Below are positions 1 through 64,000 of a stretch of DNA of 64,000 nucleotides, piece by piece. A model generated the notes under the pieces. That model saw nothing but the letters and a program-made list of their open reading frames with translations. It made no database searches and was not told where the DNA came from. Source of the DNA: Psychrobacter sp. M13 (GTDB lineage: Bacteria; Pseudomonadota; Gammaproteobacteria; Pseudomonadales; Moraxellaceae). The stretch covers positions 1,550,001 through 1,614,000 of the forward strand of contig NZ_CP132194.1 of the NCBI RefSeq assembly GCF_030718935.1. The letters run 5' to 3'. Positions within the stretch are counted from its first letter, which is position 1. Every line of letters begins with the position of its first letter. Made by a program: the position numbers and the translations under genes.

Positions 1-4
1 ATAA

Positions 5-1600
5 TCACTCAGCCTGACTATCATCATGATAAATACTATGCAATATCTGCTGATAAGCATCCCGTAACGATTCTCTTTGAGTTTCGGCTATTTCATGAGT
101 CGTCAAGCAGCGCTCAAATACTTCAAGCTCATTGAGATCTTGCAGCGCCTCAGAAGTTTGCTCTTGATTGAGTACTTTATTATAAGTACGGGTGTTTTTA
201 ATCTTTAATACTTCAAACGGTAAACCTTCTACCATTGCGCTAACTTCTTCACGCAGCTCACTGACGATTTCATCACCATTATAGATAATCTCAAGCCAGA
301 TAGATTCGTCACTATTTATATCATTGCTAGCCATAGCTAGAATAGTTGTCGCAATAGTTTGCAGATCACCTGAGACTTGCGCTAATTGTTGAAAGCAAGG
401 AATAGCAAGCGTGGCGACTTGCATGCCAGTGTCGTTATTAGAATGAAGGGTTTCGACAGTAGTAGAGGAATTATAAAGTGTAGTGTTATTTTTTACTTCA
501 TCAACCAATGGATCAGGGTCAGAAACTTCTTTAATACTAGCGTCAAAATCTTCAACCTCATCAAAGCCAAACAAATCATCTATCAAATCGTTGGATTTGT
601 TGAAAACTTTTTTAACCGTTTTATCTACTTTTACGTTAGCAATTTCAATCACTTCATCAACTACATTTTCGACTAAACTTTTATCAGTAAAAGCGTTGGC
701 AAAAGTATTTTCCACAGTTCCAAACTGGATAAGCAACACCTGCTTTTGTTGACGAGCCTCGCCAAAACCCATGGCGATAGGCGAGCCTGAATAGCGGATA
801 TGCTCACAGCCTCCGACACGTTGCGGTACGTGCAAATGACCAAGCGCCACATAATCAAAGCATTCATCAAACATCTCAGCAGAGATTTTACCTAAATTAC
901 CGACATACAGCTCACGTACACCATCATCTTCGGTGGTTTTACTACCAGCGGCAAATAAATGACCTGTCGCGATTATAGGGATATGGCGTTTATGAACTTT
1001 ACTTAGCTGTCGTTGATTATCTTTCGCAATTTGAGCGACGCTATCATAATGGCTGCGAATACCTGCTATAACGTTAGCGTCTTTGCTATCGGCTGACTCG
1101 CCAGCTTGACTACCTCGCACATCACGGTCACGCAGGTAGGGCACAGCAGCAATAACGCACAGCGGCTCGCCATTGTTATCATCTAACATCAGTACTTCAT
1201 CGTTTAAGTCGTCACAAGCCGTGCCGATGATATGGACATTTAAGAATTTGAGTACTTGGCTGGGCGCGTCTAAAAAGGTGGGCGAGTCATGATTACCTGC
1301 GACAATGACGATATGCTGACAGCAAAGAGTGGAAACTTTACCCAAAAATTCATAGTACAACGCCTGAGCGCGATTACTTGGGGTCATGGTATCAAATATA
1401 TCGCCTGCGACAATCAAGACATCGACTTGGCGCGCGCTAATAGTCTCTTGTAGCCAGTTTAAAAATGCTTCAAATTCTTCATAACGCAGTCGCCCATACA
1501 GCCGCCGCCCTAAATGCCAATCTGAGGTGTGTAGAATGGTTAAAGACTTGCTATCAGTGAGTGCAGATACAGTCGAATATTTGGTTGAAGGTGCAGACAT
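5..1600 (-). CDS. sbcD: SbcD nuclease subunit of SbcCD
   Basis: Calcineurin-like metallophosphoesterase, the nuclease half of the SbcCD (Mre11-Rad50 type) complex. That complex opens DNA hairpins and processes double-strand breaks in the cytoplasm. Visible metal-binding motifs: SDWHLG (D27, H29), AGDIFD (66-70), GNHDS (102-106) and a later GHLH. At 531 residues it is longer than the roughly 400 of E. coli SbcD. The excess is an acidic, low-complexity stretch at about residues 310-410. The stop lies only 4 bases from the window edge, so sbcC would be expected just to the left but cannot be seen. No good ribosome binding site precedes the ATG, but there is no other Met before the first motif. 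Confidence 0.93.
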   Translation of the reverse strand: MSAPSTKYSTVSALTDSKSLTILHTSDWHLGRRLYGRLRYEEFEAFLNWLQETISARQVDVLIVAGDIFDTMTPSNRAQALYYEFLGKVSTLCCQHIVIVAGNHDSPTFLDAPSQVLKFLNVHIIGTACDDLNDEVLMLDDNNGEPLCVIAAVPYLRDRDVRGSQAGESADSKDANVIAGIRSHYDSVAQIAKDNQRQLSKVHKRHIPIIATGHLFAAGSKTTEDDGVRELYVGNLGKISAEMFDECFDYVALGHLHVPQRVGGCEHIRYSGSPIAMGFGEARQQKQVLLIQFGTVENTFANAFTDKSLVENVVDEVIEIANVKVDKTVKKVFNKSNDLIDDLFGFDEVEDFDASIKEVSDPDPLVDEVKNNTTLYNSSTTVETLHSNNDTGMQVATLAIPCFQQLAQVSGDLQTIATTILAMASNDINSDESIWLEIIYNGDEIVSELREEVSAMVEGLPFEVLKIKNTRTYNKVLNQEQTSEALQDLNELEVFERCLTTHEIAETQRESLRDAYQQILHSIYHDDSQAE

Positions 1601-1651
1601 AGCGATATAAATTTATAATTAGTTTAAAGGCTTCAGTTTAGCATAAAGCAT

Positions 1652-1690
1652 AAAAAAACCACGCTAACATTCATTAGCGTGGATTTTTAT
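1652..1690 (-). terminator. Terminator of cysG
   Basis: Perfect 9-bp stem (1659-1667 with 1674-1682) and a 6-base loop, flanked by an A-run on one side and a T-rich run on the other. It reads as a rho-independent terminator for leftward cysG transcription before sbcD, and could also work in the other direction. Confidence 0.85.
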
Positions 1691-1709
1691 GGCTATCATT
1701 TATATAATG

Positions 1710-3386
1710 CTAGCTAATAACCAACTGCTCTAAACTATCGCTCTGTTGTTCAGCTAAGTTAGTAATCATTGATAGCGCATGGGCTTGCTGGCTAGATGGG
1801 TTCTCAGTCAGTTGATCTTTTGGTGTTGAAGCCGTACCACCGCGTAGCCAATTATCAGCTTTTTCATGATGACTATGCAGATTATACCAAGCTAAATCAT
1901 CATGCAGCGCAACCACATCGCCCACAATTAATAGTGCAGGGGTCGGCAGTTGGTTTTGCTCTTGCAGCTCATTGATAGTCGCAAGCGTCCCTGTTAATAC
2001 TTGCTGATTAGGCATACTGGCGTTGGATACGATAGCGATTGGCGTCTCGCTATTACGTCCTGCTTCAATTAAGCCCTCGGTCAAACGTGCCAGCGAATGC
2101 AGACCCATATAAAATATGACGGTCTCATCGGTATTTAAAAAGCTGCCAAAGTTATTATTCGGTGCGCCTGCCTTTAAAAAACCAGTGACAAAGCGTACCG
2201 ATTGCGAATGATCACGGTGGGTCAAAGGAATGCCTGCATAACTGGCAGCCGCATTGGCAGCGGTAATACCAGGCACCACTTGATAAGGAATATTATGGGC
2301 GCGCAGGCTCTCGATCTCTTCACCACCACGTCCAAATATAAACGGATCGCCACCTTTTAAACGGACAACACGGCGACCTTTTTTGGCCTCATTAACCAAT
2401 AACTCATTGATGCCTAATTGCGCAACCGCATGATTGCTGCGTTTTTTACCGACGAATACTTTGTCCGCGTCACGGCGACACAAATCTAGCACTTGCGGAG
2501 AGACAAGCGCATCATAAAACACGATATCGGCTTGCTGCATCAGGCGTAACGCTTTAAAAGTTAATAGCTCAGGATCACCAGGGCCTGCACCAACGATATA
2601 GACTTCACCGACTGGCGGAGTAGACTGAGCTACTGTCTCACTATCACTAGCGGCTGACTCATTGCTAAGCACAGGCGCAGTCAGTGAATCGGTGTGCGTT
2701 TTTTGCGTAGCAGAATGCTGGTGAGTTGGTGCGTCTTTATTAGCAATTTGAGCTGCGGTACTATCTAAATCCGCTTGTAATTGCGCCGCCGCTTGACTCT
2801 CATTCCCAGCAAACATCAGCTCACTGACTTTACCTTCAAAAGCGCGCTCCCAAAACTGCCGACGTCCTGTAAGCGTTGGTATTTTAGTCTTTACCTCTGC
2901 ACGAAAGTCACCCGCTAGCTTAGCTAACTTGCCATAGCCTTGCGGAATCAAGGTCTCTAATCTTGCTCGTAAAAGCCGAGCCAGCACTGGCGCTTTGCCG
3001 TTGGATGAGATACCAATAACGATAGGATTGCGATCAACGATAGCAGGGAAAATAAAGTCACATAGCGGCGGAGTATCAACCACATTCACAGGAATATTTA
3101 ATTCAGTAGCATCAGCATGCACTTGATGATTAAGTGCCTCATCATCGGTGCCAGCAATGATAATGCGCGCGCCTGCCATATACTTTTTATTATATTGCTC
3201 ATAGATAAGCTGATGCTTGTCATCTTGCAATAAAGCTTGCAGCTCATCGAAAATATGTGGCGCCACGACAGTAATACTCGCGCCAGCACGGCTGAGCAAA
3301 TCGGCTTTGCGTAATGCCACATCGCCGCCACCAACGATAAGCACTTTGCGGCCTTCTAATTTAAAAAATAAGGGAAAAGTATTCAT
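1710..3386 (-). CDS. cysG: Siroheme synthase (CysG, multifunctional)
   Basis: Makes siroheme from uroporphyrinogen III: two SAM-dependent methylations, then NAD-dependent oxidation and iron insertion. The N-terminal dehydrogenase/ferrochelatase domain (about 1-205) opens with the nucleotide-binding VGGGDVALRK and contains the GISSNGKAPVLARLLR segment. The C-terminal methyltransferase domain (about 258-500) has VGAGPGDPELLT and RLKGGDPFIFGRGGEE. At 558 residues it exceeds E. coli CysG (457). The extra length is a Gln/Ala/Thr/Ser-rich linker (about 206-257) and a 50-residue tail. Siroheme is the cofactor of the CysI sulfite reductase encoded at 7.8-9.4 kb, so the gene fits the sulfur island. 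Confidence 0.95.
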   Translation of the reverse strand: MNTFPLFFKLEGRKVLIVGGGDVALRKADLLSRAGASITVVAPHIFDELQALLQDDKHQLIYEQYNKKYMAGARIIIAGTDDEALNHQVHADATELNIPVNVVDTPPLCDFIFPAIVDRNPIVIGISSNGKAPVLARLLRARLETLIPQGYGKLAKLAGDFRAEVKTKIPTLTGRRQFWERAFEGKVSELMFAGNESQAAAQLQADLDSTAAQIANKDAPTHQHSATQKTHTDSLTAPVLSNESAASDSETVAQSTPPVGEVYIVGAGPGDPELLTFKALRLMQQADIVFYDALVSPQVLDLCRRDADKVFVGKKRSNHAVAQLGINELLVNEAKKGRRVVRLKGGDPFIFGRGGEEIESLRAHNIPYQVVPGITAANAAASYAGIPLTHRDHSQSVRFVTGFLKAGAPNNNFGSFLNTDETVIFYMGLHSLARLTEGLIEAGRNSETPIAIVSNASMPNQQVLTGTLATINELQEQNQLPTPALLIVGDVVALHDDLAWYNLHSHHEKADNWLRGGTASTPKDQLTENPSSQQAHALSMITNLAEQQSDSLEQLVIS

Positions 3387-3570
3387 AGTATTTGTAATCT
3401 AATCAATTTAATTTATGGCGCTATTATGGAACATCCTAAGCATAGGCTCACCTAATGAATTGGCATTAGCATAGTCGCTTTTGAGATAACAAAGATGGTT
3501 TTTGAATAAAAAGAGAATAGGTAAGGTTTAAAGTAAGTATCTCCTATTATTAAATAGGGTGTATAAAAAA

Positions 3571-3610
3571 GAGCATATTACGCGAGTGGTAATATGCTCT
3601 TTTTATTTTT
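3571..3610 (-). terminator. Terminator of the alcohol dehydrogenase gene
   Basis: Perfect 10-bp stem (3571-3580 with 3590-3599), with AAAAAA before it and a T-rich tail after it. It lies 35 bases past the stop of the leftward alcohol dehydrogenase gene and could act in both directions. Confidence 0.85.
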
Positions 3611-3644
3611 TAACTTAAAATTATTGTAAAAAATCTAGATAAAC

Positions 3645-4937
3645 TTAAGCTGCACTAGCTGCTTTTTCGTCACTAGCAGCCTTAATCTTAGTTAAGATCT
3701 CTTTAATACCTGACGCTGGCATATAAGTTGGCACGGCATAAGTATCGCTAACTTCTTTGGCAGCCGCTTTGGCGATAGCATCAAAATCACTCTCTTGCAT
3801 ACCTTTAACGGTAGGATCAATATTGACCGTAGTGAGTAGCTCACGTACCTTAGCGATGAGATGATCGGCTATTTCGCCATCGCTATTATTGACTTGACCT
3901 TTTTCTACCAGACCAATCTTTTTAGCTAATTTAGCCAGTCTTTTTTCACTAGATTTACGATTCAAATCTAACACATAAGGCAAGACGATAGCGTTGGCAC
4001 GACCGTGAGGAATATGATAATAAGCGCCTAATTGATGGGCGATAGCATGAACGTAGCCTAAACCTGCTTTATTAAAAGCAATGCCGCCATAGTGCGCTGC
4101 GATACCCATTTGCTCACGGGCTTTGATATCTTTACCATCCTTAAACGCGGTCGGTAAATTCTCCATGACGCCTTTAGTGGCAGAAGCGGCATAGTAGTCG
4201 GTCTCCGCGCCAGCGTTAACACTCATCCAAGCCTCAAGCGCATGAGTCAACACATCGATACCAGTATCTGCGGTGATATGAGGTGGCATACCTTGCATAA
4301 TAGTGGGGTCGATAGCCGCAGCTAATGAGACCATTTTGGGATCAATAGCGATCTCTTTTTGATGGGTTTTATCATTTGATACTACTGCGCCAATAGTCGC
4401 CTCTGAACCAGTACCAGCCGTCGTTGGAATACAGTATAGCGGTGTGCCTAGCTTGCGAGCTTTGAACAGTCCAATCAGTTTTTGCGGAGTGGTGTTGTTA
4501 CCTTGGCTCATAGCGATCATCTTCGCGGCATCAATCACCGAGCCGCCACCGATAGCCAGTACCGCATCGCAATTAGCGTCTTTAGACTGGCGCAACCCTT
4601 CTTCTACTACCGTAAAAGTTGGATCAGGGGTGATACCATCATAGATATGATAGTCAATATTATTCGCTGCTAGATAGTCGGTGACTTTGGCAGGTATGCC
4701 CAATTTATTGAGCACTTCATCGGTGACGATAAATACTTTGCTCGCGCCTTCATTAATCATCATGTCGCACAGCTCATGACAGGACTGCTCACCGACGAAT
4801 AGTAGCGGTCGTGGCATAGGAATTACCATTGAAAATACTTTGAGTACTTTGGCTCGCGTTTTAGCAACGGCTAAGTAGCTGGCGTGCTGCAAAGTGTCAT
4901 TATGCATAATTTTGGCGATAGGGCTTTGGCTTGGCAT
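3645..4937 (-). CDS. Iron-containing alcohol dehydrogenase
   Basis: Group III (Fe-dependent) alcohol dehydrogenase, a cytoplasmic NAD(P)-dependent oxidoreductase of alcohols and aldehydes. The cofactor loop AIGGGSVIDAAK is at about 129-139, followed by the family motif TTAGTGSEAT. The metal-binding His residues lie in DVLTHALEAW and in the GYVHAIAHQLGAYYHIPHG block. The 430 residues include an N-terminal extension of about 40 compared with typical members. The start is supported by AAGGA about 8 bases upstream. It stands alone between two terminators. The substrate cannot be told from sequence. Confidence 0.92.
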   Translation of the reverse strand: MPSQSPIAKIMHNDTLQHASYLAVAKTRAKVLKVFSMVIPMPRPLLFVGEQSCHELCDMMINEGASKVFIVTDEVLNKLGIPAKVTDYLAANNIDYHIYDGITPDPTFTVVEEGLRQSKDANCDAVLAIGGGSVIDAAKMIAMSQGNNTTPQKLIGLFKARKLGTPLYCIPTTAGTGSEATIGAVVSNDKTHQKEIAIDPKMVSLAAAIDPTIMQGMPPHITADTGIDVLTHALEAWMSVNAGAETDYYAASATKGVMENLPTAFKDGKDIKAREQMGIAAHYGGIAFNKAGLGYVHAIAHQLGAYYHIPHGRANAIVLPYVLDLNRKSSEKRLAKLAKKIGLVEKGQVNNSDGEIADHLIAKVRELLTTVNIDPTVKGMQESDFDAIAKAAAKEVSDTYAVPTYMPASGIKEILTKIKAASDEKAASAA

Positions 4938-5149
4938 AGAGGCATCCTTGTTAATTAAACGATGAATAACGGTTAGTTTTACTTATTCCTTATTGTGCCA
5001 TTTATACATTCGTAAAGCTGATATTAATGCATACTGATGTGTTCTTATAAATATAGTTATAAGCTCTAAACAAATAGCTGATGCGGTATGGCTTGAAATA
5101 AGACATAATTCTAGTCTGAATTAAAAATAGCAATCATAAGACAGTATCT

Positions 5150-6388
5150 ATGAAACTAAGCAACCATTTTAAAACATTAAAGAAGTTAGGCGCTATTTTT
5201 GGAGTGGCGTGTGGTTTGCTGTTAAGTGGGCAAGCACTAGCAGAATGTCAATTAGAAGAGGGTTATGAGTTGCCAGAGGGGATCAATTTTGATGCAGGCT
5301 GTCGTTTTATAGAAGGTTTAGCAAATGCTTTTGATAAAAACAATATGTGGGGAGCTATAAATAGAACAGGTCAAATTATTATTCCTTTCGAATATGACAG
5401 TGTTTCTGCCTTTGAAGATGGTATGTCGATAGTCACTAAAGATTACAAAGACGGTATTATAAATAAAGACAATGAAATCGTTATACCTATAAATTATCAA
5501 TATATTGCTATATATGATAATAAATTTATCAAAGCTAGAAAGAATGATCAGTATGGTGTTATAAACTTTAACAATGAAGTAGTCGTTCCATTTAACTATG
5601 ATAATGTAGATTTATTTCATGAAAAGCTAGCTATGGTAATCAAAGGAAGTCATTCAGGGTACGTGAATGTCAATGGAAAAATAGTTATTCCTCTTAAGTT
5701 TGATGCCTATATTCAATCAGAATTTCAACCTCATTTATCTGCTTTTAAAGATGGCTTAGCTGTAGTTTCTAAGTCTAACAATAAAGGTGTCATTGATAAT
5801 GAGGGTAAGATTGTTATTCCTTTTCAGTACGAGGATTTGTCAGGTTTTTCTGAAGGCTTTTCTGTCGTAAAAAAGGGGAGCAAATACGGTTATATTAACA
5901 AGAGAAATGAGCTGGTAATTCCCTATACTTATGATAAGGCATTTGATTTTTCTGAAGGACTTGCTCTTGTGAAAAAAGATGATTATTACGGATTCATTGA
6001 TGCGTTGAACAATGTTGTTATTCCTATCAAATATAATAAAGCACAATCTTTTTCTAATGGATTATCATTAGTAGATAAAGAAGGAGATGACAATCCGTTT
6101 CTAATTACAAAACAAAAGGGTGATGGAAATTTTTATTTTATAAATAAAGAGAATAAAATTGTATTAAATCTTGATTACGGAATGGCTTTCCCTTTTGTTA
6201 ATGGTTTGGCTTTAGTCTATGATAATGACAGCGGTAAATTCGGCTTTATAGATGCTCTAGGTAAGGTAGCTATTGATTTTAAATACGATTCAGTTCCCCT
6301 TGCAGATTCGTTTCGTGATGGCACCGCTTATGTACAAGAAGATAATGAGTGGTTCTATATTAATAGGCAAGGAAAGCGAATAAAGTAG
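5150..6388 (+). CDS. Secreted WG-repeat protein
   Basis: A signal peptide (about 1-31, cleavage after GQALA) is followed by about ten tandem WG-type repeats of 30-40 residues. Each follows the pattern YGxINxxNxxVIPxxYDxxxxFxxGLAxV, and they fill the chain to residue 412. WG repeats form beta-rich structures and are found in surface or periplasmic bacterial proteins of unknown function. The gene is visibly richer in A and T than its sulfur-metabolism neighbours. It stands alone with its own terminator, which suggests it was acquired separately. No catalytic motif is visible. Confidence 0.85.
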   Translation: MKLSNHFKTLKKLGAIFGVACGLLLSGQALAECQLEEGYELPEGINFDAGCRFIEGLANAFDKNNMWGAINRTGQIIIPFEYDSVSAFEDGMSIVTKDYKDGIINKDNEIVIPINYQYIAIYDNKFIKARKNDQYGVINFNNEVVVPFNYDNVDLFHEKLAMVIKGSHSGYVNVNGKIVIPLKFDAYIQSEFQPHLSAFKDGLAVVSKSNNKGVIDNEGKIVIPFQYEDLSGFSEGFSVVKKGSKYGYINKRNELVIPYTYDKAFDFSEGLALVKKDDYYGFIDALNNVVIPIKYNKAQSFSNGLSLVDKEGDDNPFLITKQKGDGNFYFINKENKIVLNLDYGMAFPFVNGLALVYDNDSGKFGFIDALGKVAIDFKYDSVPLADSFRDGTAYVQEDNEWFYINRQGKRIK

Positions 6389-6401
6389 TTTTTGTAGACA
6401 T

Positions 6402-6439
6402 AAAAAATACCTCTCATTAATCAATAAGAGGTATTTTTT
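6402..6439. terminator. Bidirectional terminator between WG protein and cysH
   Basis: Perfect 13-bp stem (6402-6414 with 6427-6439), A-rich at the outer left and T-rich at the outer right. It lies between two convergent genes and can end both transcripts. Confidence 0.88.
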
Positions 6440-6457
6440 AATTCACACACCATTAGA

Positions 6458-7096
6458 TTACAACTGAGTATGCAAGCCACACTCACGATGCTCTTCAACC
6501 TTCGTTGGATCAAAGTAATCAAACTCATTTGGCAAGTTATGTTCGCTAAGATAACTATCTAAATCGCTATCGGTTTTTTCAAACAAGGGTGCGACTTTTA
6601 GCACGCCATCTTTTGACAGACTCAGAAAATCAAGACCTTGACGGAACTCCGTTTGATCTTTACGAATGGCGTTAAACCATACATCAGGCTTTAGCTCATC
6701 AAGCGCACGGCGGAACGGCTCAAGCTTAACTTGATCAGTAAATTCGTCATGTTGCGCGTCGTCGACACCAGGAATGCCATTCATGGTGACATCACGGTGA
6801 GCAGCGGTTTGCTTAGGAATATAAGTAATGACGTTTAAGTTTAAATCTTCAATAACTTTATTCGCAAATTTATAAGTCGCATCCGTGTTATAACCTGAGT
6901 CTACCCATAATACGATGATGTCTGGGCGCTGTTTAGCCACTAAATGCAAAATAGCAGACTCGTACGGGCGAAAGTTAGTGGTGATAATTGGATTTTTCGC
7001 TTGCGATAATGCCCATTCGACGATTTGCTCAGGGGTTTTACCTTGCAAGTCTTGATTGGCCTGATCGATATCTAAAGTAGGGTGTAACTGGCTCAT
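6458..7096 (-). CDS. cysH: Phosphoadenosine phosphosulfate reductase (CysH)
   Basis: Thioredoxin- or glutaredoxin-dependent reductase that turns activated sulfate into sulfite. The fold belongs to the adenine-nucleotide alpha-hydrolase (PP-loop-like) family. The C-terminal catalytic motif ECGLH is present, with the nucleophile at C206 of 212 residues. C206 is the only cysteine in the protein, so the paired cysteines that bind the 4Fe-4S cluster in APS reductases are absent. By family rules this favours PAPS over APS as substrate. It is the last gene of the leftward cysI-DUF934-cysH unit, 74 bases after DUF934. It is shorter than E. coli CysH (244). Confidence 0.9.
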   Translation of the reverse strand: MSQLHPTLDIDQANQDLQGKTPEQIVEWALSQAKNPIITTNFRPYESAILHLVAKQRPDIIVLWVDSGYNTDATYKFANKVIEDLNLNVITYIPKQTAAHRDVTMNGIPGVDDAQHDEFTDQVKLEPFRRALDELKPDVWFNAIRKDQTEFRQGLDFLSLSKDGVLKVAPLFEKTDSDLDSYLSEHNLPNEFDYFDPTKVEEHRECGLHTQL

Positions 7097-7170
7097 GTTT
7101 TTTCCTTAGTTGAGTTTATTATAAAAGTGGTAGTCATTAACTTGAAAATTTAGAATGCTTAATCTTTTAA

Positions 7171-7761
7171 CTAAGCTCCTGCAAACATAGGCAACGCTGA
7201 GGAATCTTGACCATCATAGCTACTAGCCAGCGCGGTAAAGGCTTGGCTGATATCTGATTTTAGGTCATGCTCACAAAGTACAAAACTATCGACACCAACG
7301 CGTAATAGATAGGCTATTTGATCACGGCCAAATTTACCTGCGATACGAATTTCACCTTTATAGCCAAGTTGGCGCAGGGTCTGGGCGAAGCTAAAGTCGC
7401 GTCCATCAGCGAATAAGGGTACATGAATAACAATCAAGGATTGCGCTAATAAGAACTCGCTCAGTCCAGCTAGTGCATCAGCATCAGTATCAGCGGTCAG
7501 CCAAATTCCCAACCGTCCGGTATGCTGAGTGAGTAACTCATAAACCTCATGAGACAGTCCACCTGCCAGCTTACCACTGCTATCTAACAAATCAGTTAGT
7601 GGTACGATGACATTAAGCTTTTCTTGCTTATGTAATAGCTCAAGCAAAGTAATATGAGATAGCGCAATACCATCAGGCAACTCAGCAGTGCTTAGCGCCT
7701 GCCAATTGTCTTTAGCGCTAACATCAATGCCAATGCTATTTAAGATATGATGATTACCCAT
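7171..7761 (-). CDS. DUF934 protein of the sulfite reductase operon
   Basis: A 196-residue protein of the DUF934 family, recognised by its position between cysI and cysH and by its general sequence character. It has no transmembrane segment and no cofactor motif that I can name. Its start overlaps the end of cysI by 8 bases, which implies translational coupling. The family is conserved beside sulfite reductase genes in many beta- and gammaproteobacteria. That points to an accessory role in sulfite reduction or electron delivery, which is inference. The biochemical function is not established as far as I know. Confidence 0.83.
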   Translation of the reverse strand: MGNHHILNSIGIDVSAKDNWQALSTAELPDGIALSHITLLELLHKQEKLNVIVPLTDLLDSSGKLAGGLSHEVYELLTQHTGRLGIWLTADTDADALAGLSEFLLAQSLIVIHVPLFADGRDFSFAQTLRQLGYKGEIRIAGKFGRDQIAYLLRVGVDSFVLCEHDLKSDISQAFTALASSYDGQDSSALPMFAGA

Positions 7762-9439
7762 AGACCTTCTCCTTAAAGGGCGCTATACCAACGCGATCAA
7801 CCATAGCACCAAAGCTTTCAACATCGTTATCGGTGCTGACGCGCAGATCAACGTAAACATCAACGATCTTTTGAATGGTGTCAGCGACGGCTTCAGTTGC
7901 CACCGATCGGCCTAATATTTTACCGATTTTGGCATTATCACTAGAGTTGCCACCGAGGCTAATCTGATACCAGTTCTCACCCTTTTTATCGACACCTAAA
8001 ATACCAATATCACCCGTGTGATGATGGGCACAAGCATTGATACAGCCTGACATGTTTAAGCGAATATCACCCAAATCATAGAGATAATCTAAATCATCGA
8101 ACTGCTTTTCGATTTGCTCTGCGATATTATAAGTCGTGGCGTTAGCTAGTGAGCAATAGTCCCAACCAGGGCAGACGATCATATCGGTCAAGGTATTGAT
8201 ATTAGGGCGAGCTAAATGCAGCTCAACCAATTGCTGCCATAGCTCGTATAAATGACTGACTTGCACATCGGCAAAGACTAGATTCTGCTGATAAGTACCG
8301 CGTAATTCACCAAAGCTATAGTGATCAGACAGATCCGCCAATGCATCCATTTGCGAGTCAGTCACATCACCTGAGGGTACATATTTGCCATCGACAAGAC
8401 CTGCTTTTAAAGAGATAACCACCGCGCGGTAGCCACCGATTTTATGAGCGACGGTATTTTGGTTATACCAATTGGCAAAATCTTTATCAGCGGCCAGTTG
8501 CTTTTGCAAATCAGACTGTACTTGCAAAGCATCAATGTCTTGATAATCAGGCTCACTAAAAAAGCTAAGGGCCGTTGTGAAGTTATCTTCCGTTAAAGTT
8601 AGCTTGCCATCTTTAGTATTTGCTTCCCATTCGGCATCGACCAGCTTGGCAAACTCACGTCCACCCATGCTCTCAACCAATATTTTGATACGCGCTTTAT
8701 ATTTATTATCGCGGCGACCATGCAAGTTATAAACGCGTAAAATCGCATCTAAATAGCTGAGCAAATGCTGACGAGGTAAGAACTCATTGATCGTTTTGCC
8801 AATTACTGGTGTACGACCTAAACCGCCACCGACTATCACTTCAAAACCTAATTCACCCTCATCGTTTTGCTTAATATGCAAGCCAATATCATGGACTTGT
8901 GTTGCCGCGCGGTCGTTTTCCGTACCGATAACCGCAATTTTGAATTTACGCGGTAAAAAAGCAAACTCAGGATGAAAGGTTGACCACTGGCGGATAATCT
9001 CGCAATAGGGACGTGGATCAGCGATCTCGGCTTGGTGAATACCCGCATAAGGGTCAGTCGTGGTATTACGAATACAGTTACCCGAGGTCTGAATGGCATG
9101 CATCTGCACGGAAGCCAGCTCCGCCAAGATATCGGGCACGTCTTCTAATTTTGGCCAATTTAGCTGAATGTTAGTGCGCGTGGTGAAGTGACCATAGCCT
9201 TTATCGTATTTGCGGGTAATTTCAGCGAGTTTACGCAACTGATAGCTGGCAAGTAGACCATAAGGAATGGCGATACGCAGCATCGGCGCATAACGCTGAA
9301 TATACAGGCCATTTTGCAATCGCAGCGGCAAAAATTGCTCTTCGGCAAGCTCACCCTTTAAAAAGCGCTCGGTCTGATCGCGAAATTGGGCGACCCGTTC
9401 CTCAACCAAAGCTTGATCGGCATAATTATATTGATACAT
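7754..9439 (-). CDS. cysI: Sulfite reductase haemoprotein (CysI type)
   Basis: Reduces sulfite to sulfide at a coupled siroheme/4Fe-4S centre in the cytoplasm. The cluster and siroheme ligands are visible as CPGWDYC (C423, C429) and GCINACAHH (C466, C470), the C-x5-C and C-x3-C pattern of the family. At 561 residues it matches nitrite/sulfite reductases. No CysJ flavoprotein gene lies nearby, so the electron donor is not encoded here. It leads the operon with DUF934 and cysH. The start is supported by GAGAG upstream. A nitrite reductase role is less likely given the cysH and sat neighbours. Confidence 0.93.
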   Translation of the reverse strand: MYQYNYADQALVEERVAQFRDQTERFLKGELAEEQFLPLRLQNGLYIQRYAPMLRIAIPYGLLASYQLRKLAEITRKYDKGYGHFTTRTNIQLNWPKLEDVPDILAELASVQMHAIQTSGNCIRNTTTDPYAGIHQAEIADPRPYCEIIRQWSTFHPEFAFLPRKFKIAVIGTENDRAATQVHDIGLHIKQNDEGELGFEVIVGGGLGRTPVIGKTINEFLPRQHLLSYLDAILRVYNLHGRRDNKYKARIKILVESMGGREFAKLVDAEWEANTKDGKLTLTEDNFTTALSFFSEPDYQDIDALQVQSDLQKQLAADKDFANWYNQNTVAHKIGGYRAVVISLKAGLVDGKYVPSGDVTDSQMDALADLSDHYSFGELRGTYQQNLVFADVQVSHLYELWQQLVELHLARPNINTLTDMIVCPGWDYCSLANATTYNIAEQIEKQFDDLDYLYDLGDIRLNMSGCINACAHHHTGDIGILGVDKKGENWYQISLGGNSSDNAKIGKILGRSVATEAVADTIQKIVDVYVDLRVSTDNDVESFGAMVDRVGIAPFKEKVYG

Positions 9440-9760
9440 GATGGTCTCTCAATTCTTAACTCAAAATTTTTAAGTGATTTATAGCGATGTATGCAGCTTA
9501 AGTCATTCAATGCTTAAGCCAAGTTATAACAATGATTCGCGTGTTTATTAGGGTATCAAGTGGGAAATATCTAAGCTCATAAGTCGCTTAAACCCATTCA
9601 GTGTCACATCATATAAGCTTGTCCGTGAAAACTTAAATTCCTTTAAGTCATATCCATAGTAAAACAAGGCATAAATTTTCATAACGAAACTTAGGTAGCC
9701 TATGCATATCCGATTTAACGCACTATTTTTGTTCAATGATTATTCATTAAGGTTTAAGCA
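9440..9760. other. Divergent cysI/sat regulatory spacer (321 bp)
   Basis: Non-coding spacer between leftward cysI and rightward sat. It contains a candidate cysI promoter with a palindrome (described separately). The nonamer TTAAGTCAT occurs at 9498-9506 and again at 9643-9651. A 62-codon minus-strand ORF inside it has no ribosome binding site and no family resemblance. I take it as chance. Confidence 0.6.
9478..9519 (-). promoter_or_regulatory. Candidate cysI promoter with overlapping palindrome
   Basis: On the minus strand, TGACTT (9500-9505) and TATAAA (9478-9483) are 16 bases apart and could be the -35 and -10 of cysI. The perfect inverted repeat GCTTAAG/CTTAAGC (9496-9502, 9513-9519, spacer 10) overlaps the -35. 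A sulfur regulator such as CysB is a natural candidate to bind here. That is inference. Confidence 0.45.
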
Positions 9761-11014
9761 ATGACATCTACTACTTCAAGTCCAGTTCAATCCAATCTTG
9801 TTGCCCCGCACGGTAGCGCCACCCTTAAGCCGTTATTATTAACAGGTGCTGCACGCGAGCAAGCTCTAAAACTTGCCAGCACTTTGCCACAAATTACCTT
9901 GAGCTCACGTGAGCGCGGTGATCTAATTATGCTAGGTATTGGTGGTTTTACCCCACTCAATGGCTTTATGAATAAAGCCGATTGGCAAGGGGTGGTTGAT
10001 GATATGCGTCTGCAAACAGGCAACAATGCTGGCTTGTTTTGGCCAATCCCGATTACTTTATCAGCACCAAAGGCAACGGCTGATAGTTTAAATAGTGGCG
10101 ATAAAGTCGCTTTGGTTGCGGAAAACGGAGAAATCATGGGTGTTTTAACAGTGGAGGAAACGTACACCATTGATAAAGCGCATGAGTGTCAGCAAGTTTT
10201 TACCACCACTGATAGCGAGCATCCAGGCGTACAACAAGTACTGAGCCAAGATGACGTCAATATCGCAGGCTCGGTCGAAGTATTAAGCGAAGGCGAGTTC
10301 CCAACGCTATATCCTGATACCTATAAAACCCCTGAGCAAACTCGTCAAATATTGATCGACAAAGGCTGGAAAACCGTTGCCGCTTTTCAGACGCGTAACC
10401 CAATGCATCGCTCGCATGAGTATCTAGCCAAGATCGCTATTGAAATATGTGATGGCGTACTCGTGCATTCACTACTTGGCGCGCTAAAACCTGGCGATAT
10501 CCCAGCCGAAGTCCGTCAAGATGCAATTAAGACTTTGATCGATAATTACTTTAAGCCTGACACTGTGATTCAAGCCGGTTATCCGCTAGATATGCGTTAT
10601 GCGGGGCCTCGTGAAGCGCTACTGCATGCACTATTCCGTCAAAACTATGGCTGTAGTCATCTGATCGTTGGTCGTGACCATGCTGGCGTCGGTGATTATT
10701 ATGGTGCCTTTGATGCGCAGACTATCTTTGAGAAAATAGAAAAAGATGATCTACTAACTCAGCCGCTCAAGATTGATTGGACGTTCTGGTGCAACGCTTG
10801 TGGCGCAATGGCATCTAGCAAAACCTGTCCGCATGATGCCAGCCAGCACGTCAAAGTATCAGGGACTAAGTTGCGTAAGGCGCTGTCAGAGGATGAGGAA
10901 GTGCCAGATAACTTTAGCCGTCCAGAAGTGTTAGAGATATTGCGTCGCTATTACGCCAATATCGCCAAGGAAGAGCGCGAAGAGGTGAAATTAACAGGTG
11001 CTTCAGCGGTTTAG
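9761..11014 (+). CDS. sat: ATP sulfurylase (Sat)
   Basis: Forms adenosine 5'-phosphosulfate from ATP and sulfate, the first step of sulfate activation. It is the single-chain Sat type, not the CysD/CysN pair. A PUA-like N-terminal domain precedes the nucleotidyltransferase domain with [11 protein letters not shown] (Q210, H216, H219) and GRDHAGVG (304-311). Cysteines 344, 347 and 356 with H358 form a probable zinc site, as in bacterial and archaeal Sat. At 417 residues the length is normal. There is no fused or adjacent APS kinase in the window. Divergent from cysI and probably co-regulated with it. Confidence 0.95.
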
Positions 11015-11040
11015 AACTGCCTAATTAATCGCTTAATAAA

Positions 11041-11075
11041 AAAGGTGTCAGACATAATGTTTGACACCTTTTTGT
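11041..11075 (+). terminator. Terminator of sat
   Basis: Perfect 10-bp stem (11041-11050 with 11062-11071) followed by a T-run. It lies between sat and the convergent lipoprotein gene and is A-rich on the other flank, so it may work both ways. Confidence 0.88.
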
Positions 11076-11100
11076 TTTGCAAATTTAGTGATTAATGGAC

Positions 11101-11649
11101 TTAGCTAAGCTCTAAGTGACCAGCAAGCTTTCGATAATCACCCGCCAGCGTAGCACCGCCTGAGCAGAATGCGTTAAGCGCGTACTTATCCTGTGCATCA
11201 ATGGTCAGCTTACCGTCTTTAAATTGCAAAAATGTGGCGCTATCATTGGCTACGGTTTTAAAAATAACCCCATGTGCCTTATCTTGACCAACTAGCGTCG
11301 CGGTACCGTCAAAGCTGCAAGTTGGTTTTTTGATATCACTACGCGAGCGCACTTTTATATCTATGCTTTGATTATCAATGGCTCTTATTATTACACCTGT
11401 CCAATCATAGCCTTGCGCGCGCTTATTATAATCTTCAGTTGCATAATCACCGTTTACCATTTGCATAGCTGGCGAGAGATCGGCTTGTATTTTAGTAGCA
11501 GGCTGCATGACTGTATTTGGAATAACGGTAGCTGGAGCGCTAGGATTTTGCACATTTGGCGATACGTTATTGCAACCCGTCAAAGCAGTAAAAGCAGTCG
11601 CCAAAATTAGCAAACTAGTAGATAAGCGTGTCGGTAAATTTAGAATCAT
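11101..11649 (-). CDS. Small outer-membrane-type lipoprotein, unknown function
   Basis: A 182-residue protein with a lipoprotein signal peptide: hydrophobic stretch about 8-24, lipobox LTGC, lipidated Cys at 26. It is followed by a Pro/Ala/Thr-rich linker and a mature domain of about 120 residues. I recognise no family. The mature part has two further cysteines (in PTCSFDG and AFCSGG) that could form a disulfide in the periplasm. The start is supported by GGTGAG about 8 bases upstream. It sits between sat and the sulfate-binding protein genes but on the opposite strand, so a role in sulfur uptake is only a guess. Confidence 0.75.
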   Translation of the reverse strand: MILNLPTRLSTSLLILATAFTALTGCNNVSPNVQNPSAPATVIPNTVMQPATKIQADLSPAMQMVNGDYATEDYNKRAQGYDWTGVIIRAIDNQSIDIKVRSRSDIKKPTCSFDGTATLVGQDKAHGVIFKTVANDSATFLQFKDGKLTIDAQDKYALNAFCSGGATLAGDYRKLAGHLELS

Positions 11650-11927
11650 GCGAAGATCTCACCAAATAAAGTGTGTTTAGCTAATAGAGGGCAATAGTCA
11701 AATTCTTTTAAGCGAGCACATTATGCCACATTAGCAAAAAACAGTCTTAATAATTAGCTTAGCAAAGCTTAATACTTATTTTATTAAAGAATGGCTCTTA
11801 GAGTCTAAATACTATATGACAACCCTTATGCCAAATTAATAGTTTAATAGCCTTATTTGGCACTAAGAGGGCTGTAGATAAGCTGCTAGCATAGCGCTAA
11901 TTACTCTCAATCTGGCAGAAATTCCAC

Positions 11928-13004
11928 ATGCAAACCAACTCTTTTTCTTTGCCGTATAAGCTGCTGTTAACCAGCGCACTTGCAACGACCCTGTTAGTGA
12001 CAGGCTGCAATCAAACCCAATCTGATGTTAACGGCACCGATGATCAGGCGACTCAAGATATTGAGTTACTCAATGTCTCTTATGATGTATCACGCGACTT
12101 TTATAAAGAATACAATCCTTTATTCATCAAAGATTATAAAAGCAAAAATCCAGCTATTGAGTTAGCTATTAATCAATCTCATGGTGGATCGAGCAGACAA
12201 GCTTTGTCTGTCGCTAATGGTTTGCAGGCTGATGTCGTCACCTTAAATCAAGCGAGTGATATGAATTTGTTGGTTGAAAAGGGTTTAGTAAGTGCTAATT
12301 GGCAACAAGCATTGCCTAATAACGCCATACCTTACACCAGTACGATGGTGTTATTGGTGCGTACGGGTAACCCCAAAAATATTAGTGATTGGCAAGATTT
12401 GGCTCGTAATGATATCAAAGTGGTTATGCCTAACCCAAAGATCAGCGGTACCGCGCGCTATGCGTTTTTAGGCGCTTATGGTTACGGCTTACAACACTTT
12501 AAAGAAACCACTCAGAACCCCGCCCAAACCAACAGCTACATGAAAAATTTATTAGCAAACGTGGTGACTTACGATAATGGTGCGCGTGCAGCGACGACTA
12601 GCTTTACTCAACGTGGCCTCGGTGATGTGCTGATAACCACTGAAAACGAGGCGCATTTGGCTGCTAGCAAGCACGCTAAAGGCAAAGTGGAGATTATCTA
12701 TCCTAGCTATTCAATAAAAATCAATAATCCTGTAGCTGTTAATAAAGTAGTCACAGATAAAAAAGGCAACACTGAGGCGGCTAATGACTATCTAAAGGGG
12801 CTATGGGACAAGCCTGCTCAAGAGCTGATGGCAAAGATGTACTTACGTCCTAGTGATAGTCAAATCCTAGCGGCCCATCAAGATGTTTTGCCGCCCATTA
12901 AAACTTTTGAACCTGTAGCCGTATTTGGCTCATGGCAGCAAATTATGGCTGAATTTTTTGTTGATGGTCGCGTATTTGATCAATTGGCTACTATTAAACA
13001 GTAA
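11928..13004 (+). CDS. Sulfate-binding lipoprotein, first of a tandem pair
   Basis: Periplasmic solute-binding protein of the Sbp/CysP family that delivers sulfate or thiosulfate to the CysTWA importer. The signal peptide ends in lipobox LVTGC (Cys 27), so the mature protein is membrane-anchored. Family signatures include LLNVSYDVSRDFYKEYN, QSHGGSSRQA near the anion site, and ADVVTLNQASD. The 358 residues match the family. A close paralogue follows at 13.2 kb, and most motifs are shared. Tandem duplication is the likely origin. Which copy prefers sulfate or thiosulfate cannot be told. Confidence 0.92.
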   Translation: MQTNSFSLPYKLLLTSALATTLLVTGCNQTQSDVNGTDDQATQDIELLNVSYDVSRDFYKEYNPLFIKDYKSKNPAIELAINQSHGGSSRQALSVANGLQADVVTLNQASDMNLLVEKGLVSANWQQALPNNAIPYTSTMVLLVRTGNPKNISDWQDLARNDIKVVMPNPKISGTARYAFLGAYGYGLQHFKETTQNPAQTNSYMKNLLANVVTYDNGARAATTSFTQRGLGDVLITTENEAHLAASKHAKGKVEIIYPSYSIKINNPVAVNKVVTDKKGNTEAANDYLKGLWDKPAQELMAKMYLRPSDSQILAAHQDVLPPIKTFEPVAVFGSWQQIMAEFFVDGRVFDQLATIKQ

Positions 13005-13057
13005 TGAGTGATTAAGTGGTCGCAAGTTCTAAATAACTGATAGTGCTACTATTTGTC

Positions 13058-13083
13058 AAATGAGACGCTGTGACTCATTTTTT
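13058..13083 (+). terminator. Hairpin terminator between the two binding-protein genes
   Basis: A 7-bp stem (13058-13064 with 13074-13080) runs directly into a T-run. Moderate stability. It could end or attenuate transcription after the first sulfate-binding protein gene. Confidence 0.6.
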
Positions 13084-13232
13084 ATCAACAGTCTTTAATT
13101 CGTATTATTCCATTTTGGCACAAACATACACATATTCGTCATTAAAGATAATAAGCTGACGCTGTTAGCATGGCTGCATTCAGTAATAAACATCAGCTCA
13201 TAACCAAACTAACTATTACCTTTGAGGCATTT

Positions 13233-14333
13233 ATGAAATCTTACGCAGCAAGCTCTTTATTCGGTAAATCAAAAAACAGTAAGGCACTGAGTGCACTGAG
13301 CATCGCGGGTGTTGCTATGACTTTAGGGCTAACAGCCTGTAGCAGCAATGACACCGCAGAGACGACTAACGCGGATGGCACAGTAGCCGAAAACATCGAG
13401 CTACTCAACGTCTCCTACGATGTCGCTCGTGACTTTTATAAAGGCTATAACCCATTATTTATTGAGCAGTACAAAGCGGACAATCCTGGTGCCAACATCT
13501 CAGTCAACCAGTCTCATGGTGGCTCAAGCAAACAAGCGTCGTCAGTGGCTAGCGGTCTGCAAGCGGATGTCGCGACCATGAATCAAGGCTCTGATATTGA
13601 GCTTCTTGAAAACGCAGGTTTGGTCGCCAGCGATTGGGAAGGGCAGTTCCCTGACAATGCCGTACCTTTTACCAGCACTATTGTGTTCTTAGTGCGTAAA
13701 GATAATCCAAAAAACATCAAGGACTGGGAAGATTTGACCCAGTCTGGGCTTGAGATTGTCATGGCCAATCCAAAAGTGACGGGTAATGGTCGCTATGCAT
13801 TCTTAGGTGCTTATGGCTATGGACTACATGCTTTTGATAATGATGAATCAAAAGCTAAAGGCTATGTCAAAGACATGCTCAAAAACGTTAAAGTTTATGA
13901 GAATGGCGGCCGTGCAGCGACAACTACCTTTGTGCAACGCGGTATCGGCGATGTGCTCGTGACTTTTGAGAATGAAGCTAATCTAGCCGCTACTGATTTT
14001 GGTAAAGGGGAAGTCGATATTGTCTATCCTAAGTACTCTATTAAATCAGAAAGCCCAGTCGCTATTGTCAATACAGTGACCGATAAAAAAGGCACCACTG
14101 CCGCTGCCAAAGCTTATCTTGATTACCTATGGAGCGAGCCTGCCCAGCAACTAGCCGCTGATCTGTATTTACGCCCTAGTGTTAAAAGCGTGCTAGATAA
14201 AAACAGCGATAAACTGCCAGAGATTGAGACTTTCCGTCCTAATGATGCGTTTGGGTCTTGGGATGAAATCATGGGTACCTTCTTTAGTGACAATGGGGTG
14301 TTCGATCAGTTATCGATTAACGCGCCACAGTAG
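13233..14333 (+). CDS. sbp: Sulfate-binding lipoprotein, second of a tandem pair
   Basis: Second Sbp/CysP-family sulfate-binding protein, 366 residues. The reading frame stays open from 13170. I place the start at the ATG at 13233 because GAGG lies 7-8 bases upstream and the following residues form a clean lipoprotein signal with lipobox LTAC (Cys 36). Conserved blocks match the upstream paralogue: ELLNVSYDVARDFYKGYN, QSHGGSSKQA and ADVATMNQGSD. It is followed by a hairpin and then cysT, and so is the copy nearest the permease genes. The symbol is by family, and cysP is equally possible. Confidence 0.93.
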   Translation: MKSYAASSLFGKSKNSKALSALSIAGVAMTLGLTACSSNDTAETTNADGTVAENIELLNVSYDVARDFYKGYNPLFIEQYKADNPGANISVNQSHGGSSKQASSVASGLQADVATMNQGSDIELLENAGLVASDWEGQFPDNAVPFTSTIVFLVRKDNPKNIKDWEDLTQSGLEIVMANPKVTGNGRYAFLGAYGYGLHAFDNDESKAKGYVKDMLKNVKVYENGGRAATTTFVQRGIGDVLVTFENEANLAATDFGKGEVDIVYPKYSIKSESPVAIVNTVTDKKGTTAAAKAYLDYLWSEPAQQLAADLYLRPSVKSVLDKNSDKLPEIETFRPNDAFGSWDEIMGTFFSDNGVFDQLSINAPQ

Positions 14334-14420
14334 CATTGTTAAGCTGTAACATCGTTCAATAGTAGCGCTAACTATATTTGCAAAATGTATTTGCAACAAC
14401 CAATCAAGTAGTGCTTTAAA

Positions 14421-14457
14421 AAGGACATGGCCACTTGTGCTATGTCCTTCTACTTTT
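14421..14457 (+). terminator. Attenuator-like hairpin before cysT
   Basis: An 11-bp stem with one G-U pair (14421-14431 with 14439-14449) followed by a T-rich tail. A leaky terminator here would give more binding protein than permease, the usual stoichiometry of ABC importers. The leakiness is inference. Confidence 0.65.
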
Positions 14458-14526
14458 TACCTCATGACTTAACTAAATAATAAAAATTAAGATTTGATTA
14501 GGCCTTAAGCAACAGGACACTATTAT

Positions 14527-15429
14527 ATGAGTGCTGCAACTTCTCCTTCTAATAAACCCAATAATAAAAAGGGCTGGCTGATGCGTATGCGTCAGCGCAA
14601 TGTGCTACCAGGGTTTGGGCTGAGTATGGGCATTACCGTCTTTAGCTTATCGCTCTTGGTGGTGCTACCGTTTGCGATGATGGCTTATACGAGTACCCAG
14701 TTGGGGTGGATTGGGTTTTGGGAGGTGATCAGTCAGCCCCGTGTCGCCGCTGCTATTAAGCTGAGCTTATGGATGTCGTTTTTGGCGATGCTTACCAATT
14801 TGGTATTTGGTACGCTCGTGGCATGGGTACTCGTGCGCTATGAGTTTTGGGGTAAATCCTTGATTAACGCGCTAGTTGATTTACCCTTTGCCTTGCCAAC
14901 CGCAGTGACGGGTATTTCACTGGCCACGCTCTATGCACCAAACGGCTTGATTGGGCAATATTTTGATAAGTTCGATATTCAGGTGGCTTTTACACCAATA
15001 GGAATTTGGCTGGCCTTAGTAGTGGTGAGCTTTCCGTTTATTGTTCGTGCCGTGCAGCCCGTACTCGCTGAGCTATCGGTCGAGTTTGAAGAGGCCGCAG
15101 CCGTTTTGGGCGCTAATCGCTTGACGACTTTTACTAAGGTAATTATGCCTGAGCTGCTCCCTGCGATGCTCATGGGTGCTGGTATGATGTTTGCGCGCGC
15201 CACTGGCGAGTATGGCTCGGTGATTTTTATCGCGGGCAACATTCCTATGGAGACTGAGATTTTACCTATTATCATTATGAGTAAGCTTGAGCAGCTCAAC
15301 CCTCAAGGCGGCTTTGATGTACAAGGCGCTTCAGCGGTAGCACTATTTATGCTGATGATCTCTTTTGTTATTTTGTTAACCATTAATATTGTACAGTGGA
15401 AACTGTCGCGCCGCGTAGGAGCTCGCTGA
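14527..15429 (+). CDS. cysT: Sulfate ABC permease CysT (CysU)
   Basis: Inner-membrane permease of the sulfate/thiosulfate importer, with about six transmembrane helices in 300 residues. The binding-protein-dependent transport (EAA) loop reads EEAAAVLGANRLTTFTKVIMPEL and docks onto the ATPase. A short cytoplasmic N-terminus rich in Ser, Asn and Lys precedes the first helix. The stop is one base from the cysW start (TGATATG), so the two permeases are translationally coupled. Partner genes are the two binding proteins upstream and cysW and cysA downstream. Confidence 0.95.
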   Translation: MSAATSPSNKPNNKKGWLMRMRQRNVLPGFGLSMGITVFSLSLLVVLPFAMMAYTSTQLGWIGFWEVISQPRVAAAIKLSLWMSFLAMLTNLVFGTLVAWVLVRYEFWGKSLINALVDLPFALPTAVTGISLATLYAPNGLIGQYFDKFDIQVAFTPIGIWLALVVVSFPFIVRAVQPVLAELSVEFEEAAAVLGANRLTTFTKVIMPELLPAMLMGAGMMFARATGEYGSVIFIAGNIPMETEILPIIIMSKLEQLNPQGGFDVQGASAVALFMLMISFVILLTINIVQWKLSRRVGAR

Positions 15430-15430
15430 T

Positions 15431-16375
15431 ATGCAAATAGCCAATAGCTACGACTACCAAAGCAATCCTGCGACTAAGGATACCCCTTGGATTAGGCGCG
15501 TGTTCATTACCATTGCCGTATTATTCATGGTCATTATGCTAGTTGTTCCACTGCTAGCCGTATTCTATGAAGCTTTTAAGGATGGCTGGCAGTTATATAT
15601 CGCCTCTTTAGTTGATCCTGAAGCGCTACAAGCTATCAAGTTAACCTTATTGACCGCAGGTATTGTACTGCCGATCAATATGGTGATGGGTATTGCTATC
15701 GCTTGGCTAGTGACTCGCTATCAGTTTAAAGGCAAGCAGTTGGTCACGACCTTACTTGACTTACCTTTCTCAGTATCACCCGTCGTTGCAGGCTTAATGT
15801 TTGTCTTATTATTTGGTCTTAATTCTACGGTCGGCGGCTGGTTTGAGAGTATGGGCTTTCAGATTATCTATGCCGTGCCAGGTATTATATTAGCGACGCT
15901 TTTTGTCACCTTTCCGTTTGTGGCGCGTGAGCTGATACCTTTGATGCAGACTCAAGGTGATTCAGAGGAGCAGGCGGCATTGACGCTTGGCGCAAGCGGC
16001 TGGCAGACCTTTTGGCATATCACTTTGCCTAATATTAAATGGGCGTTGCTATATGGTTTGATATTAACCAATGCTCGCGCTATGGGTGAGTTCGGCGCGG
16101 TCAGCGTAGTATCCGGTCATATTCGCGGCGAGACTAATACCATGCCGCTACTGGTTGAGGTCGCTTATAATGATTATAACTTTACCGCCGCCTTTGCTTT
16201 ATCGAGCATATTGGCAGCGCTAGCTTTAGTGACTTTGCTTATACAACAACTTATGACTAAATGGCAAGAGCGCAAGTTTGCCAAATCTGAGCGCCTAGTG
16301 AGTGCCCCTGAGCTGCCCGTTAGTGCCAATGCGACTGTTGATAAAACCGATAACAACATTAGGTTTGATAAATAG
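15431..16375 (+). CDS. cysW: Sulfate ABC permease CysW
   Basis: Second inner-membrane permease of the sulfate importer, 314 residues with about six transmembrane helices. The EAA loop is EEQAALTLGASGWQTFWHITLP. The C-terminus after the last helix is a polar tail of about 45 residues (rich in Ser, Ala, Val, Asn). It pairs with CysT in the membrane. Its start lies directly behind the cysT stop, and the ATPase gene follows after a 64-base gap. Confidence 0.95.
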   Translation: MQIANSYDYQSNPATKDTPWIRRVFITIAVLFMVIMLVVPLLAVFYEAFKDGWQLYIASLVDPEALQAIKLTLLTAGIVLPINMVMGIAIAWLVTRYQFKGKQLVTTLLDLPFSVSPVVAGLMFVLLFGLNSTVGGWFESMGFQIIYAVPGIILATLFVTFPFVARELIPLMQTQGDSEEQAALTLGASGWQTFWHITLPNIKWALLYGLILTNARAMGEFGAVSVVSGHIRGETNTMPLLVEVAYNDYNFTAAFALSSILAALALVTLLIQQLMTKWQERKFAKSERLVSAPELPVSANATVDKTDNNIRFDK

Positions 16376-16439
16376 CTAGGCTTGACAAATAGATAGTCAA
16401 ATAGACCATAGACAAAAAGACATAATAAGAGACGTTACT

Positions 16440-17162
16440 ATGAGTATTGAAATTCGAGAAGTTAACAAGAGCTTTGGTGACTTCAACGCGCTAAATAATA
16501 TAAATATCACCGTACCTACGGGTAAGCTGACGACTCTGCTTGGACCATCAGGCTGTGGTAAGACAACCCTTTTACGTATTATTGCAGGGCTTGAGTACGC
16601 CGATTCTGGGCAGGTGCTCTTTGATGAGCTGGATGTGACCAATACACCAGTACAAAAACGCAATATCGGCTTTATGTTTCAGCATTATGCGCTGTTTCGT
16701 CATAAAAACATCGCCGATAACATCGCGTTTGGACTGACACTTTTACCCAAAAGCGAGCGCCCAAGTAAGGCGGATATCAATAAGCGCGTCGATGAATTGT
16801 TAGAGCTGGTACAACTGCCGCAGATTGCTAACGCTTACCCGCATCAGCTCTCCGGTGGTCAGCGTCAGCGCATTGCTCTAGCACGGGCGTTAGCAGTAAA
16901 ACCCAAGCTGTTACTACTCGATGAGCCGTTTGGAGCACTCGATGCCAAGGTACGTAAAGAGCTGCGTACTTGGCTCAAAAACATTCACCATGAGCTGGGC
17001 ATCACCAGCATCATGGTGACACATGATCAAGAAGAGGCGCGAGCGATATCAGATGAGATTGTGGTGATGAACCATGGTCGCGTTGAGCAAGTCGGCACCT
17101 CAGAGCAGCTGATTCATCATCCTGCGAATAGATTTGTTAGCGACTTTTTGGATATTGTTTAA
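16440..17162 (+). CDS. cysA: Sulfate ABC ATPase CysA, short form
   Basis: ATPase of the sulfate importer. Walker A is GPSGCGKTT (35-43), the signature is LSGGQRQR, Walker B is LLLLDEP, with a D-loop and the switch histidine in MVTHDQEEA. At 240 residues it ends straight after the nucleotide-binding domain. The C-terminal TOBE regulatory domain of E. coli CysA (365 residues) is missing. The stop is genuine, followed by a strong terminator, with no sign of a frameshift. Inhibition through the C-terminal domain is therefore not expected. Confidence 0.94.
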
Positions 17163-17206
17163 ATTTTTAGGTTCTTAAAACTATTATCTATGACCATTGA
17201 TCTGAC

Positions 17207-17252
17207 ATAACAAAACCCCTATAGGCCAGCTAGCGTATAGGGGTTTTGTTAT
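17207..17252. terminator. Bidirectional terminator between cysA and arsR
   Basis: Perfect 17-bp stem (17207-17223 with 17236-17252) containing an AAAACCCC/GGGGTTTT core and a 12-base loop. It lies between two convergent genes. Confidence 0.88.
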
Positions 17253-17294
17253 GCACAAAGGCAGATAATATATTACAGTTAAAGTAGAGAAAAA

Positions 17295-17609
17295 CTAACG
17301 TACGTTGTCCTTTTGCTCTACCAAAGTACTATACGTCGTCTGTAATATATCCTGACACCAAAGCGGAAGATCATCCGCCATTTCATACCACATCCAAGTT
17401 CCATCGCGCACCGCCTTTAATATACCCAATTTTTTTAGGTGATTCAAATGACGAGATATAGTCGGTTGTGGTTGCTCAAGTATCTCAACAAGCTCGCCTA
17501 CGCAGCGAGCTTCTTTTTGAAACAAAATTTGAAATAGCTTTAATCGTGTAGGGTCAGACAGCACTTTGAACAACTCAACGGGTTGAATAATAAAGCTATT
17601 GTCAGACAT
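17295..17609 (-). CDS. ArsR-family transcriptional regulator
   Basis: A 104-residue winged-helix regulator of the ArsR/SmtB family. It has the opening block LFKVLSDPTRLKLFQILF and the recognition helix region QPTISRHLNHLKKLGIL, followed by a beta-wing (RDGTWMWYEM). The classical arsenic/metal motif ELCVCDL is reduced to ARCVGEL with one Cys (C36), and a second Cys is at 85. The inducer is thus unclear: a metal, arsenite, or a thiol/sulfide signal. GGAG lies 7 bases before the start. The gene converges on cysA, and no obvious resistance genes are nearby. Confidence 0.88.
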   Translation of the reverse strand: MSDNSFIIQPVELFKVLSDPTRLKLFQILFQKEARCVGELVEILEQPQPTISRHLNHLKKLGILKAVRDGTWMWYEMADDLPLWCQDILQTTYSTLVEQKDNVR

Positions 17610-18120
17610 AAACTATCTCCATATATCATAATAATTATTGATGTGCTTCTAACTAATCACCTATAAGTTATTGAAATACCTGAATAAGTATTCACTGCTA
17701 GGTAGTAAACGTGTCAGTAGCGTGTGCAATATAACAAATTATGATAATAAAAACATTTTAATCTAATGAAACAATGACAGTTGTTACTGTTTAACATCAA
17801 AACACTACCTTTTGTCATTTAACCGAAAGCCGTAACTATACTTGAGTTACCGATTATTCAATATTGTATTATGTATGGTTCATATCTTAATAGGAGTAGA
17901 GTCATCTCAATGTCACTAAGTAATTAAATAGCTAAACCAAGTAGGTAGATAATCAAAGATAAAAGTTGTAAAAGTTATTGTAAATGCTAATAATTATCGT
18001 TATTATAACAACGTAATAAATGTCTTAGCACAAACGAGCTTTTTAAAGCTAAAGGCGCGGTCATTGTCTAAGATTCGATATTTTGTAAAACGATAGTTGC
18101 TATATAGCAGGAGCAAGTCT
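17610..18120. other. Spacer between arsR and bfd (511 bp)
   Basis: AT-rich non-coding region. At 17624-17645, just upstream of arsR, is an imperfect AT-rich palindrome that could be its own operator (weak). The right half holds the Fur-box promoter of bfd, listed separately. I see nothing else that I can name. Confidence 0.55.
17978..18006 (+). promoter_or_regulatory. Fur-box promoter of bfd
   Basis: TTGTAA (17978-17983) and TATTAT (18001-18006) are exactly 17 bases apart, a good sigma-70 promoter. A Fur-like palindrome at 17986-18004 fills the spacer and matches 14 of 19 positions of the GATAATGATAATCATTATC consensus. Fur with iron bound here would block RNA polymerase, giving bfd expression under iron starvation. 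Confidence 0.7.
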
Positions 18121-18312
18121 ATGTATGTCTGTATCTGTAATGATGTAAAAGAAAAGCAAATTCAAGCGGCCATTGCCTCGGGCATTGATACGCTTAGTGG
18201 CTTAAAAGATACGTTAAATGTAGCAACCTGTTGTGGTTGTTGTGAGCCTATGGTCAATGACTACTTAGATGAGTATCATGCAAAACTCGACGTACTCGCT
18301 TACGCGGTTTAG
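18121..18312 (+). CDS. bfd: Bacterioferritin-associated ferredoxin (Bfd)
   Basis: A 63-residue [2Fe-2S] ferredoxin that docks on bacterioferritin and reduces its stored iron for release. The cluster ligands are visible as CIC near the N-terminus and CCGCC further on, the Bfd C-x-C / C-x-x-C arrangement. The frame is open from 18097, but GGAG lies about 8 bases before the ATG at 18121, and the family begins with MYVCIC. A Fur-box promoter lies 115-140 bases upstream. Two bacterioferritin subunits are encoded just downstream. Confidence 0.93.
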   Translation: MYVCICNDVKEKQIQAAIASGIDTLSGLKDTLNVATCCGCCEPMVNDYLDEYHAKLDVLAYAV

Positions 18313-18661
18313 CTATCGCTATGTGTATTACTATTTATTTGCGTTACTGTTATAAATGTTTTGTGCGTTTATAGATGACTAGTTATCCCCCTTTATTAGC
18401 CGTTCATACTCATTTAGAGTAGGGCGGTTTTTTTTATGATGTATATTTTTTGCTTATCTATACCGCTTTTTTTTGGACTATTGTCTTTGAAATAATTTTG
18501 ATTAATTGTAATTCTCAACTAATATCTCATTGCCAGTTAGCAACCGTTACAAGCCCATGGCTGGCGTGTGCTACACTAGCTATGCAAAATTATGTTTTTT
18601 ATTTAGTTACAGTCATTATATTAATAAATATAGCTGATTTGTCGGCTAGGGAGTGCAGATT
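18313..18661. other. Spacer between bfd and the first bacterioferritin gene (349 bp)
   Basis: Contains the bfd terminator and an AT-rich region that probably carries the bfr promoter. A 71-codon ORF (18450-18665) is very hydrophobic, has no ribosome binding site and overlaps the bfr start. I reject it. Confidence 0.5.
18400..18435 (+). terminator. Terminator of bfd
   Basis: Imperfect hairpin, with CCG and TACTC pairing with GAGTA and CGG around a small internal loop, followed by a run of eight T (18428-18435). Confidence 0.7.
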
Positions 18662-19153
18662 ATGATAGGCAGCCAAAAAGTTATCGATTATTTAAACTTT
18701 TTAGTAGGGGGCGAGCTGGCCGCTCGTGACCAGTATTTTATCCACTCTGAGATGTATGCTGAATGGCATTATGGCAAACTATATGAGCGTATCCATCATG
18801 AGATGGAGGATGAAACCTTACATGCTCAGGCTATTATCCGCCGTATCTTGATGCTGAGCGGCACGCCGAATATGAAAGTGAATGGCATTCACATTGGTAA
18901 AACTGTCCCAGAGATGCTTCAGCTCGATCTTGATCTTGAGTATGAGGTCCAGCAGCACCTAAAGGACGGTATTGCTCTATGTGAAGAGGAGCATGACTAT
19001 GTTACTCGTGAGATGCTCGTGGTGCAATTGCGAGATACGGAAGAGGATCACGCCCATTGGCTTGAGCAGCAGTTGCGTCTTATCGATATGATTGGCTTGC
19101 CAAGATATCTACAAAGCCAAATGGCTGAAGTACCGCCTAATCTTGAGCCATAA
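18662..19153 (+). CDS. bfrA: Bacterioferritin subunit with intact ferroxidase site, lacking haem Met52
   Basis: Four-helix-bundle iron-storage subunit, 163 residues. All six di-iron ligands of Bfr are present: E18, E51, H54, E93 (equivalent to E94), E127 and H130. The haem-binding Met52 is replaced by Thr. By analogy with two-subunit bacterioferritins of Neisseria and Pseudomonas putida, this is the ferroxidase (alpha) chain. The start is the ATG at 18662, with AGGGAG 8 bases upstream. An in-frame GTG at 18653 overlaps that site. The haem-binding partner follows 118 bases downstream. The symbol is by function class only. Confidence 0.93.
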
Positions 19154-19271
19154 GTTTAGAGAGTAGCTCACCGTTAGATATTATAAGATACGCCAAAAGC
19201 TACCGCGTTGACCTATTATATTTATAGGTAGCTACAGCTGGATTAGAATAAAATTATAAGAGGCAATAACT

Positions 19272-19751
19272 ATGAAAGGTGATAGAGAAGTTATTCAGGC
19301 ACTCAATAAAGTGTTAGGTCAGTCACTAATTGCGATTAATCAATACTTTTTGCATGCTCGTATTGCACGCCATTGGGGACTTGAAAAGTTAAATGATAAT
19401 TTTTATAAGCAGTCGATTGCTGAGATGAAATGGTCGGATGACTTAATCGGACGTGTATTACTGCTGGGTGGACTGCCTAACTTGCAAGAATTAGGTAAGA
19501 TGTTTATCGCAGAAGATGTGGCTGAAATGATCGATTGTAACTTACGCTTAGAGAAGCAAAAGTTCGACATCATTACTGATGCTATCGCGCTGTGTGAGCA
19601 GCATAAAGACTATGTGTCACGTGCGCTGCTTGTTAAGCTCAAAGATGGTAATGAAGAGTACGATGATTGGCTCGATACCCAACGAGATCTCATCGAAGAT
19701 TTAGGGATACAGAACTATATCCAAGCGCAGATGGATGATGATGCGTCTTAA
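19272..19751 (+). CDS. bfrB: Bacterioferritin subunit with haem Met52 and degenerate ferroxidase site
   Basis: Second bacterioferritin chain, 159 residues. Met52, the axial haem ligand shared between two subunits, is present in AEMKW. Ferroxidase ligands are lost: E18 is Ser, H54 is Trp, and the E127/H130 pair reads Asn/Tyr. E51 and E94 remain. This is the mirror image of the upstream subunit, so the two probably build one mixed 24-mer in which this chain carries haem for electron entry from Bfd. GAGGCA lies before the ATG. A strong terminator ends the unit. Confidence 0.93.
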   Translation: MKGDREVIQALNKVLGQSLIAINQYFLHARIARHWGLEKLNDNFYKQSIAEMKWSDDLIGRVLLLGGLPNLQELGKMFIAEDVAEMIDCNLRLEKQKFDIITDAIALCEQHKDYVSRALLVKLKDGNEEYDDWLDTQRDLIEDLGIQNYIQAQMDDDAS

Positions 19752-19785
19752 TAAATAAACCCTAGATAATTTAAAGTTATTCTCA

Positions 19786-19835
19786 ACATTAAAAAGCCAA
19801 CACAGGTGTCAAATCTGATGTTGGCTTTTTAATGT
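19786..19835. terminator. Bidirectional terminator after bfrB
   Basis: Perfect 17-bp stem (19786-19802 with 19819-19835), with AAAAA and TTTTT in the outer arms. It separates bfrB from the convergent exporter gene. Confidence 0.9.
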
Positions 19836-19856
19836 CTAATGGAAGTCAATTTACTA

Positions 19857-21233
19857 TTAATATAAGCCGCGACCATCTTCGGGTTTTAAACGTAAAAAGT
19901 ACAATCCCGATAAAATAGTGAGAATACCTAATAACCAGTAGGTCGTCTGAAAGGCCGCTAAGTTATCAAGTCCAAAGCGCTCGCGTAATAAGTTGAGCAT
20001 CGCTGCACCAAAAGCAATACCAAAGCTGATAGCTAATTGTTGATTTACCGCCATAAGGCTATTGCCGCTACTGGTCTGAGCCCCTTGCAGATCACCGATA
20101 GTAATCGTGTTCATCGCGCTAAACTGTAGCGAGTTACAAGCGCCCATTATAGTCAAAAGCGGTATAAACCATAGCCACTGCGCGGCATCATTGAATTGTG
20201 CCAGCAGGATAATGAGTATACCCAATAATAAAGTGTTATAGACCAGTACCTTGCGATAGCTATAGCGCTGAATCAGCTTACTGACAAAAGGTTTGACACC
20301 TATTGCACCAACAGCAATAGGCGCAAGTAGCCAGCCTGCTTGTGATGGCGAATATTCAAATACCACCTGTAGCAACAGCGGTAGCAAAAACGGCACAGCA
20401 CTGATGCCAAGACGGGTAAATAAGTTACCGGTAATACCGATGCGAAAGGTACGAATGTTAAAAAGACTGAGCGGAAATAGCGGCGCTTGTCGTCGCCTCG
20501 CATGCCAGATATAGGCTCCTAGCAGCGTTGAGGCTATTACAGCTAAGAGCAAGCCATACATGGCACGCCCAGGTTGCGCACCAAATTCAACGGCAAGCGT
20601 AAAGCCGCAAGCGGCGGCTGCAAACAATAAGAACCCTGTCCAGTCCAGTCGTTTGGTATCTTCAAAGATAGCAGGAACTAATCTTTTGGCGACGACAAAA
20701 CCAAAAATACCCATCGGTATATTAATCAAAAATATCCAATGCCAGCTGGCATATTGTACCAAATAGCCACCGAGCAGTGGGCCAACCAAAGGTGCAATAA
20801 GGGCTGGAATCACCGCAAAATTCATCACCGTTAATAGCTGATTGCGTGGATAGGACTTGACCAAAATTAGGCGAGCAACAGGCGTCATCATAGCGCCACC
20901 AATAGCTTGCACGATACGCGAACCTACTAGTAAATCTAACGTTGGCGAGGCGGCGCACAGCAGTGAGCCGATACAGAAGATGACAATCGCACTCAAAAAC
21001 ACCCGACGGGTACCGTATTTGTCTGCCAAAAACCCACTAATAGGAATAAAGATTGCCAAGGTTAGCGCATAGCTAATAACAGCCCACTGCATCTTGAGTG
21101 GCGACTCCCCTAAGGCTTGCGCCATCTGCGGCAAGGAGGTATTTAAGATAGTGGCATCCAAAATCTGCATAAATAGCGCTACTGCTAACACGTACGGCAG
21201 GTATTTGGTTTGGGTTGCGCTTAGCGTTACCAT
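19857..21233 (-). CDS. DHA2-type MFS multidrug exporter (MdtD/EmrB-like)
   Basis: Proton-driven drug exporter of the major facilitator superfamily, DHA2 (14-helix) branch, 458 residues. It has the family N-terminal LDATILNTSLPQMAQ, motif A as GFLADKYGTRRV, and the exporter motif C as ALIAPLVGPLLGGYLVQ followed by SWHWIFLINIP. Length and sequence style are closest to E. coli MdtD. No membrane-fusion partner gene is beside it, so export into the periplasm is likely. The substrate is unknown. No strong ribosome binding site is seen before the start. Confidence 0.9.
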   Translation of the reverse strand: MVTLSATQTKYLPYVLAVALFMQILDATILNTSLPQMAQALGESPLKMQWAVISYALTLAIFIPISGFLADKYGTRRVFLSAIVIFCIGSLLCAASPTLDLLVGSRIVQAIGGAMMTPVARLILVKSYPRNQLLTVMNFAVIPALIAPLVGPLLGGYLVQYASWHWIFLINIPMGIFGFVVAKRLVPAIFEDTKRLDWTGFLLFAAAACGFTLAVEFGAQPGRAMYGLLLAVIASTLLGAYIWHARRRQAPLFPLSLFNIRTFRIGITGNLFTRLGISAVPFLLPLLLQVVFEYSPSQAGWLLAPIAVGAIGVKPFVSKLIQRYSYRKVLVYNTLLLGILIILLAQFNDAAQWLWFIPLLTIMGACNSLQFSAMNTITIGDLQGAQTSSGNSLMAVNQQLAISFGIAFGAAMLNLLRERFGLDNLAAFQTTYWLLGILTILSGLYFLRLKPEDGRGLY

Positions 21234-21507
21234 AGAGCTTTTACCATGAGAGCCTTGAACATAAATTTTAGCCTATCGTTTTGATTTGTATAACTACTGA
21301 TTCATACAGCTACTGATATTGATGCGCTTAGTATAAGAACAACCTCAAGATAATAAAAGAGAAACCCTATGATAAGCAGTGATGAGTACAGATTAATAAG
21401 CGATACATTGATTACACGAAACCGCTTTATCAAGCTGGCGTGCTCTCGCTATAGTGTAGGCACCGAAAATCAAACCAATAACTGAACGATTAACAATAGG
21501 ATGCTTT

Positions 21508-22338
21508 ATGACGGCTAACAAAGATCAGACACCAAGTAATGAGTATACACCTCCTAAGATTTGGACTAACGACAAAGAGAACGGAGGAAAGTTTGCAAGC
21601 ACTAATAGCCCGACGGCAGGCACGCGCCATGAGCAAACGCTACCCGTAGGCGATGCGCCACTACAACTGTATTCGCTCAACACGCCTAATGGCGTCAAAG
21701 TCAATATTTTGTTAGAAGAGTTGAGCGAGCTGGGTATAAAAGCGGCCGCTTATGATGCCTATAAGATAGACATCTCTGAGGGTGATCAGTTTGGCTCTGA
21801 CTTTGTCGCTATCAACCCTAACTCAAAGATTCCCGCCTTGGTTGATTATTCTAATAAGAATGAGCCGATACAACTGTTTGAGTCAGGGTCTATTCTATTA
21901 TATTTAGCCGAGAAGTTCGAAAAGTTTATACCAATGCAGCAAGGGTCTAAACGCGCCAATTGTCTATCTTGGCTAATGTGGCAGATGGGTAGCGCGCCTT
22001 ATCTAGGGGGTGGCTTTGGTCACTTTTATGCTTATGCGCCAGAGCCTATGGAGTATCCAATTAACCGCTTTACTATGGAGACCAAACGGCAAATGGATGT
22101 TCTCAATAAGCATCTAGAGCACACTACCTATATGTGCGGCGATACTGAAGCGGACTACACTATTGCCGATATTATTATTTGGGCATGGTACGGTCAGCTA
22201 GCGCTAGGTAAGCTATATGACGCTGGCGAGTTCTTGCAAGTTGACAGTTATCAGCACTTGCAACGCTGGGCAAAACTGATAGCCAAGCGTCCCGCAGTAC
22301 AGCGAGCAGTAGACTTAGAGCTGAAACCTATCAGCTAA
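21508..22338 (+). CDS. yghU: Glutathione S-transferase of the YghU (nu-class) type
   Basis: Cytoplasmic thiol transferase/disulfide-bond oxidoreductase, 276 residues. It carries the extended N-terminus typical of YghU (PPKIWTNDKENGGKFAS), then LQLYSLNTPNGVKVNILLEEL, the cis-Pro block NPNSKIPAL and the glutathione-binding ESGSILLYLAEKF. The C-terminal helical domain has LGGGFGHFYAYAPEPMEY and RFTMETKRQ, close to E. coli YghU. YghU binds two glutathione molecules and has disulfide reductase activity. AGGAT precedes the ATG. Single gene with its own terminator. Confidence 0.92.
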   Translation: MTANKDQTPSNEYTPPKIWTNDKENGGKFASTNSPTAGTRHEQTLPVGDAPLQLYSLNTPNGVKVNILLEELSELGIKAAAYDAYKIDISEGDQFGSDFVAINPNSKIPALVDYSNKNEPIQLFESGSILLYLAEKFEKFIPMQQGSKRANCLSWLMWQMGSAPYLGGGFGHFYAYAPEPMEYPINRFTMETKRQMDVLNKHLEHTTYMCGDTEADYTIADIIIWAWYGQLALGKLYDAGEFLQVDSYQHLQRWAKLIAKRPAVQRAVDLELKPIS

Positions 22339-22378
22339 TAGATAGCAGTCCTAATAAATAAGGTTTAAATGAATAATC

Positions 22379-22419
22379 AAGCCAATAGAAAAAAATCTGT
22401 TGGCTTTTTCTATTGGCTT
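22379..22419 (+). terminator. Terminator of yghU
   Basis: Perfect 15-bp stem (22379-22393 with 22405-22419). An inner alternative pairing (AAGCCAA with TTGGCTT near 22400) also ends in T-residues. Confidence 0.75.
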
Positions 22420-22615
22420 ATTGGTAGTAACTAACGGATGAATAGACAATATGTGGTTATAAGTGGGATTTACTAAAGCATTTACAAAATGATACTTTGA
22501 TATAATAGGTAGAAACATTACTAGTTTATGCTATTAAGGCTGATATTTACGGGCTAGTAATTGCATAATTACGGCTCTGCATAGCACTTAATAGGCAATA
22601 AAGTGAGTACTAACT

Positions 22616-23812
22616 ATGAGTAAATCATTTCAATCTATCTCAGCACCCTTATTTGCAAAAATTAAAAGTAGTGGCATGACACGCGCTAAAAAATTCGATA
22701 TAAGTTCACCTAAAATGAAAAATAATTTGAAATTTGATAATACAAAAAGTAAGTTTTTAGGCTCATCTATCGCATTCATAAGTGCGATAGCCATAAGTCC
22801 AGCTAGCTATGCCGCTAGTCCTGTTGAATATACTAACAAGGATTGGCAAGTGGTTTGTGATAATACTCGTACTTGTCGTATGGCAGGGTATCAAGCTGAT
22901 ATTAACAGCGACTTTGCCGCATCAATATTATTAACTCGCCCAGCAGGTGCTAATGCTGAGGTGACAGGCGAGATTAAGCTCGGTGGTGATAATAAAGGCT
23001 CCAATAAAGCCTTGCTAGAATTGGGTAATCGCCATCGCGTGGCGCTGTTTATCAATGGTAAGGATCTAGGCGAGACCAGCTCCTCATCGCTAGGGGCAGG
23101 TTATGCCAAGCTTAGCAGTACACAAGTGAGTGCATTACTAGCATCGCTGACCAAATCCAGCAATATTGAGCTGGTCGTACGTAACTCACGCTGGCAAGTG
23201 TCTGATAAAGGGGCTACCGCGGTCATGCTAAAAGCTGACGTGGCGCAAGGGCGAGTTGGCACAGCCAGCGCTTTAATCAAAGCTAATGCTAATAACTCGA
23301 ACAACGATGTACTTGCTCCTAAAGAGCTACCACAACTGCGCCTAGTAATGCCTGAGCAGGTCGCTAATGTTAATAGTAATAAAGGCTTTAGCCTAAAATC
23401 CTCACAGCTTAGCGCTATGATGCAAAGCACGGTAGGTGACTCTACTAGCGAGTGTCCAAAGCTTGCAAACAAGACTCCATGGAAAGTCAACCGTCTCAAT
23501 AGTACGCAGCTCTTGGCACAGCATAGTTGCTGGTCTGGTGCTTATAATAGCGGTGAGGGTATGTGGGTTATCAACGATCGCGCTCCCTTTGATCCTAAGC
23601 TGGTCACTACGAGCGCCACTAGTTACGATAGAGGCGTTATCAGCTCTACTCAAAAGGAGCGAGGTATTGGCGATTGTACAGCGACCACTGAGTGGGTCTG
23701 GACAGGCAAAAGCTTTGATAAGAGTTATTCGGGGACGACGGGGCTGTGTCGCTCGGTCGCGGATGGCGGTGCATGGAAGCTCCCTACTTATGTGACAGAT
23801 GTAAAACGCTAA
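22616..23812 (+). CDS. DUF1176 exported protein
   Basis: A 398-residue protein of the DUF1176 family. A hydrophobic signal segment (about 46-66, ending ASYA) is followed by the family opening VEYTNKDWQVVCDNTRTCRMAGYQ. There are further cysteine pairs in ECPKLANKTPW, HSCWSG and GDCTATTEWVW, probably disulfides in the periplasm. The function of the family is unknown. The first 45 residues are long and basic for a signal peptide. An alternative start is the ATG at 22715 (residue 34), but neither start has a clear ribosome binding site. Isolated gene. Confidence 0.85.
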   Translation: MSKSFQSISAPLFAKIKSSGMTRAKKFDISSPKMKNNLKFDNTKSKFLGSSIAFISAIAISPASYAASPVEYTNKDWQVVCDNTRTCRMAGYQADINSDFAASILLTRPAGANAEVTGEIKLGGDNKGSNKALLELGNRHRVALFINGKDLGETSSSSLGAGYAKLSSTQVSALLASLTKSSNIELVVRNSRWQVSDKGATAVMLKADVAQGRVGTASALIKANANNSNNDVLAPKELPQLRLVMPEQVANVNSNKGFSLKSSQLSAMMQSTVGDSTSECPKLANKTPWKVNRLNSTQLLAQHSCWSGAYNSGEGMWVINDRAPFDPKLVTTSATSYDRGVISSTQKERGIGDCTATTEWVWTGKSFDKSYSGTTGLCRSVADGGAWKLPTYVTDVKR

Positions 23813-24341
23813 TAGCTATAAAAATCGCCGATAGCCCTTGTTAAATTTTTCGCTAAAAATACATCCATCAGGCAAAACAGAGCTTAGTTTATCGTTATTC
23901 TAAAAATAAATAATATTATTATAATTGTTGTGCTATAATACGTCGCCACGTTAGCAAAGCTTACGTGAATTATGAGATTGATAACATCGCCTGCGATTTT
24001 GAGCCTAGGATGGCTGAGAGTAATTGTTGCCGATGATTTTGTGTACTTAAATAACTCATTATTGAATAACTAAAATAGTGTTATTTTTGACTCATATCTT
24101 ATCTACTGGTTCCATTTAAAACCAGATTGGTTGTAGTTTGCAGTTATCAGCTTTGGACAAAGCTGAATAAAGTGGCAAGCGCAAGCAAGGATGAGACACT
24201 CGGCACTACCACCAAAATACGCCAGATAGCACGCAGCGCTTTTATTGAGCATTCAATAGAAGCGCAGGGTGAATGAGCGGTTATCAGTGGTAGGCAACAA
24301 GTACGCTGAATTTACAGCGGCTTACTCTACCAAGGATTCTC
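23813..24341. other. Long leader region of the DEAD-box helicase (529 bp)
   Basis: Non-coding. A promoter near 23931 predicts a transcript leader of about 395 bases. Two clear hairpins lie in it. One has tetraloop GGAC and an 8-9 bp stem around 24147-24166. The other has a 13-bp stem with one G-U pair (24236-24248 with 24253-24265, loop GCAT). A smaller 5-bp stem (CGCTG/CAGCG) sits just before the ribosome binding site. Such long structured leaders are typical of cold-shock genes (cspA, deaD). An independent small RNA cannot be excluded. Confidence 0.6.
23931..23939 (+). promoter_or_regulatory. Extended -10 promoter of the helicase gene
   Basis: TGCTATAAT at 23931-23939 is a perfect -10 hexamer with the TGn extension. 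No good -35 is seen at the right distance, and extended -10 promoters do not need one. The predicted start of transcription is near 23946. Confidence 0.65.
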
Positions 24342-26033
24342 ATGACTGACATCTTATCTACTATCGCCGCTCAAAACGGTATCATCGAAGAAACTACTAC
24401 TGTAAATTCAGACACTGCTGTACAAGCTACTTCTGAAGCCGAGTCTACAGAAGATCAAGTCACTTTTGCTGAACTTGACATCGCAAAGCCGATCCTTACC
24501 GCGCTTGAGCGTAGTGGCTATACCCACCCAACGCCTATTCAAGCACAAGCGATTCCTTTTGCTCTACAAGGTCGTGACTTACTACTTTCAGCACAAACAG
24601 GTAGCGGTAAAACAGCGGCATTCGTCATTCCAGTATTGGATCGTTTAAGCCGTGCGACTAGCTTTGATAAATTAACCAAAGCCCTTATCTTAACGCCAAC
24701 GCGTGAGCTTGCTCAGCAGGTTCATGATAGCGTACGCACTTATTCGAAAGATATGCGTGGTTTATTCTGTGTGCCATTAGTCGGTGGCGCTCCTTATAAC
24801 GGTCAGATTACCGCGCTCAAAAAAGGCGTCCAAGTTATTGTTGCAACGCCTGGTCGTCTGCTTGACCATATCAATGCTGGTCGCGTTGACTTATCAAACC
24901 TTGAAGTACTAGTACTTGATGAAGCGGATCGTATGCTAGATATGGGTTTTGCTGATGATATCAGTGATATCCTAAAAGCAGCTCCTACTAATCGTCAGAC
25001 TATTATGTGCTCGGCTACTTGGGATGGTCCTGTTGGCAAGATTGCCGCGACTTTCACTAACAATCCTGAGCGCGTTGCTATCAAAGTAGAATCGGCTCAT
25101 ATCGATGAGACAGTCTATTATTGTGATGATTTCAATCATAAAAACAAAATCTTAGACAAAATCGTTTGTGAAAAGGACGTTGATCAAGTGATCATCTTTG
25201 CCGCCACTAAACGCAGCACTGAAAAACTAGCTAAGCAATTACAAGATGACGGCCACAAAGCCAGCTTCTTACATGGTGACTTGCCACAAAGCAAGCGTAA
25301 CCGCATCGTGCAAGACTTACGTAATGGTAAATGCAAGATTTTAGTCGCCACTGATGTTGCTGCTCGTGGTCTTGACGTTCCAGCTTTATCACATGTTATC
25401 AACTATGATTTACCACGCCAAACTGAAGATTACGTCCATCGTATCGGTCGTTGTGGTCGTGCGGGCCGTAGTGGTGTTGCTATTAACTTATGTAGCATGG
25501 ATGATCGTCCACAGCTCAATGCAATCAATCGTTATTTGAATCGCAAAATGGAAGTGTCTGTGATCGAAGGCTTAGAGCCGAAGAAGACTTATGTACCAAG
25601 TGAGAATAAAGGTAATGGTCGCGGCCGTGGTCGTGGACGCTCAAATGGCGGTGGTGGTAATGGCCAAGGCCGTGGTCGCTCGACTGGTGGCGGTTATCAA
25701 GGTAAGCCTGAAAATGCTCGCGGTCGCTCAGGTGACAGTAGCAAAGGTACAGGTCAACGCGCCAGCAACGATAGTGGCTATCAAGGCCAAAGTGCTGGCA
25801 AGCCACGCGATTCATCAGGCAAGCCTAATGATCGCTTCGGTGGTAAGCCGTATCAAGGTAAGCGTACTGGCGGTCCTAGCCGTGGTGATAGCGCTGGCGT
25901 TCCACGCGGTGAGCGCGCTGCAACAGGTCGTGGTCGTCCAAGTGGCAGCCAAGGTCGTCCAGCCAACCGCTCAGACAGCGGCAACCGTGGCCAAGGTCGC
26001 TCAAGCGGTGGCAACCGTGGTAACAATTCGTAA
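24342..26033 (+). CDS. DEAD-box RNA helicase with RG-rich tail
   Basis: ATP-dependent RNA helicase, 563 residues. Motifs in order: Q-motif (PTPIQAQAI), AQTGSGKT (84-91), PTRELAQQ, TPGRLLDH, VLDEADRMLDMGF, SAT (in CSATWDG), ARGLD and HRIGRCGRAGR. After about residue 420 comes a 140-residue tail of GRGRGR, GGGGN and GRS repeats, a flexible RNA-binding RG/RGG region. The family (CsdA/DeaD, RhlE, SrmB) remodels ribosomal and messenger RNA, especially in the cold. The long structured leader fits cold-shock control. I cannot assign CsdA versus RhlE with certainty. Confidence 0.94.
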   Translation: MTDILSTIAAQNGIIEETTTVNSDTAVQATSEAESTEDQVTFAELDIAKPILTALERSGYTHPTPIQAQAIPFALQGRDLLLSAQTGSGKTAAFVIPVLDRLSRATSFDKLTKALILTPTRELAQQVHDSVRTYSKDMRGLFCVPLVGGAPYNGQITALKKGVQVIVATPGRLLDHINAGRVDLSNLEVLVLDEADRMLDMGFADDISDILKAAPTNRQTIMCSATWDGPVGKIAATFTNNPERVAIKVESAHIDETVYYCDDFNHKNKILDKIVCEKDVDQVIIFAATKRSTEKLAKQLQDDGHKASFLHGDLPQSKRNRIVQDLRNGKCKILVATDVAARGLDVPALSHVINYDLPRQTEDYVHRIGRCGRAGRSGVAINLCSMDDRPQLNAINRYLNRKMEVSVIEGLEPKKTYVPSENKGNGRGRGRGRSNGGGGNGQGRGRSTGGGYQGKPENARGRSGDSSKGTGQRASNDSGYQGQSAGKPRDSSGKPNDRFGGKPYQGKRTGGPSRGDSAGVPRGERAATGRGRPSGSQGRPANRSDSGNRGQGRSSGGNRGNNS

Positions 26034-26102
26034 GATGCTCAACAAAGCAGTATTCTATACCTAAAGCTCGCTATCAAGATAATTATCTAAAGCCAGCTTT
26101 GA

Positions 26103-26135
26103 AAAAAAGCCAGATACTCGTTATCTGGCTTTTTT
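26103..26135 (+). terminator. Terminator of the helicase gene
   Basis: Perfect 14-bp stem (26103-26116 with 26122-26135), a five-base loop and a T-run at the end. Confidence 0.92.
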
Positions 26136-26156
26136 GTGTCCGAAGCAAATCTTTGT

Positions 26157-26187
26157 GTAGGGTGCGGTTAGCGCAGCGTAACCCGCC
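26157..26187. repeat. Half-site related to the dispersed palindromic repeat
   Basis: Begins GTAGGGTGC like the arms of the four full repeats in this window, then forms its own small hairpin (GGTTA/TAACC). No second arm follows, so this is either a solo arm or a related short element. It lies in the 373-base spacer between the helicase and the DUF819 gene. Apart from the terminator and this element I see nothing in that spacer. Confidence 0.5.
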
Positions 26188-26406
26188 ATTAAATTATCTT
26201 GGATAGTTATTTTAGAATAATAAACTAGCTGCGTAGGCTGGACTTTTAACCCAGCTCATTTGTTTGCATTATTCAATATAGCCTAACTACTTATTAATTT
26301 CATAGTCTATTTATAAAGATTAATTTGTTAGTAACCGCGACTTGCGCGTAGATTTTGCCTTTATTATACTGCACGCTTTTACTGCTCCTTATACTGGAAA
26401 CCTGCG

Positions 26407-27651
26407 ATGCTCGCTATGTCTTACTCAGCTATTGAAAGCTTACCTGTTGCCTTTGGTATTATTATGGCGATTATTGGGCTAGTTTTTTATACCCAAGCAC
26501 TGCCAGGCAATTTCTGGCGACGTTTTTATGCCGTTTTGCCAGGTATTGTGCTTTGCTGCTTTATACCTGCAACGCTCAATAGTCTTGGGGTGTTTGCCGA
26601 TGGCATAGGCTCACAGATTTATGGCTTTACGGCCACTTATTTGCTACCAGCCAGCTTATTACTGATGACCTTGTCAATGGATGTTCCTAAGATTTTAGGA
26701 CTTGGTTGGAGAGCTGTCGCTATGTTTTTTGCGGCAAGTGTCGCTATTGTTATTAGTGGGCCGATCAGTCTAGCACTAGCAAAGTGGGTATCGCCCGAGA
26801 TGTTCACTGATGACACGCTATGGCGTGGGTTTTCAGCGGTGGCAGGCAGTTGGATAGGGGGCGCGGCCAATCAAGCTGCTATGAAAGAGCTGTTTGGGGT
26901 CAGTGATGATCTATTTGGGATGATGATCTTAGTTGATACCACTAATGCCTCGCTGTGGCTCTTGATTATTCTAGTGCTGGCGAAGCATAGCGCCAAGATA
27001 GATAACTGGCTAAAAGCGGATTCTAGCAGTATTGATAAAGTTATCAAAGCTGTTGAGAGCTATGAGCGTGATCATGAGCGACCAGCAACGCTCAATGATT
27101 TGATGGTGATGTTTGGCTTATGCTTTGCGATGGTTGGCGCCGCGCACTTTATTGGTGGTCAAATCGCTGCCACTTTTGCGCCCTTTGCTTGGGCGGTACA
27201 GTATAGCTTTGCCAGCGCGTTTTTTTGGATGGTGGTTATCATTACCTTAATAGGTGTGGTTTTTTCTTTTACCAAAATACGCAGGCTTGATCACGCAGGC
27301 GCATCAAAGATAGGCACGGTATTTATTTTTGTGTTGATTGCCGCCATAGGCATGCAGATTAACCTAGCAGGTATCGTCTCGCAGTGGCGGCTACTGCTGA
27401 TAGGTCTGGTATGGATGACAATTCACGTGATCATTATATTTATAGTTGCTAGAATTATTCGCGCGCCGTTTTTCTTTTTGGCCGTCGGCTCTAATGCTAA
27501 TACAGGCGGTGCATCATCAGCACCAATAGTCGCGACTGCCTTTCACCCTGCGCTTGCGCCTGTTGGCGTGTTTTTGGGGATATTAGGCTACGCAATGGGT
27601 ACTTTTGGTGGTTATATTAGCACTCAGCTCATGCGTTTAGTAGTGACCTGA
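26407..27651 (+). CDS. DUF819 (YjcL-like) membrane protein
   Basis: Polytopic inner-membrane protein of 414 residues with about 10-12 hydrophobic helices, in the DUF819 family. Family-like glycine-rich stretches are AVAGSWIGGAANQAAMKELFGV (in the first half) and GSNANTGGASSAPIVATAFHP (in the second half). The two similar re-entrant-like blocks suggest a transporter with inverted repeats, as in cation:proton antiporter folds. The substrate is unknown. GGAAA lies before the ATG. An internal ATG at 26416 is an alternative. It is followed after 129 bases by an acyl-CoA ligase gene on the same strand. Confidence 0.85.
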   Translation: MLAMSYSAIESLPVAFGIIMAIIGLVFYTQALPGNFWRRFYAVLPGIVLCCFIPATLNSLGVFADGIGSQIYGFTATYLLPASLLLMTLSMDVPKILGLGWRAVAMFFAASVAIVISGPISLALAKWVSPEMFTDDTLWRGFSAVAGSWIGGAANQAAMKELFGVSDDLFGMMILVDTTNASLWLLIILVLAKHSAKIDNWLKADSSSIDKVIKAVESYERDHERPATLNDLMVMFGLCFAMVGAAHFIGGQIAATFAPFAWAVQYSFASAFFWMVVIITLIGVVFSFTKIRRLDHAGASKIGTVFIFVLIAAIGMQINLAGIVSQWRLLLIGLVWMTIHVIIIFIVARIIRAPFFFLAVGSNANTGGASSAPIVATAFHPALAPVGVFLGILGYAMGTFGGYISTQLMRLVVT

Positions 27652-27780
27652 GAAGTCATCACTTCAGTTTATTTTAGATACAAACATCGCTGTAAATGAT
27701 AAAACTGATATCGTATACTGATGAGAGTATTTTTAATACTTAAGTGTTAGCACTTTAAACATCACTATAAGGATATACAG

Positions 27781-29409
27781 ATGTTAGGAAAAATGATGTA
27801 CCAGCCATTACTTCTTAGTGGTTTACTCGAGCACGCGGCTCAGTACCATGATGATACTGCCGTGTTATCAAAAGAAGTCGATGGCACTATGACCCATAGT
27901 GACTGGATAACGGTTTCGAACCATTCAAAACAGTTGGCAAATGCTTTGGCAGGATTAGGTTTGCAAGCTGCGGATCGTGTTGCCACGCTGGCGTGGAATA
28001 ATGTCCGCCATCTAGAAGCTTGGTATGCCATCTCAGGCAGCGGTATGATTTGTCATACGATTAATCCTCGACTATTCCCTGAGCAGCTCAGCTATATTAT
28101 CAATGATGCTGACGACCAAGCATTGTTTTTCGATATTACCTTTTTACCCTTAATCATGGCGATTAAAGAGCAGATCAAAGGCATCAAGCACTTTATTTAT
28201 CTTGGTGATCGTGATGAGAAAGTGTTAGAAAAACTTCCAGAAGCGTTGTTTTTTGATGAGTTATTAGCGGATAATAGCGCTGATTTTGACTGGCCGCAAT
28301 TTGACGAAAAGACTGCCAGCTCTTTATGCTATACCTCAGGCACTACGGGCAATCCAAAGGGTATATTATACTCGCATCGCTCGTCAGTGCTACATGCTAT
28401 AGCGCTTAGTATGCCTGATGTATCATCCCTTTCTGCAAAAGATGTGCTACTACCTGTCGTCCCTATGTTCCATGTCAATGCTTGGGGCACGCCCTATGCT
28501 GCCGCGCTTACTGGTTGCTCGCTGATTCTGCCAGGACCTAACCTCGATGGCGATAGCTTAGTCAAGCTGATTGATGAGTATAAGGTCACTCTATCCCTTG
28601 GTGTGCCAACGATTTGGCAGAGTCTACTTGCTGCTGCCAAAAGCAGTGGTAGCAAACTTGAGAGTATGACGCGTACTATCGTCGGCGGCGCAGCTTGTCC
28701 ACCCTCAGTGATTAAGACGTTCCGTGAAGACTTTAACTGTGATGCGATACACGGTTGGGGCATGACAGAGACCAGTCCGCTGGGTACGATGAATCAGATA
28801 AAAGCGAAGCACAAATCACTCAGTAATGATGAGATGAATAAGCTGCGTGAGTCGCAAGGTCGTCCGCCTTATGGAGTACAGCTACGCTTGATGGACACCG
28901 AAGAGCCAACCAAACCTGTAGCAGAAGATGGTCACTCTCAAGGGCGCTTGCAAATCCGTGGTCATTGGGTGATTGATGATTACTTTACTGAGAACCCAGA
29001 TGCTATAACGGCTGATGGTTGGTTTGACACAGGTGATATCGCAACTATCGACGCTGATGGCTATATGAATATCCGTGATCGCTCAAAGGATCTAATCAAA
29101 TCAGGCGGTGAGTGGATATCATCGGTGGAGCTGGAAAACATCGCCGTTGAACATCCACAAGTGAAGATGGCAGCCGCCATTGCCGCCAAGCACAAGCAAT
29201 GGGGTGAGCGCCCTGTACTGATCGTAGTAAAAGAAGAAGGTTCAGCCGTCACAGAGAGTGATGTTTTAGAGGTTTATAACGACCGTATCGCTAGTTGGCA
29301 AATACCAGATAAAGTGGTTTTTGTTGACAATATAGTGTTGAATGGTGCAGGTAAGATGATGAAAAATAACTTACGTGATGCCTATGGTGATGTATTGCTT
29401 GAGTCGTAA
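27781..29409 (+). CDS. alkK: Medium/long-chain fatty acyl-CoA ligase, AlkK-like
   Basis: Adenylate-forming enzyme, 542 residues, that activates a fatty acid to its CoA thioester via an acyl-AMP. Key motifs: the P-loop YTSGTTGNPKGILYSHRS (from about 183), VVPMFHVNAWGTPY, GWGMTETSPLGT, the hinge DTGDIATIDADGYMNIRDRSKDLIKSGGEWIS and the C-terminal Lys in GAGKMMKN. The N-terminal MLGKMMYQPLLLSGLLEHAAQYH is close to AlkK of Pseudomonas alkane degradation. No alkane genes are nearby, so a general fatty-acid role is likely. AGGAT precedes the ATG. Confidence 0.92.
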   Translation: MLGKMMYQPLLLSGLLEHAAQYHDDTAVLSKEVDGTMTHSDWITVSNHSKQLANALAGLGLQAADRVATLAWNNVRHLEAWYAISGSGMICHTINPRLFPEQLSYIINDADDQALFFDITFLPLIMAIKEQIKGIKHFIYLGDRDEKVLEKLPEALFFDELLADNSADFDWPQFDEKTASSLCYTSGTTGNPKGILYSHRSSVLHAIALSMPDVSSLSAKDVLLPVVPMFHVNAWGTPYAAALTGCSLILPGPNLDGDSLVKLIDEYKVTLSLGVPTIWQSLLAAAKSSGSKLESMTRTIVGGAACPPSVIKTFREDFNCDAIHGWGMTETSPLGTMNQIKAKHKSLSNDEMNKLRESQGRPPYGVQLRLMDTEEPTKPVAEDGHSQGRLQIRGHWVIDDYFTENPDAITADGWFDTGDIATIDADGYMNIRDRSKDLIKSGGEWISSVELENIAVEHPQVKMAAAIAAKHKQWGERPVLIVVKEEGSAVTESDVLEVYNDRIASWQIPDKVVFVDNIVLNGAGKMMKNNLRDAYGDVLLES

Positions 29410-29444
29410 GTTTTTGACTGAATAAGTCTTGTTTTTGTTGAAGG

Positions 29445-29470
29445 AGCCTGCAATCTTGTAGGCTTTTTTA
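29445..29470 (+). terminator. Terminator of the acyl-CoA ligase gene
   Basis: A 9-bp stem with one G-U pair (29445-29453 with 29456-29464) followed by a T-run. Confidence 0.8.
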
Positions 29471-29592
29471 TTGTACTTATTGCTCTAAAAAACATGCCCT
29501 AGTCAAAAAAAAGTAATTTTGATACATCATGTAGCAGTGCTACCAGAGCATTTTTAAAGAGTTGTGGCTACAAATTATCAAAAAAGCGGTTT

Positions 29593-29640
29593 TTGATAAA
29601 AATCAAATTAGATAGTAAACTGATGTATATCATCTCTCAA
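29593..29640 (+). promoter_or_regulatory. FNR/ANR-dependent promoter upstream of a small gene
   Basis: TTGAT-AAAA-ATCAA at 29593-29606 is a perfect FNR/ANR box. A -10-like TATCAT follows at 29628-29633, predicting a start near 29640-29641. The box centre is then about 41 bases upstream, the position of class II FNR-activated promoters. It points at the small gene starting at 29689. Confidence 0.72.
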
Positions 29641-29688
29641 AATAAGATAAAAGATTAAGTCGATAATATGAATAATGAGGAGTCAAGC

Positions 29689-29904
29689 ATGAGCAAACGA
29701 CAAGCAAAAAATATTGAAGACTATAGACATTTAACCGTCGATGGTCCGCTAACATTAGAGCTGACTCAAGATCAACAAGCTATGATCCTAAAGACTTATG
29801 ACTATGGACTTAATAAGTTAACTGATGTGGATGAGATGCTATTAAGCGCGGTCATACGGCAGATGAAAGAAGCTATTCATCCAGAAAACCATTCAGGAAA
29901 ATAA
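29689..29904 (+). CDS. Small protein of unknown function under predicted FNR control
   Basis: A 71-residue soluble protein with no cysteine, signal peptide or membrane segment. The middle reads TLELTQDQQAMILKTYDYGLNKL followed by an amphipathic helix (DEMLLSAVIRQMKEAIH), so it is probably mostly alpha-helical. I do not recognise a family. The start at 29689 is chosen because GAGGAG lies 6 bases upstream. An in-frame ATG at 29668 has no such site. A consensus FNR/ANR promoter lies just upstream. The gene is alone, between the ligase terminator and a convergent MocR gene. It may act in the response to low oxygen. Confidence 0.72.
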   Translation: MSKRQAKNIEDYRHLTVDGPLTLELTQDQQAMILKTYDYGLNKLTDVDEMLLSAVIRQMKEAIHPENHSGK

Positions 29905-29976
29905 GTGTGTTTTGCACAAGTCGCTAATGACAGAAAAGATGATGAGTACTTTAATCGAACGCGCTAATTGAGCTTA

Positions 29977-31374
29977 TTAGACGTTTCTGTCTAAATAATA
30001 TCCTAACCACTCTAAGAATTTATTACTAGTTGTCGCCACATTTAGTCGTAAGTAAGTTGATTCTTTAACACTAGGATTGAATAACTGCCCTGGAGCGACT
30101 AGCCACTTATCCTTGTAAGCATCTAATGCCAGCTGCGCGGTATCTTGCCCAGTATCAACCCAAACGAACATGCCTGCCTGCGTCTGTTTAGGATAAACAA
30201 TACCAATACTCGGTAATGATTGGCGCAAATTCTGATGAGCCTCATATAAATTCTGCTGTACTTTTTTTAATTGGCGTCGATATTCTCCTTGCGTCCATAA
30301 TTTATGAATCACTCGCTCGCCAAATTCTGGTGTAGTCATATTACTCAAGGTTTTGACTCTTAACATATCCTCAATAAATCTATCAGGGCATACTAGCATA
30401 CCGACACGCCAACCTGATGACATAGATTTTGAAAATCCTGTCGCATAAAACACCCGCTCGAACTGATCAAGGCTAGCATAACGCAATGCTTGACCATCAG
30501 GCACAAAAGCGGCGTATAAATCGTCTTCAAAGATATAAGCATCGTATTCATGAATGAGCTTTAGGACTTGATGAGCGCGGGCAGGGTGGAGATTATAGGA
30601 CGTTGGATTATGTAATACGCTATTGGTAAGATAGAGCTTAGGTCGATGCGCTGCAAACAACTGCTGCATCTGCTCAATATCAGGACCTAAATGATCACGC
30701 TCTACAGCAATTACTTTAAACCCCAGTTGCTGCAGGCAACTCGACAACCAAAACCAGCCTGGATTATCTACTATCACCGTATCACCTGACTGTAATAATA
30801 ATTGCGCCACCAAAGTCACTGCTTGTGATACACCAGCGGTGGTCACCACATTGTCAATAGAGGTATGCATTCCTAAAGTATCTAAGTGCTGAACTAGCTG
30901 CTGACGCAGAGGTAGATATCCTTTAATATCTCCATAATCATAAACAAAGCTGTCGGCTTGAGCAGTAACTTGCCGAATAGCCCACTCCATCTTGTCATTG
31001 CGTATCCAATCATTCGGTAACACACCAGCACCAGGTGCCTGATGGCGCGGTATCTCACTAAACATCTGATTGACCAGCCAGCGGGTATCTATGACTGGTG
31101 TTTTACTCTTTGTTTCTACCGTCCTCTCTACCGTTGCCTGCTCTCGAACATAATATCCTGAGCCAGGCTTAGCTAGGAGTATGTTTGTAGCCACTAGCTG
31201 CTCGTAGGCTTGAGTCACTGTGAAGCTTGAGATATTGAGTAATTTAGCAAGCTTGCGAACCGATGGTACGCGCTGATTAGACAAATAAATCTGCCAGTCA
31301 ATGCGCTGCTTTATCCATTCAGTAACGCCGACTGTCTTGGTTACTTTAGGATTGAGAACATAGGTATCTATCAT
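29977..31374 (-). CDS. MocR-type regulator (GntR HTH fused to aminotransferase)
   Basis: A 465-residue transcription factor: N-terminal GntR winged helix (about 1-80, RVPSVRKLAKLLNISSFTVTQAYEQL) joined to a class I aminotransferase-like domain that binds pyridoxal phosphate. The PLP lysine lies in YATGFSKSMSSGWRVGML, and the Asn/Asp pocket residues in NPTSYNLHP and YIFEDDLYAAF. MocR regulators sense PLP adducts of amino compounds and usually control a divergent gene. Here that is an MFS transporter at 31600, with decamer repeats in the spacer. GabR and PdxR are the best-known relatives. The ligand is unknown. Confidence 0.92.
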   Translation of the reverse strand: MIDTYVLNPKVTKTVGVTEWIKQRIDWQIYLSNQRVPSVRKLAKLLNISSFTVTQAYEQLVATNILLAKPGSGYYVREQATVERTVETKSKTPVIDTRWLVNQMFSEIPRHQAPGAGVLPNDWIRNDKMEWAIRQVTAQADSFVYDYGDIKGYLPLRQQLVQHLDTLGMHTSIDNVVTTAGVSQAVTLVAQLLLQSGDTVIVDNPGWFWLSSCLQQLGFKVIAVERDHLGPDIEQMQQLFAAHRPKLYLTNSVLHNPTSYNLHPARAHQVLKLIHEYDAYIFEDDLYAAFVPDGQALRYASLDQFERVFYATGFSKSMSSGWRVGMLVCPDRFIEDMLRVKTLSNMTTPEFGERVIHKLWTQGEYRRQLKKVQQNLYEAHQNLRQSLPSIGIVYPKQTQAGMFVWVDTGQDTAQLALDAYKDKWLVAPGQLFNPSVKESTYLRLNVATTSNKFLEWLGYYLDRNV

Positions 31375-31398
31375 TATTTCGCAAGCCTTTGGTTAAGG

Positions 31399-31549
31399 TG
31401 TTATGGTAGCTGTATTGGCAACTGTTATGGTAAATTAATCTCTACACTTTGTTCATTGCCTATAGAACTGTATCGGTACTGTTATGATATTAATCGCTAT
31501 TATAACAGTATAAGTAGCAGTATAAGTCATTGTGCCTTAGGTCTATAAT
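31399..31549. promoter_or_regulatory. Divergent MocR/MFS control region with decamer repeats
   Basis: TGTTATGGTA occurs at 31399-31408 and 31423-31432, TGTTATGATA at 31480-31489, and an inverted relative ends near 31506. CAGTATAAGT is directly repeated at 31506-31515 and 31518-31527, a 12-base period overlapping the -35 position of a TATAAT at 31544-31549. Direct repeats next to a weak -35 are what MocR activators use. The binding protein is inferred from position. Confidence 0.6.
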
Positions 31550-31599
31550 CATCCTCTCAAAGTTGGTCGTTAAAAGTTAGCTCTGCACAAGGCCTATAT

Positions 31600-32790
31600 A
31601 TGCAAATCAATAACAAACTACCCAACCACGTCTATTTTTTATTAATTGGTCAAAGTATCAATCTAACGACAGCGGTGCTATCGGTAACTGTTGCAGCGCT
31701 TATTGGGCTGTCTTTGGCGCCAAGTATTGGTTACGCTACTATTCCCTATGGATTACAGTTTTTAGCCATTCTACTAAGCACCGTTATGTTCTCAAAACTT
31801 ATGAAGGCATTTGGTAGATATCGGATTTTTAATGCAGGTATTGGCTTTTTGTTTTTATCAGGCATCATAGGGTTTTTATCTTTAATAGATCATAACTTTT
31901 TTTACTTATGTATCAGTCATTTTCTATTAGGGTTATTTATATCAACCGCTAACTTTTATAGGTTTGCCGCTACAGATAGTATAAGTGGTGAGCTCGTCCC
32001 CAAAGCCACTTCAATGGTCATCTCAGGTGGGGTGTTTGCCGCGATAGTCGCACCATTACTAGCTATCAATTTAGCTAAAGCGTCAGACTTACCTGATTAC
32101 TCACTTATTTATCTGGCTTTATCCGTGCTTGCCATTATTTTATTTATCATTATTTATTTTTGGAATCAAGCAAAAGCTCATCATGATAAGAGCATTGTAA
32201 AAACAAAAACGCCTGTCGCTAATGCTATAGAAGTCAAAAAGTATATTATTGTCATTGCTGTATTGGGCGGCGCTTTAGGCTATTACATTATGAATCTTAT
32301 GATGATAGCGTCGTCATTATTCTTAAAGCAAAGCCATTCTTTTGATTATGCCTCCTACGCTATTCAAATGCATGTACTGGCTATGTTTTTGCCTTCGTTT
32401 TTTGTAGCCAAGCTCATTAACTTCATCAATAGCGTCAACACCATCATATTGGGCTTTGTTTTAATCTCTATATCTTGCTTACTGCCCGTTCTTTTAGACG
32501 ATACCATTTTTATTAATATTGCTTTGATTATCTTAGGCGTTGGCTGGAATTTTACTTATTCAGGAGGCTCAACACTGCTGAGTAATATTCAAGGCGCGCA
32601 GAGGTTAAAATTCCAAGGAATTAATGAAACGGTCATTGCTTTTTTTGCAACCTTAGGCGCTTTTCTTCCTGCGCCTATATTGAGCTATTTTGGCTGGATA
32701 GATACTAATTTAGTTTTCTTTATTTTTTCTATTTCGATATCTATCCTTTTTATCGCATCTGTATTGATATTCAAAAAACGTGGCTATTAA
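31600..32790 (+). CDS. MFS transporter, target of the divergent MocR regulator
   Basis: A 396-residue membrane protein with about 12 hydrophobic helices, in the style of the major facilitator superfamily. A short cytoplasmic loop MKAFGRYRIFN sits where motif A is expected. The central loop (about 197-215, QAKAHHDKSIVKTKTPVANA) separates the two halves. It is more AT-rich than its neighbours. Divergent from mocR and followed 53 bases later by an EamA-type exporter, so the three probably form one export module. The substrate is not evident. Confidence 0.82.
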   Translation: MQINNKLPNHVYFLLIGQSINLTTAVLSVTVAALIGLSLAPSIGYATIPYGLQFLAILLSTVMFSKLMKAFGRYRIFNAGIGFLFLSGIIGFLSLIDHNFFYLCISHFLLGLFISTANFYRFAATDSISGELVPKATSMVISGGVFAAIVAPLLAINLAKASDLPDYSLIYLALSVLAIILFIIIYFWNQAKAHHDKSIVKTKTPVANAIEVKKYIIVIAVLGGALGYYIMNLMMIASSLFLKQSHSFDYASYAIQMHVLAMFLPSFFVAKLINFINSVNTIILGFVLISISCLLPVLLDDTIFINIALIILGVGWNFTYSGGSTLLSNIQGAQRLKFQGINETVIAFFATLGAFLPAPILSYFGWIDTNLVFFIFSISISILFIASVLIFKKRGY

Positions 32791-32843
32791 CTCATCAGGA
32801 CAATAGCTTTGACGCTCTAAGACATTAATGATTTGGATAATTT

Positions 32844-33821
32844 ATGATTTCTGTACATATTGCCTTAGCAATACTGGTGACCTTCATTTGGGGGGTGAAC
32901 TTTACCTTTATCGCTTGGGGCCTTGAGAGTTTTCCGCCATTGATGCTCACTGCGATGCGATTTTTCTTTACCGCCATACCACTAGTTTTGTTTTTGAAAC
33001 CACCAAAATTTAATCGTAGCTTATTTATCTATGCTATCGGTACTTTTGTTATGCAGTATGCCTTTGTATTTACGGCGATGCATTTGGGTGCATCAGCAGG
33101 ATTGACCGCGTTGGTGCTACAGCTGCAGATATTTATCACCGTATTACTTGCGTATTTAATGCTAGGTGAGGCGGTCAGTCGCATACAGATTATCGGTATG
33201 CTAGTCGGTGTCCTAGGGCTGAGTGTGATTGCGCTAAATCTTGGCGGTGACATGCCGCTGATCGGCTTTATCTGCATCTTGATTGCGGCAATAGGTTGGA
33301 GCTTTGGCAACATCGCCTCAAAGCAGGTCTCAAAACAAGTATCTAGGCAAGCCGCTACGAAGACTATGCAGCAAAAGGCAGGCGTATCTAATGTTCAGCC
33401 TAATACTGTAGGAAATAAAGCATCAGCAGTAACGGCTTTAGCATTAGTCGTTTGGGGTGGTCTGATTGCTTGTGTGATTTTAATTGTAGTGTCACTTATA
33501 TTTGAGAGTGATGCCTGGCAACTAGCTACCTTTACACAAGCATCGCTTAAGTCTTGGTTGTCGCTTGGATTTATTGTGTATATTTCAACGCTGATTGGCT
33601 TCGGACTATGGGCGCATTTGCTCGCGCAAAATACTGCCTCTAAAGTTATGCCGTTTGCCCTGCTAGTGCCTATATTTGGTATGGCGACCTCAGTGTTGCT
33701 CACGGGCGAGCAGGTGACATGGTGGAAGATGCTAGCGATGGTATTGATATTATCGGGATTGGTACTGGCTAATGTGAAGGTAGGGTTTATCAAAAAAATA
33801 TTTATCATTAGTAAAAAGTAG
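32844..33821 (+). CDS. EamA-family exporter (DMT superfamily)
   Basis: A 325-residue drug/metabolite transporter with ten predicted helices and two EamA halves. FIWGVNFTFIAWGLESFPPLMLTAMRF and YAFVFTAMHLGASAGLTALVLQLQIFITVLLAY resemble E. coli EamA, the exporter of cysteine and O-acetylserine. An extra polar loop (about 155-190, QVSKQVSRQAATKTMQQKAG) separates the halves. It lies downstream of the MFS gene in the same direction. Whether it exports sulfur amino acids is an open inference, attractive given the large sulfate island in this window. Confidence 0.85.
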   Translation: MISVHIALAILVTFIWGVNFTFIAWGLESFPPLMLTAMRFFFTAIPLVLFLKPPKFNRSLFIYAIGTFVMQYAFVFTAMHLGASAGLTALVLQLQIFITVLLAYLMLGEAVSRIQIIGMLVGVLGLSVIALNLGGDMPLIGFICILIAAIGWSFGNIASKQVSKQVSRQAATKTMQQKAGVSNVQPNTVGNKASAVTALALVVWGGLIACVILIVVSLIFESDAWQLATFTQASLKSWLSLGFIVYISTLIGFGLWAHLLAQNTASKVMPFALLVPIFGMATSVLLTGEQVTWWKMLAMVLILSGLVLANVKVGFIKKIFIISKK

Positions 33822-33831
33822 CTTCTGTAAA

Positions 33832-33898
33832 GTGGGTTTTACGCACCGACAATGACACCTTTTAACTCTGAATTCTGGTGCGATGGAGTGCACCCTAC
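33832..33898. repeat. Dispersed palindromic repeat, copy 1
   Basis: A 67-base element after the EamA gene. The right arm (33877-33898, GGTGCGATGG and GTGCACCCTAC) matches the other copies. The left arm has drifted. It belongs to the same family as copies at 54217, 57188 and 59107. Confidence 0.65.
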
Positions 33899-33950
33899 GC
33901 CTGAAATTCATTTTATGAAGTAGATTAAACAACAGCTAGTTCTAAAACAG

Positions 33951-33985
33951 AAACCCAATTAACGCTTAGCGTTGACTGGGTTTTT
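33951..33985. terminator. Terminator between EamA gene and the Anbu operon
   Basis: Two-part stem: AAACCCA pairs with TGGGTTT (33951-33957 with 33977-33983), and inside it AACGC pairs with GCGTT. It ends in five T. It lies between convergent transcripts. Confidence 0.82.
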
Positions 33986-34053
33986 ACTGTGCTGTTTTCG
34001 AGAGTGTTAATAATAAAGCGCTCAACTTAATTTAAGTCTCTGGAACTTAAAGT

Positions 34054-34794
34054 CTAATCCCAATAACCTTTAGGACACTTAGGTAGCTCAACCAAAGTCT
34101 TACGCAGGGCGTCTGCCCACTGATGACGGATAGTATTAAAATACTCATCACGCTCATCAATACGGCGACCCTTGGGGATTTTTAGGCTGTCGTTTTCATA
34201 GAGCATAAAGTCTATCGGCATACCCACAGATAGGTTGGAGTTTATCGTTGAGTCAAACGACAGCATTAGCGCGCGCGCCGCATGTCTAGGATCGGTCTCA
34301 TAATCAATAGAGCGATCAAGGATCGGCTTGCCATACTTGCTCTCACCTAATTGAAAGAATGGCGTATCCTCGGTGGCCTTGATACAGTTGCCCTCACGAT
34401 AAATCTTATATAGCTCAGCAGGCTGACCTTTTATCTGACCGCCCAGCATAAATGAGCTAGTAAATTGACCATCAACATTCGCGTTGGCGACTTGTTTGGC
34501 GTGGTTCATGACATTACGCATGCATTCACCAACCATTTGCGCCGCATCAAATAGGCTCAAGACTGTGTTTAGATTACTCTCAGCACGCTGGTCGATATCG
34601 TTCTGCAATTTGGTAAATACTGCCTGTGAAGTAGCTAAGCTACCTGCGGTTTGGAGTACCATAAAGCGCTCGCCTTCAATACCATAATGATAGAGCTTTT
34701 TGAAGGTTGAGATGTGATCAACGCCAGCATTGGTGCGAGTATCACTAGCGAAAACCATGCCATCCTTTAAACGAACGGCGGCACAATAAGTCAT
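34054..34794 (-). CDS. anbu: Anbu-type proteasome-related peptidase
   Basis: An Ntn-hydrolase of 246 residues in the T1 peptidase family, related to HslV and 20S proteasome beta subunits. The open frame extends to 34854, but I choose the ATG at 34794. It has AAGGG upstream, avoids overlap with the previous gene, and gives the family start MTYCAAVRLKDGMVFASDTRTNAGVDHIST. Removal of Met exposes Thr as nucleophile. It sits in the operon usual for Anbu, with a transglutaminase-like protein and ATP-grasp and alpha-E domains. Physiological substrates are not known to me. Confidence 0.93.
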   Translation of the reverse strand: MTYCAAVRLKDGMVFASDTRTNAGVDHISTFKKLYHYGIEGERFMVLQTAGSLATSQAVFTKLQNDIDQRAESNLNTVLSLFDAAQMVGECMRNVMNHAKQVANANVDGQFTSSFMLGGQIKGQPAELYKIYREGNCIKATEDTPFFQLGESKYGKPILDRSIDYETDPRHAARALMLSFDSTINSNLSVGMPIDFMLYENDSLKIPKGRRIDERDEYFNTIRHQWADALRKTLVELPKCPKGYWD

Positions 34795-34834
34795 AGAAAC
34801 CCTTAGTAATGAACATAAATAAAAATAGCGGACG

Positions 34835-35620
34835 CTATGATAGCCTAGTGACAAGGACTTGACTGTAAAGATTTTCGTAACCGCCGCCCATGCGCACTCC
34901 GCGTACTGGTGCGGTATCTAGATAATCGCGACCGATCGCCACATAGACATGCGAGTTAGGCTGAAACGCTTGGTTGGAGATGTCAAAAGTGTACCAGTAG
35001 CCATCTAAGTAAGCCTCAGCCCACGCATGACTTGCCATGTGGTTTTCGGTATCGTCATATAGGTAACCTGACACGTAACGTGCTGGAATCTGCTTATCAC
35101 GCAGCATACTGATAAACACATGGGTATGGTCTTGACACACGCCCCCTTTAGTGGCAAAAGACTCAGCAGCCGTGGTGCCAACATGGGTTACGTTCTTCAC
35201 AAAAGGCATCTTCATAATCAGCTCATTAGCCATAGTTTTGAGACTATCATGAGTGACATTCTTCAAGAACGGCGCAGCGAAGTCGCGCATCTCTTGTGAG
35301 CACTTGGTCAAGGGCGTCTGCACTGTAAATAGCAAATAGGGCACATGATCCATGTCTTGTAGGCGCTCAGTATCGGTATCGATTTCGACGATGCCTGAGG
35401 CTTGCATCTGTAGGTTATTGTGTGCCTCGTTACGACTCAAGGTGAGCCAATCATTACCAAAACCATCCTTTTGATTGGTGGCCACTTTGGGTAGCATAAC
35501 ATCCCAGCGGTGAATAACTTGATGGGATAGCTGCATAGGCGTCATACGGATATACTGCACACTACGCTGCGCCAGCTCATCGTAATAGTAATTGGTTTGA
35601 TGACTGATTTGAAGTTTCAT
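34835..35620 (-). CDS. Transglutaminase-like cysteine protease
   Basis: A 261-residue cytoplasmic protein: an N-terminal bacterial transglutaminase-associated domain (about 1-80) followed by a transglutaminase core. The triad is clear: C162 in GGVCQDHTH, H198 in ASHAWAEAYL and D213 in YTFDISN. Such proteins are predicted to cut or form isopeptide or amide bonds. It is the middle gene of the leftward operon, 74 bases after the ATP-grasp/alpha-E gene and 40 bases before the Anbu start. AGGAAGAG lies upstream of the ATG. Confidence 0.92.
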   Translation of the reverse strand: MKLQISHQTNYYYDELAQRSVQYIRMTPMQLSHQVIHRWDVMLPKVATNQKDGFGNDWLTLSRNEAHNNLQMQASGIVEIDTDTERLQDMDHVPYLLFTVQTPLTKCSQEMRDFAAPFLKNVTHDSLKTMANELIMKMPFVKNVTHVGTTAAESFATKGGVCQDHTHVFISMLRDKQIPARYVSGYLYDDTENHMASHAWAEAYLDGYWYTFDISNQAFQPNSHVYVAIGRDYLDTAPVRGVRMGGGYENLYSQVLVTRLS

Positions 35621-35694
35621 AGTCTCTTCCTATTGGTATTTTATTATGTCTTATATATCTGCAGTTTATTCTCTAATCTCATTCATTAAAGTCA

Positions 35695-38028
35695 TTAGAC
35701 ACCTTGACGCAAGATAAGATTGAACTCTTTGCTGATTAAGCCAAAATCACTAAAGCGTTTAGATCTGATCATCTGATTGGTCAGACGGATTAGCTCACGC
35801 CAGCGCGTATTCTCAGGTAACTCATTGATCCAATGCTTAAATTGTAGACTAATTTCCATCGAGTCCTCATCCAGTAATACTGCGCGTTCTAATTGCTCAA
35901 ATTGACGCCCTAACTGCCAAAAGCAAGTCACGGTTGCATGCTCTTGCTTCATAGCAGCATTACAAGCGTACAGCTGTAAGGTGGCAGCACGATAAGTACC
36001 TGCGCTTGAGAGGCGCTTAATTAAGTTATAGAGCTCTGCAGTATCTTTACCTAGTACCCCTTTGGCTTCTTGGACGTTGGCCTCAATCGACTGTATGACA
36101 TTAGGGATGATAGTCTGCTCAAGATTAATCATGATTTGAGCTTTCATAACTTTAAGTGATTCGTCAGCATCAGCTTCAAAGCCTAAATGCGTGATCAGAT
36201 GCTGTACTTGCGATTTTTTGAGATCGCCTTTGATTATCTGTTTCATGATGTTGTCATAATAATAAAGACGCTCACTGTAACGACCAAGCCAAATTAAATG
36301 ACTGGCTGTTGAGAGTAGCAAGATCATAGGCGCATCATCTAAATGCTCATAACCTGCCTCTATAGGCTGCGCACGATCAAAGTATTCGGAGTGACTTGAG
36401 AGGTTTTTTTCAAGCGCATGGTCTGGCTTGCCAGCATTAGTATTAACATTGTCATTGGCACTGCTGTCATCAATAACCCAAGTGTCTTTGATACCACCGC
36501 CCTGCGATGAGTTGACCACCAGTGAGCCTTCAACCATCGCGACACGGGTCAAACCACCTGGTACGATATCTACTGAACCATCGCCGTGACTGAGGATAAA
36601 GGGGCGCAAATCGATATGTCGCGGCGCGATACCATCAGCGACAGCAGTAGGGTTGGTTGAAAGCGAAATCGTCGGCTGCGCAATAAAGCCTGCTGGGTTT
36701 TCAAGTAAGCGAACACGATAGTCTTCAATCTCTTTTTTAGTGGAGGTTGGGCCAATAAGCATGCCATAGCCACCAGAGCCTTGCGTTTCTTTGACTACCA
36801 GCTTATCTAAATTATCTAAGACATATTTGAGCTCGTCTGGTTTACGGCATTGAAAGGTTTGGATATTGGGCAGTATTGGCTCTTCATCCAAATAAAACTT
36901 AATCATATCAGGTACAAAAGGATAAAGACTTTTGTCATCAGCGACACCTGTGCCTGGCGCATTAGTTATGACGACATTGCCAGCACGATAAGCGCTCATC
37001 AGCCCTGATACGCCCAGTATAGAGCTGGACTCAAACGCTAATGGGTCAATAAACGGATCATCGATACGGCGATAGATCACATCGACTTGTACTTTACCGC
37101 GTATGCCTTGCATGTAGACTTTGCTGTCTTCAACCACTAGATCATAACCATGTACCAGTGGCACATTCATCTCATGCGCTAAGAACGCATGCTCGTAATA
37201 AGCACTATTAAATCGCCCTGGGGTCAAGATTACAATTTGCGGATCGTATTTGCTCGTCGAGCTGGCAAGACATTTTTTGAGACGCATCGGGTAATCACTA
37301 ATCCCTAGAATAGGGGTGTGATCGAACATCTCAGATAGTAGCGTCTCAGAGATATTACGGCTCTCCAGCATATAAGAGACGCCAGAGGGCGTGCGCAGAT
37401 TATCCTCTAATACACAAAATGTGCCATCCTCATCACGGATCAAATCAATACCGCTAATATGCGAATAAATAGGCTTATCCAGCTCAATACCCATCATCCA
37501 TGGCTCATAGCAGCCACTAGCATAGACGTAACTATCAGGCACGACGCCTGCTTTCATAATAGCTTGCTCGTGGTAGATGTCATGCAAAAAGGCATTTAAT
37601 GCAGTAATACGCTGCTTACAGCCTTTTTCAATGATCTCCCACTCACTAGCGGCGATAATACGTGGAATAATATCAAAAGGGATCATCCGTTCAATATTCT
37701 TAGCGTCGCTATAAACCGTAAAGGTGACACCCTTACGATAAAAGATATTTTCGGCTTGCTCATTAAGATGATTGAGCGCGTCCATATTGATGGTGTCTAG
37801 CCAATTACCAACGGTTTTGGCGACAGGCCGATACTGACCTTCGCTAATGATTAGCTCATCGAAGCTTGGTTTTTTAGTGGGTTTTTGCGTGTCTTTGCCA
37901 GCGCTTTTAGGACTATTCTTAGTTGCAGCGGCTGTAGATTGACTTTGCTCCTGAGTGCCATTGTCGGCTGAAGTTTGAGTATCTGTTGCAGATTGAGTCT
38001 GTTTTTGAGTTTGGGTCTTTTTATTCAT
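35695..38028 (-). CDS. Fused circularly permuted ATP-grasp ligase and alpha-E protein
   Basis: A 777-residue fusion. After a Gln/Thr/Ser-rich disordered N-terminus (about 1-50) comes a circularly permuted ATP-grasp domain (about 55-540, with VLEDNLRTPSGVSYMLE, TPGRFNSAYYEHAFLA, RIDDPFIDP, KETQGSGGYGM and RHIDLRPF). An alpha-E helical domain (about 555-777, LSTASHLIWLGRYSERLYYYDN) follows. The two are often separate adjacent genes. The start is the ATG at 38028, because GTGAGG lies just before it; the frame is open to 38043. ATP-grasp enzymes ligate carboxylates to amines, so this operon may make and the protease genes may cleave a peptide tag. Confidence 0.92.
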   Translation of the reverse strand: MNKKTQTQKQTQSATDTQTSADNGTQEQSQSTAAATKNSPKSAGKDTQKPTKKPSFDELIISEGQYRPVAKTVGNWLDTINMDALNHLNEQAENIFYRKGVTFTVYSDAKNIERMIPFDIIPRIIAASEWEIIEKGCKQRITALNAFLHDIYHEQAIMKAGVVPDSYVYASGCYEPWMMGIELDKPIYSHISGIDLIRDEDGTFCVLEDNLRTPSGVSYMLESRNISETLLSEMFDHTPILGISDYPMRLKKCLASSTSKYDPQIVILTPGRFNSAYYEHAFLAHEMNVPLVHGYDLVVEDSKVYMQGIRGKVQVDVIYRRIDDPFIDPLAFESSSILGVSGLMSAYRAGNVVITNAPGTGVADDKSLYPFVPDMIKFYLDEEPILPNIQTFQCRKPDELKYVLDNLDKLVVKETQGSGGYGMLIGPTSTKKEIEDYRVRLLENPAGFIAQPTISLSTNPTAVADGIAPRHIDLRPFILSHGDGSVDIVPGGLTRVAMVEGSLVVNSSQGGGIKDTWVIDDSSANDNVNTNAGKPDHALEKNLSSHSEYFDRAQPIEAGYEHLDDAPMILLLSTASHLIWLGRYSERLYYYDNIMKQIIKGDLKKSQVQHLITHLGFEADADESLKVMKAQIMINLEQTIIPNVIQSIEANVQEAKGVLGKDTAELYNLIKRLSSAGTYRAATLQLYACNAAMKQEHATVTCFWQLGRQFEQLERAVLLDEDSMEISLQFKHWINELPENTRWRELIRLTNQMIRSKRFSDFGLISKEFNLILRQGV

Positions 38029-38355
38029 AAATACCTCACGCATCCTTGATAGAGTTATTGACTAAGGACTATAGACTAATAGTGCTGAGTCCTATAGCTG
38101 TTTTAATTGATCACATATCCTATGTCTGACCTCGACTATACCGCGTCTATAGGCTTATGCACAACATGAGTTTGATAATTTAATAACGTTAAAGTTACAA
38201 TCTAAACGATAATTAAAACAATCATTACGAATAATATAAGCACTTGCACGATCATTATCTATAGCTCAATGTCAAAATATACTGATAATAAAGAAGCGCT
38301 ATAAAATCAATGTTAATAAACGTGAATTAAGACAAGTAAAGGGGTAAACGTAACT
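38029..38355. other. Divergent spacer between the Anbu operon and the GDSL gene (327 bp)
   Basis: AT-rich, non-coding, and must hold the promoters of both divergent transcripts. I see no convincing operator, repeat or hairpin. Confidence 0.5.
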
Positions 38356-38997
38356 ATGCACAGTTGTTATTCGTTTATAAGATCAGCTACTGTTGCAATA
38401 GCTATTATCAGCCTAAACGGCTGTAGTAATAATGAGGATGTCATTGAGCTTGTCTTACCGACAGGCAGTAATGTTGTCGCATTAGGGGACTCACTCACTT
38501 ACGGTTATAGCGTCGATAGAGACCTTTCTTATCCTGCGGTGTTAGCAGATATGACCGGTTGGAAAATCATCAATGCCGGTGTCAATGGTAATACTTCAGC
38601 CAATGTACTGTGGCGGATTGATACTGTTATCGCGCAAAATCCAGATTTGGTATTACTGAGCGTCGGTGGTAATAATGTACTGCGCCGAGTACCGTCAGAG
38701 GTTACAGCGGCTAATATCACAACGGCTGTCAAGCAGCTAAAAGCCGCCAATATTGACGTTATCCTAATCGCACAGCCTTATTTTAGCGCCAGTGCACTGT
38801 TCGGTCGTGCCAGCGACAATCCAATCTATGCCAGTATCGCCAAGAGCGAAAACGTACCGCTATATAGCAAGCGCTGGTCTGAGGTGATCTCTAACAATGC
38901 GCTTAAGTCCGACCAAATTCATGCCAATGCCGCAGGCTATCGCTACTTTGCAGAGGGGTTGTACGCGTATTTACAACAAAATGGCGTAGCGCGTTAA
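38356..38997 (+). CDS. GDSL/SGNH-family esterase lipoprotein
   Basis: A 213-residue SGNH hydrolase similar to TesA/arylesterase. Block I is GDSLTYG with the nucleophile S46, block III is GGNN (Asn in place of the usual Asp) and the C-terminal Asp/His pair is SDQIHANAAGY. The signal peptide is short, and the putative lipobox LNGC (Cys 23) has Asn at position -2, unusual but possible. The protein would sit in the periplasm or outer membrane and hydrolyse esters or thioesters. It stands alone behind a terminator. The natural substrate is unknown. Confidence 0.9.
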   Translation: MHSCYSFIRSATVAIAIISLNGCSNNEDVIELVLPTGSNVVALGDSLTYGYSVDRDLSYPAVLADMTGWKIINAGVNGNTSANVLWRIDTVIAQNPDLVLLSVGGNNVLRRVPSEVTAANITTAVKQLKAANIDVILIAQPYFSASALFGRASDNPIYASIAKSENVPLYSKRWSEVISNNALKSDQIHANAAGYRYFAEGLYAYLQQNGVAR

Positions 38998-39020
38998 ACT
39001 TTATATTGCTTTTAGATGCG

Positions 39021-39056
39021 AAAAGGAGTACTTAATCAATAAGCGCTCCTTTTTAT
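39021..39056. terminator. Bidirectional terminator after the esterase gene
   Basis: An 8-bp stem (AAAAGGAG 39021-39028 with CTCCTTTT 39046-39053), with partial pairing inside the loop and a T-rich tail. It separates the esterase from the convergent DUF2855 gene. Confidence 0.75.
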
Positions 39057-39097
39057 TCGTATCCCTTAAAACAAAGCGTTAAGCTTGACGGTGATAG

Positions 39098-40180
39098 CTA
39101 CATCACAACGATTAATCCTTCATCGGCAGGTATCTTGCCCGCGCATACCTCAGCGTATACTTTGGATAATCCTTCAACGCCATTGAGCTGCTTAATTTGC
39201 AACCATTCATTGGTTTTTGCCATGCTGTGCATTACATAACGCATGGACTGCTTATTGAATGCTTCCATACCTAATTGCTTTATTAGATGCTGAATGTGAC
39301 TCGGCGCAAAGAACGGATGGCTTCGCTCACGGATAATACCCTCGACCTGACGCGGCTCATCCCAATGGGTCGCACCGACATTGCTGGTATAACGCATGTT
39401 ATCACCTAAATGCGTATGCAAGCGACTGAGCACATCGGTATTGGCGGACATATCGATAATAGCTGTGGGTTTACTGGCATCAATCTGTTCTAGATCATCA
39501 TAGCTGAGCACACTATCGTAAGCGTTGATTGAGTTCACAAAGTCAACGTTACGCGCTGAGGTCAGACCAATCACTGCAGGCGCGTTGTCATCATTAATGA
39601 GGCCATAAGCCAACCCTGTACTGGTCTTACTTGAGGCGCTAATGATGATAATTTGCTCGGCATCGAACCAGTGATTGCTCTCAAGCAAATCGTGCAAGCA
39701 ATACGAGGTTAAGTGCAGCACGAATAGCAGCATACGTGAATTATCATTAGCACGATCATAGCCACGCTCATGATTGACGCGCTGATATAAATTATAGCCT
39801 GGCGGCAGGTGCGAGCGATGGTCGCTGGCATCCATCATACTCGTCTTGGTGATGTGAGCAGGCTTAAGCACTAGCTCATTGGCAGGCGGGAAGTAACCAA
39901 ATAGACGCTCACCAACAGGTAGATCTGCACAGTTTGACTCGACGACATCCGCAAAGCCCCAGACCGGAATGATACCCCATTGCTCAGGGTCGTCACCGTT
40001 TGGCGCAAAGAACTGCCAATAGCGCAGTTGATCGCCCATGACCGCATAAGTGATATTGTTCGCGGTAAAAGCAAAGCGATCGACTTTGACTAGTACCTCT
40101 AAGTCGCTGATCGTTTGCGCGGGTGCTTCAACTACACGCGATTGGGCCAAATCTGCTTTATTAGTTTGAAATTCCTGCAT
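39098..40180 (-). CDS. DUF2855 protein, MDR-like
   Basis: A 360-residue cytoplasmic protein of the DUF2855 family, resembling medium-chain dehydrogenases. It has an N-terminal substrate domain (EVLVKVDRFAFTANNITYAVMGD), a central Rossmann-like part (AEQIIIISASSKTSTGLAYGL, IGLTSARNVDFV) and IIDMSANTDVLSRL. Typical zinc ligands are absent. AAGGAC precedes the start. It lies 89 bases downstream of a flavin monooxygenase-like gene on the same strand, probably in one transcript under the TetR regulator at 41.9 kb. The reaction is unknown; an enoyl or quinone reductase activity is a guess. Confidence 0.85.
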   Translation of the reverse strand: MQEFQTNKADLAQSRVVEAPAQTISDLEVLVKVDRFAFTANNITYAVMGDQLRYWQFFAPNGDDPEQWGIIPVWGFADVVESNCADLPVGERLFGYFPPANELVLKPAHITKTSMMDASDHRSHLPPGYNLYQRVNHERGYDRANDNSRMLLFVLHLTSYCLHDLLESNHWFDAEQIIIISASSKTSTGLAYGLINDDNAPAVIGLTSARNVDFVNSINAYDSVLSYDDLEQIDASKPTAIIDMSANTDVLSRLHTHLGDNMRYTSNVGATHWDEPRQVEGIIRERSHPFFAPSHIQHLIKQLGMEAFNKQSMRYVMHSMAKTNEWLQIKQLNGVEGLSKVYAEVCAGKIPADEGLIVVM

Positions 40181-40269
40181 GACTTTGTCCTTTTATTATG
40201 GTTCAACGTTTATCATAACCTACAAGCACCTTGATAAAGTCATAAAGACGCTTGTAAGCTGACAAAACT

Positions 40270-41733
40270 CTAAGCCTTTGCGTGACGCGCTGCCATAATT
40301 TGCATGGTTTCGCCGACGAGCTTTGGCATATTCGCTGCCGCTCTTGGCATTGCCGATTTGATACGCATCAAGGTGGCGCCTTGCTCTGGCGTCATCTCAC
40401 TGCTCGGTTGGACTAGTCGGGTAAAGCCATCCAAGCGATTATTAATCAGCCAATCGCGTATCTCAGGCTCTTTGGCCCAGCGCTGCTGATTACGCATTTG
40501 CGCCATGATGCCCATGAGCCAATCGGTATCATGATTTGGTAGTGGCACAACGCCGCATATCTCGTTTTTGGTCTTTTCATCGTCATAGCTTGCCTCAATA
40601 TGAGCGATGAACGCGGCACTAAATACCGGCTGATAAGAGCGTACGGTCTGCACTATGATCTTATTACCTTTGAACACTCTATAGATATCGGAGACCGGTA
40701 CCGCGCGTGCGGAGCAATCAACGTGCATCGTATTGGCAGTGGTTGCAATGCTATCTTCCCCACTGTTACCAAAAGCAATCTTGTCAACGTCCAAGCTGGT
40801 CACTCGGCCTTTACGTACGATGTTTTTGACGCGGCGTAATTGTTCAAGCTCGTCTTTGCTGACAGTCGCCCCATGAAACATCTGCGGTTTGACGTCGGGG
40901 TCAATACGCATCAACACGCCTGCTTGCTCTAATCGATTAAATAGATCGTCCATGTTTTCAGCTTCGCCAATAGCTTCCGCTTGTGCTGCTTGCGCGCCCA
41001 TCGTATCGTTAAAAAATTCACGCGAGGGCTGTGCGTTTTTGCGATCGAGTAGCCAGCCATCTCTTGAGACTATCCACGTGATATCATCAGGCTCTATTTG
41101 ATTCTCTAGTAACCAAAGTACCGCATCGATACCTGTTTTGCCGCCGCCAATTACGACGTAGCCATCACGCAGGGTATTTATATTTGGTAAGTTGTTAAGC
41201 GGCTCAAATTGCACCCCATCGGCAACTGTAAAACTTGGCGTATGCGTTGAGGGGACAGAGGTTTTAAAGTAAGTACCATCGACAATTTTTTTATTAACTT
41301 TAACTTGATACTCTTTATCAGACAATATTGACTTAAAGGTAGCGACGCCGTCATCTGCGTTCTCACTGTCATAATCATACTCACACATAGGGAAGTACTG
41401 AACGCGGCCACTCGGCAAAAACGTCTGCTTCATGACCTGATCATAGTAGGCCATCACTTGATCGCCAGTTGCCAGCTCCGCTAAGCCTTTGTTTAAGCCA
41501 ACCTCATCGACAGTACCATTGCACAGCTCGCGTGAGCTTACCCCATAAAAGGAGGAGGGCTGATGTAGCGTCACGAACGAATACGCATCATTCCAATGTC
41601 CACCCGGCTTATGATGACGATCGATAATGATGATATTGGCATTGGTCTCATTCAGCAATGTATCAGCAAAGGCCATTCCAACCGCGCCGCTGCCAATAAT
41701 CAAATAATCAGTCTCTACATGTTGAATAGGCAT
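40270..41733 (-). CDS. FAD/NAD(P)-dependent oxidoreductase, monooxygenase-like
   Basis: A 487-residue flavoprotein. The FAD-binding GSGAVG is at 14-19, followed by IIDRHHKPGGHWNDAYSFVTLHQP. A second nucleotide fold, VVIGGGKTGIDAVLWLLE, is likely for NADPH. The layout resembles flavin-containing monooxygenases, though no exact family fingerprint is recognised. The frame is open to 41778, but the ATG at 41733 starts directly before the beta strand of the FAD domain and has AGGA upstream. It pairs with the DUF2855 gene and is divergent from a TetR gene, with a perfect inverted repeat between. Probably an inducible catabolic or detoxifying enzyme. Confidence 0.86.
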   Translation of the reverse strand: MPIQHVETDYLIIGSGAVGMAFADTLLNETNANIIIIDRHHKPGGHWNDAYSFVTLHQPSSFYGVSSRELCNGTVDEVGLNKGLAELATGDQVMAYYDQVMKQTFLPSGRVQYFPMCEYDYDSENADDGVATFKSILSDKEYQVKVNKKIVDGTYFKTSVPSTHTPSFTVADGVQFEPLNNLPNINTLRDGYVVIGGGKTGIDAVLWLLENQIEPDDITWIVSRDGWLLDRKNAQPSREFFNDTMGAQAAQAEAIGEAENMDDLFNRLEQAGVLMRIDPDVKPQMFHGATVSKDELEQLRRVKNIVRKGRVTSLDVDKIAFGNSGEDSIATTANTMHVDCSARAVPVSDIYRVFKGNKIIVQTVRSYQPVFSAAFIAHIEASYDDEKTKNEICGVVPLPNHDTDWLMGIMAQMRNQQRWAKEPEIRDWLINNRLDGFTRLVQPSSEMTPEQGATLMRIKSAMPRAAANMPKLVGETMQIMAARHAKA

Positions 41734-41789
41734 AGCGTCTTTGCATCCTGTGTGAGTAAACGAATAATTAACGAACAAGTGTTGTTAAA

Positions 41790-41821
41790 TAACAGTGTTA
41801 TATATTAAGATAACACTGTTA
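41790..41821. promoter_or_regulatory. Putative TetR operator
   Basis: Perfect 12-bp inverted repeat TAACAGTGTTAT/ATAACACTGTTA (41790-41801, 41810-41821) with an 8-base spacer. It lies 57 bases from the oxidoreductase start and 80 bases from the tetR start, ideal for repressing both. Confidence 0.8.
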
Positions 41822-41900
41822 TAATTGTCAAGCTTTTATCAATTATACTTGTAGATAATGCCAAAATAGCTTATAACCGTCAAAACATAGCGAGAGTCCA

Positions 41901-42488
41901 ATGAGTACAGTAGATCCTAGAACAAAAATACTAAACGCCGCTTCAGCTTTATTCTTAGAAGGCGGCGGTGCGGCCCTAAGCGTCCGTGCTATATCAAGCC
42001 GCGCAGGATTATCAACGATCGGTATTTATAAGTACTTTCAAGGCAAGCAAGGTATATTGGACGCGCTATATATCGAAGGCTTCAATTATGTCCGCGATGC
42101 GATGTGCGTGCTCGCTGATGATGAGCGGGCAAGTAAAGCGCAAGTATTGGCCTCTTGTTTAGGATATCTTAATGTTGGTGAGCAACACGAAGCGCATTAT
42201 CGACTTATCTTTGGCGAGGCGGACGCCGGTTACGCGCCATCAGAGGAAGCGATCGCAGCTCGCGACACGGCCTTTGCGAAGTTGGTTCGAGTAGCCGGCT
42301 CTTATTTAGACAATTCGGCAAGCTCATCTGAATGTCGGCAATTGGCGTTAGATATTTGGGCGATAGTACATGGCTATGTCAGCATCAGTCATCATGTCGC
42401 GCTCACGCACAATAAGAATCCTGATTGGAAACGTATGGCGCTGCGAGTCGTCGTTAATCAATTGGACGCGGCAAAACAGTCGGCTTAA
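41901..42488 (+). CDS. TetR-family repressor
   Basis: A 195-residue regulator with an N-terminal TetR helix-turn-helix (TKILNAASALFLEGGGAALSVRAISSRAGLSTIGIYKYFQGKQGILDALY) and a C-terminal ligand-binding helical domain. GAGAG lies before the ATG. It is divergent from the flavoprotein/DUF2855 pair, with a 32-base palindrome in the spacer. The simplest reading is a repressor of that pair and of itself, released by a small hydrophobic substrate. The ligand cannot be predicted. Confidence 0.92.
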   Translation: MSTVDPRTKILNAASALFLEGGGAALSVRAISSRAGLSTIGIYKYFQGKQGILDALYIEGFNYVRDAMCVLADDERASKAQVLASCLGYLNVGEQHEAHYRLIFGEADAGYAPSEEAIAARDTAFAKLVRVAGSYLDNSASSSECRQLALDIWAIVHGYVSISHHVALTHNKNPDWKRMALRVVVNQLDAAKQSA

Positions 42489-42846
42489 AGTGAGTTATTC
42501 AAAATATACAAAATCGTTTTTCTTAGAAAATGACTGTTTTAGTAAGCGAATATTTTATAGATGATTTTACAGACGAATGCTTTGTAGAGGACTATAAGTG
42601 TACGTTTTACGATTCTTGCATTATGTAAATACCATCTCCGCCTTGAGTTTGACGGCAGAGGTTATGCAGCAAATAGATAAGATGGATATAAATTAAGTTA
42701 TTGATTTTGTTTGTATTATGTCGGTTTGTAAGCTATGTCTTTAGGCAAAGCATTTTATCTTTTTTAAAGTAATAAGCGAAAAGGGCAGTATACGAGTTAC
42801 ACAGTGCGCTGCCTTTTCCTTTTTGTAACGCTTGCCAGCCAAACGA
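42489..42846. other. Spacer between tetR and a lipoprotein gene (358 bp)
   Basis: Mostly AT-rich non-coding DNA that ends in a terminator. A 32-codon GTG ORF at 42598-42696 without a clear ribosome binding site may be chance or a gene remnant. I cannot support it as a gene. Confidence 0.5.
42779..42820. terminator. Bidirectional terminator between tetR and lipoprotein genes
   Basis: A 9-bp stem with one G-U pair (42780-42788 with 42809-42817) and T-rich sequence on the right, placed between convergent genes. Confidence 0.68.
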
Positions 42847-43494
42847 CTATATTGTCCATTGATCTGAGATAATAGCCACTAGGTAGCGCTGCCCTTGATA
42901 TTCATCAAACACCAAGCGCATTGCGCGCCAGTCCATGCCGCTATATTGCTCACTGCCACCATGATAAAACTCAACAAAATCAGCGTCTTGATAGACCTGA
43001 TTTAAGTTATTGATGCTATTGCCGATAGCTTTTGAGTCATTAACGCTAATGGTCGGCTGGTTATCAAATTGCTTAGCATTAACCCACGTCTCCAAGTATT
43101 TAGGTAGTGGCGTGACTAACAGCTCACCTGTACCGTCCTTTTCACCCCACGTGAAGCGGATATTGGACTGCTGCAGATACTGAGTGAACTGCGCACGACT
43201 AAAGACTTTATCGGACTGAGGACGGACATAGGCGTACATCGAAAAGCGTACGCCACGTGTCGGGTGGATATCACTGATAATACTGGCATAGTCTTTATTG
43301 GCGAGGGCAGATTGTATGCCAAGCGCTTGTTCAGTCAGGGATTGATTTGTGGTCATGGGATCATTTGAAGTGTCTGGCGAGCTGTTTTGCTCAGTAGGTG
43401 CAGTATTGCTAGGTAGCGACTGACAGCCTGTTACTGTTAACAATAGTGCCAAGCTAGCTGTAATAGCTAAAGATGAGCGAGAGAATGAAATCAT
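42847..43494 (-). CDS. Lipoprotein of unknown function
   Basis: A 215-residue lipoprotein. The chosen start (ATG at 43494, AAGGA about 9 bases upstream) gives a compact signal peptide ISFSRSSLAITASLALLLTVTGC with the lipidated Cys at 24. The frame is open to 43527, but that start lacks a ribosome binding site. A Pro/Ser/Thr/Asn-rich linker follows, then a globular part (about 60-215) with ALANKDYASIISDIHPTRGVRFSMYAYV and a Tyr/Trp-rich C-terminus. I recognise no named family. Probably periplasmic-facing in the outer or inner membrane. Confidence 0.78.
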   Translation of the reverse strand: MISFSRSSLAITASLALLLTVTGCQSLPSNTAPTEQNSSPDTSNDPMTTNQSLTEQALGIQSALANKDYASIISDIHPTRGVRFSMYAYVRPQSDKVFSRAQFTQYLQQSNIRFTWGEKDGTGELLVTPLPKYLETWVNAKQFDNQPTISVNDSKAIGNSINNLNQVYQDADFVEFYHGGSEQYSGMDWRAMRLVFDEYQGQRYLVAIISDQWTI

Positions 43495-43675
43495 AAAAGT
43501 ATTCCTTTTAAATATATAAAAAAGCATAATGTATTGTTATATTGGGGTGAGAATGATCGATAAGTGGTGTCATTCATTGTCGACAGTAATAATTTTATTA
43601 CTGTCGACAATGCACATAGTTATGCTTAAATAAAGGTTAGCTATAAGTAGTCATGATGTCGTTTAGGAGAACATT

Positions 43676-44182
43676 ATGCAAATGATATATTTATTGATAA
43701 AGAGGCTTCGGCTAGTATTGTTATTAATAACAATGATGACCAGTTCGGCTGTTGGCAATAATAAGCAATTTATAACAATGGACACAGCTAAGATAGCAAC
43801 CATTAGCCAAATGTATGAGCAAGATATCAGTGTAGAAGGATTTAGCGAAAAACCTGTATTATTGGAATATAGCACAGCGGAGCTAATAGCCGCATTTGCG
43901 CTTGAGCAAGCATATTTTGATAGAGAACAGATAAGCTGCAATATTGGTCATGATATCTTGTGGGATTCGCAAGATCCTGACTATAGCCAAGACAAGCAGT
44001 TTGCTGTCACTGAGCAAGGCTTAGTCAAAGTCAGCTTAGCGCAAGGCAGTAATATTTATTATGAGCTGGCGTGTACCAGTACCGATGAAAAAGCAGAATG
44101 TAAAATTGCTGACGTGATGTTAGATGAAGATATATATGGTAGTCGCACGTTAAAAAGTTATCTTATAAAAAACTGCGTTTAG
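43676..44182 (+). CDS. Small exported protein of unknown function
   Basis: A 168-residue protein starting with a basic, hydrophobic signal segment (about 1-27, LLIKRLRLVLLLITMMTSSAVG) and a mature part rich in acidic residues. Four cysteines in the mature region (ISCNIGHD, ELACTSTDEKAECK, KNCV at the end) suggest two disulfides in the periplasm. AGGAG lies before the ATG, which argues for a real gene. I do not recognise a family. It is divergent from the neighbouring lipoprotein, with a 181-base spacer. Confidence 0.72.
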   Translation: MQMIYLLIKRLRLVLLLITMMTSSAVGNNKQFITMDTAKIATISQMYEQDISVEGFSEKPVLLEYSTAELIAAFALEQAYFDREQISCNIGHDILWDSQDPDYSQDKQFAVTEQGLVKVSLAQGSNIYYELACTSTDEKAECKIADVMLDEDIYGSRTLKSYLIKNCV

Positions 44183-44362
44183 ATAGTCGGCGTGAATTTC
44201 AGAATTACTTTAGATATCTACGAGCTGAGATATTATGTGAAATTACATACGTAAAGTCTTAATATGGCGCAAACTCTAATAGTTAACTGGAATTTGAATA
44301 ACCTCAAAGCTATTGGTTTGTTTTCGCATAATGTATATTATGTTAAATAGACTCTATATTAG

Positions 44363-45277
44363 TTAACCGTTTATATCGATGGTCGTTATCTTCTCAACTA
44401 AAAAGTCCACTGCCGCTTTTACCTTTGGTACTAGATAGCGCTGTTTTTGGTAAAGCAAATAAACCGCCATATCAGCATTTTGTGTGATGGCCAAATCGTG
44501 CTCAAATATCAGCTCTTGTAGTGCGCCTGATTCAAGATAAGATGCTAACGCCCAACGAGTTGACATAAAAACACCTTCACCATTGCAAGCTTTTTTGGCA
44601 AGCCAAGCGCCATTGTTGGAGATGGCAACCGCAGGCCCTGACACATCGTGCCACTGATCCTCTATATAACATAACCACGGCGTTGGCCCTGTTGGGGTTT
44701 TAAAATACAGACCGCTATGATTTTTGAGCTCCATGGCAGTGCTTGGCATGCCATGCTTTGTAAAATAGCTTGGTGCGGCGACTGGAATAAAGCCATTATC
44801 CATAAGCCTGATCGCAATCACTCGCTCATTTGGTGCGTAACCACCACGAATAGCGATATCGACATCATCGCGTCCCAATGTCGACAACTCATCACTCAAA
44901 CTGACATCCAATACAATCTGTGGGTACAAAGCACTAAACTCATCTAAGATCGGCAATACTACTTTTTCTCCAAAACCTACCATCGAGCTAATACGCAAAC
45001 GACCCATTGGTGTAGTCTGATAGCTACGAACAGTCTCTTTGCTTTGCTCTAGTTGACTGAGTATCTGCTGCACGTCATTATAATAGACCTGCCCTACTTC
45101 GGTCAGTTTGACCATTCGCGTTGAGCGCTTTAATAATGTGGCTCCCAATGTTTTTTCTAAATCTGACACTCGTCTCGATAATGATGATGGTGGCACATTA
45201 AACACTTTTGCAGCCTTGGTAAAACTACCTGTTTCGACAACTTTACAGAAATAACGTATTGCACGTAACTGATCCAA
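44363..45277 (-). CDS. LysR-family regulator, TTG start
   Basis: A 304-residue LysR transcription factor with the winged helix at the N-terminus (LRAIRYFCKVVETGSFTKAAKVFNVPPSSLSRRVSDLEKTLG) and a co-inducer domain from about residue 90. The start codon is TTG at 45277, preceded by GGAGAG about 6 bases upstream. It is divergent from a glutathione transferase gene and an MDR dehydrogenase gene, so it likely controls them, as is common for LysR regulators of electrophile-response genes. The inducer is unknown. Confidence 0.92.
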   Translation of the reverse strand: MDQLRAIRYFCKVVETGSFTKAAKVFNVPPSSLSRRVSDLEKTLGATLLKRSTRMVKLTEVGQVYYNDVQQILSQLEQSKETVRSYQTTPMGRLRISSMVGFGEKVVLPILDEFSALYPQIVLDVSLSDELSTLGRDDVDIAIRGGYAPNERVIAIRLMDNGFIPVAAPSYFTKHGMPSTAMELKNHSGLYFKTPTGPTPWLCYIEDQWHDVSGPAVAISNNGAWLAKKACNGEGVFMSTRWALASYLESGALQELIFEHDLAITQNADMAVYLLYQKQRYLVPKVKAAVDFLVEKITTIDING

Positions 45278-45438
45278 CTGAGCTCTCCAACCACTAAATA
45301 TCTAAGTATTTTTATTTTATTATTGCCATAAAAGCAATAGTGATTGCTATTATCTGTTATATACAAGCCAATTAAAACCAGTAATAATGATTTTAATTCA
45401 ATTTTTTACCTTTTAAGCCAATAATGGATGACTACCTT

Positions 45439-46116
45439 ATGATTACTTTGCATGGATTTGCTGCGAGCAACTATTACAACTTAGTAAAACACGTTCTTTT
45501 ACACAAAGAGATTCCCTTCCAAGAAAACTTGGTTTACCCAAGTAGCGATGAGCTATTAGCCGTCAGCCCCGTTGGCAAAGTACCCGCTATCACAACAGCT
45601 GAAGGTTTTGAGCTGTCAGAGTCCAGTGTTATCTGCGATTTTCTTGAAGATAGTTATCCCAAAAAGCCGCTATATCCCGAACTGGCCACAGAACGTGCGG
45701 CCGTACGTCGAATTATGAAAATAGCAGAGCTTTATTTTGAGCTATCTAGCCGTCGACTGATACCTTTTGTCTTCTCGGGGGCACAAGCACCACAAGTAAT
45801 CAAAGACGAGGTACGTCAAGTCTTGACGCGCGGTATTATTGCTATGAATCGTTTGTGTAAATTTTCACCTTGGATTGCAGGCGATACATTCACGATGGCT
45901 GATATTTATATGTATTATGTCGCTACTATCGTACATATTTTTGCTTCAAGCCAGCTTGATTGGGATGTCTTAGCAGAGATTGACGGTATGAAAGCGTGGA
46001 ACGATACGATGAAGCAAACTGACATTGCTCAAGCTATAGAAGCTGATCGTATGGCAAATATGCCAGAATTTATGCAACACGTACAAGCCCAAATCAAAGC
46101 TGCCAACGCCAAGTAG
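45439..46116 (+). CDS. Glutathione S-transferase
   Basis: A 225-residue two-domain glutathione transferase. The thioredoxin-like part reads ITLHGFAASNYYNLVKHVLLHKEIPF, with cis-Pro in GKVPAI and the glutathione-binding ESSVICDFLED, then an all-helical C-terminal domain. The frame is open from 45424. I prefer the ATG at 45439 because GGATGA lies upstream and the fold normally begins there. Divergent from the LysR gene and followed by an MDR dehydrogenase. Together they suggest detoxification of electrophiles or quinones. Confidence 0.88.
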   Translation: MITLHGFAASNYYNLVKHVLLHKEIPFQENLVYPSSDELLAVSPVGKVPAITTAEGFELSESSVICDFLEDSYPKKPLYPELATERAAVRRIMKIAELYFELSSRRLIPFVFSGAQAPQVIKDEVRQVLTRGIIAMNRLCKFSPWIAGDTFTMADIYMYYVATIVHIFASSQLDWDVLAEIDGMKAWNDTMKQTDIAQAIEADRMANMPEFMQHVQAQIKAANAK

Positions 46117-46224
46117 AGCTGAACTAAACAAAGCTAAATAATAGCTCATTTAAATAACGAACTATTTACGATCAACAAAAGACGCTTTGTCTAATACCTT
46201 TAATCATTTGCAGGAGCAAAAATT

Positions 46225-47352
46225 ATGAGCGATACAAACATACAATTAATATCTACCATTAGCGCAGACAACAAACTTACCGTATCATTGCAAGATATCG
46301 GCATGCCGCAGCCAAATGACGACCAAGTTGTCGTACGTATTGAAGCGGCGCCACTCAATCCATCAGATTTAGCGATTTTGTTTAGCGTCGCTGATATGTC
46401 TACCGCTGCGCAATCAGGTACCGAGAAAAACCCAGTTATCACAGCAGACGTCCCTGCCAAGTTCATGCCAGCGGTCAAAACCCGCGTGGGCAAAGATACG
46501 CCTGTCGGTAATGAAGGCGCAGGTACTGTAGTTGCCGCAGGCGCGTCACCGGCAGCGCAAGCCTTGATGGGAAAAACCGTTGCGGTCATCGGTGGCGGTA
46601 CTTATCGTCAGTATCACTGCGTCAACGTGCAAAGCTGCTTGGAGCTAAAAGAAGGCACAACGGCTAAAGAAGGCGCATCCTCTTTCGTCAATCCGCTAAC
46701 CGCCCTTGCGATGACTGAGACCATGCGCGCAGAAGGTCATAAGGCGATTGTTCATGCAGCAGCCGCTTCAAGCTTAGGTCAAATGCTTAATCGTATTTGT
46801 ATGGCTGATGGCATCGATCTTGTCAATATTGTCCGTAAAGAAGAGCAAGAAACCTTGCTTCGTAATATGGGCGCAAAATACGTGGTTAACTCAAGCAGCG
46901 AGTCATTCCTTGCTGATTTGACTTCAGCGATTATCGAGACGGGCGCTACGATTGCCTTTGATCCTATCGGCGGTGGTCAGCTAACCAGCGATATTCTAAA
47001 CTGTATGGAAGCCGCTATCACACGCGATGTCGAAGAGTACAGCGTGTACGGCTCTAATACCTTTAAGCAAGTCTATGTCTATGGCGGATTAAACCGAGGT
47101 CCTATTGTCCTTAATCGCAACTTTGGTTTTTCTTGGGGCGTTGGCGGTTTCTTGTTGTTCAATGCACTCGGTAAATTGGGCACCAAGACCGTTATGAAAA
47201 TGCGTCAACGTGTGGCAGATGAGATCACTACCACATTTGCCAGCAGCTATACTCATGAAGTGTCATTACCTGAGGTTCTACACTTACAATCTATCGCCGC
47301 CTATGGCAAACAAGCCACAGGTGAGAAATACTTAATTAAGCCTCAAAGCTAA
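46225..47352 (+). CDS. MDR-family zinc-type/quinone oxidoreductase-like protein
   Basis: A 375-residue medium-chain dehydrogenase/reductase. The N-terminal catalytic half has VVVRIEAAPLNPSDLAILF and VGNEGAGTVVAAG. The Rossmann half has KAIVHAAAASSLGQMLNRIC, VNIVRKEEQETLLRNMGAKYVVNSS and IAFDPIGGG. The catalytic and structural zinc cysteines are absent, so it is probably an NADPH-dependent quinone or enoyl reductase. GGAG precedes the start. It lies 108 bases after the GST gene in the same direction, under likely LysR control. Confidence 0.9.
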   Translation: MSDTNIQLISTISADNKLTVSLQDIGMPQPNDDQVVVRIEAAPLNPSDLAILFSVADMSTAAQSGTEKNPVITADVPAKFMPAVKTRVGKDTPVGNEGAGTVVAAGASPAAQALMGKTVAVIGGGTYRQYHCVNVQSCLELKEGTTAKEGASSFVNPLTALAMTETMRAEGHKAIVHAAAASSLGQMLNRICMADGIDLVNIVRKEEQETLLRNMGAKYVVNSSSESFLADLTSAIIETGATIAFDPIGGGQLTSDILNCMEAAITRDVEEYSVYGSNTFKQVYVYGGLNRGPIVLNRNFGFSWGVGGFLLFNALGKLGTKTVMKMRQRVADEITTTFASSYTHEVSLPEVLHLQSIAAYGKQATGEKYLIKPQS

Positions 47353-47424
47353 TGATGTTTTTAGCCAGTTGATTGATGGTACAGATAGCCTTCGAGCTCA
47401 AAACCATCTATAAAACTAGGTACG

Positions 47425-47462
47425 AAAAAGGCAGATACTGTATACAGTATCTGCCTTTTTGA
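47425..47462 (+). terminator. Terminator of the GST-MDR unit
   Basis: A 36-base perfect palindrome (47425-47442 with 47443-47460) containing AAAAAGGCAG/CTGCCTTTTT. It is bidirectional by sequence. Confidence 0.9.
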
Positions 47463-47555
47463 TGATTTATCCTAGGATGCTATTATTAGATATATCGTCA
47501 GCTAGAAAAATGACTTGCTGGATAGCTGAATAAGCAACACACTACACTAATTGCC

Positions 47556-48464
47556 TCATCGGCTCTCACGATACAATGTTGTTTGTGATTCGTTCTTAAA
47601 ATCATCATAACTAATAGCGGGTTCGGTATTCACATCGCCCACATTCATCGAGCGCAGTCTAGTCGTTGATGGCGATACGGATTTATACTCTATCGGTCTT
47701 ATATTTGCGGCAATAGTATTTAGACTCTCATTAACAGAATCCAAACGCGCAGCATTAGCCGCCTCTGCCGCTTCCTTGTCCGCTGTAGCTTGAGCATTGG
47801 CTAACGAGGTCTCTTGACCGATAACAGATATGTTTTTGTTCACCGCTGACATCTGAGAGTTAACTGAGCCTAGGCGATCGCTTAGCGCCACTAAACTATT
47901 ATTGGCATTAAGAATAACGATAACGATAGCTATCAGTAATAAAATACAAAAAATGGCAATAGCAGTAAGTATTCTATAAGTGTTGTTAGACTTTTCATCA
48001 AAGTTACCGGCCAGTACCCTAGTGTTATTAGCAAATGCAGGCTCGGATATTTGATAAGTAGCTGTATTCTCGTAAGCTACCGTTGTTTTATTCTGCTTGG
48101 TTATTCTTTTGTTAGCTCTTGATTTATTAGCGTGTGAAGAGTTATTGCGGTTACTGTCCGATGAATCATCAAAAAAAGCCATTTCATCGTCGGATAGATC
48201 ATCAGAACCATATAGATGATCATCAGAGATAGGGCCGTGGGCTCTATCATTTGCAGTCGGTTTAGCTGTTACTGAGCGCTTGTCAGTACTCTCATCAGTC
48301 GGCTCTACTGCCAACTCAGACTTTCTGAAGTTTTCACTCGCTAAAGTTTGCTTTAAATAACGCTCATAGACACTCAGACTCCTACTATTAATATTAAGCT
48401 TAATAGAGTCTTTATATAGCTCTGTACTATTGTCAGGATTACGAGTATCGTCTGGAGAGGTCAT
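47556..48464 (-). CDS. Single-pass membrane protein with coiled coil
   Basis: A 302-residue protein with no recognised family. Residues 1-160 are hydrophilic and rich in Asp, Ser, Asn and Lys, with an acidic patch (81-105), and presumably cytoplasmic. One transmembrane helix lies at about 165-186 (ILTAIAIFCILLLIAIVIVIL). Residues 190-256 form a likely coiled coil with heptad Leu/Val/Ala (LVALSDRLGSVNSQMSAVNK). The tail has several Ser/Thr and Arg. The topology suggests a type II protein with the coiled coil in the periplasm. No clear ribosome binding site. Confidence 0.75.
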   Translation of the reverse strand: MTSPDDTRNPDNSTELYKDSIKLNINSRSLSVYERYLKQTLASENFRKSELAVEPTDESTDKRSVTAKPTANDRAHGPISDDHLYGSDDLSDDEMAFFDDSSDSNRNNSSHANKSRANKRITKQNKTTVAYENTATYQISEPAFANNTRVLAGNFDEKSNNTYRILTAIAIFCILLLIAIVIVILNANNSLVALSDRLGSVNSQMSAVNKNISVIGQETSLANAQATADKEAAEAANAARLDSVNESLNTIAANIRPIEYKSVSPSTTRLRSMNVGDVNTEPAISYDDFKNESQTTLYRESR

Positions 48465-49066
48465 AAAGTATTACCATAGCATTAGATGTCATTAAGGTTA
48501 TGTAATTGTTAGTATTTCTCATAATACGGATGCTTCAGTGTAGTCTGCAATCAGTTTTAGTATGGGCGCTACGATACAGTGATAAGCGGTCTTAAACGAT
48601 ACTAATAAGCTAATATAGTCGAATAAAGCGCTAACAATCTGTTTAAAAACTAACAAACCGTTATGTTTATAATACTTGATCTGATCAATCTATAAAAAAT
48701 TAAAAGCTATCATTACCAAAATTAAGTCAATACTTTACATTCAACGGTATTTTATTTGCATAGCGGCATACGTAGGTATCAGTATAGATTATTGCTACAT
48801 AATAACAATATTGTAAACAGACTGCTTATATAATTTCACTCTAAACTTAGTCTTAATCAGGCTAAGTTTAAAGTAAATGCAAAAAGCACGCTATACGGAT
48901 CAGTGTAATCGCACAAACAAGCGCCTAGAAATATAATCGTACATTGTACTTTGAATTCGGTGCATTGCATATTGTATATATATACAGCATCTACGCAAAA
49001 TATGAGTAAAGCATAATATAAACGTTAGTCAAGTATAAGCAAGATGTATGCCAAGGATATCATTAT
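48465..49066. other. Divergent spacer upstream of a LysR gene (602 bp)
   Basis: AT-rich and non-coding in all frames as far as I can see. It contains a 9-bp hairpin (48842-48850 with 48862-48870). Close to the LysR start are TA-rich palindromic stretches (TGTATATATATACA around 48974-48987) that may be the autoregulatory site. Unusually long for this genome; a small RNA gene is possible but unsupported. Confidence 0.5.
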
Positions 49067-50131
49067 ATGGACTTAAAGCAGCTCAATGCGTTTATCGCCA
49101 TTGCCGATTTACAGAGCTTTAGTGCAGCGGCTAAGACTACAAGGTTATCTCAGCCGAGTCTTAGCCGACTGCTAAAGCAGCTGGAGACTAGTCTTGGTGT
49201 CGAGCTCATCAATCGCTATCATAGACCCTTACAGTTAACAGAAGCGGGTCAGTTCTTTTATGAAAAAGTGAGCGCGATACTCACAGAGCTTGAGACAGTG
49301 ACAAACATGACTCAGCGGCTATCAGCGCCTGATACGGCACTCAATATTGGCTTTGTACCCTCCGTCCTCTATGGTCTACTGCCAGAGGTTATCGCCACTC
49401 TTAAGCAACACAGCGCAGGTCATGAGCATCCTAATAGCAGCTCTGCTACTGATATCGAAGTGAACTTAAAAGATATTAGCTCATATCAACAAGTTGAGGC
49501 GCTAAAATCTGGCGAGATTGATGTGGGCTTTAGCCGCTTTGCACACCAAGATCCATGGATTCAGCAGATACTACTGCGTCATGAGCGCTATGTAGTTGCG
49601 CTACCCAAATCTCACCCACAAGCTAATATCTCTGATCATCGCTTGATTGATTTGGCTAATAATCGCTTGATTCTCTATCACCAAACCCACCTGCCCGCGC
49701 AAATACCTAATACTGATTCTGTTACTACGGCAATGACGCAAAACGCATCAGCACTGCAAAAAGATAAATCCATAATGGAGCCTGCCAGCGCTATAAAGTC
49801 AACTTCAGCATCTACAGTGACTGAGCCTTTACTGAATTTATTTGCCCGATATAGCATCACGCCCTTTGCCACCACTAAAGTCAGTGATTTACAAGTCGCC
49901 TTAGGGCTAGTCGCGGCAGGTGTTGGTATTACTCTAGTACCTGCCAGCTTACAGACCATGCGTACGGATCAGATTAGCTATCAGCGTTTGATTCACGAGA
50001 ATGTCACCTCTCCTATTTATTTGCATACGCTAAAAGACTTTAGTCATCCCAAAGTATCTGAGCTGCTAGAGGCTGTCTATAAAGTCTACGAAGCACGCGG
50101 TATTACTTATCGGCGTCAGCAGTTCATTTAG
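49067..50131 (+). CDS. LysR-family regulator with an insertion
   Basis: A LysR regulator of 354 residues, about 50 longer than usual. Helix-turn-helix: LKQLNAFIAIADLQSFSAAAKTTRLSQPSLSRLLKQLETSLG. The effector domain follows (LNIGFVPSVLYGLLPEVIATL), with a Ser/Thr/Ala/Gln-rich insertion at about 212-250, between the two subdomains. The C-terminus (VALGLVAAGVGITLVPASL) is typical. It lies directly upstream of an NRAMP-fold transporter in the same direction, with a terminator-like hairpin between them, and is the natural regulator of that gene. Confidence 0.9.
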   Translation: MDLKQLNAFIAIADLQSFSAAAKTTRLSQPSLSRLLKQLETSLGVELINRYHRPLQLTEAGQFFYEKVSAILTELETVTNMTQRLSAPDTALNIGFVPSVLYGLLPEVIATLKQHSAGHEHPNSSSATDIEVNLKDISSYQQVEALKSGEIDVGFSRFAHQDPWIQQILLRHERYVVALPKSHPQANISDHRLIDLANNRLILYHQTHLPAQIPNTDSVTTAMTQNASALQKDKSIMEPASAIKSTSASTVTEPLLNLFARYSITPFATTKVSDLQVALGLVAAGVGITLVPASLQTMRTDQISYQRLIHENVTSPIYLHTLKDFSHPKVSELLEAVYKVYEARGITYRRQQFI

Positions 50132-50212
50132 AGACAACTTATCTACAGTCAATGCTGATAGAGAAAATGATTCTAAAAGCTGGCATTAGTCACAAAAATT
50201 ATTATTATCTTC

Positions 50213-50249
50213 AATGGCGCAAGCTGTGATAGAGTTAGCGCCATTTTTT
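50213..50249 (+). terminator. Terminator of the LysR gene
   Basis: Perfect 8-bp stem (AATGGCGC 50213-50220 with GCGCCATT 50238-50245) running into six T. Confidence 0.82.
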
Positions 50250-50336
50250 GGTCTGTATTTAATTTTTAATTGGTAATAACTAATGGCCGGCTTACACAAA
50301 TGAGTGTGAGTTTGCCACCTTTACATTGAGGTACTC

Positions 50337-51623
50337 ATGACCACACAACGAATCAACACTACAGATAGCAGTAACCAAACTGCTAACGCTACGCAAGAAG
50401 GCTTTAGCTGGCGTATCTTTGGGCCTGGCATCTTAATGGCGACGGCCGCTATTGGTGGCTCACACCTGATTTCATCGACCCAAGCAGGTGCTATCTATGG
50501 CTGGCAGCTGGCTATTATGATTATTTTAGCCAATGTCTTTAAGTACCCGTTTTTTCGTTTTGGTACAGACTATGTCTACGATACTGGTGAGAGCCTGATC
50601 GCAGGTTATGCCAAACGCTCAAAAGCTTATCTTTGGATATACTTTCTGCTGTCTATTTTATCAGCAGTCATCAGCACAGGCGCAGTATCTCTGATTGCTG
50701 CGGTGATATTGGGCTTTATGCTGCCCGCCTCTATAGGCTTATCCACTATTCCACTAGCATTGATAGTCACCGCAGTATGTTGGGTGTTCTTAATAGCAGG
50801 TCATTACAAATTGCTCGATGGATTGACCAAGTGGATTATGATCGCTCTCACCACAGCGACCTTAGCAGCAGTCATCATCGCTGCTGGCAAGCCGACGGTA
50901 GTCACCGCTGATTTTATAGCGACTTCTCCTTGGAATTTGGCAACTTTAGGCTTTATCGTCGCGCTTATGGGCTGGATGCCAGCACCGCTTGAGTTTGCCG
51001 CTATTACCTCAATGTGGACGTCAGCTAAGCGCAAAACGGACAATACCACTAAGCGCCAAGGCTTATTAGATTTTAATGTCGGCTATTCAATCTCTGCTAT
51101 TTTGGCATTATTCTTCTTGGCATTAGGAGTATTCGTACAATACGGCTCTGGTCAAGAGATTCAGATTGCAGGCGGCGCATACATCGATCAGCTAATTAGT
51201 ATGTATACCAATACCATTGGCGAATGGTCTAGACTGCTAGTCGCCTTTGTTGCCTTTATGTGTATGTTCGGTACTACGATTACTTGCGCTGATGGTTACG
51301 GTCGCGCCAATGCTGAATGCTGGCGGTTGATCAAAGGGGATAGTGAAATTAATAAAAAGCAAGTCGCCTTTTGGACCACTTATGCGATCGGTGGCGGATT
51401 GATTATTATCAGCTTTTTTGCAGGACAGTTAGGCTCTATGCTGAAATTTGCCATGATATCCGCTTTTGTCTCCGCGCCTATCTTTGGTTGGCTTAATTAC
51501 TCACTAGTACGCAAGCATCAGAAGCTATCCGTAGCTATGAATGCCCTCTCCATTGCAGGGTTGCTATTTTTGGGTGGCTTTGCCCTATTGTTCTTAGCCA
51601 ATCTTGCTGGCGTATTTGCTTAA
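50337..51623 (+). CDS. NRAMP-family transporter without canonical metal motifs
   Basis: A 428-residue membrane protein with about 11 helices in the NRAMP fold (FGPGILMATAAIGGSHLISSTQAGAIYGWQ). Canonical NRAMP metal transporters have DPGN in helix 1 and MPH in helix 6. Here the equivalent positions read IGGSH (39-43) and MPAPLE (214-219), so the Asp, Asn and His metal ligands are missing and the Met is kept. It may therefore carry a different ion or an organic substrate. GAGG precedes the start. Its neighbours are a LysR gene upstream and, after a terminator, the propionate genes. Confidence 0.86.
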   Translation: MTTQRINTTDSSNQTANATQEGFSWRIFGPGILMATAAIGGSHLISSTQAGAIYGWQLAIMIILANVFKYPFFRFGTDYVYDTGESLIAGYAKRSKAYLWIYFLLSILSAVISTGAVSLIAAVILGFMLPASIGLSTIPLALIVTAVCWVFLIAGHYKLLDGLTKWIMIALTTATLAAVIIAAGKPTVVTADFIATSPWNLATLGFIVALMGWMPAPLEFAAITSMWTSAKRKTDNTTKRQGLLDFNVGYSISAILALFFLALGVFVQYGSGQEIQIAGGAYIDQLISMYTNTIGEWSRLLVAFVAFMCMFGTTITCADGYGRANAECWRLIKGDSEINKKQVAFWTTYAIGGGLIIISFFAGQLGSMLKFAMISAFVSAPIFGWLNYSLVRKHQKLSVAMNALSIAGLLFLGGFALLFLANLAGVFA

Positions 51624-52091
51624 AATTGCTATCGAAATACGCTTAGCGAAAACCTTTTCTATATATCAAAATAAGAACAAGCCTTCATAACCTTGATTAT
51701 GAGGGCTTTTTTATACCTTATTATTATGTAAAAGACACTAAAAGAGTTAACTAGCCAATTTCAGATACACCAATTTGTAACTAAATATGTCAAAAACTAT
51801 CTAAGATTCTAATTTAGTTTTATTAATATGAATAATAGACTCAGTAAATTAAGACAATATAGATAGCAGTATTCATAAATAAGATAGTTGTAGTATTATT
51901 AATTAGTTATTTTAATTTATATTGATTAAAGCTTTTAAGTTTATCTTTAAAAGTTGGCTCATTACCTATATTCTAAAGCTATACAAGCGTCAGAGATAGA
52001 GCCAAAGATAGAAAGATAAATAGTGCTGATAAACGGTACCGACGCTTAGACCTTTTTTATTATTATCTTAAAATCATATAGGGATTATAGA
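51624..52091. other. Spacer upstream of prpB (468 bp)
   Basis: Holds the terminator of the NRAMP gene and then about 380 bases of strongly AT-rich DNA. The prp promoter must lie here, but I see no clear operator. No prpR or GntR-type regulator gene lies in the window. Confidence 0.5.
51679..51713 (+). terminator. Terminator of the NRAMP-type gene
   Basis: A 12-bp stem with one G-U pair (51679-51690 with 51697-51708), a six-base loop and a T-run. Confidence 0.82.
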
Positions 52092-52985
52092 ATGACTTCA
52101 TCTTCAGCAGGCGCACGCTTTCGCAGTGCCATGCAACAACAGAACGCTAATAACGCACCACTGCAAATCGTTGGTACAATCAATGCTTATACGGCAATGA
52201 TGGCGACTCAAGCGGGTCATCAGGCTATCTATCTATCTGGTGCTGGTGTGGCAAATGCCTCTTTTGGCTTACCTGATTTGGGCATGACAAGCCTCGATAA
52301 TGTATTAGAAGACGCACGCCGTATTACTGATGCGGTAGATACGCCATTACTAGTCGATATCGATACAGGTTTTGGTGGTGCATTTAACATCGCCCAAACC
52401 GTGCGTAAAATGGAAAAAGCAGGCGTGGCAGCGGTACATATCGAAGACCAAGTCGCTCAAAAGCGCTGTGGTCACCGCCCTAATAAAGAAATCGTCAGCA
52501 TTACTGAAATGGTTGATCGTCTAAAAGCGGCTATGGATGCCAAAACCGATCCAGATTTTGTCGTTATGGCGCGCACCGATGCCTTATCAGTCGAAGGCTT
52601 AGATGCCGCGGTTGAGCGCGCGGTTGCATTCCAAGAAGCTGGTGCGGATATGATCTTTGCTGAGGCCTTGACCGATATCGAGATGTATCGCAAGTTTACC
52701 GACGTATTGGATATTCCAGTACTGGCTAATATGACTGAGTTTGGTCAGACTGATCTTTATACTACTGAGCAGCTGCATAGCGTTGGTGTTGATATGGTGC
52801 TTTACCCGCTGTCAGCGTTTCGTGCGATGAATAAAGCCGCATTCAATGTTTATCAGCATATTTTGGCTGACGGTACTCAAGAAAACGTCGTCGATACTAT
52901 GCAAACCCGTATGGAGCTGTATGACTTCTTGAACTATCATGAATTTGAGCAGACTTTGGACAAATTATTTGCTGATAAAAAGTAA
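52092..52985 (+). CDS. prpB: 2-methylisocitrate lyase (PrpB)
   Basis: Cleaves 2-methylisocitrate into pyruvate and succinate, the last step of the methylcitrate cycle for propionate. It is a member of the isocitrate lyase/PEP mutase superfamily with the metal-binding VDIDTGFG (D89, D91) and the catalytic loop KRCGHRPNK (C126). The 297 residues match the family (E. coli PrpB 296). It is the first gene of the prp cluster, with prpC 77 bases downstream. A different lyase of the superfamily is unlikely given the neighbours. Confidence 0.95.
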
Positions 52986-53062
52986 AGCCTTACCCTTAAA
53001 ACTGTAGTATTAAAACTGTAACACCCCAAAAGCCACCAAAAGCCACCAAAAAGGAATGTATC

Positions 53063-54190
53063 ATGGCAGCACAAAAGGAACTATCAGGCGCAGGACTACG
53101 CGGACAAGTTGCAGGCAAGACCGCTCTATCTACCGTTGGCAAATCAGGCTCAGGTCTGACTTATCGCGGTTATGATGTTTCGGACTTGGCAGACAAATGC
53201 ATCTTTGAAGAAGTGGCCTACTTGCTACTTTATGGCAACTTGCCTACTCAAAGCGAATTGGACGCTTATCAAGCTAAGCTCAAAACTTTGCGCGGTCTAC
53301 CGCAAGCGCTCAAAGACGTGCTTGAGCGTATTCCTGCTAGCGCCCATCCAATGGACGTATTGCGCACGGGTTGCTCTATGCTCGGTAACCTTGAGACTGA
53401 AATGGACTTCTCTGAGGAGAACGATCAGACCGATCGTATGCTAGCGGTTTTCCCATCGATCATTAATTACTGGTATCGCTTTAGCCATGACAATGTGCGT
53501 ATCGAGACCGAGACTGATGATGACACTATCGGCGGGCATTTCCTGCATCTGCTTAAAGGCGAGAAGCCAAACGAGCTACATACCAAGGTCATGAACGTCT
53601 CACTTATCTTGTACGCTGAGCATGAGTTTAACGCTTCAACCTTTACCGCTCGCGTTTGTGCCTCTACCTTATCTGATATTCATTCATGCATCACAGGCGC
53701 AATTGGTTCATTACGTGGTCACTTGCATGGCGGCGCAAACGAAGCAGCTATGGATATGATTCAAGACTTCAAATCAGCTGATGAAGCTGAAGAAGAGATG
53801 ATGGCAATGCTGGCGCGTAAAGATAAAATTATGGGCTTTGGTCATGCCATCTATAGCGAGTCTGATCCGCGTAACGTCATTATCAAGAAATGGGCTGAAA
53901 AACTAGCTGACGATGTTGGTGACACGGTGCTATACCCTGTATCGGTACGCTGTGAAGAAGTCATGTGGCGCGAGAAAAAACTGTTCTGTAATGCAGACTT
54001 CTTCCATGCCTCAACCTACAACTTTATGGGTATTCCAACCAAGCTATTCACACCTATCTTTGTCTGTTCACGCTTAACAGGTTGGGCCGCTCACGTGTTT
54101 GAGCAGCGTGCGAATAATCGTATCATTCGCCCAAGTGCGGAATATATCGGTGAAGAGCCAAGAGACGTGCCTGATATTAGTGCGCGTTAA
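53063..54190 (+). CDS. prpC: 2-methylcitrate synthase (PrpC)
   Basis: Condenses propionyl-CoA with oxaloacetate to 2-methylcitrate. Citrate synthase fold, 375 residues. Active-site blocks are visible: LRGHLHGGANEAAM, MGFGHAIYSESDPR (catalytic His) and FYHAS-like FFHASTYNFMGIP (catalytic Asp replaced in register by the methylcitrate synthase pattern, to be checked). AAGGA precedes the ATG. It lies between prpB and a copy of the palindromic repeat, then acnD. Confidence 0.94.
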   Translation: MAAQKELSGAGLRGQVAGKTALSTVGKSGSGLTYRGYDVSDLADKCIFEEVAYLLLYGNLPTQSELDAYQAKLKTLRGLPQALKDVLERIPASAHPMDVLRTGCSMLGNLETEMDFSEENDQTDRMLAVFPSIINYWYRFSHDNVRIETETDDDTIGGHFLHLLKGEKPNELHTKVMNVSLILYAEHEFNASTFTARVCASTLSDIHSCITGAIGSLRGHLHGGANEAAMDMIQDFKSADEAEEEMMAMLARKDKIMGFGHAIYSESDPRNVIIKKWAEKLADDVGDTVLYPVSVRCEEVMWREKKLFCNADFFHASTYNFMGIPTKLFTPIFVCSRLTGWAAHVFEQRANNRIIRPSAEYIGEEPRDVPDISAR

Positions 54191-54216
54191 GTTTTGAGTT
54201 GATTAAGTAAAGTTGA

Positions 54217-54287
54217 GTTGTAGGGTGTGCCGTGCGCACCAATTGTTAAATATCTTTTTCGATGGTGCGCTGGGCGCACCCTACAAC
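54217..54287. repeat. Dispersed palindromic repeat, copy 2
   Basis: A 71-base element between prpC and acnD. The ends are a perfect 11-bp inverted repeat GTTGTAGGGTG/CACCCTACAAC. Each arm also contains GTGC/GCACC pairing, so each arm can fold on itself. Best-preserved copy in the window. Confidence 0.85.
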
Positions 54288-54409
54288 TCCTCTCTTATTT
54301 TCATATAGTTTTTTTAGCAAAGTTTGATTTAATCGATAACAACTTTACTAAAAGAATTACCCTTTCTTATATAAACCCATTCCAATCAGCTAACTGCCAA
54401 AGGTGACTT

Positions 54410-57067
54410 ATGGACAATGCTCTAGTACAACCGATGAATGACCAATTTAAAAAGCCCCTACCTGATACTGAGCTGTATTATTTTGACACTCGTGAAGCCG
54501 TTGAAAATATTCAAGCGGGCGCGTATGACAAGCTCCCGTTCTGCTCAAAAGTGCTGTGCGAAAACTTAGTACGCCGTTGCCCACCAGAGGATTTAACCGC
54601 GGCTCTTAAACAGCATATCGAAGGTAAGCAAGACTTGGATTTTCCCTGGTACCCTGCGCGCGTGGTATGTCATGATATCTTAGGTCAGACCGCCTTTGTC
54701 GATTTGGCTGGTCTACGTGATGCTATCGCTGAACAAGGTGGTGATCCGTCTAAAGTAAATCCTATAGTACCTACTCAGTTAATTGTTGATCACTCCTTAG
54801 CCGTCGAACATGCAGGCTTTGAAGAAAACGCCTTCGAGAAAAACCGCGCGATTGAAGAGCGCCGTAACGATGACCGTTTTCACTTTATCAACTGGTGCGA
54901 GTATGCCTTTGATAACGTTAACGTCGTACCGCCTGGTAACGGCATCATGCATCAAATCAACCTTGAAAAAATGTCACCCGTCGTGCAAGTGGTGCAAAAT
55001 AAAGCGGGCGAGCAAGTGGCTTTTGCTGATACCTTAGTCGGCACCGACAGCCATACGCCTATGGTTGATGCGCTTGGCGTTATCTCTATCGGTGTTGGCG
55101 GCTTAGAGGCTGAAAGCGTTATGCTAGGCAATCCCTCTTACATGCGCCTGCCTGATTACGTTGGGGTGAAATTAACCGGTAAATTACAAAAAGGCATTAC
55201 GGGTACGGATTTAGTCCTCGCGATGACTGAGTTCTTACGCGATGCTGGCGTGGTATCGACTTATATTGAATTCTTCGGTGAAGGCGCACGTAACCTAACT
55301 GTTGGTGACCGCGCTTCTATCTCTAATATGACCCCTGAATATGGTGCAACCGCTGCGATGTTCTATATCGATGAGCAAACCATCGATTACTTGCGTCTAA
55401 CGGGTCGTAGTGAGCCACAGATTAAATTAGTCGAGCAGTATGCCAAGCAAGTTGGCCTATGGGCTGATGGCATGGAAAAAGCCGAATACGCGCGTGTTTT
55501 AGAGTTTGATTTATCTGCTGTGGTTCGTAATTTAGCTGGCCCATCGCGTCCACATGCGAGGGTTTCAACGACGGATTTAGTCGCAAAAGGTATCGCCCAC
55601 GCGCCTGAGAACAAATTACCCGAGCCAAAAGACGGTATGATGCCAGATGGCGCGGTAATTATCGCTGCTATCACTAGCTGTACTAACACTTCAAATCCAC
55701 GCAATATGGTGGCTGCAGGTCTAGTCGCTCGTAATGCTAACGCTAAGGGTCTACTGCGTAAGCCTTGGGTGAAGTCATCACTCGCGCCTGGCTCTAAAAC
55801 GGTTAAGATGTACTTAGAAGAAGCAGGACTAATGCCAGAGCTACAAGAGATTGGCTTTGATGTGGTTGGTTTTGCTTGCACCACTTGTAACGGTATGAGC
55901 GGCGCGCTCGACCCTGATATCGAAAAAGAAATCATTGATAATGACCTATTTACCACGGCGGTATTATCAGGTAACCGTAACTTTGATGGGCGTATTCATC
56001 CGTATGCCAAGCAAGCATTTTTAGCATCACCACCATTAGTTATCGCTTATGCTATCGCCGGTAATATTCGCTTTGATATTGAAAAGGATTCGCTCGGCCA
56101 AGACCAAGATGGCAATGACGTTTATCTAAAAGATATCTGGTTCGACGATGAAGAAGTTGATGCTATCGTTGCGGCAGCGGTGAAGCCTGAACAGTTCAAT
56201 GCCGTCTATATCCCGATGTTCGATGAGGCCAAAAAGGATACGGGTAAAGCATTGAGTCCTCTTTATAACTGGCGCGAGCAAACCACTTATATCCGTCGTC
56301 CGCCCTATTGGGAAGGCGCGATGGCTGCGATGAATAAGCTGACAGGCATGCGTCCATTGGCGGTGCTCGGTGATAATATTACTACTGATCATATGTCACC
56401 ATCGAACGCTATCTTAGGCGAATCGGCTGCTGGCGAGTATCTCGATACTATGGGATTGCCTGCGGAAGACTATAACTCATACGCTACCCATCGCGGCGAT
56501 CACCTGACTGCTCAGCGCGCCACTTTTGCTAATCCAAAATTGCTTAATGAGATGGTACGTGACGAGAAAGGTGCAGTTATCCAAGGCTCGCTGGCTCGTG
56601 TTGAGCCCGAAGGCGAAGTCATGCGTATGTGGGAAGCGATTGAAACCTACATGAACCGCGATCAACCTCTTATCATTATTGCAGGTGATGGTTATGGTCA
56701 AGGCTCAAGCCGTGACTGGGCTGCCAAAGGGGTTCGTTTAGCGGGTGTTGAAGTGGTCGTTGCTGAGGACTTTGAACGTATCCATCGTCAAAACTTAGTC
56801 GGTATGGGCGCACTGCCCTTACAGTTCGAAAAAGGCGTTAATCGTAATACCTTAAATATCGATGGTACCGAAGTATTTGATGTGACAGGTAGCGTTTCTG
56901 CTGGCGGGTTCATGACCTTAGTTATTAACCGTACTGATGGTAGCAAAACGGAAGTTCCGATTATCTGCCGCCTAGACACTGCTGATGAAGTCAAAATGTA
57001 TAACGCTGGTGGTATGCTACAGAGATTTGCTAAAGAGTTTATCGATGGGACGTTAGATATGGCTTAG
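54410..57067 (+). CDS. acnD: Fe/S-dependent 2-methylcitrate dehydratase (AcnD)
   Basis: Aconitase-family enzyme, 885 residues, that dehydrates 2-methylcitrate to an aconitate intermediate and works together with PrpF. The 4Fe-4S cluster cysteines lie in ITSCTNTSNPRNM and FACTTCNGMSGALD. The substrate block VGTDSHTPMVDALGVISIGVGGLEAE and the C-terminal swivel domain GDGYGQGSSRDWAAKG are present. It is the AcnD type because prpF follows after an orphan antitoxin gene. AAAGGTG precedes the ATG. A terminator hairpin follows. Confidence 0.95.
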   Translation: MDNALVQPMNDQFKKPLPDTELYYFDTREAVENIQAGAYDKLPFCSKVLCENLVRRCPPEDLTAALKQHIEGKQDLDFPWYPARVVCHDILGQTAFVDLAGLRDAIAEQGGDPSKVNPIVPTQLIVDHSLAVEHAGFEENAFEKNRAIEERRNDDRFHFINWCEYAFDNVNVVPPGNGIMHQINLEKMSPVVQVVQNKAGEQVAFADTLVGTDSHTPMVDALGVISIGVGGLEAESVMLGNPSYMRLPDYVGVKLTGKLQKGITGTDLVLAMTEFLRDAGVVSTYIEFFGEGARNLTVGDRASISNMTPEYGATAAMFYIDEQTIDYLRLTGRSEPQIKLVEQYAKQVGLWADGMEKAEYARVLEFDLSAVVRNLAGPSRPHARVSTTDLVAKGIAHAPENKLPEPKDGMMPDGAVIIAAITSCTNTSNPRNMVAAGLVARNANAKGLLRKPWVKSSLAPGSKTVKMYLEEAGLMPELQEIGFDVVGFACTTCNGMSGALDPDIEKEIIDNDLFTTAVLSGNRNFDGRIHPYAKQAFLASPPLVIAYAIAGNIRFDIEKDSLGQDQDGNDVYLKDIWFDDEEVDAIVAAAVKPEQFNAVYIPMFDEAKKDTGKALSPLYNWREQTTYIRRPPYWEGAMAAMNKLTGMRPLAVLGDNITTDHMSPSNAILGESAAGEYLDTMGLPAEDYNSYATHRGDHLTAQRATFANPKLLNEMVRDEKGAVIQGSLARVEPEGEVMRMWEAIETYMNRDQPLIIIAGDGYGQGSSRDWAAKGVRLAGVEVVVAEDFERIHRQNLVGMGALPLQFEKGVNRNTLNIDGTEVFDVTGSVSAGGFMTLVINRTDGSKTEVPIICRLDTADEVKMYNAGGMLQRFAKEFIDGTLDMA

Positions 57068-57102
57068 TTTTTTAGCATTCTAATCTGATAAATACAAAGG
57101 AG

Positions 57103-57138
57103 CCGATGTTGTATAGTTTATATGGCATCGGTTTTTTT
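57103..57138 (+). terminator. Terminator after acnD
   Basis: CCGATG (57103-57108) pairs with CATCGG (57126-57131), with further weak A-T pairing inside, then seven T. Confidence 0.82.
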
Positions 57139-57187
57139 ATATCGGATAGAGGTTTTATTATTTGGCGTAGACTGAGCTGAAGTAGGC

Positions 57188-57255
57188 GTAGGGTGCCCTC
57201 CAGCGCACCGATAATGGCGCTATCATTAATCATCAGTGCATAAAATGCACCCTAC
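57188..57255. repeat. Dispersed palindromic repeat, copy 3
   Basis: A 68-base element between acnD and the antitoxin-like gene. Outer ends GTAGGGTGC/GCACCCTAC form a perfect 9-bp inverted repeat. The left arm keeps the inner GGTGC/GCACC hairpin. Confidence 0.82.
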
Positions 57256-57317
57256 AAAAGCTAAATACTCTTGATAGCATATTTTGGGTTTCATACGATT
57301 ACTTTGAGATAAATAAT

Positions 57318-57563
57318 ATGAAAACTATCAGTTTTACAAAGGCCAATAATGATCTGCAAGCAGTTTTAGATACTATAGGTGCTAGTGATGACGTTATCAC
57401 TGTCAAACGTTCTAATGCAGACGATACTGTGATTATGTCGCTTCAAAATTATAACAGTTTGATGGAAACGCTTTATTTGCTAAAGTCGCCTACTAACGCT
57501 GCTCATCTAGCTAAGTCGATTGCACAATACGAAAACGGTGAGATGGATTCTAAAAGTAAATAG
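57318..57563 (+). CDS. Orphan YefM/Phd-family antitoxin
   Basis: An 81-residue protein with the YefM-like layout: MKTISFTKANNDLQAVLDTIGASDDVITVKR, then DTVIMSLQNYNSLMETLYLLKSPTNAAHL and an acidic tail. YefM binds its own promoter and neutralises the RelE-fold toxin YoeB, normally encoded directly downstream. No toxin ORF follows here. Instead a small gene lies on the opposite strand. It sits between acnD and prpF, flanked by a palindromic repeat, and looks like a remnant of a toxin-antitoxin insertion or a solitary antitoxin used for control. Confidence 0.85.
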   Translation: MKTISFTKANNDLQAVLDTIGASDDVITVKRSNADDTVIMSLQNYNSLMETLYLLKSPTNAAHLAKSIAQYENGEMDSKSK

Positions 57564-57566
57564 CAT

Positions 57567-57752
57567 TCACCCAAACTCATAAGGCTCAACTTTACCAGCA
57601 TCAACTTCTGCCTGAGCAATTAATAACTGATGTACAAACTCGTAAGATAAATCAGGATTGTCTTGCATGATCCGCTTAATTTTTTCCGAACTTTCCTTGT
57701 GCTCTTTATTTACTGTCATAACCTTCTCTATTTTTAGATAATCTATATTCAT
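57567..57752 (-). CDS. Small protein, antitoxin-like tail
   Basis: A 61-residue ORF convergent with the YefM gene (3 bases between stops). The C-terminus LLIAQAEVDAGKVEPYEFG resembles the end of several addiction-module antitoxins (…DAGKxxPY.FG). The N-terminal part is charged and helical (KEHKESSEKIKRIMQDNPDLSYEFVHQLL). An alternative start is the ATG at 57719 with GAGA upstream. The family is uncertain. It could be another orphan antitoxin or a chance ORF, though the composition looks protein-like. Confidence 0.5.
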   Translation of the reverse strand: MNIDYLKIEKVMTVNKEHKESSEKIKRIMQDNPDLSYEFVHQLLIAQAEVDAGKVEPYEFG

Positions 57753-57807
57753 TCATATTACCAATAAAACCATAGCTAAGTTATAAAAATACAAAAGGAC
57801 TCTCACA

Positions 57808-59049
57808 ATGACCCACTCGAAAACAAAATTCGCCCCACAAATCTCAGTCCCTGCTACCTACATGCGTGGTGGTACTTCAAAAGGCACATTCTTTAAACTA
57901 TCTGATTTACCTGAGCGTTGCCAAGTCGCTGGCAAGTCACGTGATAACTTTCTGTTACGTGTGATCGGCAGTCCTGATCCTTACGGCAAGCAAATCGACG
58001 GCTTAGGTAATGGTAGCTCTAGCACTTCAAAGACAGTGATTTTATCGCCAACAGACAAAGTAGATCACGATGTCAACTATCTATTTGGGCAAGTCAATAT
58101 TGCAAAGCCGATGATAGATTGGGCGGGTAACTGTGGCAACTTAACCGCTGCGGTTGGCGCTTGTGCGATTAATATGGGTTTAGTTGCTGCTGAAAAAGTT
58201 GCTAATAGCATTGATAAAGACGCGAACAGCGGTATTTGTGAAGTGCGCATTTGGCAAGAGAATATCGGTAAAACTATTATCGCGCATGTGCCCGCGTATC
58301 AAGATGACAACGGTAAGGTGCAAGTGCAAGAAACAGGTGACTTTGAACTCGATGGCGTCACCTTCCCTGCCGCTGAAGTGAAGATTGAATTTATTGATCC
58401 AGTGGATTCATCGAGCGACATGTTCCCAACCAACAACTTAGTCGATGATTTTGATGTCTCAGGTTGTGGTCTTAAAACTGAGAGCGTCAAAGCGACTTTT
58501 ATTAGCGCAGGTATTCCGACTATCTTTATCAAAGCAGAAGATTTAGGGTTTACGGGTACTGAGCTACAGGGCGATATCAATAGTAATGAGGAGTTGCTTG
58601 CCACCCTTGAGAAAGTCCGTGCGCGTGGCGGTGTAGCAATGGGTCTGTTTAGAGATGAGTCTGATGCCCAAACCAGTCAACACATGCCAAAACTAGCATG
58701 GGTGGCTCCAGCACAAAGCTATAACGCATCAAGTGGTAAAGCCGTTAACGCTGATGATATCGATTTAGTTGTACGCGCTATGAGCATGGGACAATTGCAT
58801 CACGCGATGATGGGTACTGCTGCTGTGGCGATTGCTGCTGCCGCAACCACTCAAGGTACACTCGTGAACGAGGCGGCGGGCGGCGGTAGCTTAAACGAAG
58901 TGCGCTTTGGTCATCCGTCTGGTACGCTATTAGTAGGCGGTGCGACCGAACAAGTCGATGGTCGCTGGCAAGCCAAAAAAGTGTCAATGAGCCGCTCAGC
59001 TCGCCGTATTATGGTCGGCGAAGTGTTTGTACCAGCGGATGTTTTTTAG
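57808..59049 (+). CDS. prpF: AcnD-accessory protein PrpF
   Basis: A 413-residue protein with the two-lobed diaminopimelate-epimerase fold. PrpF is required with AcnD and probably isomerises the trans/cis double bond of 2-methylaconitate. Conserved blocks: ATYMRGGTSKGTFFK (K25), GSPDPYGKQIDGLGNGSSSTSK, NCGNLTAAVGACAI and GHPSGTLLVGG. AAAGGA lies before the ATG. It would normally follow acnD directly; here 740 bases with the orphan antitoxin genes and a repeat intervene. Confidence 0.95.
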   Translation: MTHSKTKFAPQISVPATYMRGGTSKGTFFKLSDLPERCQVAGKSRDNFLLRVIGSPDPYGKQIDGLGNGSSSTSKTVILSPTDKVDHDVNYLFGQVNIAKPMIDWAGNCGNLTAAVGACAINMGLVAAEKVANSIDKDANSGICEVRIWQENIGKTIIAHVPAYQDDNGKVQVQETGDFELDGVTFPAAEVKIEFIDPVDSSSDMFPTNNLVDDFDVSGCGLKTESVKATFISAGIPTIFIKAEDLGFTGTELQGDINSNEELLATLEKVRARGGVAMGLFRDESDAQTSQHMPKLAWVAPAQSYNASSGKAVNADDIDLVVRAMSMGQLHHAMMGTAAVAIAAAATTQGTLVNEAAGGGSLNEVRFGHPSGTLLVGGATEQVDGRWQAKKVSMSRSARRIMVGEVFVPADVF

Positions 59050-59106
59050 AACTTATATTAGTGCTAAAAAGTTATATTAACATTACTCATTGAAATGAAA
59101 GTAAGC

Positions 59107-59173
59107 GTAAGGTGCGCCTCGCGCACCAATATTAGGCAATGCCTGACAATCGGTGCGATGGAGAGCACCTTAC
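59107..59173. repeat. Dispersed palindromic repeat, copy 4
   Basis: A 67-base element between prpF and the ABC exporter gene. Ends GTAAGGTGC/GCACCTTAC form a 9-bp inverted repeat. The change G to A in the left end is matched by C to T in the right end, so the pairing is conserved while the sequence differs from the other copies. Confidence 0.85.
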
Positions 59174-59313
59174 CTATACTCGTATTCCCTATATTTTTGA
59201 GAAAAACTAAAGGATAATAGTATGATCGAAAGAGCTAAAAATATAACAATCTGATTGTTTAATTTTTAAGCTACTCTCTATTTTTCAATTAACATTAAGA
59301 CCAAAACTGCAAT

Positions 59314-61185
59314 ATGCCAAAACCCAAGCTATCTAAGCCGCCACGCGTCCTAGATGATAATCCCTTTGTTAAAACTGCGCCGATAAAAAAGACTGAACGG
59401 CGCGCGCTGCTGTGGAATATTCTAAAAAAGCTGGCGGTCTTTGCTGCTCCCTATAAAAACTTGATTGTCTTGACCCTTATCTTGACGGTGCTAGGCTCTT
59501 TTACCGCGCAGGTCAATGCTTTTGTATTGCGCTATGCTGTCGATACCTTGACCGAAATCGCTACGCTTGCAGAGCCGTGGGAAGCTGGTTTGCGGATGCT
59601 GGGTATTATCAGTGCTGTGTTATTGACCAAAGAGATACTATCGATATTTATCTCTTTTGGGCAACGTTTTTACGGTGAAAAGATTCGTATTAATCTATCG
59701 CGTGATCTATCGCAAAGGATTATTGAGCGGATATTGACCTATCGTATGGCTTTTTATACTAGCTCTGAGAATGATAGTGGTAAATTGCAAACGCGTATTG
59801 ATTATGGCGTAAGTAGCTTGACTAGCCTCGTGCAAAACTTCTTTATCGATATGCTGCCACTATTTGCCAGCGCTATTGTTTCCTTGATTATTATGTTTTC
59901 GACAAACTTTTGGATCGGTTTGGTTGGTCTTATCATGGTACCGATCTACTTCTTTATCAGTCAAAAACAAGCTAGGCGTCTGCAAGGGTTTCGCCGTGAG
60001 ATGCGCGGCTTTCGCGAGGCCAAGAGTGGTTTGGTCATCTCGTTAATTAATTCTATCAGCGTCGTCAAATCCTTTGTACGTGAGTCTATTGAAGCTGAAA
60101 AGCATTTGAAAATTCAGCGTGAAATGACCGATAATCAGCTACGTATTCGTAGTATTGGCTTTATTTATGATGCGGTTAAGACCTTTATTGAGCAGATCGG
60201 TATCGTGGTTATTATTCTGCTGACTGCCTATTTTGTGTTAAAGGGCGAGATGACTATCGGCATGGTGTTATTTCATGTCTTGCTTTTCCAAAACGTCGCT
60301 GCCCCTATTCGTCAATTGCATCGTATTTATGATCAGATCAATAACGCCTTAACCTATGCCGAAGGGTTTTTTGAGATATTAGATGATGACGCGCAAGTTG
60401 AAAATATAGAGGGCATCAGTAGCGATTATCTAAAAGGTCATATCGAGCTGAAAAATGTAGATTTTACTTATCCTAATGGTACAAAAGCACTAGAAGACGT
60501 CAGTTTTACCATTAAGCCTAATCGTATTACCGCCTTAGTTGGTCTATCAGGTGCTGGTAAAAGCACCATTATCAGCTTATTAGTCAAATTCTATCAGCCA
60601 GATTCAGGTACGATATGTCTAGATGGTCATGACCTGCAAGACTGTGATACGCATGAATTACGCCAGCGCATCGGCTTAGTGTTACAAAGCAATCATATCT
60701 TCTCAGGCACTATTAGCGAAAATATCCGCTACGGTGATATCAATGCGACTGAGGAAGACATCATTATCGCCGCCAAAAAAGCCTCTATTCACGAGCAGAT
60801 TACTCAATTACCAAAAGGTTATGAGAGTACGGCAAAATCGCTGTCAGGTGGTCAGCAGCAGCGTATCGCACTGGCAAGGATGTTCCTAAAGGATCCACCG
60901 ATTGTATTCTTGGATGAGCCAACCGCCAGCCTTGACGCTATAGCCAGTCAACAAGTCAAAAAGAGCTTAGATCTGATTAAAAAAGATCGGACAGTAATCA
61001 TGGTCTCGCACAATATCGCTCAGATCATTGATGCGGATGATTTAGTAGTGATAGAGCATGGCCGTGTGGTTGAGACAGGTACGCATGAAGCGCTATATGC
61101 TAGACGTGGTAAATACTATGAAATCTTTAGCGCGATGTCAGATAGCTTAAATTTAGATAAGATTAGTCAGACTATTAACGGTTAA
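59314..61185 (+). CDS. ABC transporter, fused membrane and ATPase domains
   Basis: A 623-residue half-transporter of the ABCB/MsbA type. Six transmembrane helices (about 45-330) are followed by a nucleotide-binding domain. Walker A is GLSGAGKST, the signature is LSGGQQQRIALAR, Walker B is VFLDEPTASLD, and the switch His lies in MVSHN. The basic N-terminus is cytoplasmic. Works as a homodimer exporting an unknown substrate (lipid, peptide or drug). No strong ribosome binding site. It lies inside the prp cluster, but nothing ties it to propionate. Confidence 0.9.
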   Translation: MPKPKLSKPPRVLDDNPFVKTAPIKKTERRALLWNILKKLAVFAAPYKNLIVLTLILTVLGSFTAQVNAFVLRYAVDTLTEIATLAEPWEAGLRMLGIISAVLLTKEILSIFISFGQRFYGEKIRINLSRDLSQRIIERILTYRMAFYTSSENDSGKLQTRIDYGVSSLTSLVQNFFIDMLPLFASAIVSLIIMFSTNFWIGLVGLIMVPIYFFISQKQARRLQGFRREMRGFREAKSGLVISLINSISVVKSFVRESIEAEKHLKIQREMTDNQLRIRSIGFIYDAVKTFIEQIGIVVIILLTAYFVLKGEMTIGMVLFHVLLFQNVAAPIRQLHRIYDQINNALTYAEGFFEILDDDAQVENIEGISSDYLKGHIELKNVDFTYPNGTKALEDVSFTIKPNRITALVGLSGAGKSTIISLLVKFYQPDSGTICLDGHDLQDCDTHELRQRIGLVLQSNHIFSGTISENIRYGDINATEEDIIIAAKKASIHEQITQLPKGYESTAKSLSGGQQQRIALARMFLKDPPIVFLDEPTASLDAIASQQVKKSLDLIKKDRTVIMVSHNIAQIIDADDLVVIEHGRVVETGTHEALYARRGKYYEIFSAMSDSLNLDKISQTING

Positions 61186-61289
61186 TACTTTTAAAAAAGT
61201 GAAAAAGTGCTGATATTCCTAAATATCGTTATAATGGTCCACTTTACCGTCATTGATCCCCCTATTCCATTGCTAGAAGTGTCTGAATT

Positions 61290-61907
61290 ATGAGCACCCA
61301 ATTTTCTATAAAAACCTTTGATGAGCTGACCTCAATCGACATCTATCACATCTTAAAAGCGCGCTCGCAAGTATTCGTCGTTGAGCAAAACTGCGCGTAT
61401 CAAGATATGGATGAGGTCGATTTTGATTGTCTGCATCTAGTCGCTCATAGTAACGAAGCGCTGGTCGGCTACTGTCGCATTCTCCCGCCCGATATCAATA
61501 CCATGCGCTCCAATCTGTCTGTAGCCGATGGCTCAGTCAGTGGCCCTATAATGCCAGCGATTGGTCGCGTGCTAGTATTACAGCAGTACAGAGGACAAGG
61601 GCTGGCACGTCAAATCATGATGCAAGCTATCGCCTATTGTCATAAAAAGTACGGTAAGAAAAATCCTATTATCATCTCCGCCCAGACTTATCTCATAAAC
61701 TTTTATCAATCCTTAGGCTTCGTTCCTGAAGGTGAATACTACCAGATGGATGGTATCGAACACGTTAAGATGATCTTGGGTGTTGCCAAAAAGGTAAAGG
61801 TCAAAAAAGAGCCATTAGGATCATCAGGCGTAGCTACTACATTAAATATCTTATTATTGATATTAGGTATAGCCTTTATTGCAGGGTTAATCTACTTGAT
61901 GACTTGA
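61290..61907 (+). CDS. ElaA-like GNAT acetyltransferase with C-terminal membrane anchor
   Basis: A 205-residue protein. The first 160 residues are a GNAT domain close to ElaA (IYHILKARSQVFVVEQNCAYQDMDEVDFDCLHL; acetyl-CoA loop IGRVLVLQQYRGQGLARQIM; FYQSLGFVPEGEYYQMDGIEHVKM). A basic linker (KKVKVKKEP) and a hydrophobic C-terminal segment (about 182-204, LNILLLILGIAFIAGLIYLM) are added. Ordinary ElaA is about 153 residues and soluble, so this one is probably anchored in the inner membrane facing the cytoplasm. The acceptor substrate is unknown. Confidence 0.87.
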   Translation: MSTQFSIKTFDELTSIDIYHILKARSQVFVVEQNCAYQDMDEVDFDCLHLVAHSNEALVGYCRILPPDINTMRSNLSVADGSVSGPIMPAIGRVLVLQQYRGQGLARQIMMQAIAYCHKKYGKKNPIIISAQTYLINFYQSLGFVPEGEYYQMDGIEHVKMILGVAKKVKVKKEPLGSSGVATTLNILLLILGIAFIAGLIYLMT

Positions 61908-62125
61908 AATTTGTGATTGCACTTCATTTGTTAATCTAAGAATCTATTCATTAGACCGATACTTAAGACCCGTACTTAAAAAGATAATCATTATAAAACC
62001 TGCCTAAAGCCATAAGCGTTTTACACTACTCTACTGATGTTTGACTTTGATTATGCTACTTTTAATTATGTTATTGTTAATAAGGTAGTTTTAACCATTT
62101 TACGCTTAAGGATGAGGAGATTACG

Positions 62126-63640
62126 ATGTCAAATACCCAAAGCGTGACCGTAGAGAGCAATGTACGTCCAGAGTACGATGTTGAGATTCAAAAGATTGCC
62201 GATTATGTGCTCAATTATTCTATCGATGATGCAGATAACAGTGCTGATGCTTGGAATACGGCTCGTTATTGCCTGATGGATACTATTGGCTGTGGCCTAT
62301 TGGCGCTGCGTTTCCCTGAATGCACCAAGCATTTAGGCCCTAACTGCGTCGATCAAATCACCCCAAATGGTGCGCGGGTACCAGGTACTTCTTATAGGCT
62401 GGATCCCGTAAAGGCTGCCTTTGATATCGGCTGTATCGTGCGCTGGCTGGATTATAATGATACTTGGCTGGCAGCAGAATGGGGTCATCCCTCAGACAAT
62501 CTCGGTGGTATCTTGGCAGTAGCAGATTTTATTAGTCAAAGTAATATTAGCAAAGGCCATTCGCCACTAATCATGCGCGATGTGCTAGAGGCCATGATTA
62601 TGGCGCATGAGATTCAAGGCGTCTTGGCACTAGAGAACTCCTTTAACCGCGTAGGCTTGGATCATGTGTTTTTGGTAAAACTCGCCTCAACCGCTGTGGT
62701 TGCCAAATTATATAAGTTATCGCGCGAACGTATCATGGCAGCGATATCACAAGCACTCGTTGATGGTCAGGCACTGCGTACTTACCGCCATGCGCCTAAT
62801 GCCGGTAGTCGCAAGTCTTGGGCAGCAGGGGACGCTACCAGTCGCGCAGTACGCTTAGTCGATATCACCTGCCGTGGTGAGATGGGGATACCTGGCGCAC
62901 TGACAGCGGCGCAATGGGGGTTTTATGATGTGCTATACAGCCATACCAATAAGGATCTAGCGCTCAAGCCCGAATCAGAACGACAATTTACTTTTCAGCG
63001 CGAGTTTGGCAGCTATGTGATGGAAAATATCTTATTTAAGCTTAGCTTCCCAGCGGAGTTCCATGCGCAGACCGCTTGTGAGGCGGCTGTTATTCTATAT
63101 CCTCACGTAGATGATCGACTCGGTGAGATTGACAAAATAATTCTAACCACCCATGAGTCGGCTATCCGTATTATCTCCAAAGAGGGAGAGCTTAATAATC
63201 CTGCTGATCGGGATCACTGCTTACAGTACATGGTCGCCGTCGCGCTACTAACGGGCGATTTAATGGCAGAGAATTACGAGGATGATTATCATGAGCAGCA
63301 TCATCTACTGATAGATTCACTGCGGCGCATGATGGTAGTAATTGAGGATGAGCAGTACTCAAAAGACTATCATGATCCTGATAAACGCTCAATCGCCAAT
63401 GCGATTCAAGTATTCTTTAAGGATGGTACTAGTACAGACAAAGTCGCTATCGAATATCCCATTGGTCACAAACGCCGCCGTGCTGAGGGCATCCCTGTAT
63501 TACAGGCAAAGTTTCAATCCAGTTTAGCCACTCGCTTTGTCGAAGGACGTTGTGAAGAGATTATCGCTTTGTGTGATGATCAAACGCTGCTTGAGCAAAC
63601 ACCTGTTAATGAGTTTATGGATATGTTTGTGACCAACTAA
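62126..63640 (+). CDS. prpD: 2-methylcitrate dehydratase (PrpD)
   Basis: Iron-independent dehydratase of the MmgE/PrpD family that converts 2-methylcitrate to 2-methylaconitate. 504 residues against 483 in E. coli. Conserved blocks: RYCLMDTIGCGLLAL, GTSYRLDPVKAAFDIGCIVRWLDYNDTW, WGHPSDNLGGILAVAD, KSWAAGDATSRAVRL and FPAEFHAQTACEAAV. GAGGAG precedes the ATG. With acnD and prpF also present, two alternative dehydratase routes exist. It lies 3 kb from prpF, beyond the ABC transporter and acetyltransferase genes. Confidence 0.95.
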   Translation: MSNTQSVTVESNVRPEYDVEIQKIADYVLNYSIDDADNSADAWNTARYCLMDTIGCGLLALRFPECTKHLGPNCVDQITPNGARVPGTSYRLDPVKAAFDIGCIVRWLDYNDTWLAAEWGHPSDNLGGILAVADFISQSNISKGHSPLIMRDVLEAMIMAHEIQGVLALENSFNRVGLDHVFLVKLASTAVVAKLYKLSRERIMAAISQALVDGQALRTYRHAPNAGSRKSWAAGDATSRAVRLVDITCRGEMGIPGALTAAQWGFYDVLYSHTNKDLALKPESERQFTFQREFGSYVMENILFKLSFPAEFHAQTACEAAVILYPHVDDRLGEIDKIILTTHESAIRIISKEGELNNPADRDHCLQYMVAVALLTGDLMAENYEDDYHEQHHLLIDSLRRMMVVIEDEQYSKDYHDPDKRSIANAIQVFFKDGTSTDKVAIEYPIGHKRRRAEGIPVLQAKFQSSLATRFVEGRCEEIIALCDDQTLLEQTPVNEFMDMFVTN

Positions 63641-63666
63641 ATTATTTATGTTTTCTTAATTCATAA

Positions 63667-63703
63667 AAAAGGGTCTGTTATTAGTAGCAGACCCTTTTCG
63701 CTT
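63667..63703. terminator. Bidirectional terminator after prpD
   Basis: Perfect 11-bp stem (AAAAGGGTCTG 63667-63677 with CAGACCCTTTT 63688-63698), A-rich on the left and T-rich on the right, between convergent genes. Confidence 0.85.
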
Positions 63704-63739
63704 TTTTGCTTTCAATCAGTTAGCTTTTAAACTTATCTA

Positions 63740-64000
63740 CTACCAAGGTATAGATTCCCCTGCCCAATCGACAAAGCTGCCTGTCTGATCGGCGCTCATA
63801 CCAGACAGCACTTCTAATAAGCACTCAGCGCTGTAGGCTGGCGAGAATAGATGACCATCTGCGACATTAGACTGAAAAGGCGCGGATAGCTGGGTATTAA
63901 CGGTACCAGGTTGCATGACCACGATACAGACTTCTTTTAAGGAGCGACCCCATTCTATGCTGAGGTTTTTCATACCCATATTGAGCGCCGCTTTGCTCAT
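63740..64000 (-). CDS. Short-chain dehydrogenase/reductase, C-terminal part (cut by window)
   Basis: The last 86 residues of a protein that begins to the right of the window. SKAALNMGMKNLSIEW follows the catalytic Tyr of the SDR YxxxK motif (the Lys is K3 of the visible part), and VCIVVMQPGTVNTQLSAPF is the conserved PG loop after the active site. It is therefore an NAD(P)-dependent short-chain dehydrogenase, possibly CsgA- or carbonyl-reductase-like. The apparent Met at the edge is internal, not a start. The nucleotide-binding part is not visible. Confidence 0.85.
   Translation of the reverse strand: MSKAALNMGMKNLSIEWGRSLKEVCIVVMQPGTVNTQLSAPFQSNVADGHLFSPAYSAECLLEVLSGMSADQTGSFVDWAGESIPW

Follow-up and report, generated by a model that had tools for sequence, protein, structure and literature searches.

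Anbu is a relative of the proteasome and is often seen, in discussion, as one of its early forms. The gene is found in the Anbu operon, which encodes a circularly permuted (CP) ATP-grasp ligase, an alpha-E protein, a transglutaminase-like protein and Anbu itself, as described in the available text of PMC6376114 and PMC5666114 after Iyer et al. 2009. In the available portion of the first of these, Anbu proteins of three species were inactive on every substrate tested, bait pull-downs with Yersinia Anbu gave no specific partner, and phosphate release from ATP was seen with the Yersinia ligase, with no known product. The accessible part of PMC5666114 reports Anbu to be inactive on the substrates tested there as well, together with an S1 pocket and inhibitor binding, and its authors regard a role in peptide synthesis as less likely than protein degradation. 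RimK/RimB and Rlo share the concept of pairing an ATP-grasp ligase with a peptidase that matches it (PMC12239564, in the text available). They differ in having aspartic proteases in the place of Anbu.

Here, an operon of this type is analysed in a window of 64,000 nucleotides from Psychrobacter sp. M13. It consists of three ORFs on the minus strand, which encode, in order, a single ligase/alpha-E chain, the transglutaminase-like protein and Anbu. The fused chain occupies positions 35695-38043 and has 782 residues when read from the ATG at 38043, or 777 from the ATG at 38028. The second, taken as the start in an earlier sequence-only reading, is probably the true one; the protein then begins with MNKK, and a GAGG lies five bases upstream. 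All four components, their order (which is that of many relatives), their strand and their catalytic residues are like those of the described operons. In contrast, the ligase and alpha-E form one chain, the alpha-E domain lacks its C-terminal third, and a disordered head is added. The sequence-only reading had recognised the domain set as a known association, as the publications above show it to be, and the gene content, order and catalytic residues that it gave agree with Pfam, solved-structure matches, alignments and the loci of relatives. The observation is confirmed. The flanking genes scanned with Pfam are a GDSL lipase-like gene and two transporters. At E 0.01, none of the three proteins matched a family in the PADLOC anti-phage defence models. 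Neither the ligase chain nor Anbu has a match in NCBIfam, and a scan for sigma-70 sites found them no more common than in shuffled sequence (11 versus 11.4).

In the longer numbering, the chain is divided into a disordered head rich in Gln, Thr and Lys (about residues 1-56), the CP ATP-grasp ligase (about 57-526), a linker (about 527-572) and the alpha-E domain (573-782). The ATP-grasp core, PF14403 (CP_ATPgrasp_2), spans positions 36538..37665 (residues 127-502; E 1.2e-150), and the ligase matches the solved structure 3n6x at E 2.4e-170. This entry, known to us by its title as a 'putative glutathionylspermidine synthase' from Methylobacillus flagellatus, differs in being a 474-residue chain without alpha-E. 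E213, D214, N215 and R217, D369, D370 and K371, K418, the run G424, G425, Y426, G427 and M428, H476, D478 and R480, and K519 and D520 are kept in at least 82 of 83 aligned ligases, and the roles of these motif residues are predicted ones. An AlphaFold2 model of the ligase is closest to 3n6x, followed by glutathione synthetases and glutathionylspermidine synthetase, and the domain has the fold of these enzymes in the model. The earlier claim of a ligase is therefore borne out for the ATP-grasp fold and is not supported for the reaction. Judging from the model, the ligase probably works like glutathione or glutathionylspermidine synthetase, the fold being supported and the reaction predicted. 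These two enzymes, YgiC/YjfC (peptide-spermidine ligases according to a reference title in the available text of PMC12568646) and Cp1B have known substrates, and differ in sharing only about 8-14% identity and in having neither alpha-E nor Anbu. In the model of the 777-residue form, pLDDT is under 50 at residues 1-51 and 529-567. The pTM of the fused chain is 0.65, and the model does not settle the placement of alpha-E relative to the ligase.

The alpha-E domain (positions 35698..36327, minus strand) is a short one, identified by Pfam, conserved residues and a model. The Pfam match of the chain covers residues 579-721 at E 5.1e-4 and is weak by itself, scoring 20.3 bits against a cut-off of 20.8; the genome-wide search gave 22.6 bits, above that cut-off. 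The best Pfam stretch spans positions 5-161 of 294. The domain has about 200-210 residues, as compared with about 290-310 in the full form, and the missing part is the C-terminal third; columns 300-400 or so of the alignment are largely absent from the short form. It is a shortened member of the family rather than a full-length one. An iterated profile connects the fused, short and long forms, and comparison of the fused and long profiles gives E 1.4e-5 and a probability of 80% over 100 columns. W585, R592, G712 and E716 are invariant across 50 aligned alpha-E sequences, and these four plus R588, N656 and F708 are kept in all 46 fused chains. Modelled alone, the domain reaches pLDDT 94.1 and pTM 0.90. 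Part of the family has lost the C-terminal third of alpha-E, by inference before the fusion took place. Separately, a homolog search with the alpha-E protein of locus L092 recovered a single protein.

Another genome of the species, with identity shown as 100%, carries the fusion in the same frame, and the frame is open and stop-free in 42 of the 44 Psychrobacter genomes that bear the gene. The two exceptions are G018, with a single frame that lacks about 38 ligase residues, and G001, with a frameshift that lies inside the ligase and not at the junction. The fused forms group as one clade (100/100) in a tree of 83 ligases, where the relatives around them have the two genes separate. Because the fusion is conserved in the genus and monophyletic, and its alpha-E part is under constraint, it is considered genuine; the same three points argue against sequencing error or read-through as its cause. 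Among the named loci (the best 80 of 591 relatives, some being the same records as in the main genome comparison), eight are fused, all from Psychrobacter, and none of the 62 from outside Psychrobacter, Acinetobacter and Alkanindiges is. The earlier statement that fusion is unusual within Anbu operons thus holds. Separate genes in close relatives, together with a stop codon in a resequenced version of the locus, had been named as points that would tell against the fusion. They do not refute it: other genera keep the genes apart as a rule, but the species has the fusion in its second genome too. Independent fusions outside the family were also sought, and none of 14 fetched loci has a single frame with both ligase and alpha-E. 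These were picked by eye, either for long open frames or for matches with several stops or a long span, from the matches listed, on which the survey rests, so that it could have missed rarer fusions. In genus g7, the ligase is in two pieces at one (G085, L090) of three fused loci. All 117 plasmid records that match the chain are below 60% identity. G013 and G036 carry a second operon, which may be a second copy or contamination. A plasmid was considered as its source; judged by sequence, the G036 contig probably holds ordinary chromosomal-type and transposase-like genes. No description of the fusion was found in the literature searched; Iyer et al. 2009 may show such fusions.

The Gln/Thr-rich head had been singled out as less usual; a special meaning for it is not supported. 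The head varies and is not retained in all fused relatives, 5 of the 46 fused chains (L085-L089) having a short one that is poor in Gln, and constraint is stronger on the ligase and alpha-E domains than on head and linker. Gln-x-type DNA tracts occur in 72 of 80 Psychrobacter genomes, including 30 of the 36 that lack the ligase gene, by a pattern that disregards frame and gene, accepts Cys, Trp and stop codons between Gln codons, and in its reversed form likewise matches in many genomes. In the genome of Psychrobacter sp. M13 itself, the pattern has no match. The idea of the head as a Gln substrate of the transglutaminase-like protein is unsupported, given the Gln-poor heads and common tracts, and the head is probably an incidental, fast-changing and flexible tail.

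The transglutaminase-like cysteine hydrolase (34835..35620, minus strand, 261 residues) matches Transglut_core at 1.8e-17, Bact_transglu_N at 7.8e-15 and the solved relative 3isr at E 8.3e-13. Its C162 is kept in 105 of 106 aligned proteins, and H198 and D213 in all 106, many being near relatives. Anbu (34054..34794, minus strand, 246 residues) is the sole PF00227 match in the genome, at E 1.5e-4 and 21.9 bits (cut-off 22.4), and matches the solved Anbu 5lox at E 1.9e-78. The Met codon at 34794 precedes a Thr, which is predicted to be exposed by Met removal. This Thr is found in 79 of 80 aligned Anbu proteins, and Asp18 and Lys33 (Met numbering) in all 80, again with many near relatives.

The operon genes are lost as a set within the genus. 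Ligase and transglutaminase are kept in 44 of 80 Psychrobacter genomes (a count that ignores relatedness), five others have only remnants of Anbu, and uninterrupted, full-length Anbu occurs only alongside both. Of 83 loci with a separate ligase gene, 80 have alpha-E no more than 102 nt away. In 9 of 80 loci with a separate alpha-E, Anbu follows it with no transglutaminase between. Among 31 ligase plus alpha-E loci from outside the family, 18 have Anbu further on in the same gene run. The other 13 have no Anbu after the pair on the same strand of the fetched piece, and the pair can therefore exist without Anbu nearby.

We propose, with a probability of about 0.5, that the operon makes and breaks, in a cycle, a small peptide or a conjugate of peptide and amine. 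The fused chain would spend ATP on activating a carboxylate, which it would then couple to an amine, in the manner of glutathione or glutathionylspermidine synthetase. Alpha-E would be a ligase subunit in Anbu operons generally, with a probable role in binding or presenting one of the two substrates, and its C-terminal third would be dispensable for this joint function. The bond formed, an amide or isopeptide, would be of the kind that the transglutaminase-like protein and Anbu hydrolyse. The cycle may perhaps be linked to nitrogen supply. A loose sigma-54 pattern has 17 matches elsewhere in the window and none at 38044-38355, upstream of the operon, so that nitrogen control is unsupported for this genome. 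A wider proposal, that alpha-E is the specificity subunit of all Anbu-operon ligases and that the two-domain chain makes a small peptide-amine or isopeptide store, as opposed to a protein tag, which the transglutaminase-like protein and Anbu, as a dedicated hydrolase, open when nitrogen is short, seems to us improbable.

Protein tagging, in which the chain would add an amino acid or peptide to proteins, the transglutaminase-like protein would trim it and Anbu would degrade or deconjugate the product, fits the gene set and order and the intact catalytic residues, and it is a published hypothesis, reported in the available text of PMC6376114 and also put forward in the sequence-only reading, whose interpretation is thus supported in part. 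We think it unlikely, however, as none of the three ORFs encodes an AAA+ unfoldase, unlike HslVU or the 20S proteasome, and the published tests of Anbu in the accessible parts of PMC6376114 and PMC5666114 are negative. Moreover, the nearest characterised relatives of the ligase fold make small molecules, as we take them to do from entry titles and general knowledge. Equally doubtful is a role for Anbu by itself, as a protease that needs no ATP and removes damaged or surplus protein, with the ligase pair employed otherwise under the same promoter. Its S1 pocket and inhibitor binding (PMC5666114, in the text available), its place as the only proteasome-family gene in the genome and the 13 of 31 loci without Anbu would suit such a protease, but not its confinement, when intact, to genomes with ligase and transglutaminase among the 80 of the genus, nor the 18 of 31 loci where it lies in the same gene run. 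A two-step route to a crosslinked product, with Anbu or the transglutaminase-like protein acting as transferase rather than hydrolase, is very unlikely. Connectase, a proteasome relative that ligates proteins, offers a precedent (available text of PMC8665760), and Anbu showed no hydrolysis in the tests described in the available text of PMC6376114 and PMC5666114; the triad of catalytic residues in the transglutaminase-like protein is, however, equally that of a peptidase.

If the wider proposal is correct, Anbu, an ancestor-like proteasome relative, would serve one ligase product instead of acting as a general protease, and that product could be sought with the single chain that the natural fusion provides. 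Being stable in the genus and confined to one clade, the fusion points to the two proteins that act together and to the third of alpha-E that is not needed. A four-gene association thereby becomes a testable two-domain enzyme with two candidate hydrolases for its product. The detail that is new relative to the published association is the shortening of alpha-E in part of the family, by inference ahead of the fusion.

A second cluster (L117-L119) has the same two domains fused in the same order, as chains of 824-851 residues that occur with transglutaminase-like proteins. Here, the ligase is only about 30-34% identical to that of Psychrobacter sp. M13 and alpha-E is full length, covering positions 1-294 of 294 in two of the three by Pfam and assigned by profile in the third. 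By sequence, this is a parallel fusion and not an ortholog. DUF2126 (PF09899) has no match in the genome of Psychrobacter sp. M13, and in L117 one transglutaminase-like protein is also fused to it.

The operon lies on the minus strand, and ORF calls bear out the positions that the sequence-only reading gave for its three genes: the fused chain (35695..38043), a transglutaminase-like gene (34835..35620) and Anbu (34054..34794), with intergenic gaps of 74 and 40 nt calculated from the gene coordinates. The fused gene is a single open frame of 782 codons counted from the ATG at 38043; an alternative ATG at 38028, which has a better ribosome site (GAGG 5 bases upstream), gives 777 aa. In Pfam, the circularly permuted ATP-grasp domain is found and alpha-E (residues 573-782) matches weakly, at 20.3 bits, or 22.6 in the genome search, for a cut-off of 20.8. 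C162, H198 and D213 are all present in the second gene and, as was also claimed, Thr immediately follows Met in Anbu, the third. Besides Anbu, a search with a positive E. coli control found no proteasome-family gene in this genome and therefore no HslV.

The fusion was described as less usual, and this holds: in the named set, the best 80 of 591 relatives, it occurs only in Psychrobacter (8/8, one of them broken), with unfused genes in 9/9 Acinetobacter, 1/1 Alkanindiges and 62/62 others. Ligase matches were obtained in 129/199, 153/293 and 212/398 genomes of the family, order and phylum samples, and a selection of loci fetched from these was classed after typing genes with iterated profiles. 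Among the selected loci of the family, the fused form is found in the own genus and in genera g7 and g10. Separate genes with a short alpha-E of ~200-250 aa occur in g5, g8, g9 (Alkanindiges), g11, g12, g14 and g15 (Acinetobacter). Separate genes with a long alpha-E occur in g2, g3, g4, g6 and g13 and at the 31 loci from outside the family; in this last group, a few lengths are too large through a mechanical start (e.g. L139, L140, L165, L168).

Related genomes were compared, as had been proposed. The fused-chain gene is present in 44/80 Psychrobacter genomes, in 42 of which one intact frame spans ligase and alpha-E, and separate intact genes occur in 0 of the 80. G018 has one frame with ~38 ligase residues missing, while G001 (L245 in the named locus set) has a frameshift in the ligase, with alpha-E still attached to the remnant. 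In G036, an additional copy is interrupted by a contig end.

In a midpoint-rooted IQ-TREE analysis of 83 ligase domains, the 22 fused rows form one clade (100/100). Its sister is L092 from g14 (100/99), where the genes are separate with a 4-nt ATGA overlap. A larger clade of 51 rows (100/99), all of them fused or short, encloses both and excludes the long forms. We infer a change from long to short to fused alpha-E, a direction supported by the long form being general outside the family. Alignment of 50 alpha-E sequences shows that the short form has lost the C-terminal third, and that W585, R592, G712 and E716 (782-aa numbering) are kept in the first two thirds. At the position of the former alpha-E start, 38/46 fused chains retain Met and 8 have Ile or Leu, and the linker spans 32-60 residues across these 46.

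Alpha-E lies at most 102 nt behind the ligase in 80/83 loci with a separate ligase (the G122 region is entered twice). The junction is an exact 4-nt overlap in 14 loci and another overlap in 31, lengths that hinge on the start codons chosen by script. The exceptions are L081, a broken fusion; L155, where an alpha-E start is visible at the contig end; and L157, where another ORF, presumably a resolvase-like mobile element, follows the ligase after base 2037. Anbu is directly behind alpha-E, with the transglutaminase gene absent between them, in 9 loci (L096, L117, L136, L151-L154, L156, L164), and no Anbu lies downstream on the same strand within the fetched piece in 13/31 loci outside the family. 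Ligase and alpha-E are therefore more closely linked than the other genes of the operon.

Rough dN/dS values, from the own gene and 12 relatives and omitting pairs with saturation or too few sites, are 0.018 for the ligase (11 usable pairs), 0.045 for alpha-E (4), 0.34 for the linker (7) and 0.41 for the head (9); dS is high, and only the contrast between values is meaningful. The head, ~60 residues from ATG 38043 (15% Gln, 18% Thr, 15% Lys), is treated as a putative expanding simple repeat. It reaches 90 residues in L024 (from an MNKK start), consists of (Ser-Gln)n in L083 and comprises only 4-28 residues, poor in Gln, in five fused chains (L085-L089). A frame-blind Gln-x DNA pattern, which also admits Cys, Trp and stop codons and whose reversed control matches many genomes too, is found in 72/80 Psychrobacter genomes, including 30/36 without the ligase gene, and has no match in the own genome.

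The transglutaminase-like gene is present in the same 44/80 genomes as the ligase chain, plus a fragment in G077. Anbu is full length and uninterrupted in 42 of these 44; it is frameshifted in G043 and reduced to residues 100-246 in G019. Anbu remnants occur without the ligase chain in G039, G045, G046, G070 and G077, and 31/80 genomes have no Anbu match; these co-loss figures are raw genome counts that ignore kinship. G036 (L185, G036:C2) and G013 (L187, G013:C28) each show the operon a second time, on a ~21.7-kb contig and with a ligase of 71% identity; transposase-like genes adjoin Anbu in G036. This extra operon is either a true second copy or contamination.

A distant second transglutaminase-like gene (259 aa) lies outside the window, at C1:260071-260850 of the own genome (L234:4572-5351), near what we take to be 2,4-dienoyl-CoA-reductase-like and lipoate-ligase-like genes. 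It is found in 26/80 Psychrobacter genomes (E at most 1e-10): 25/44 operon carriers, G077 (operon remnant) and 0/35 others. This link with the operon may be a clade effect.

By family resemblance, ATP would activate a carboxylate, an amine would attack it, alpha-E would assist with one of these two partners, and both hydrolases, the transglutaminase-like protein and Anbu, would cut the product. A nitrogen link is drawn from other species in PMC5666114, PMC5491218 and PMC3597751, the last associating urea-metabolism domains with alpha-E and ligase domains in marine metagenomes. The Burkholderia cluster may be of the DUF2126 type and not the Anbu one, because it holds a large transglutaminase-domain protein. 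In the own genome, a sigma-54 pattern search upstream of the operon and a sigma-70 scan gave no promoter support for this link. Separately, 17 matches to the loose sigma-54-like pattern TGGYRYNNNNNNTGC were counted across the window (1-64000) versus 5.7 expected from shuffling, with 0/100 shuffles as high.

The domain set is, as stated earlier, a known association according to PMC6376114 and PMC5666114. Our literature search found no Anbu-operon fusion of the ligase with a shortened alpha-E. In the paralogous DUF2126-type cluster the ligase is likewise fused to alpha-E, but alpha-E is full length there. At L117:1913-8686, a DUF2126 and transglutaminase protein (1093 aa) and a ligase-alpha-E fusion (827 aa) directly adjoin an Anbu operon.
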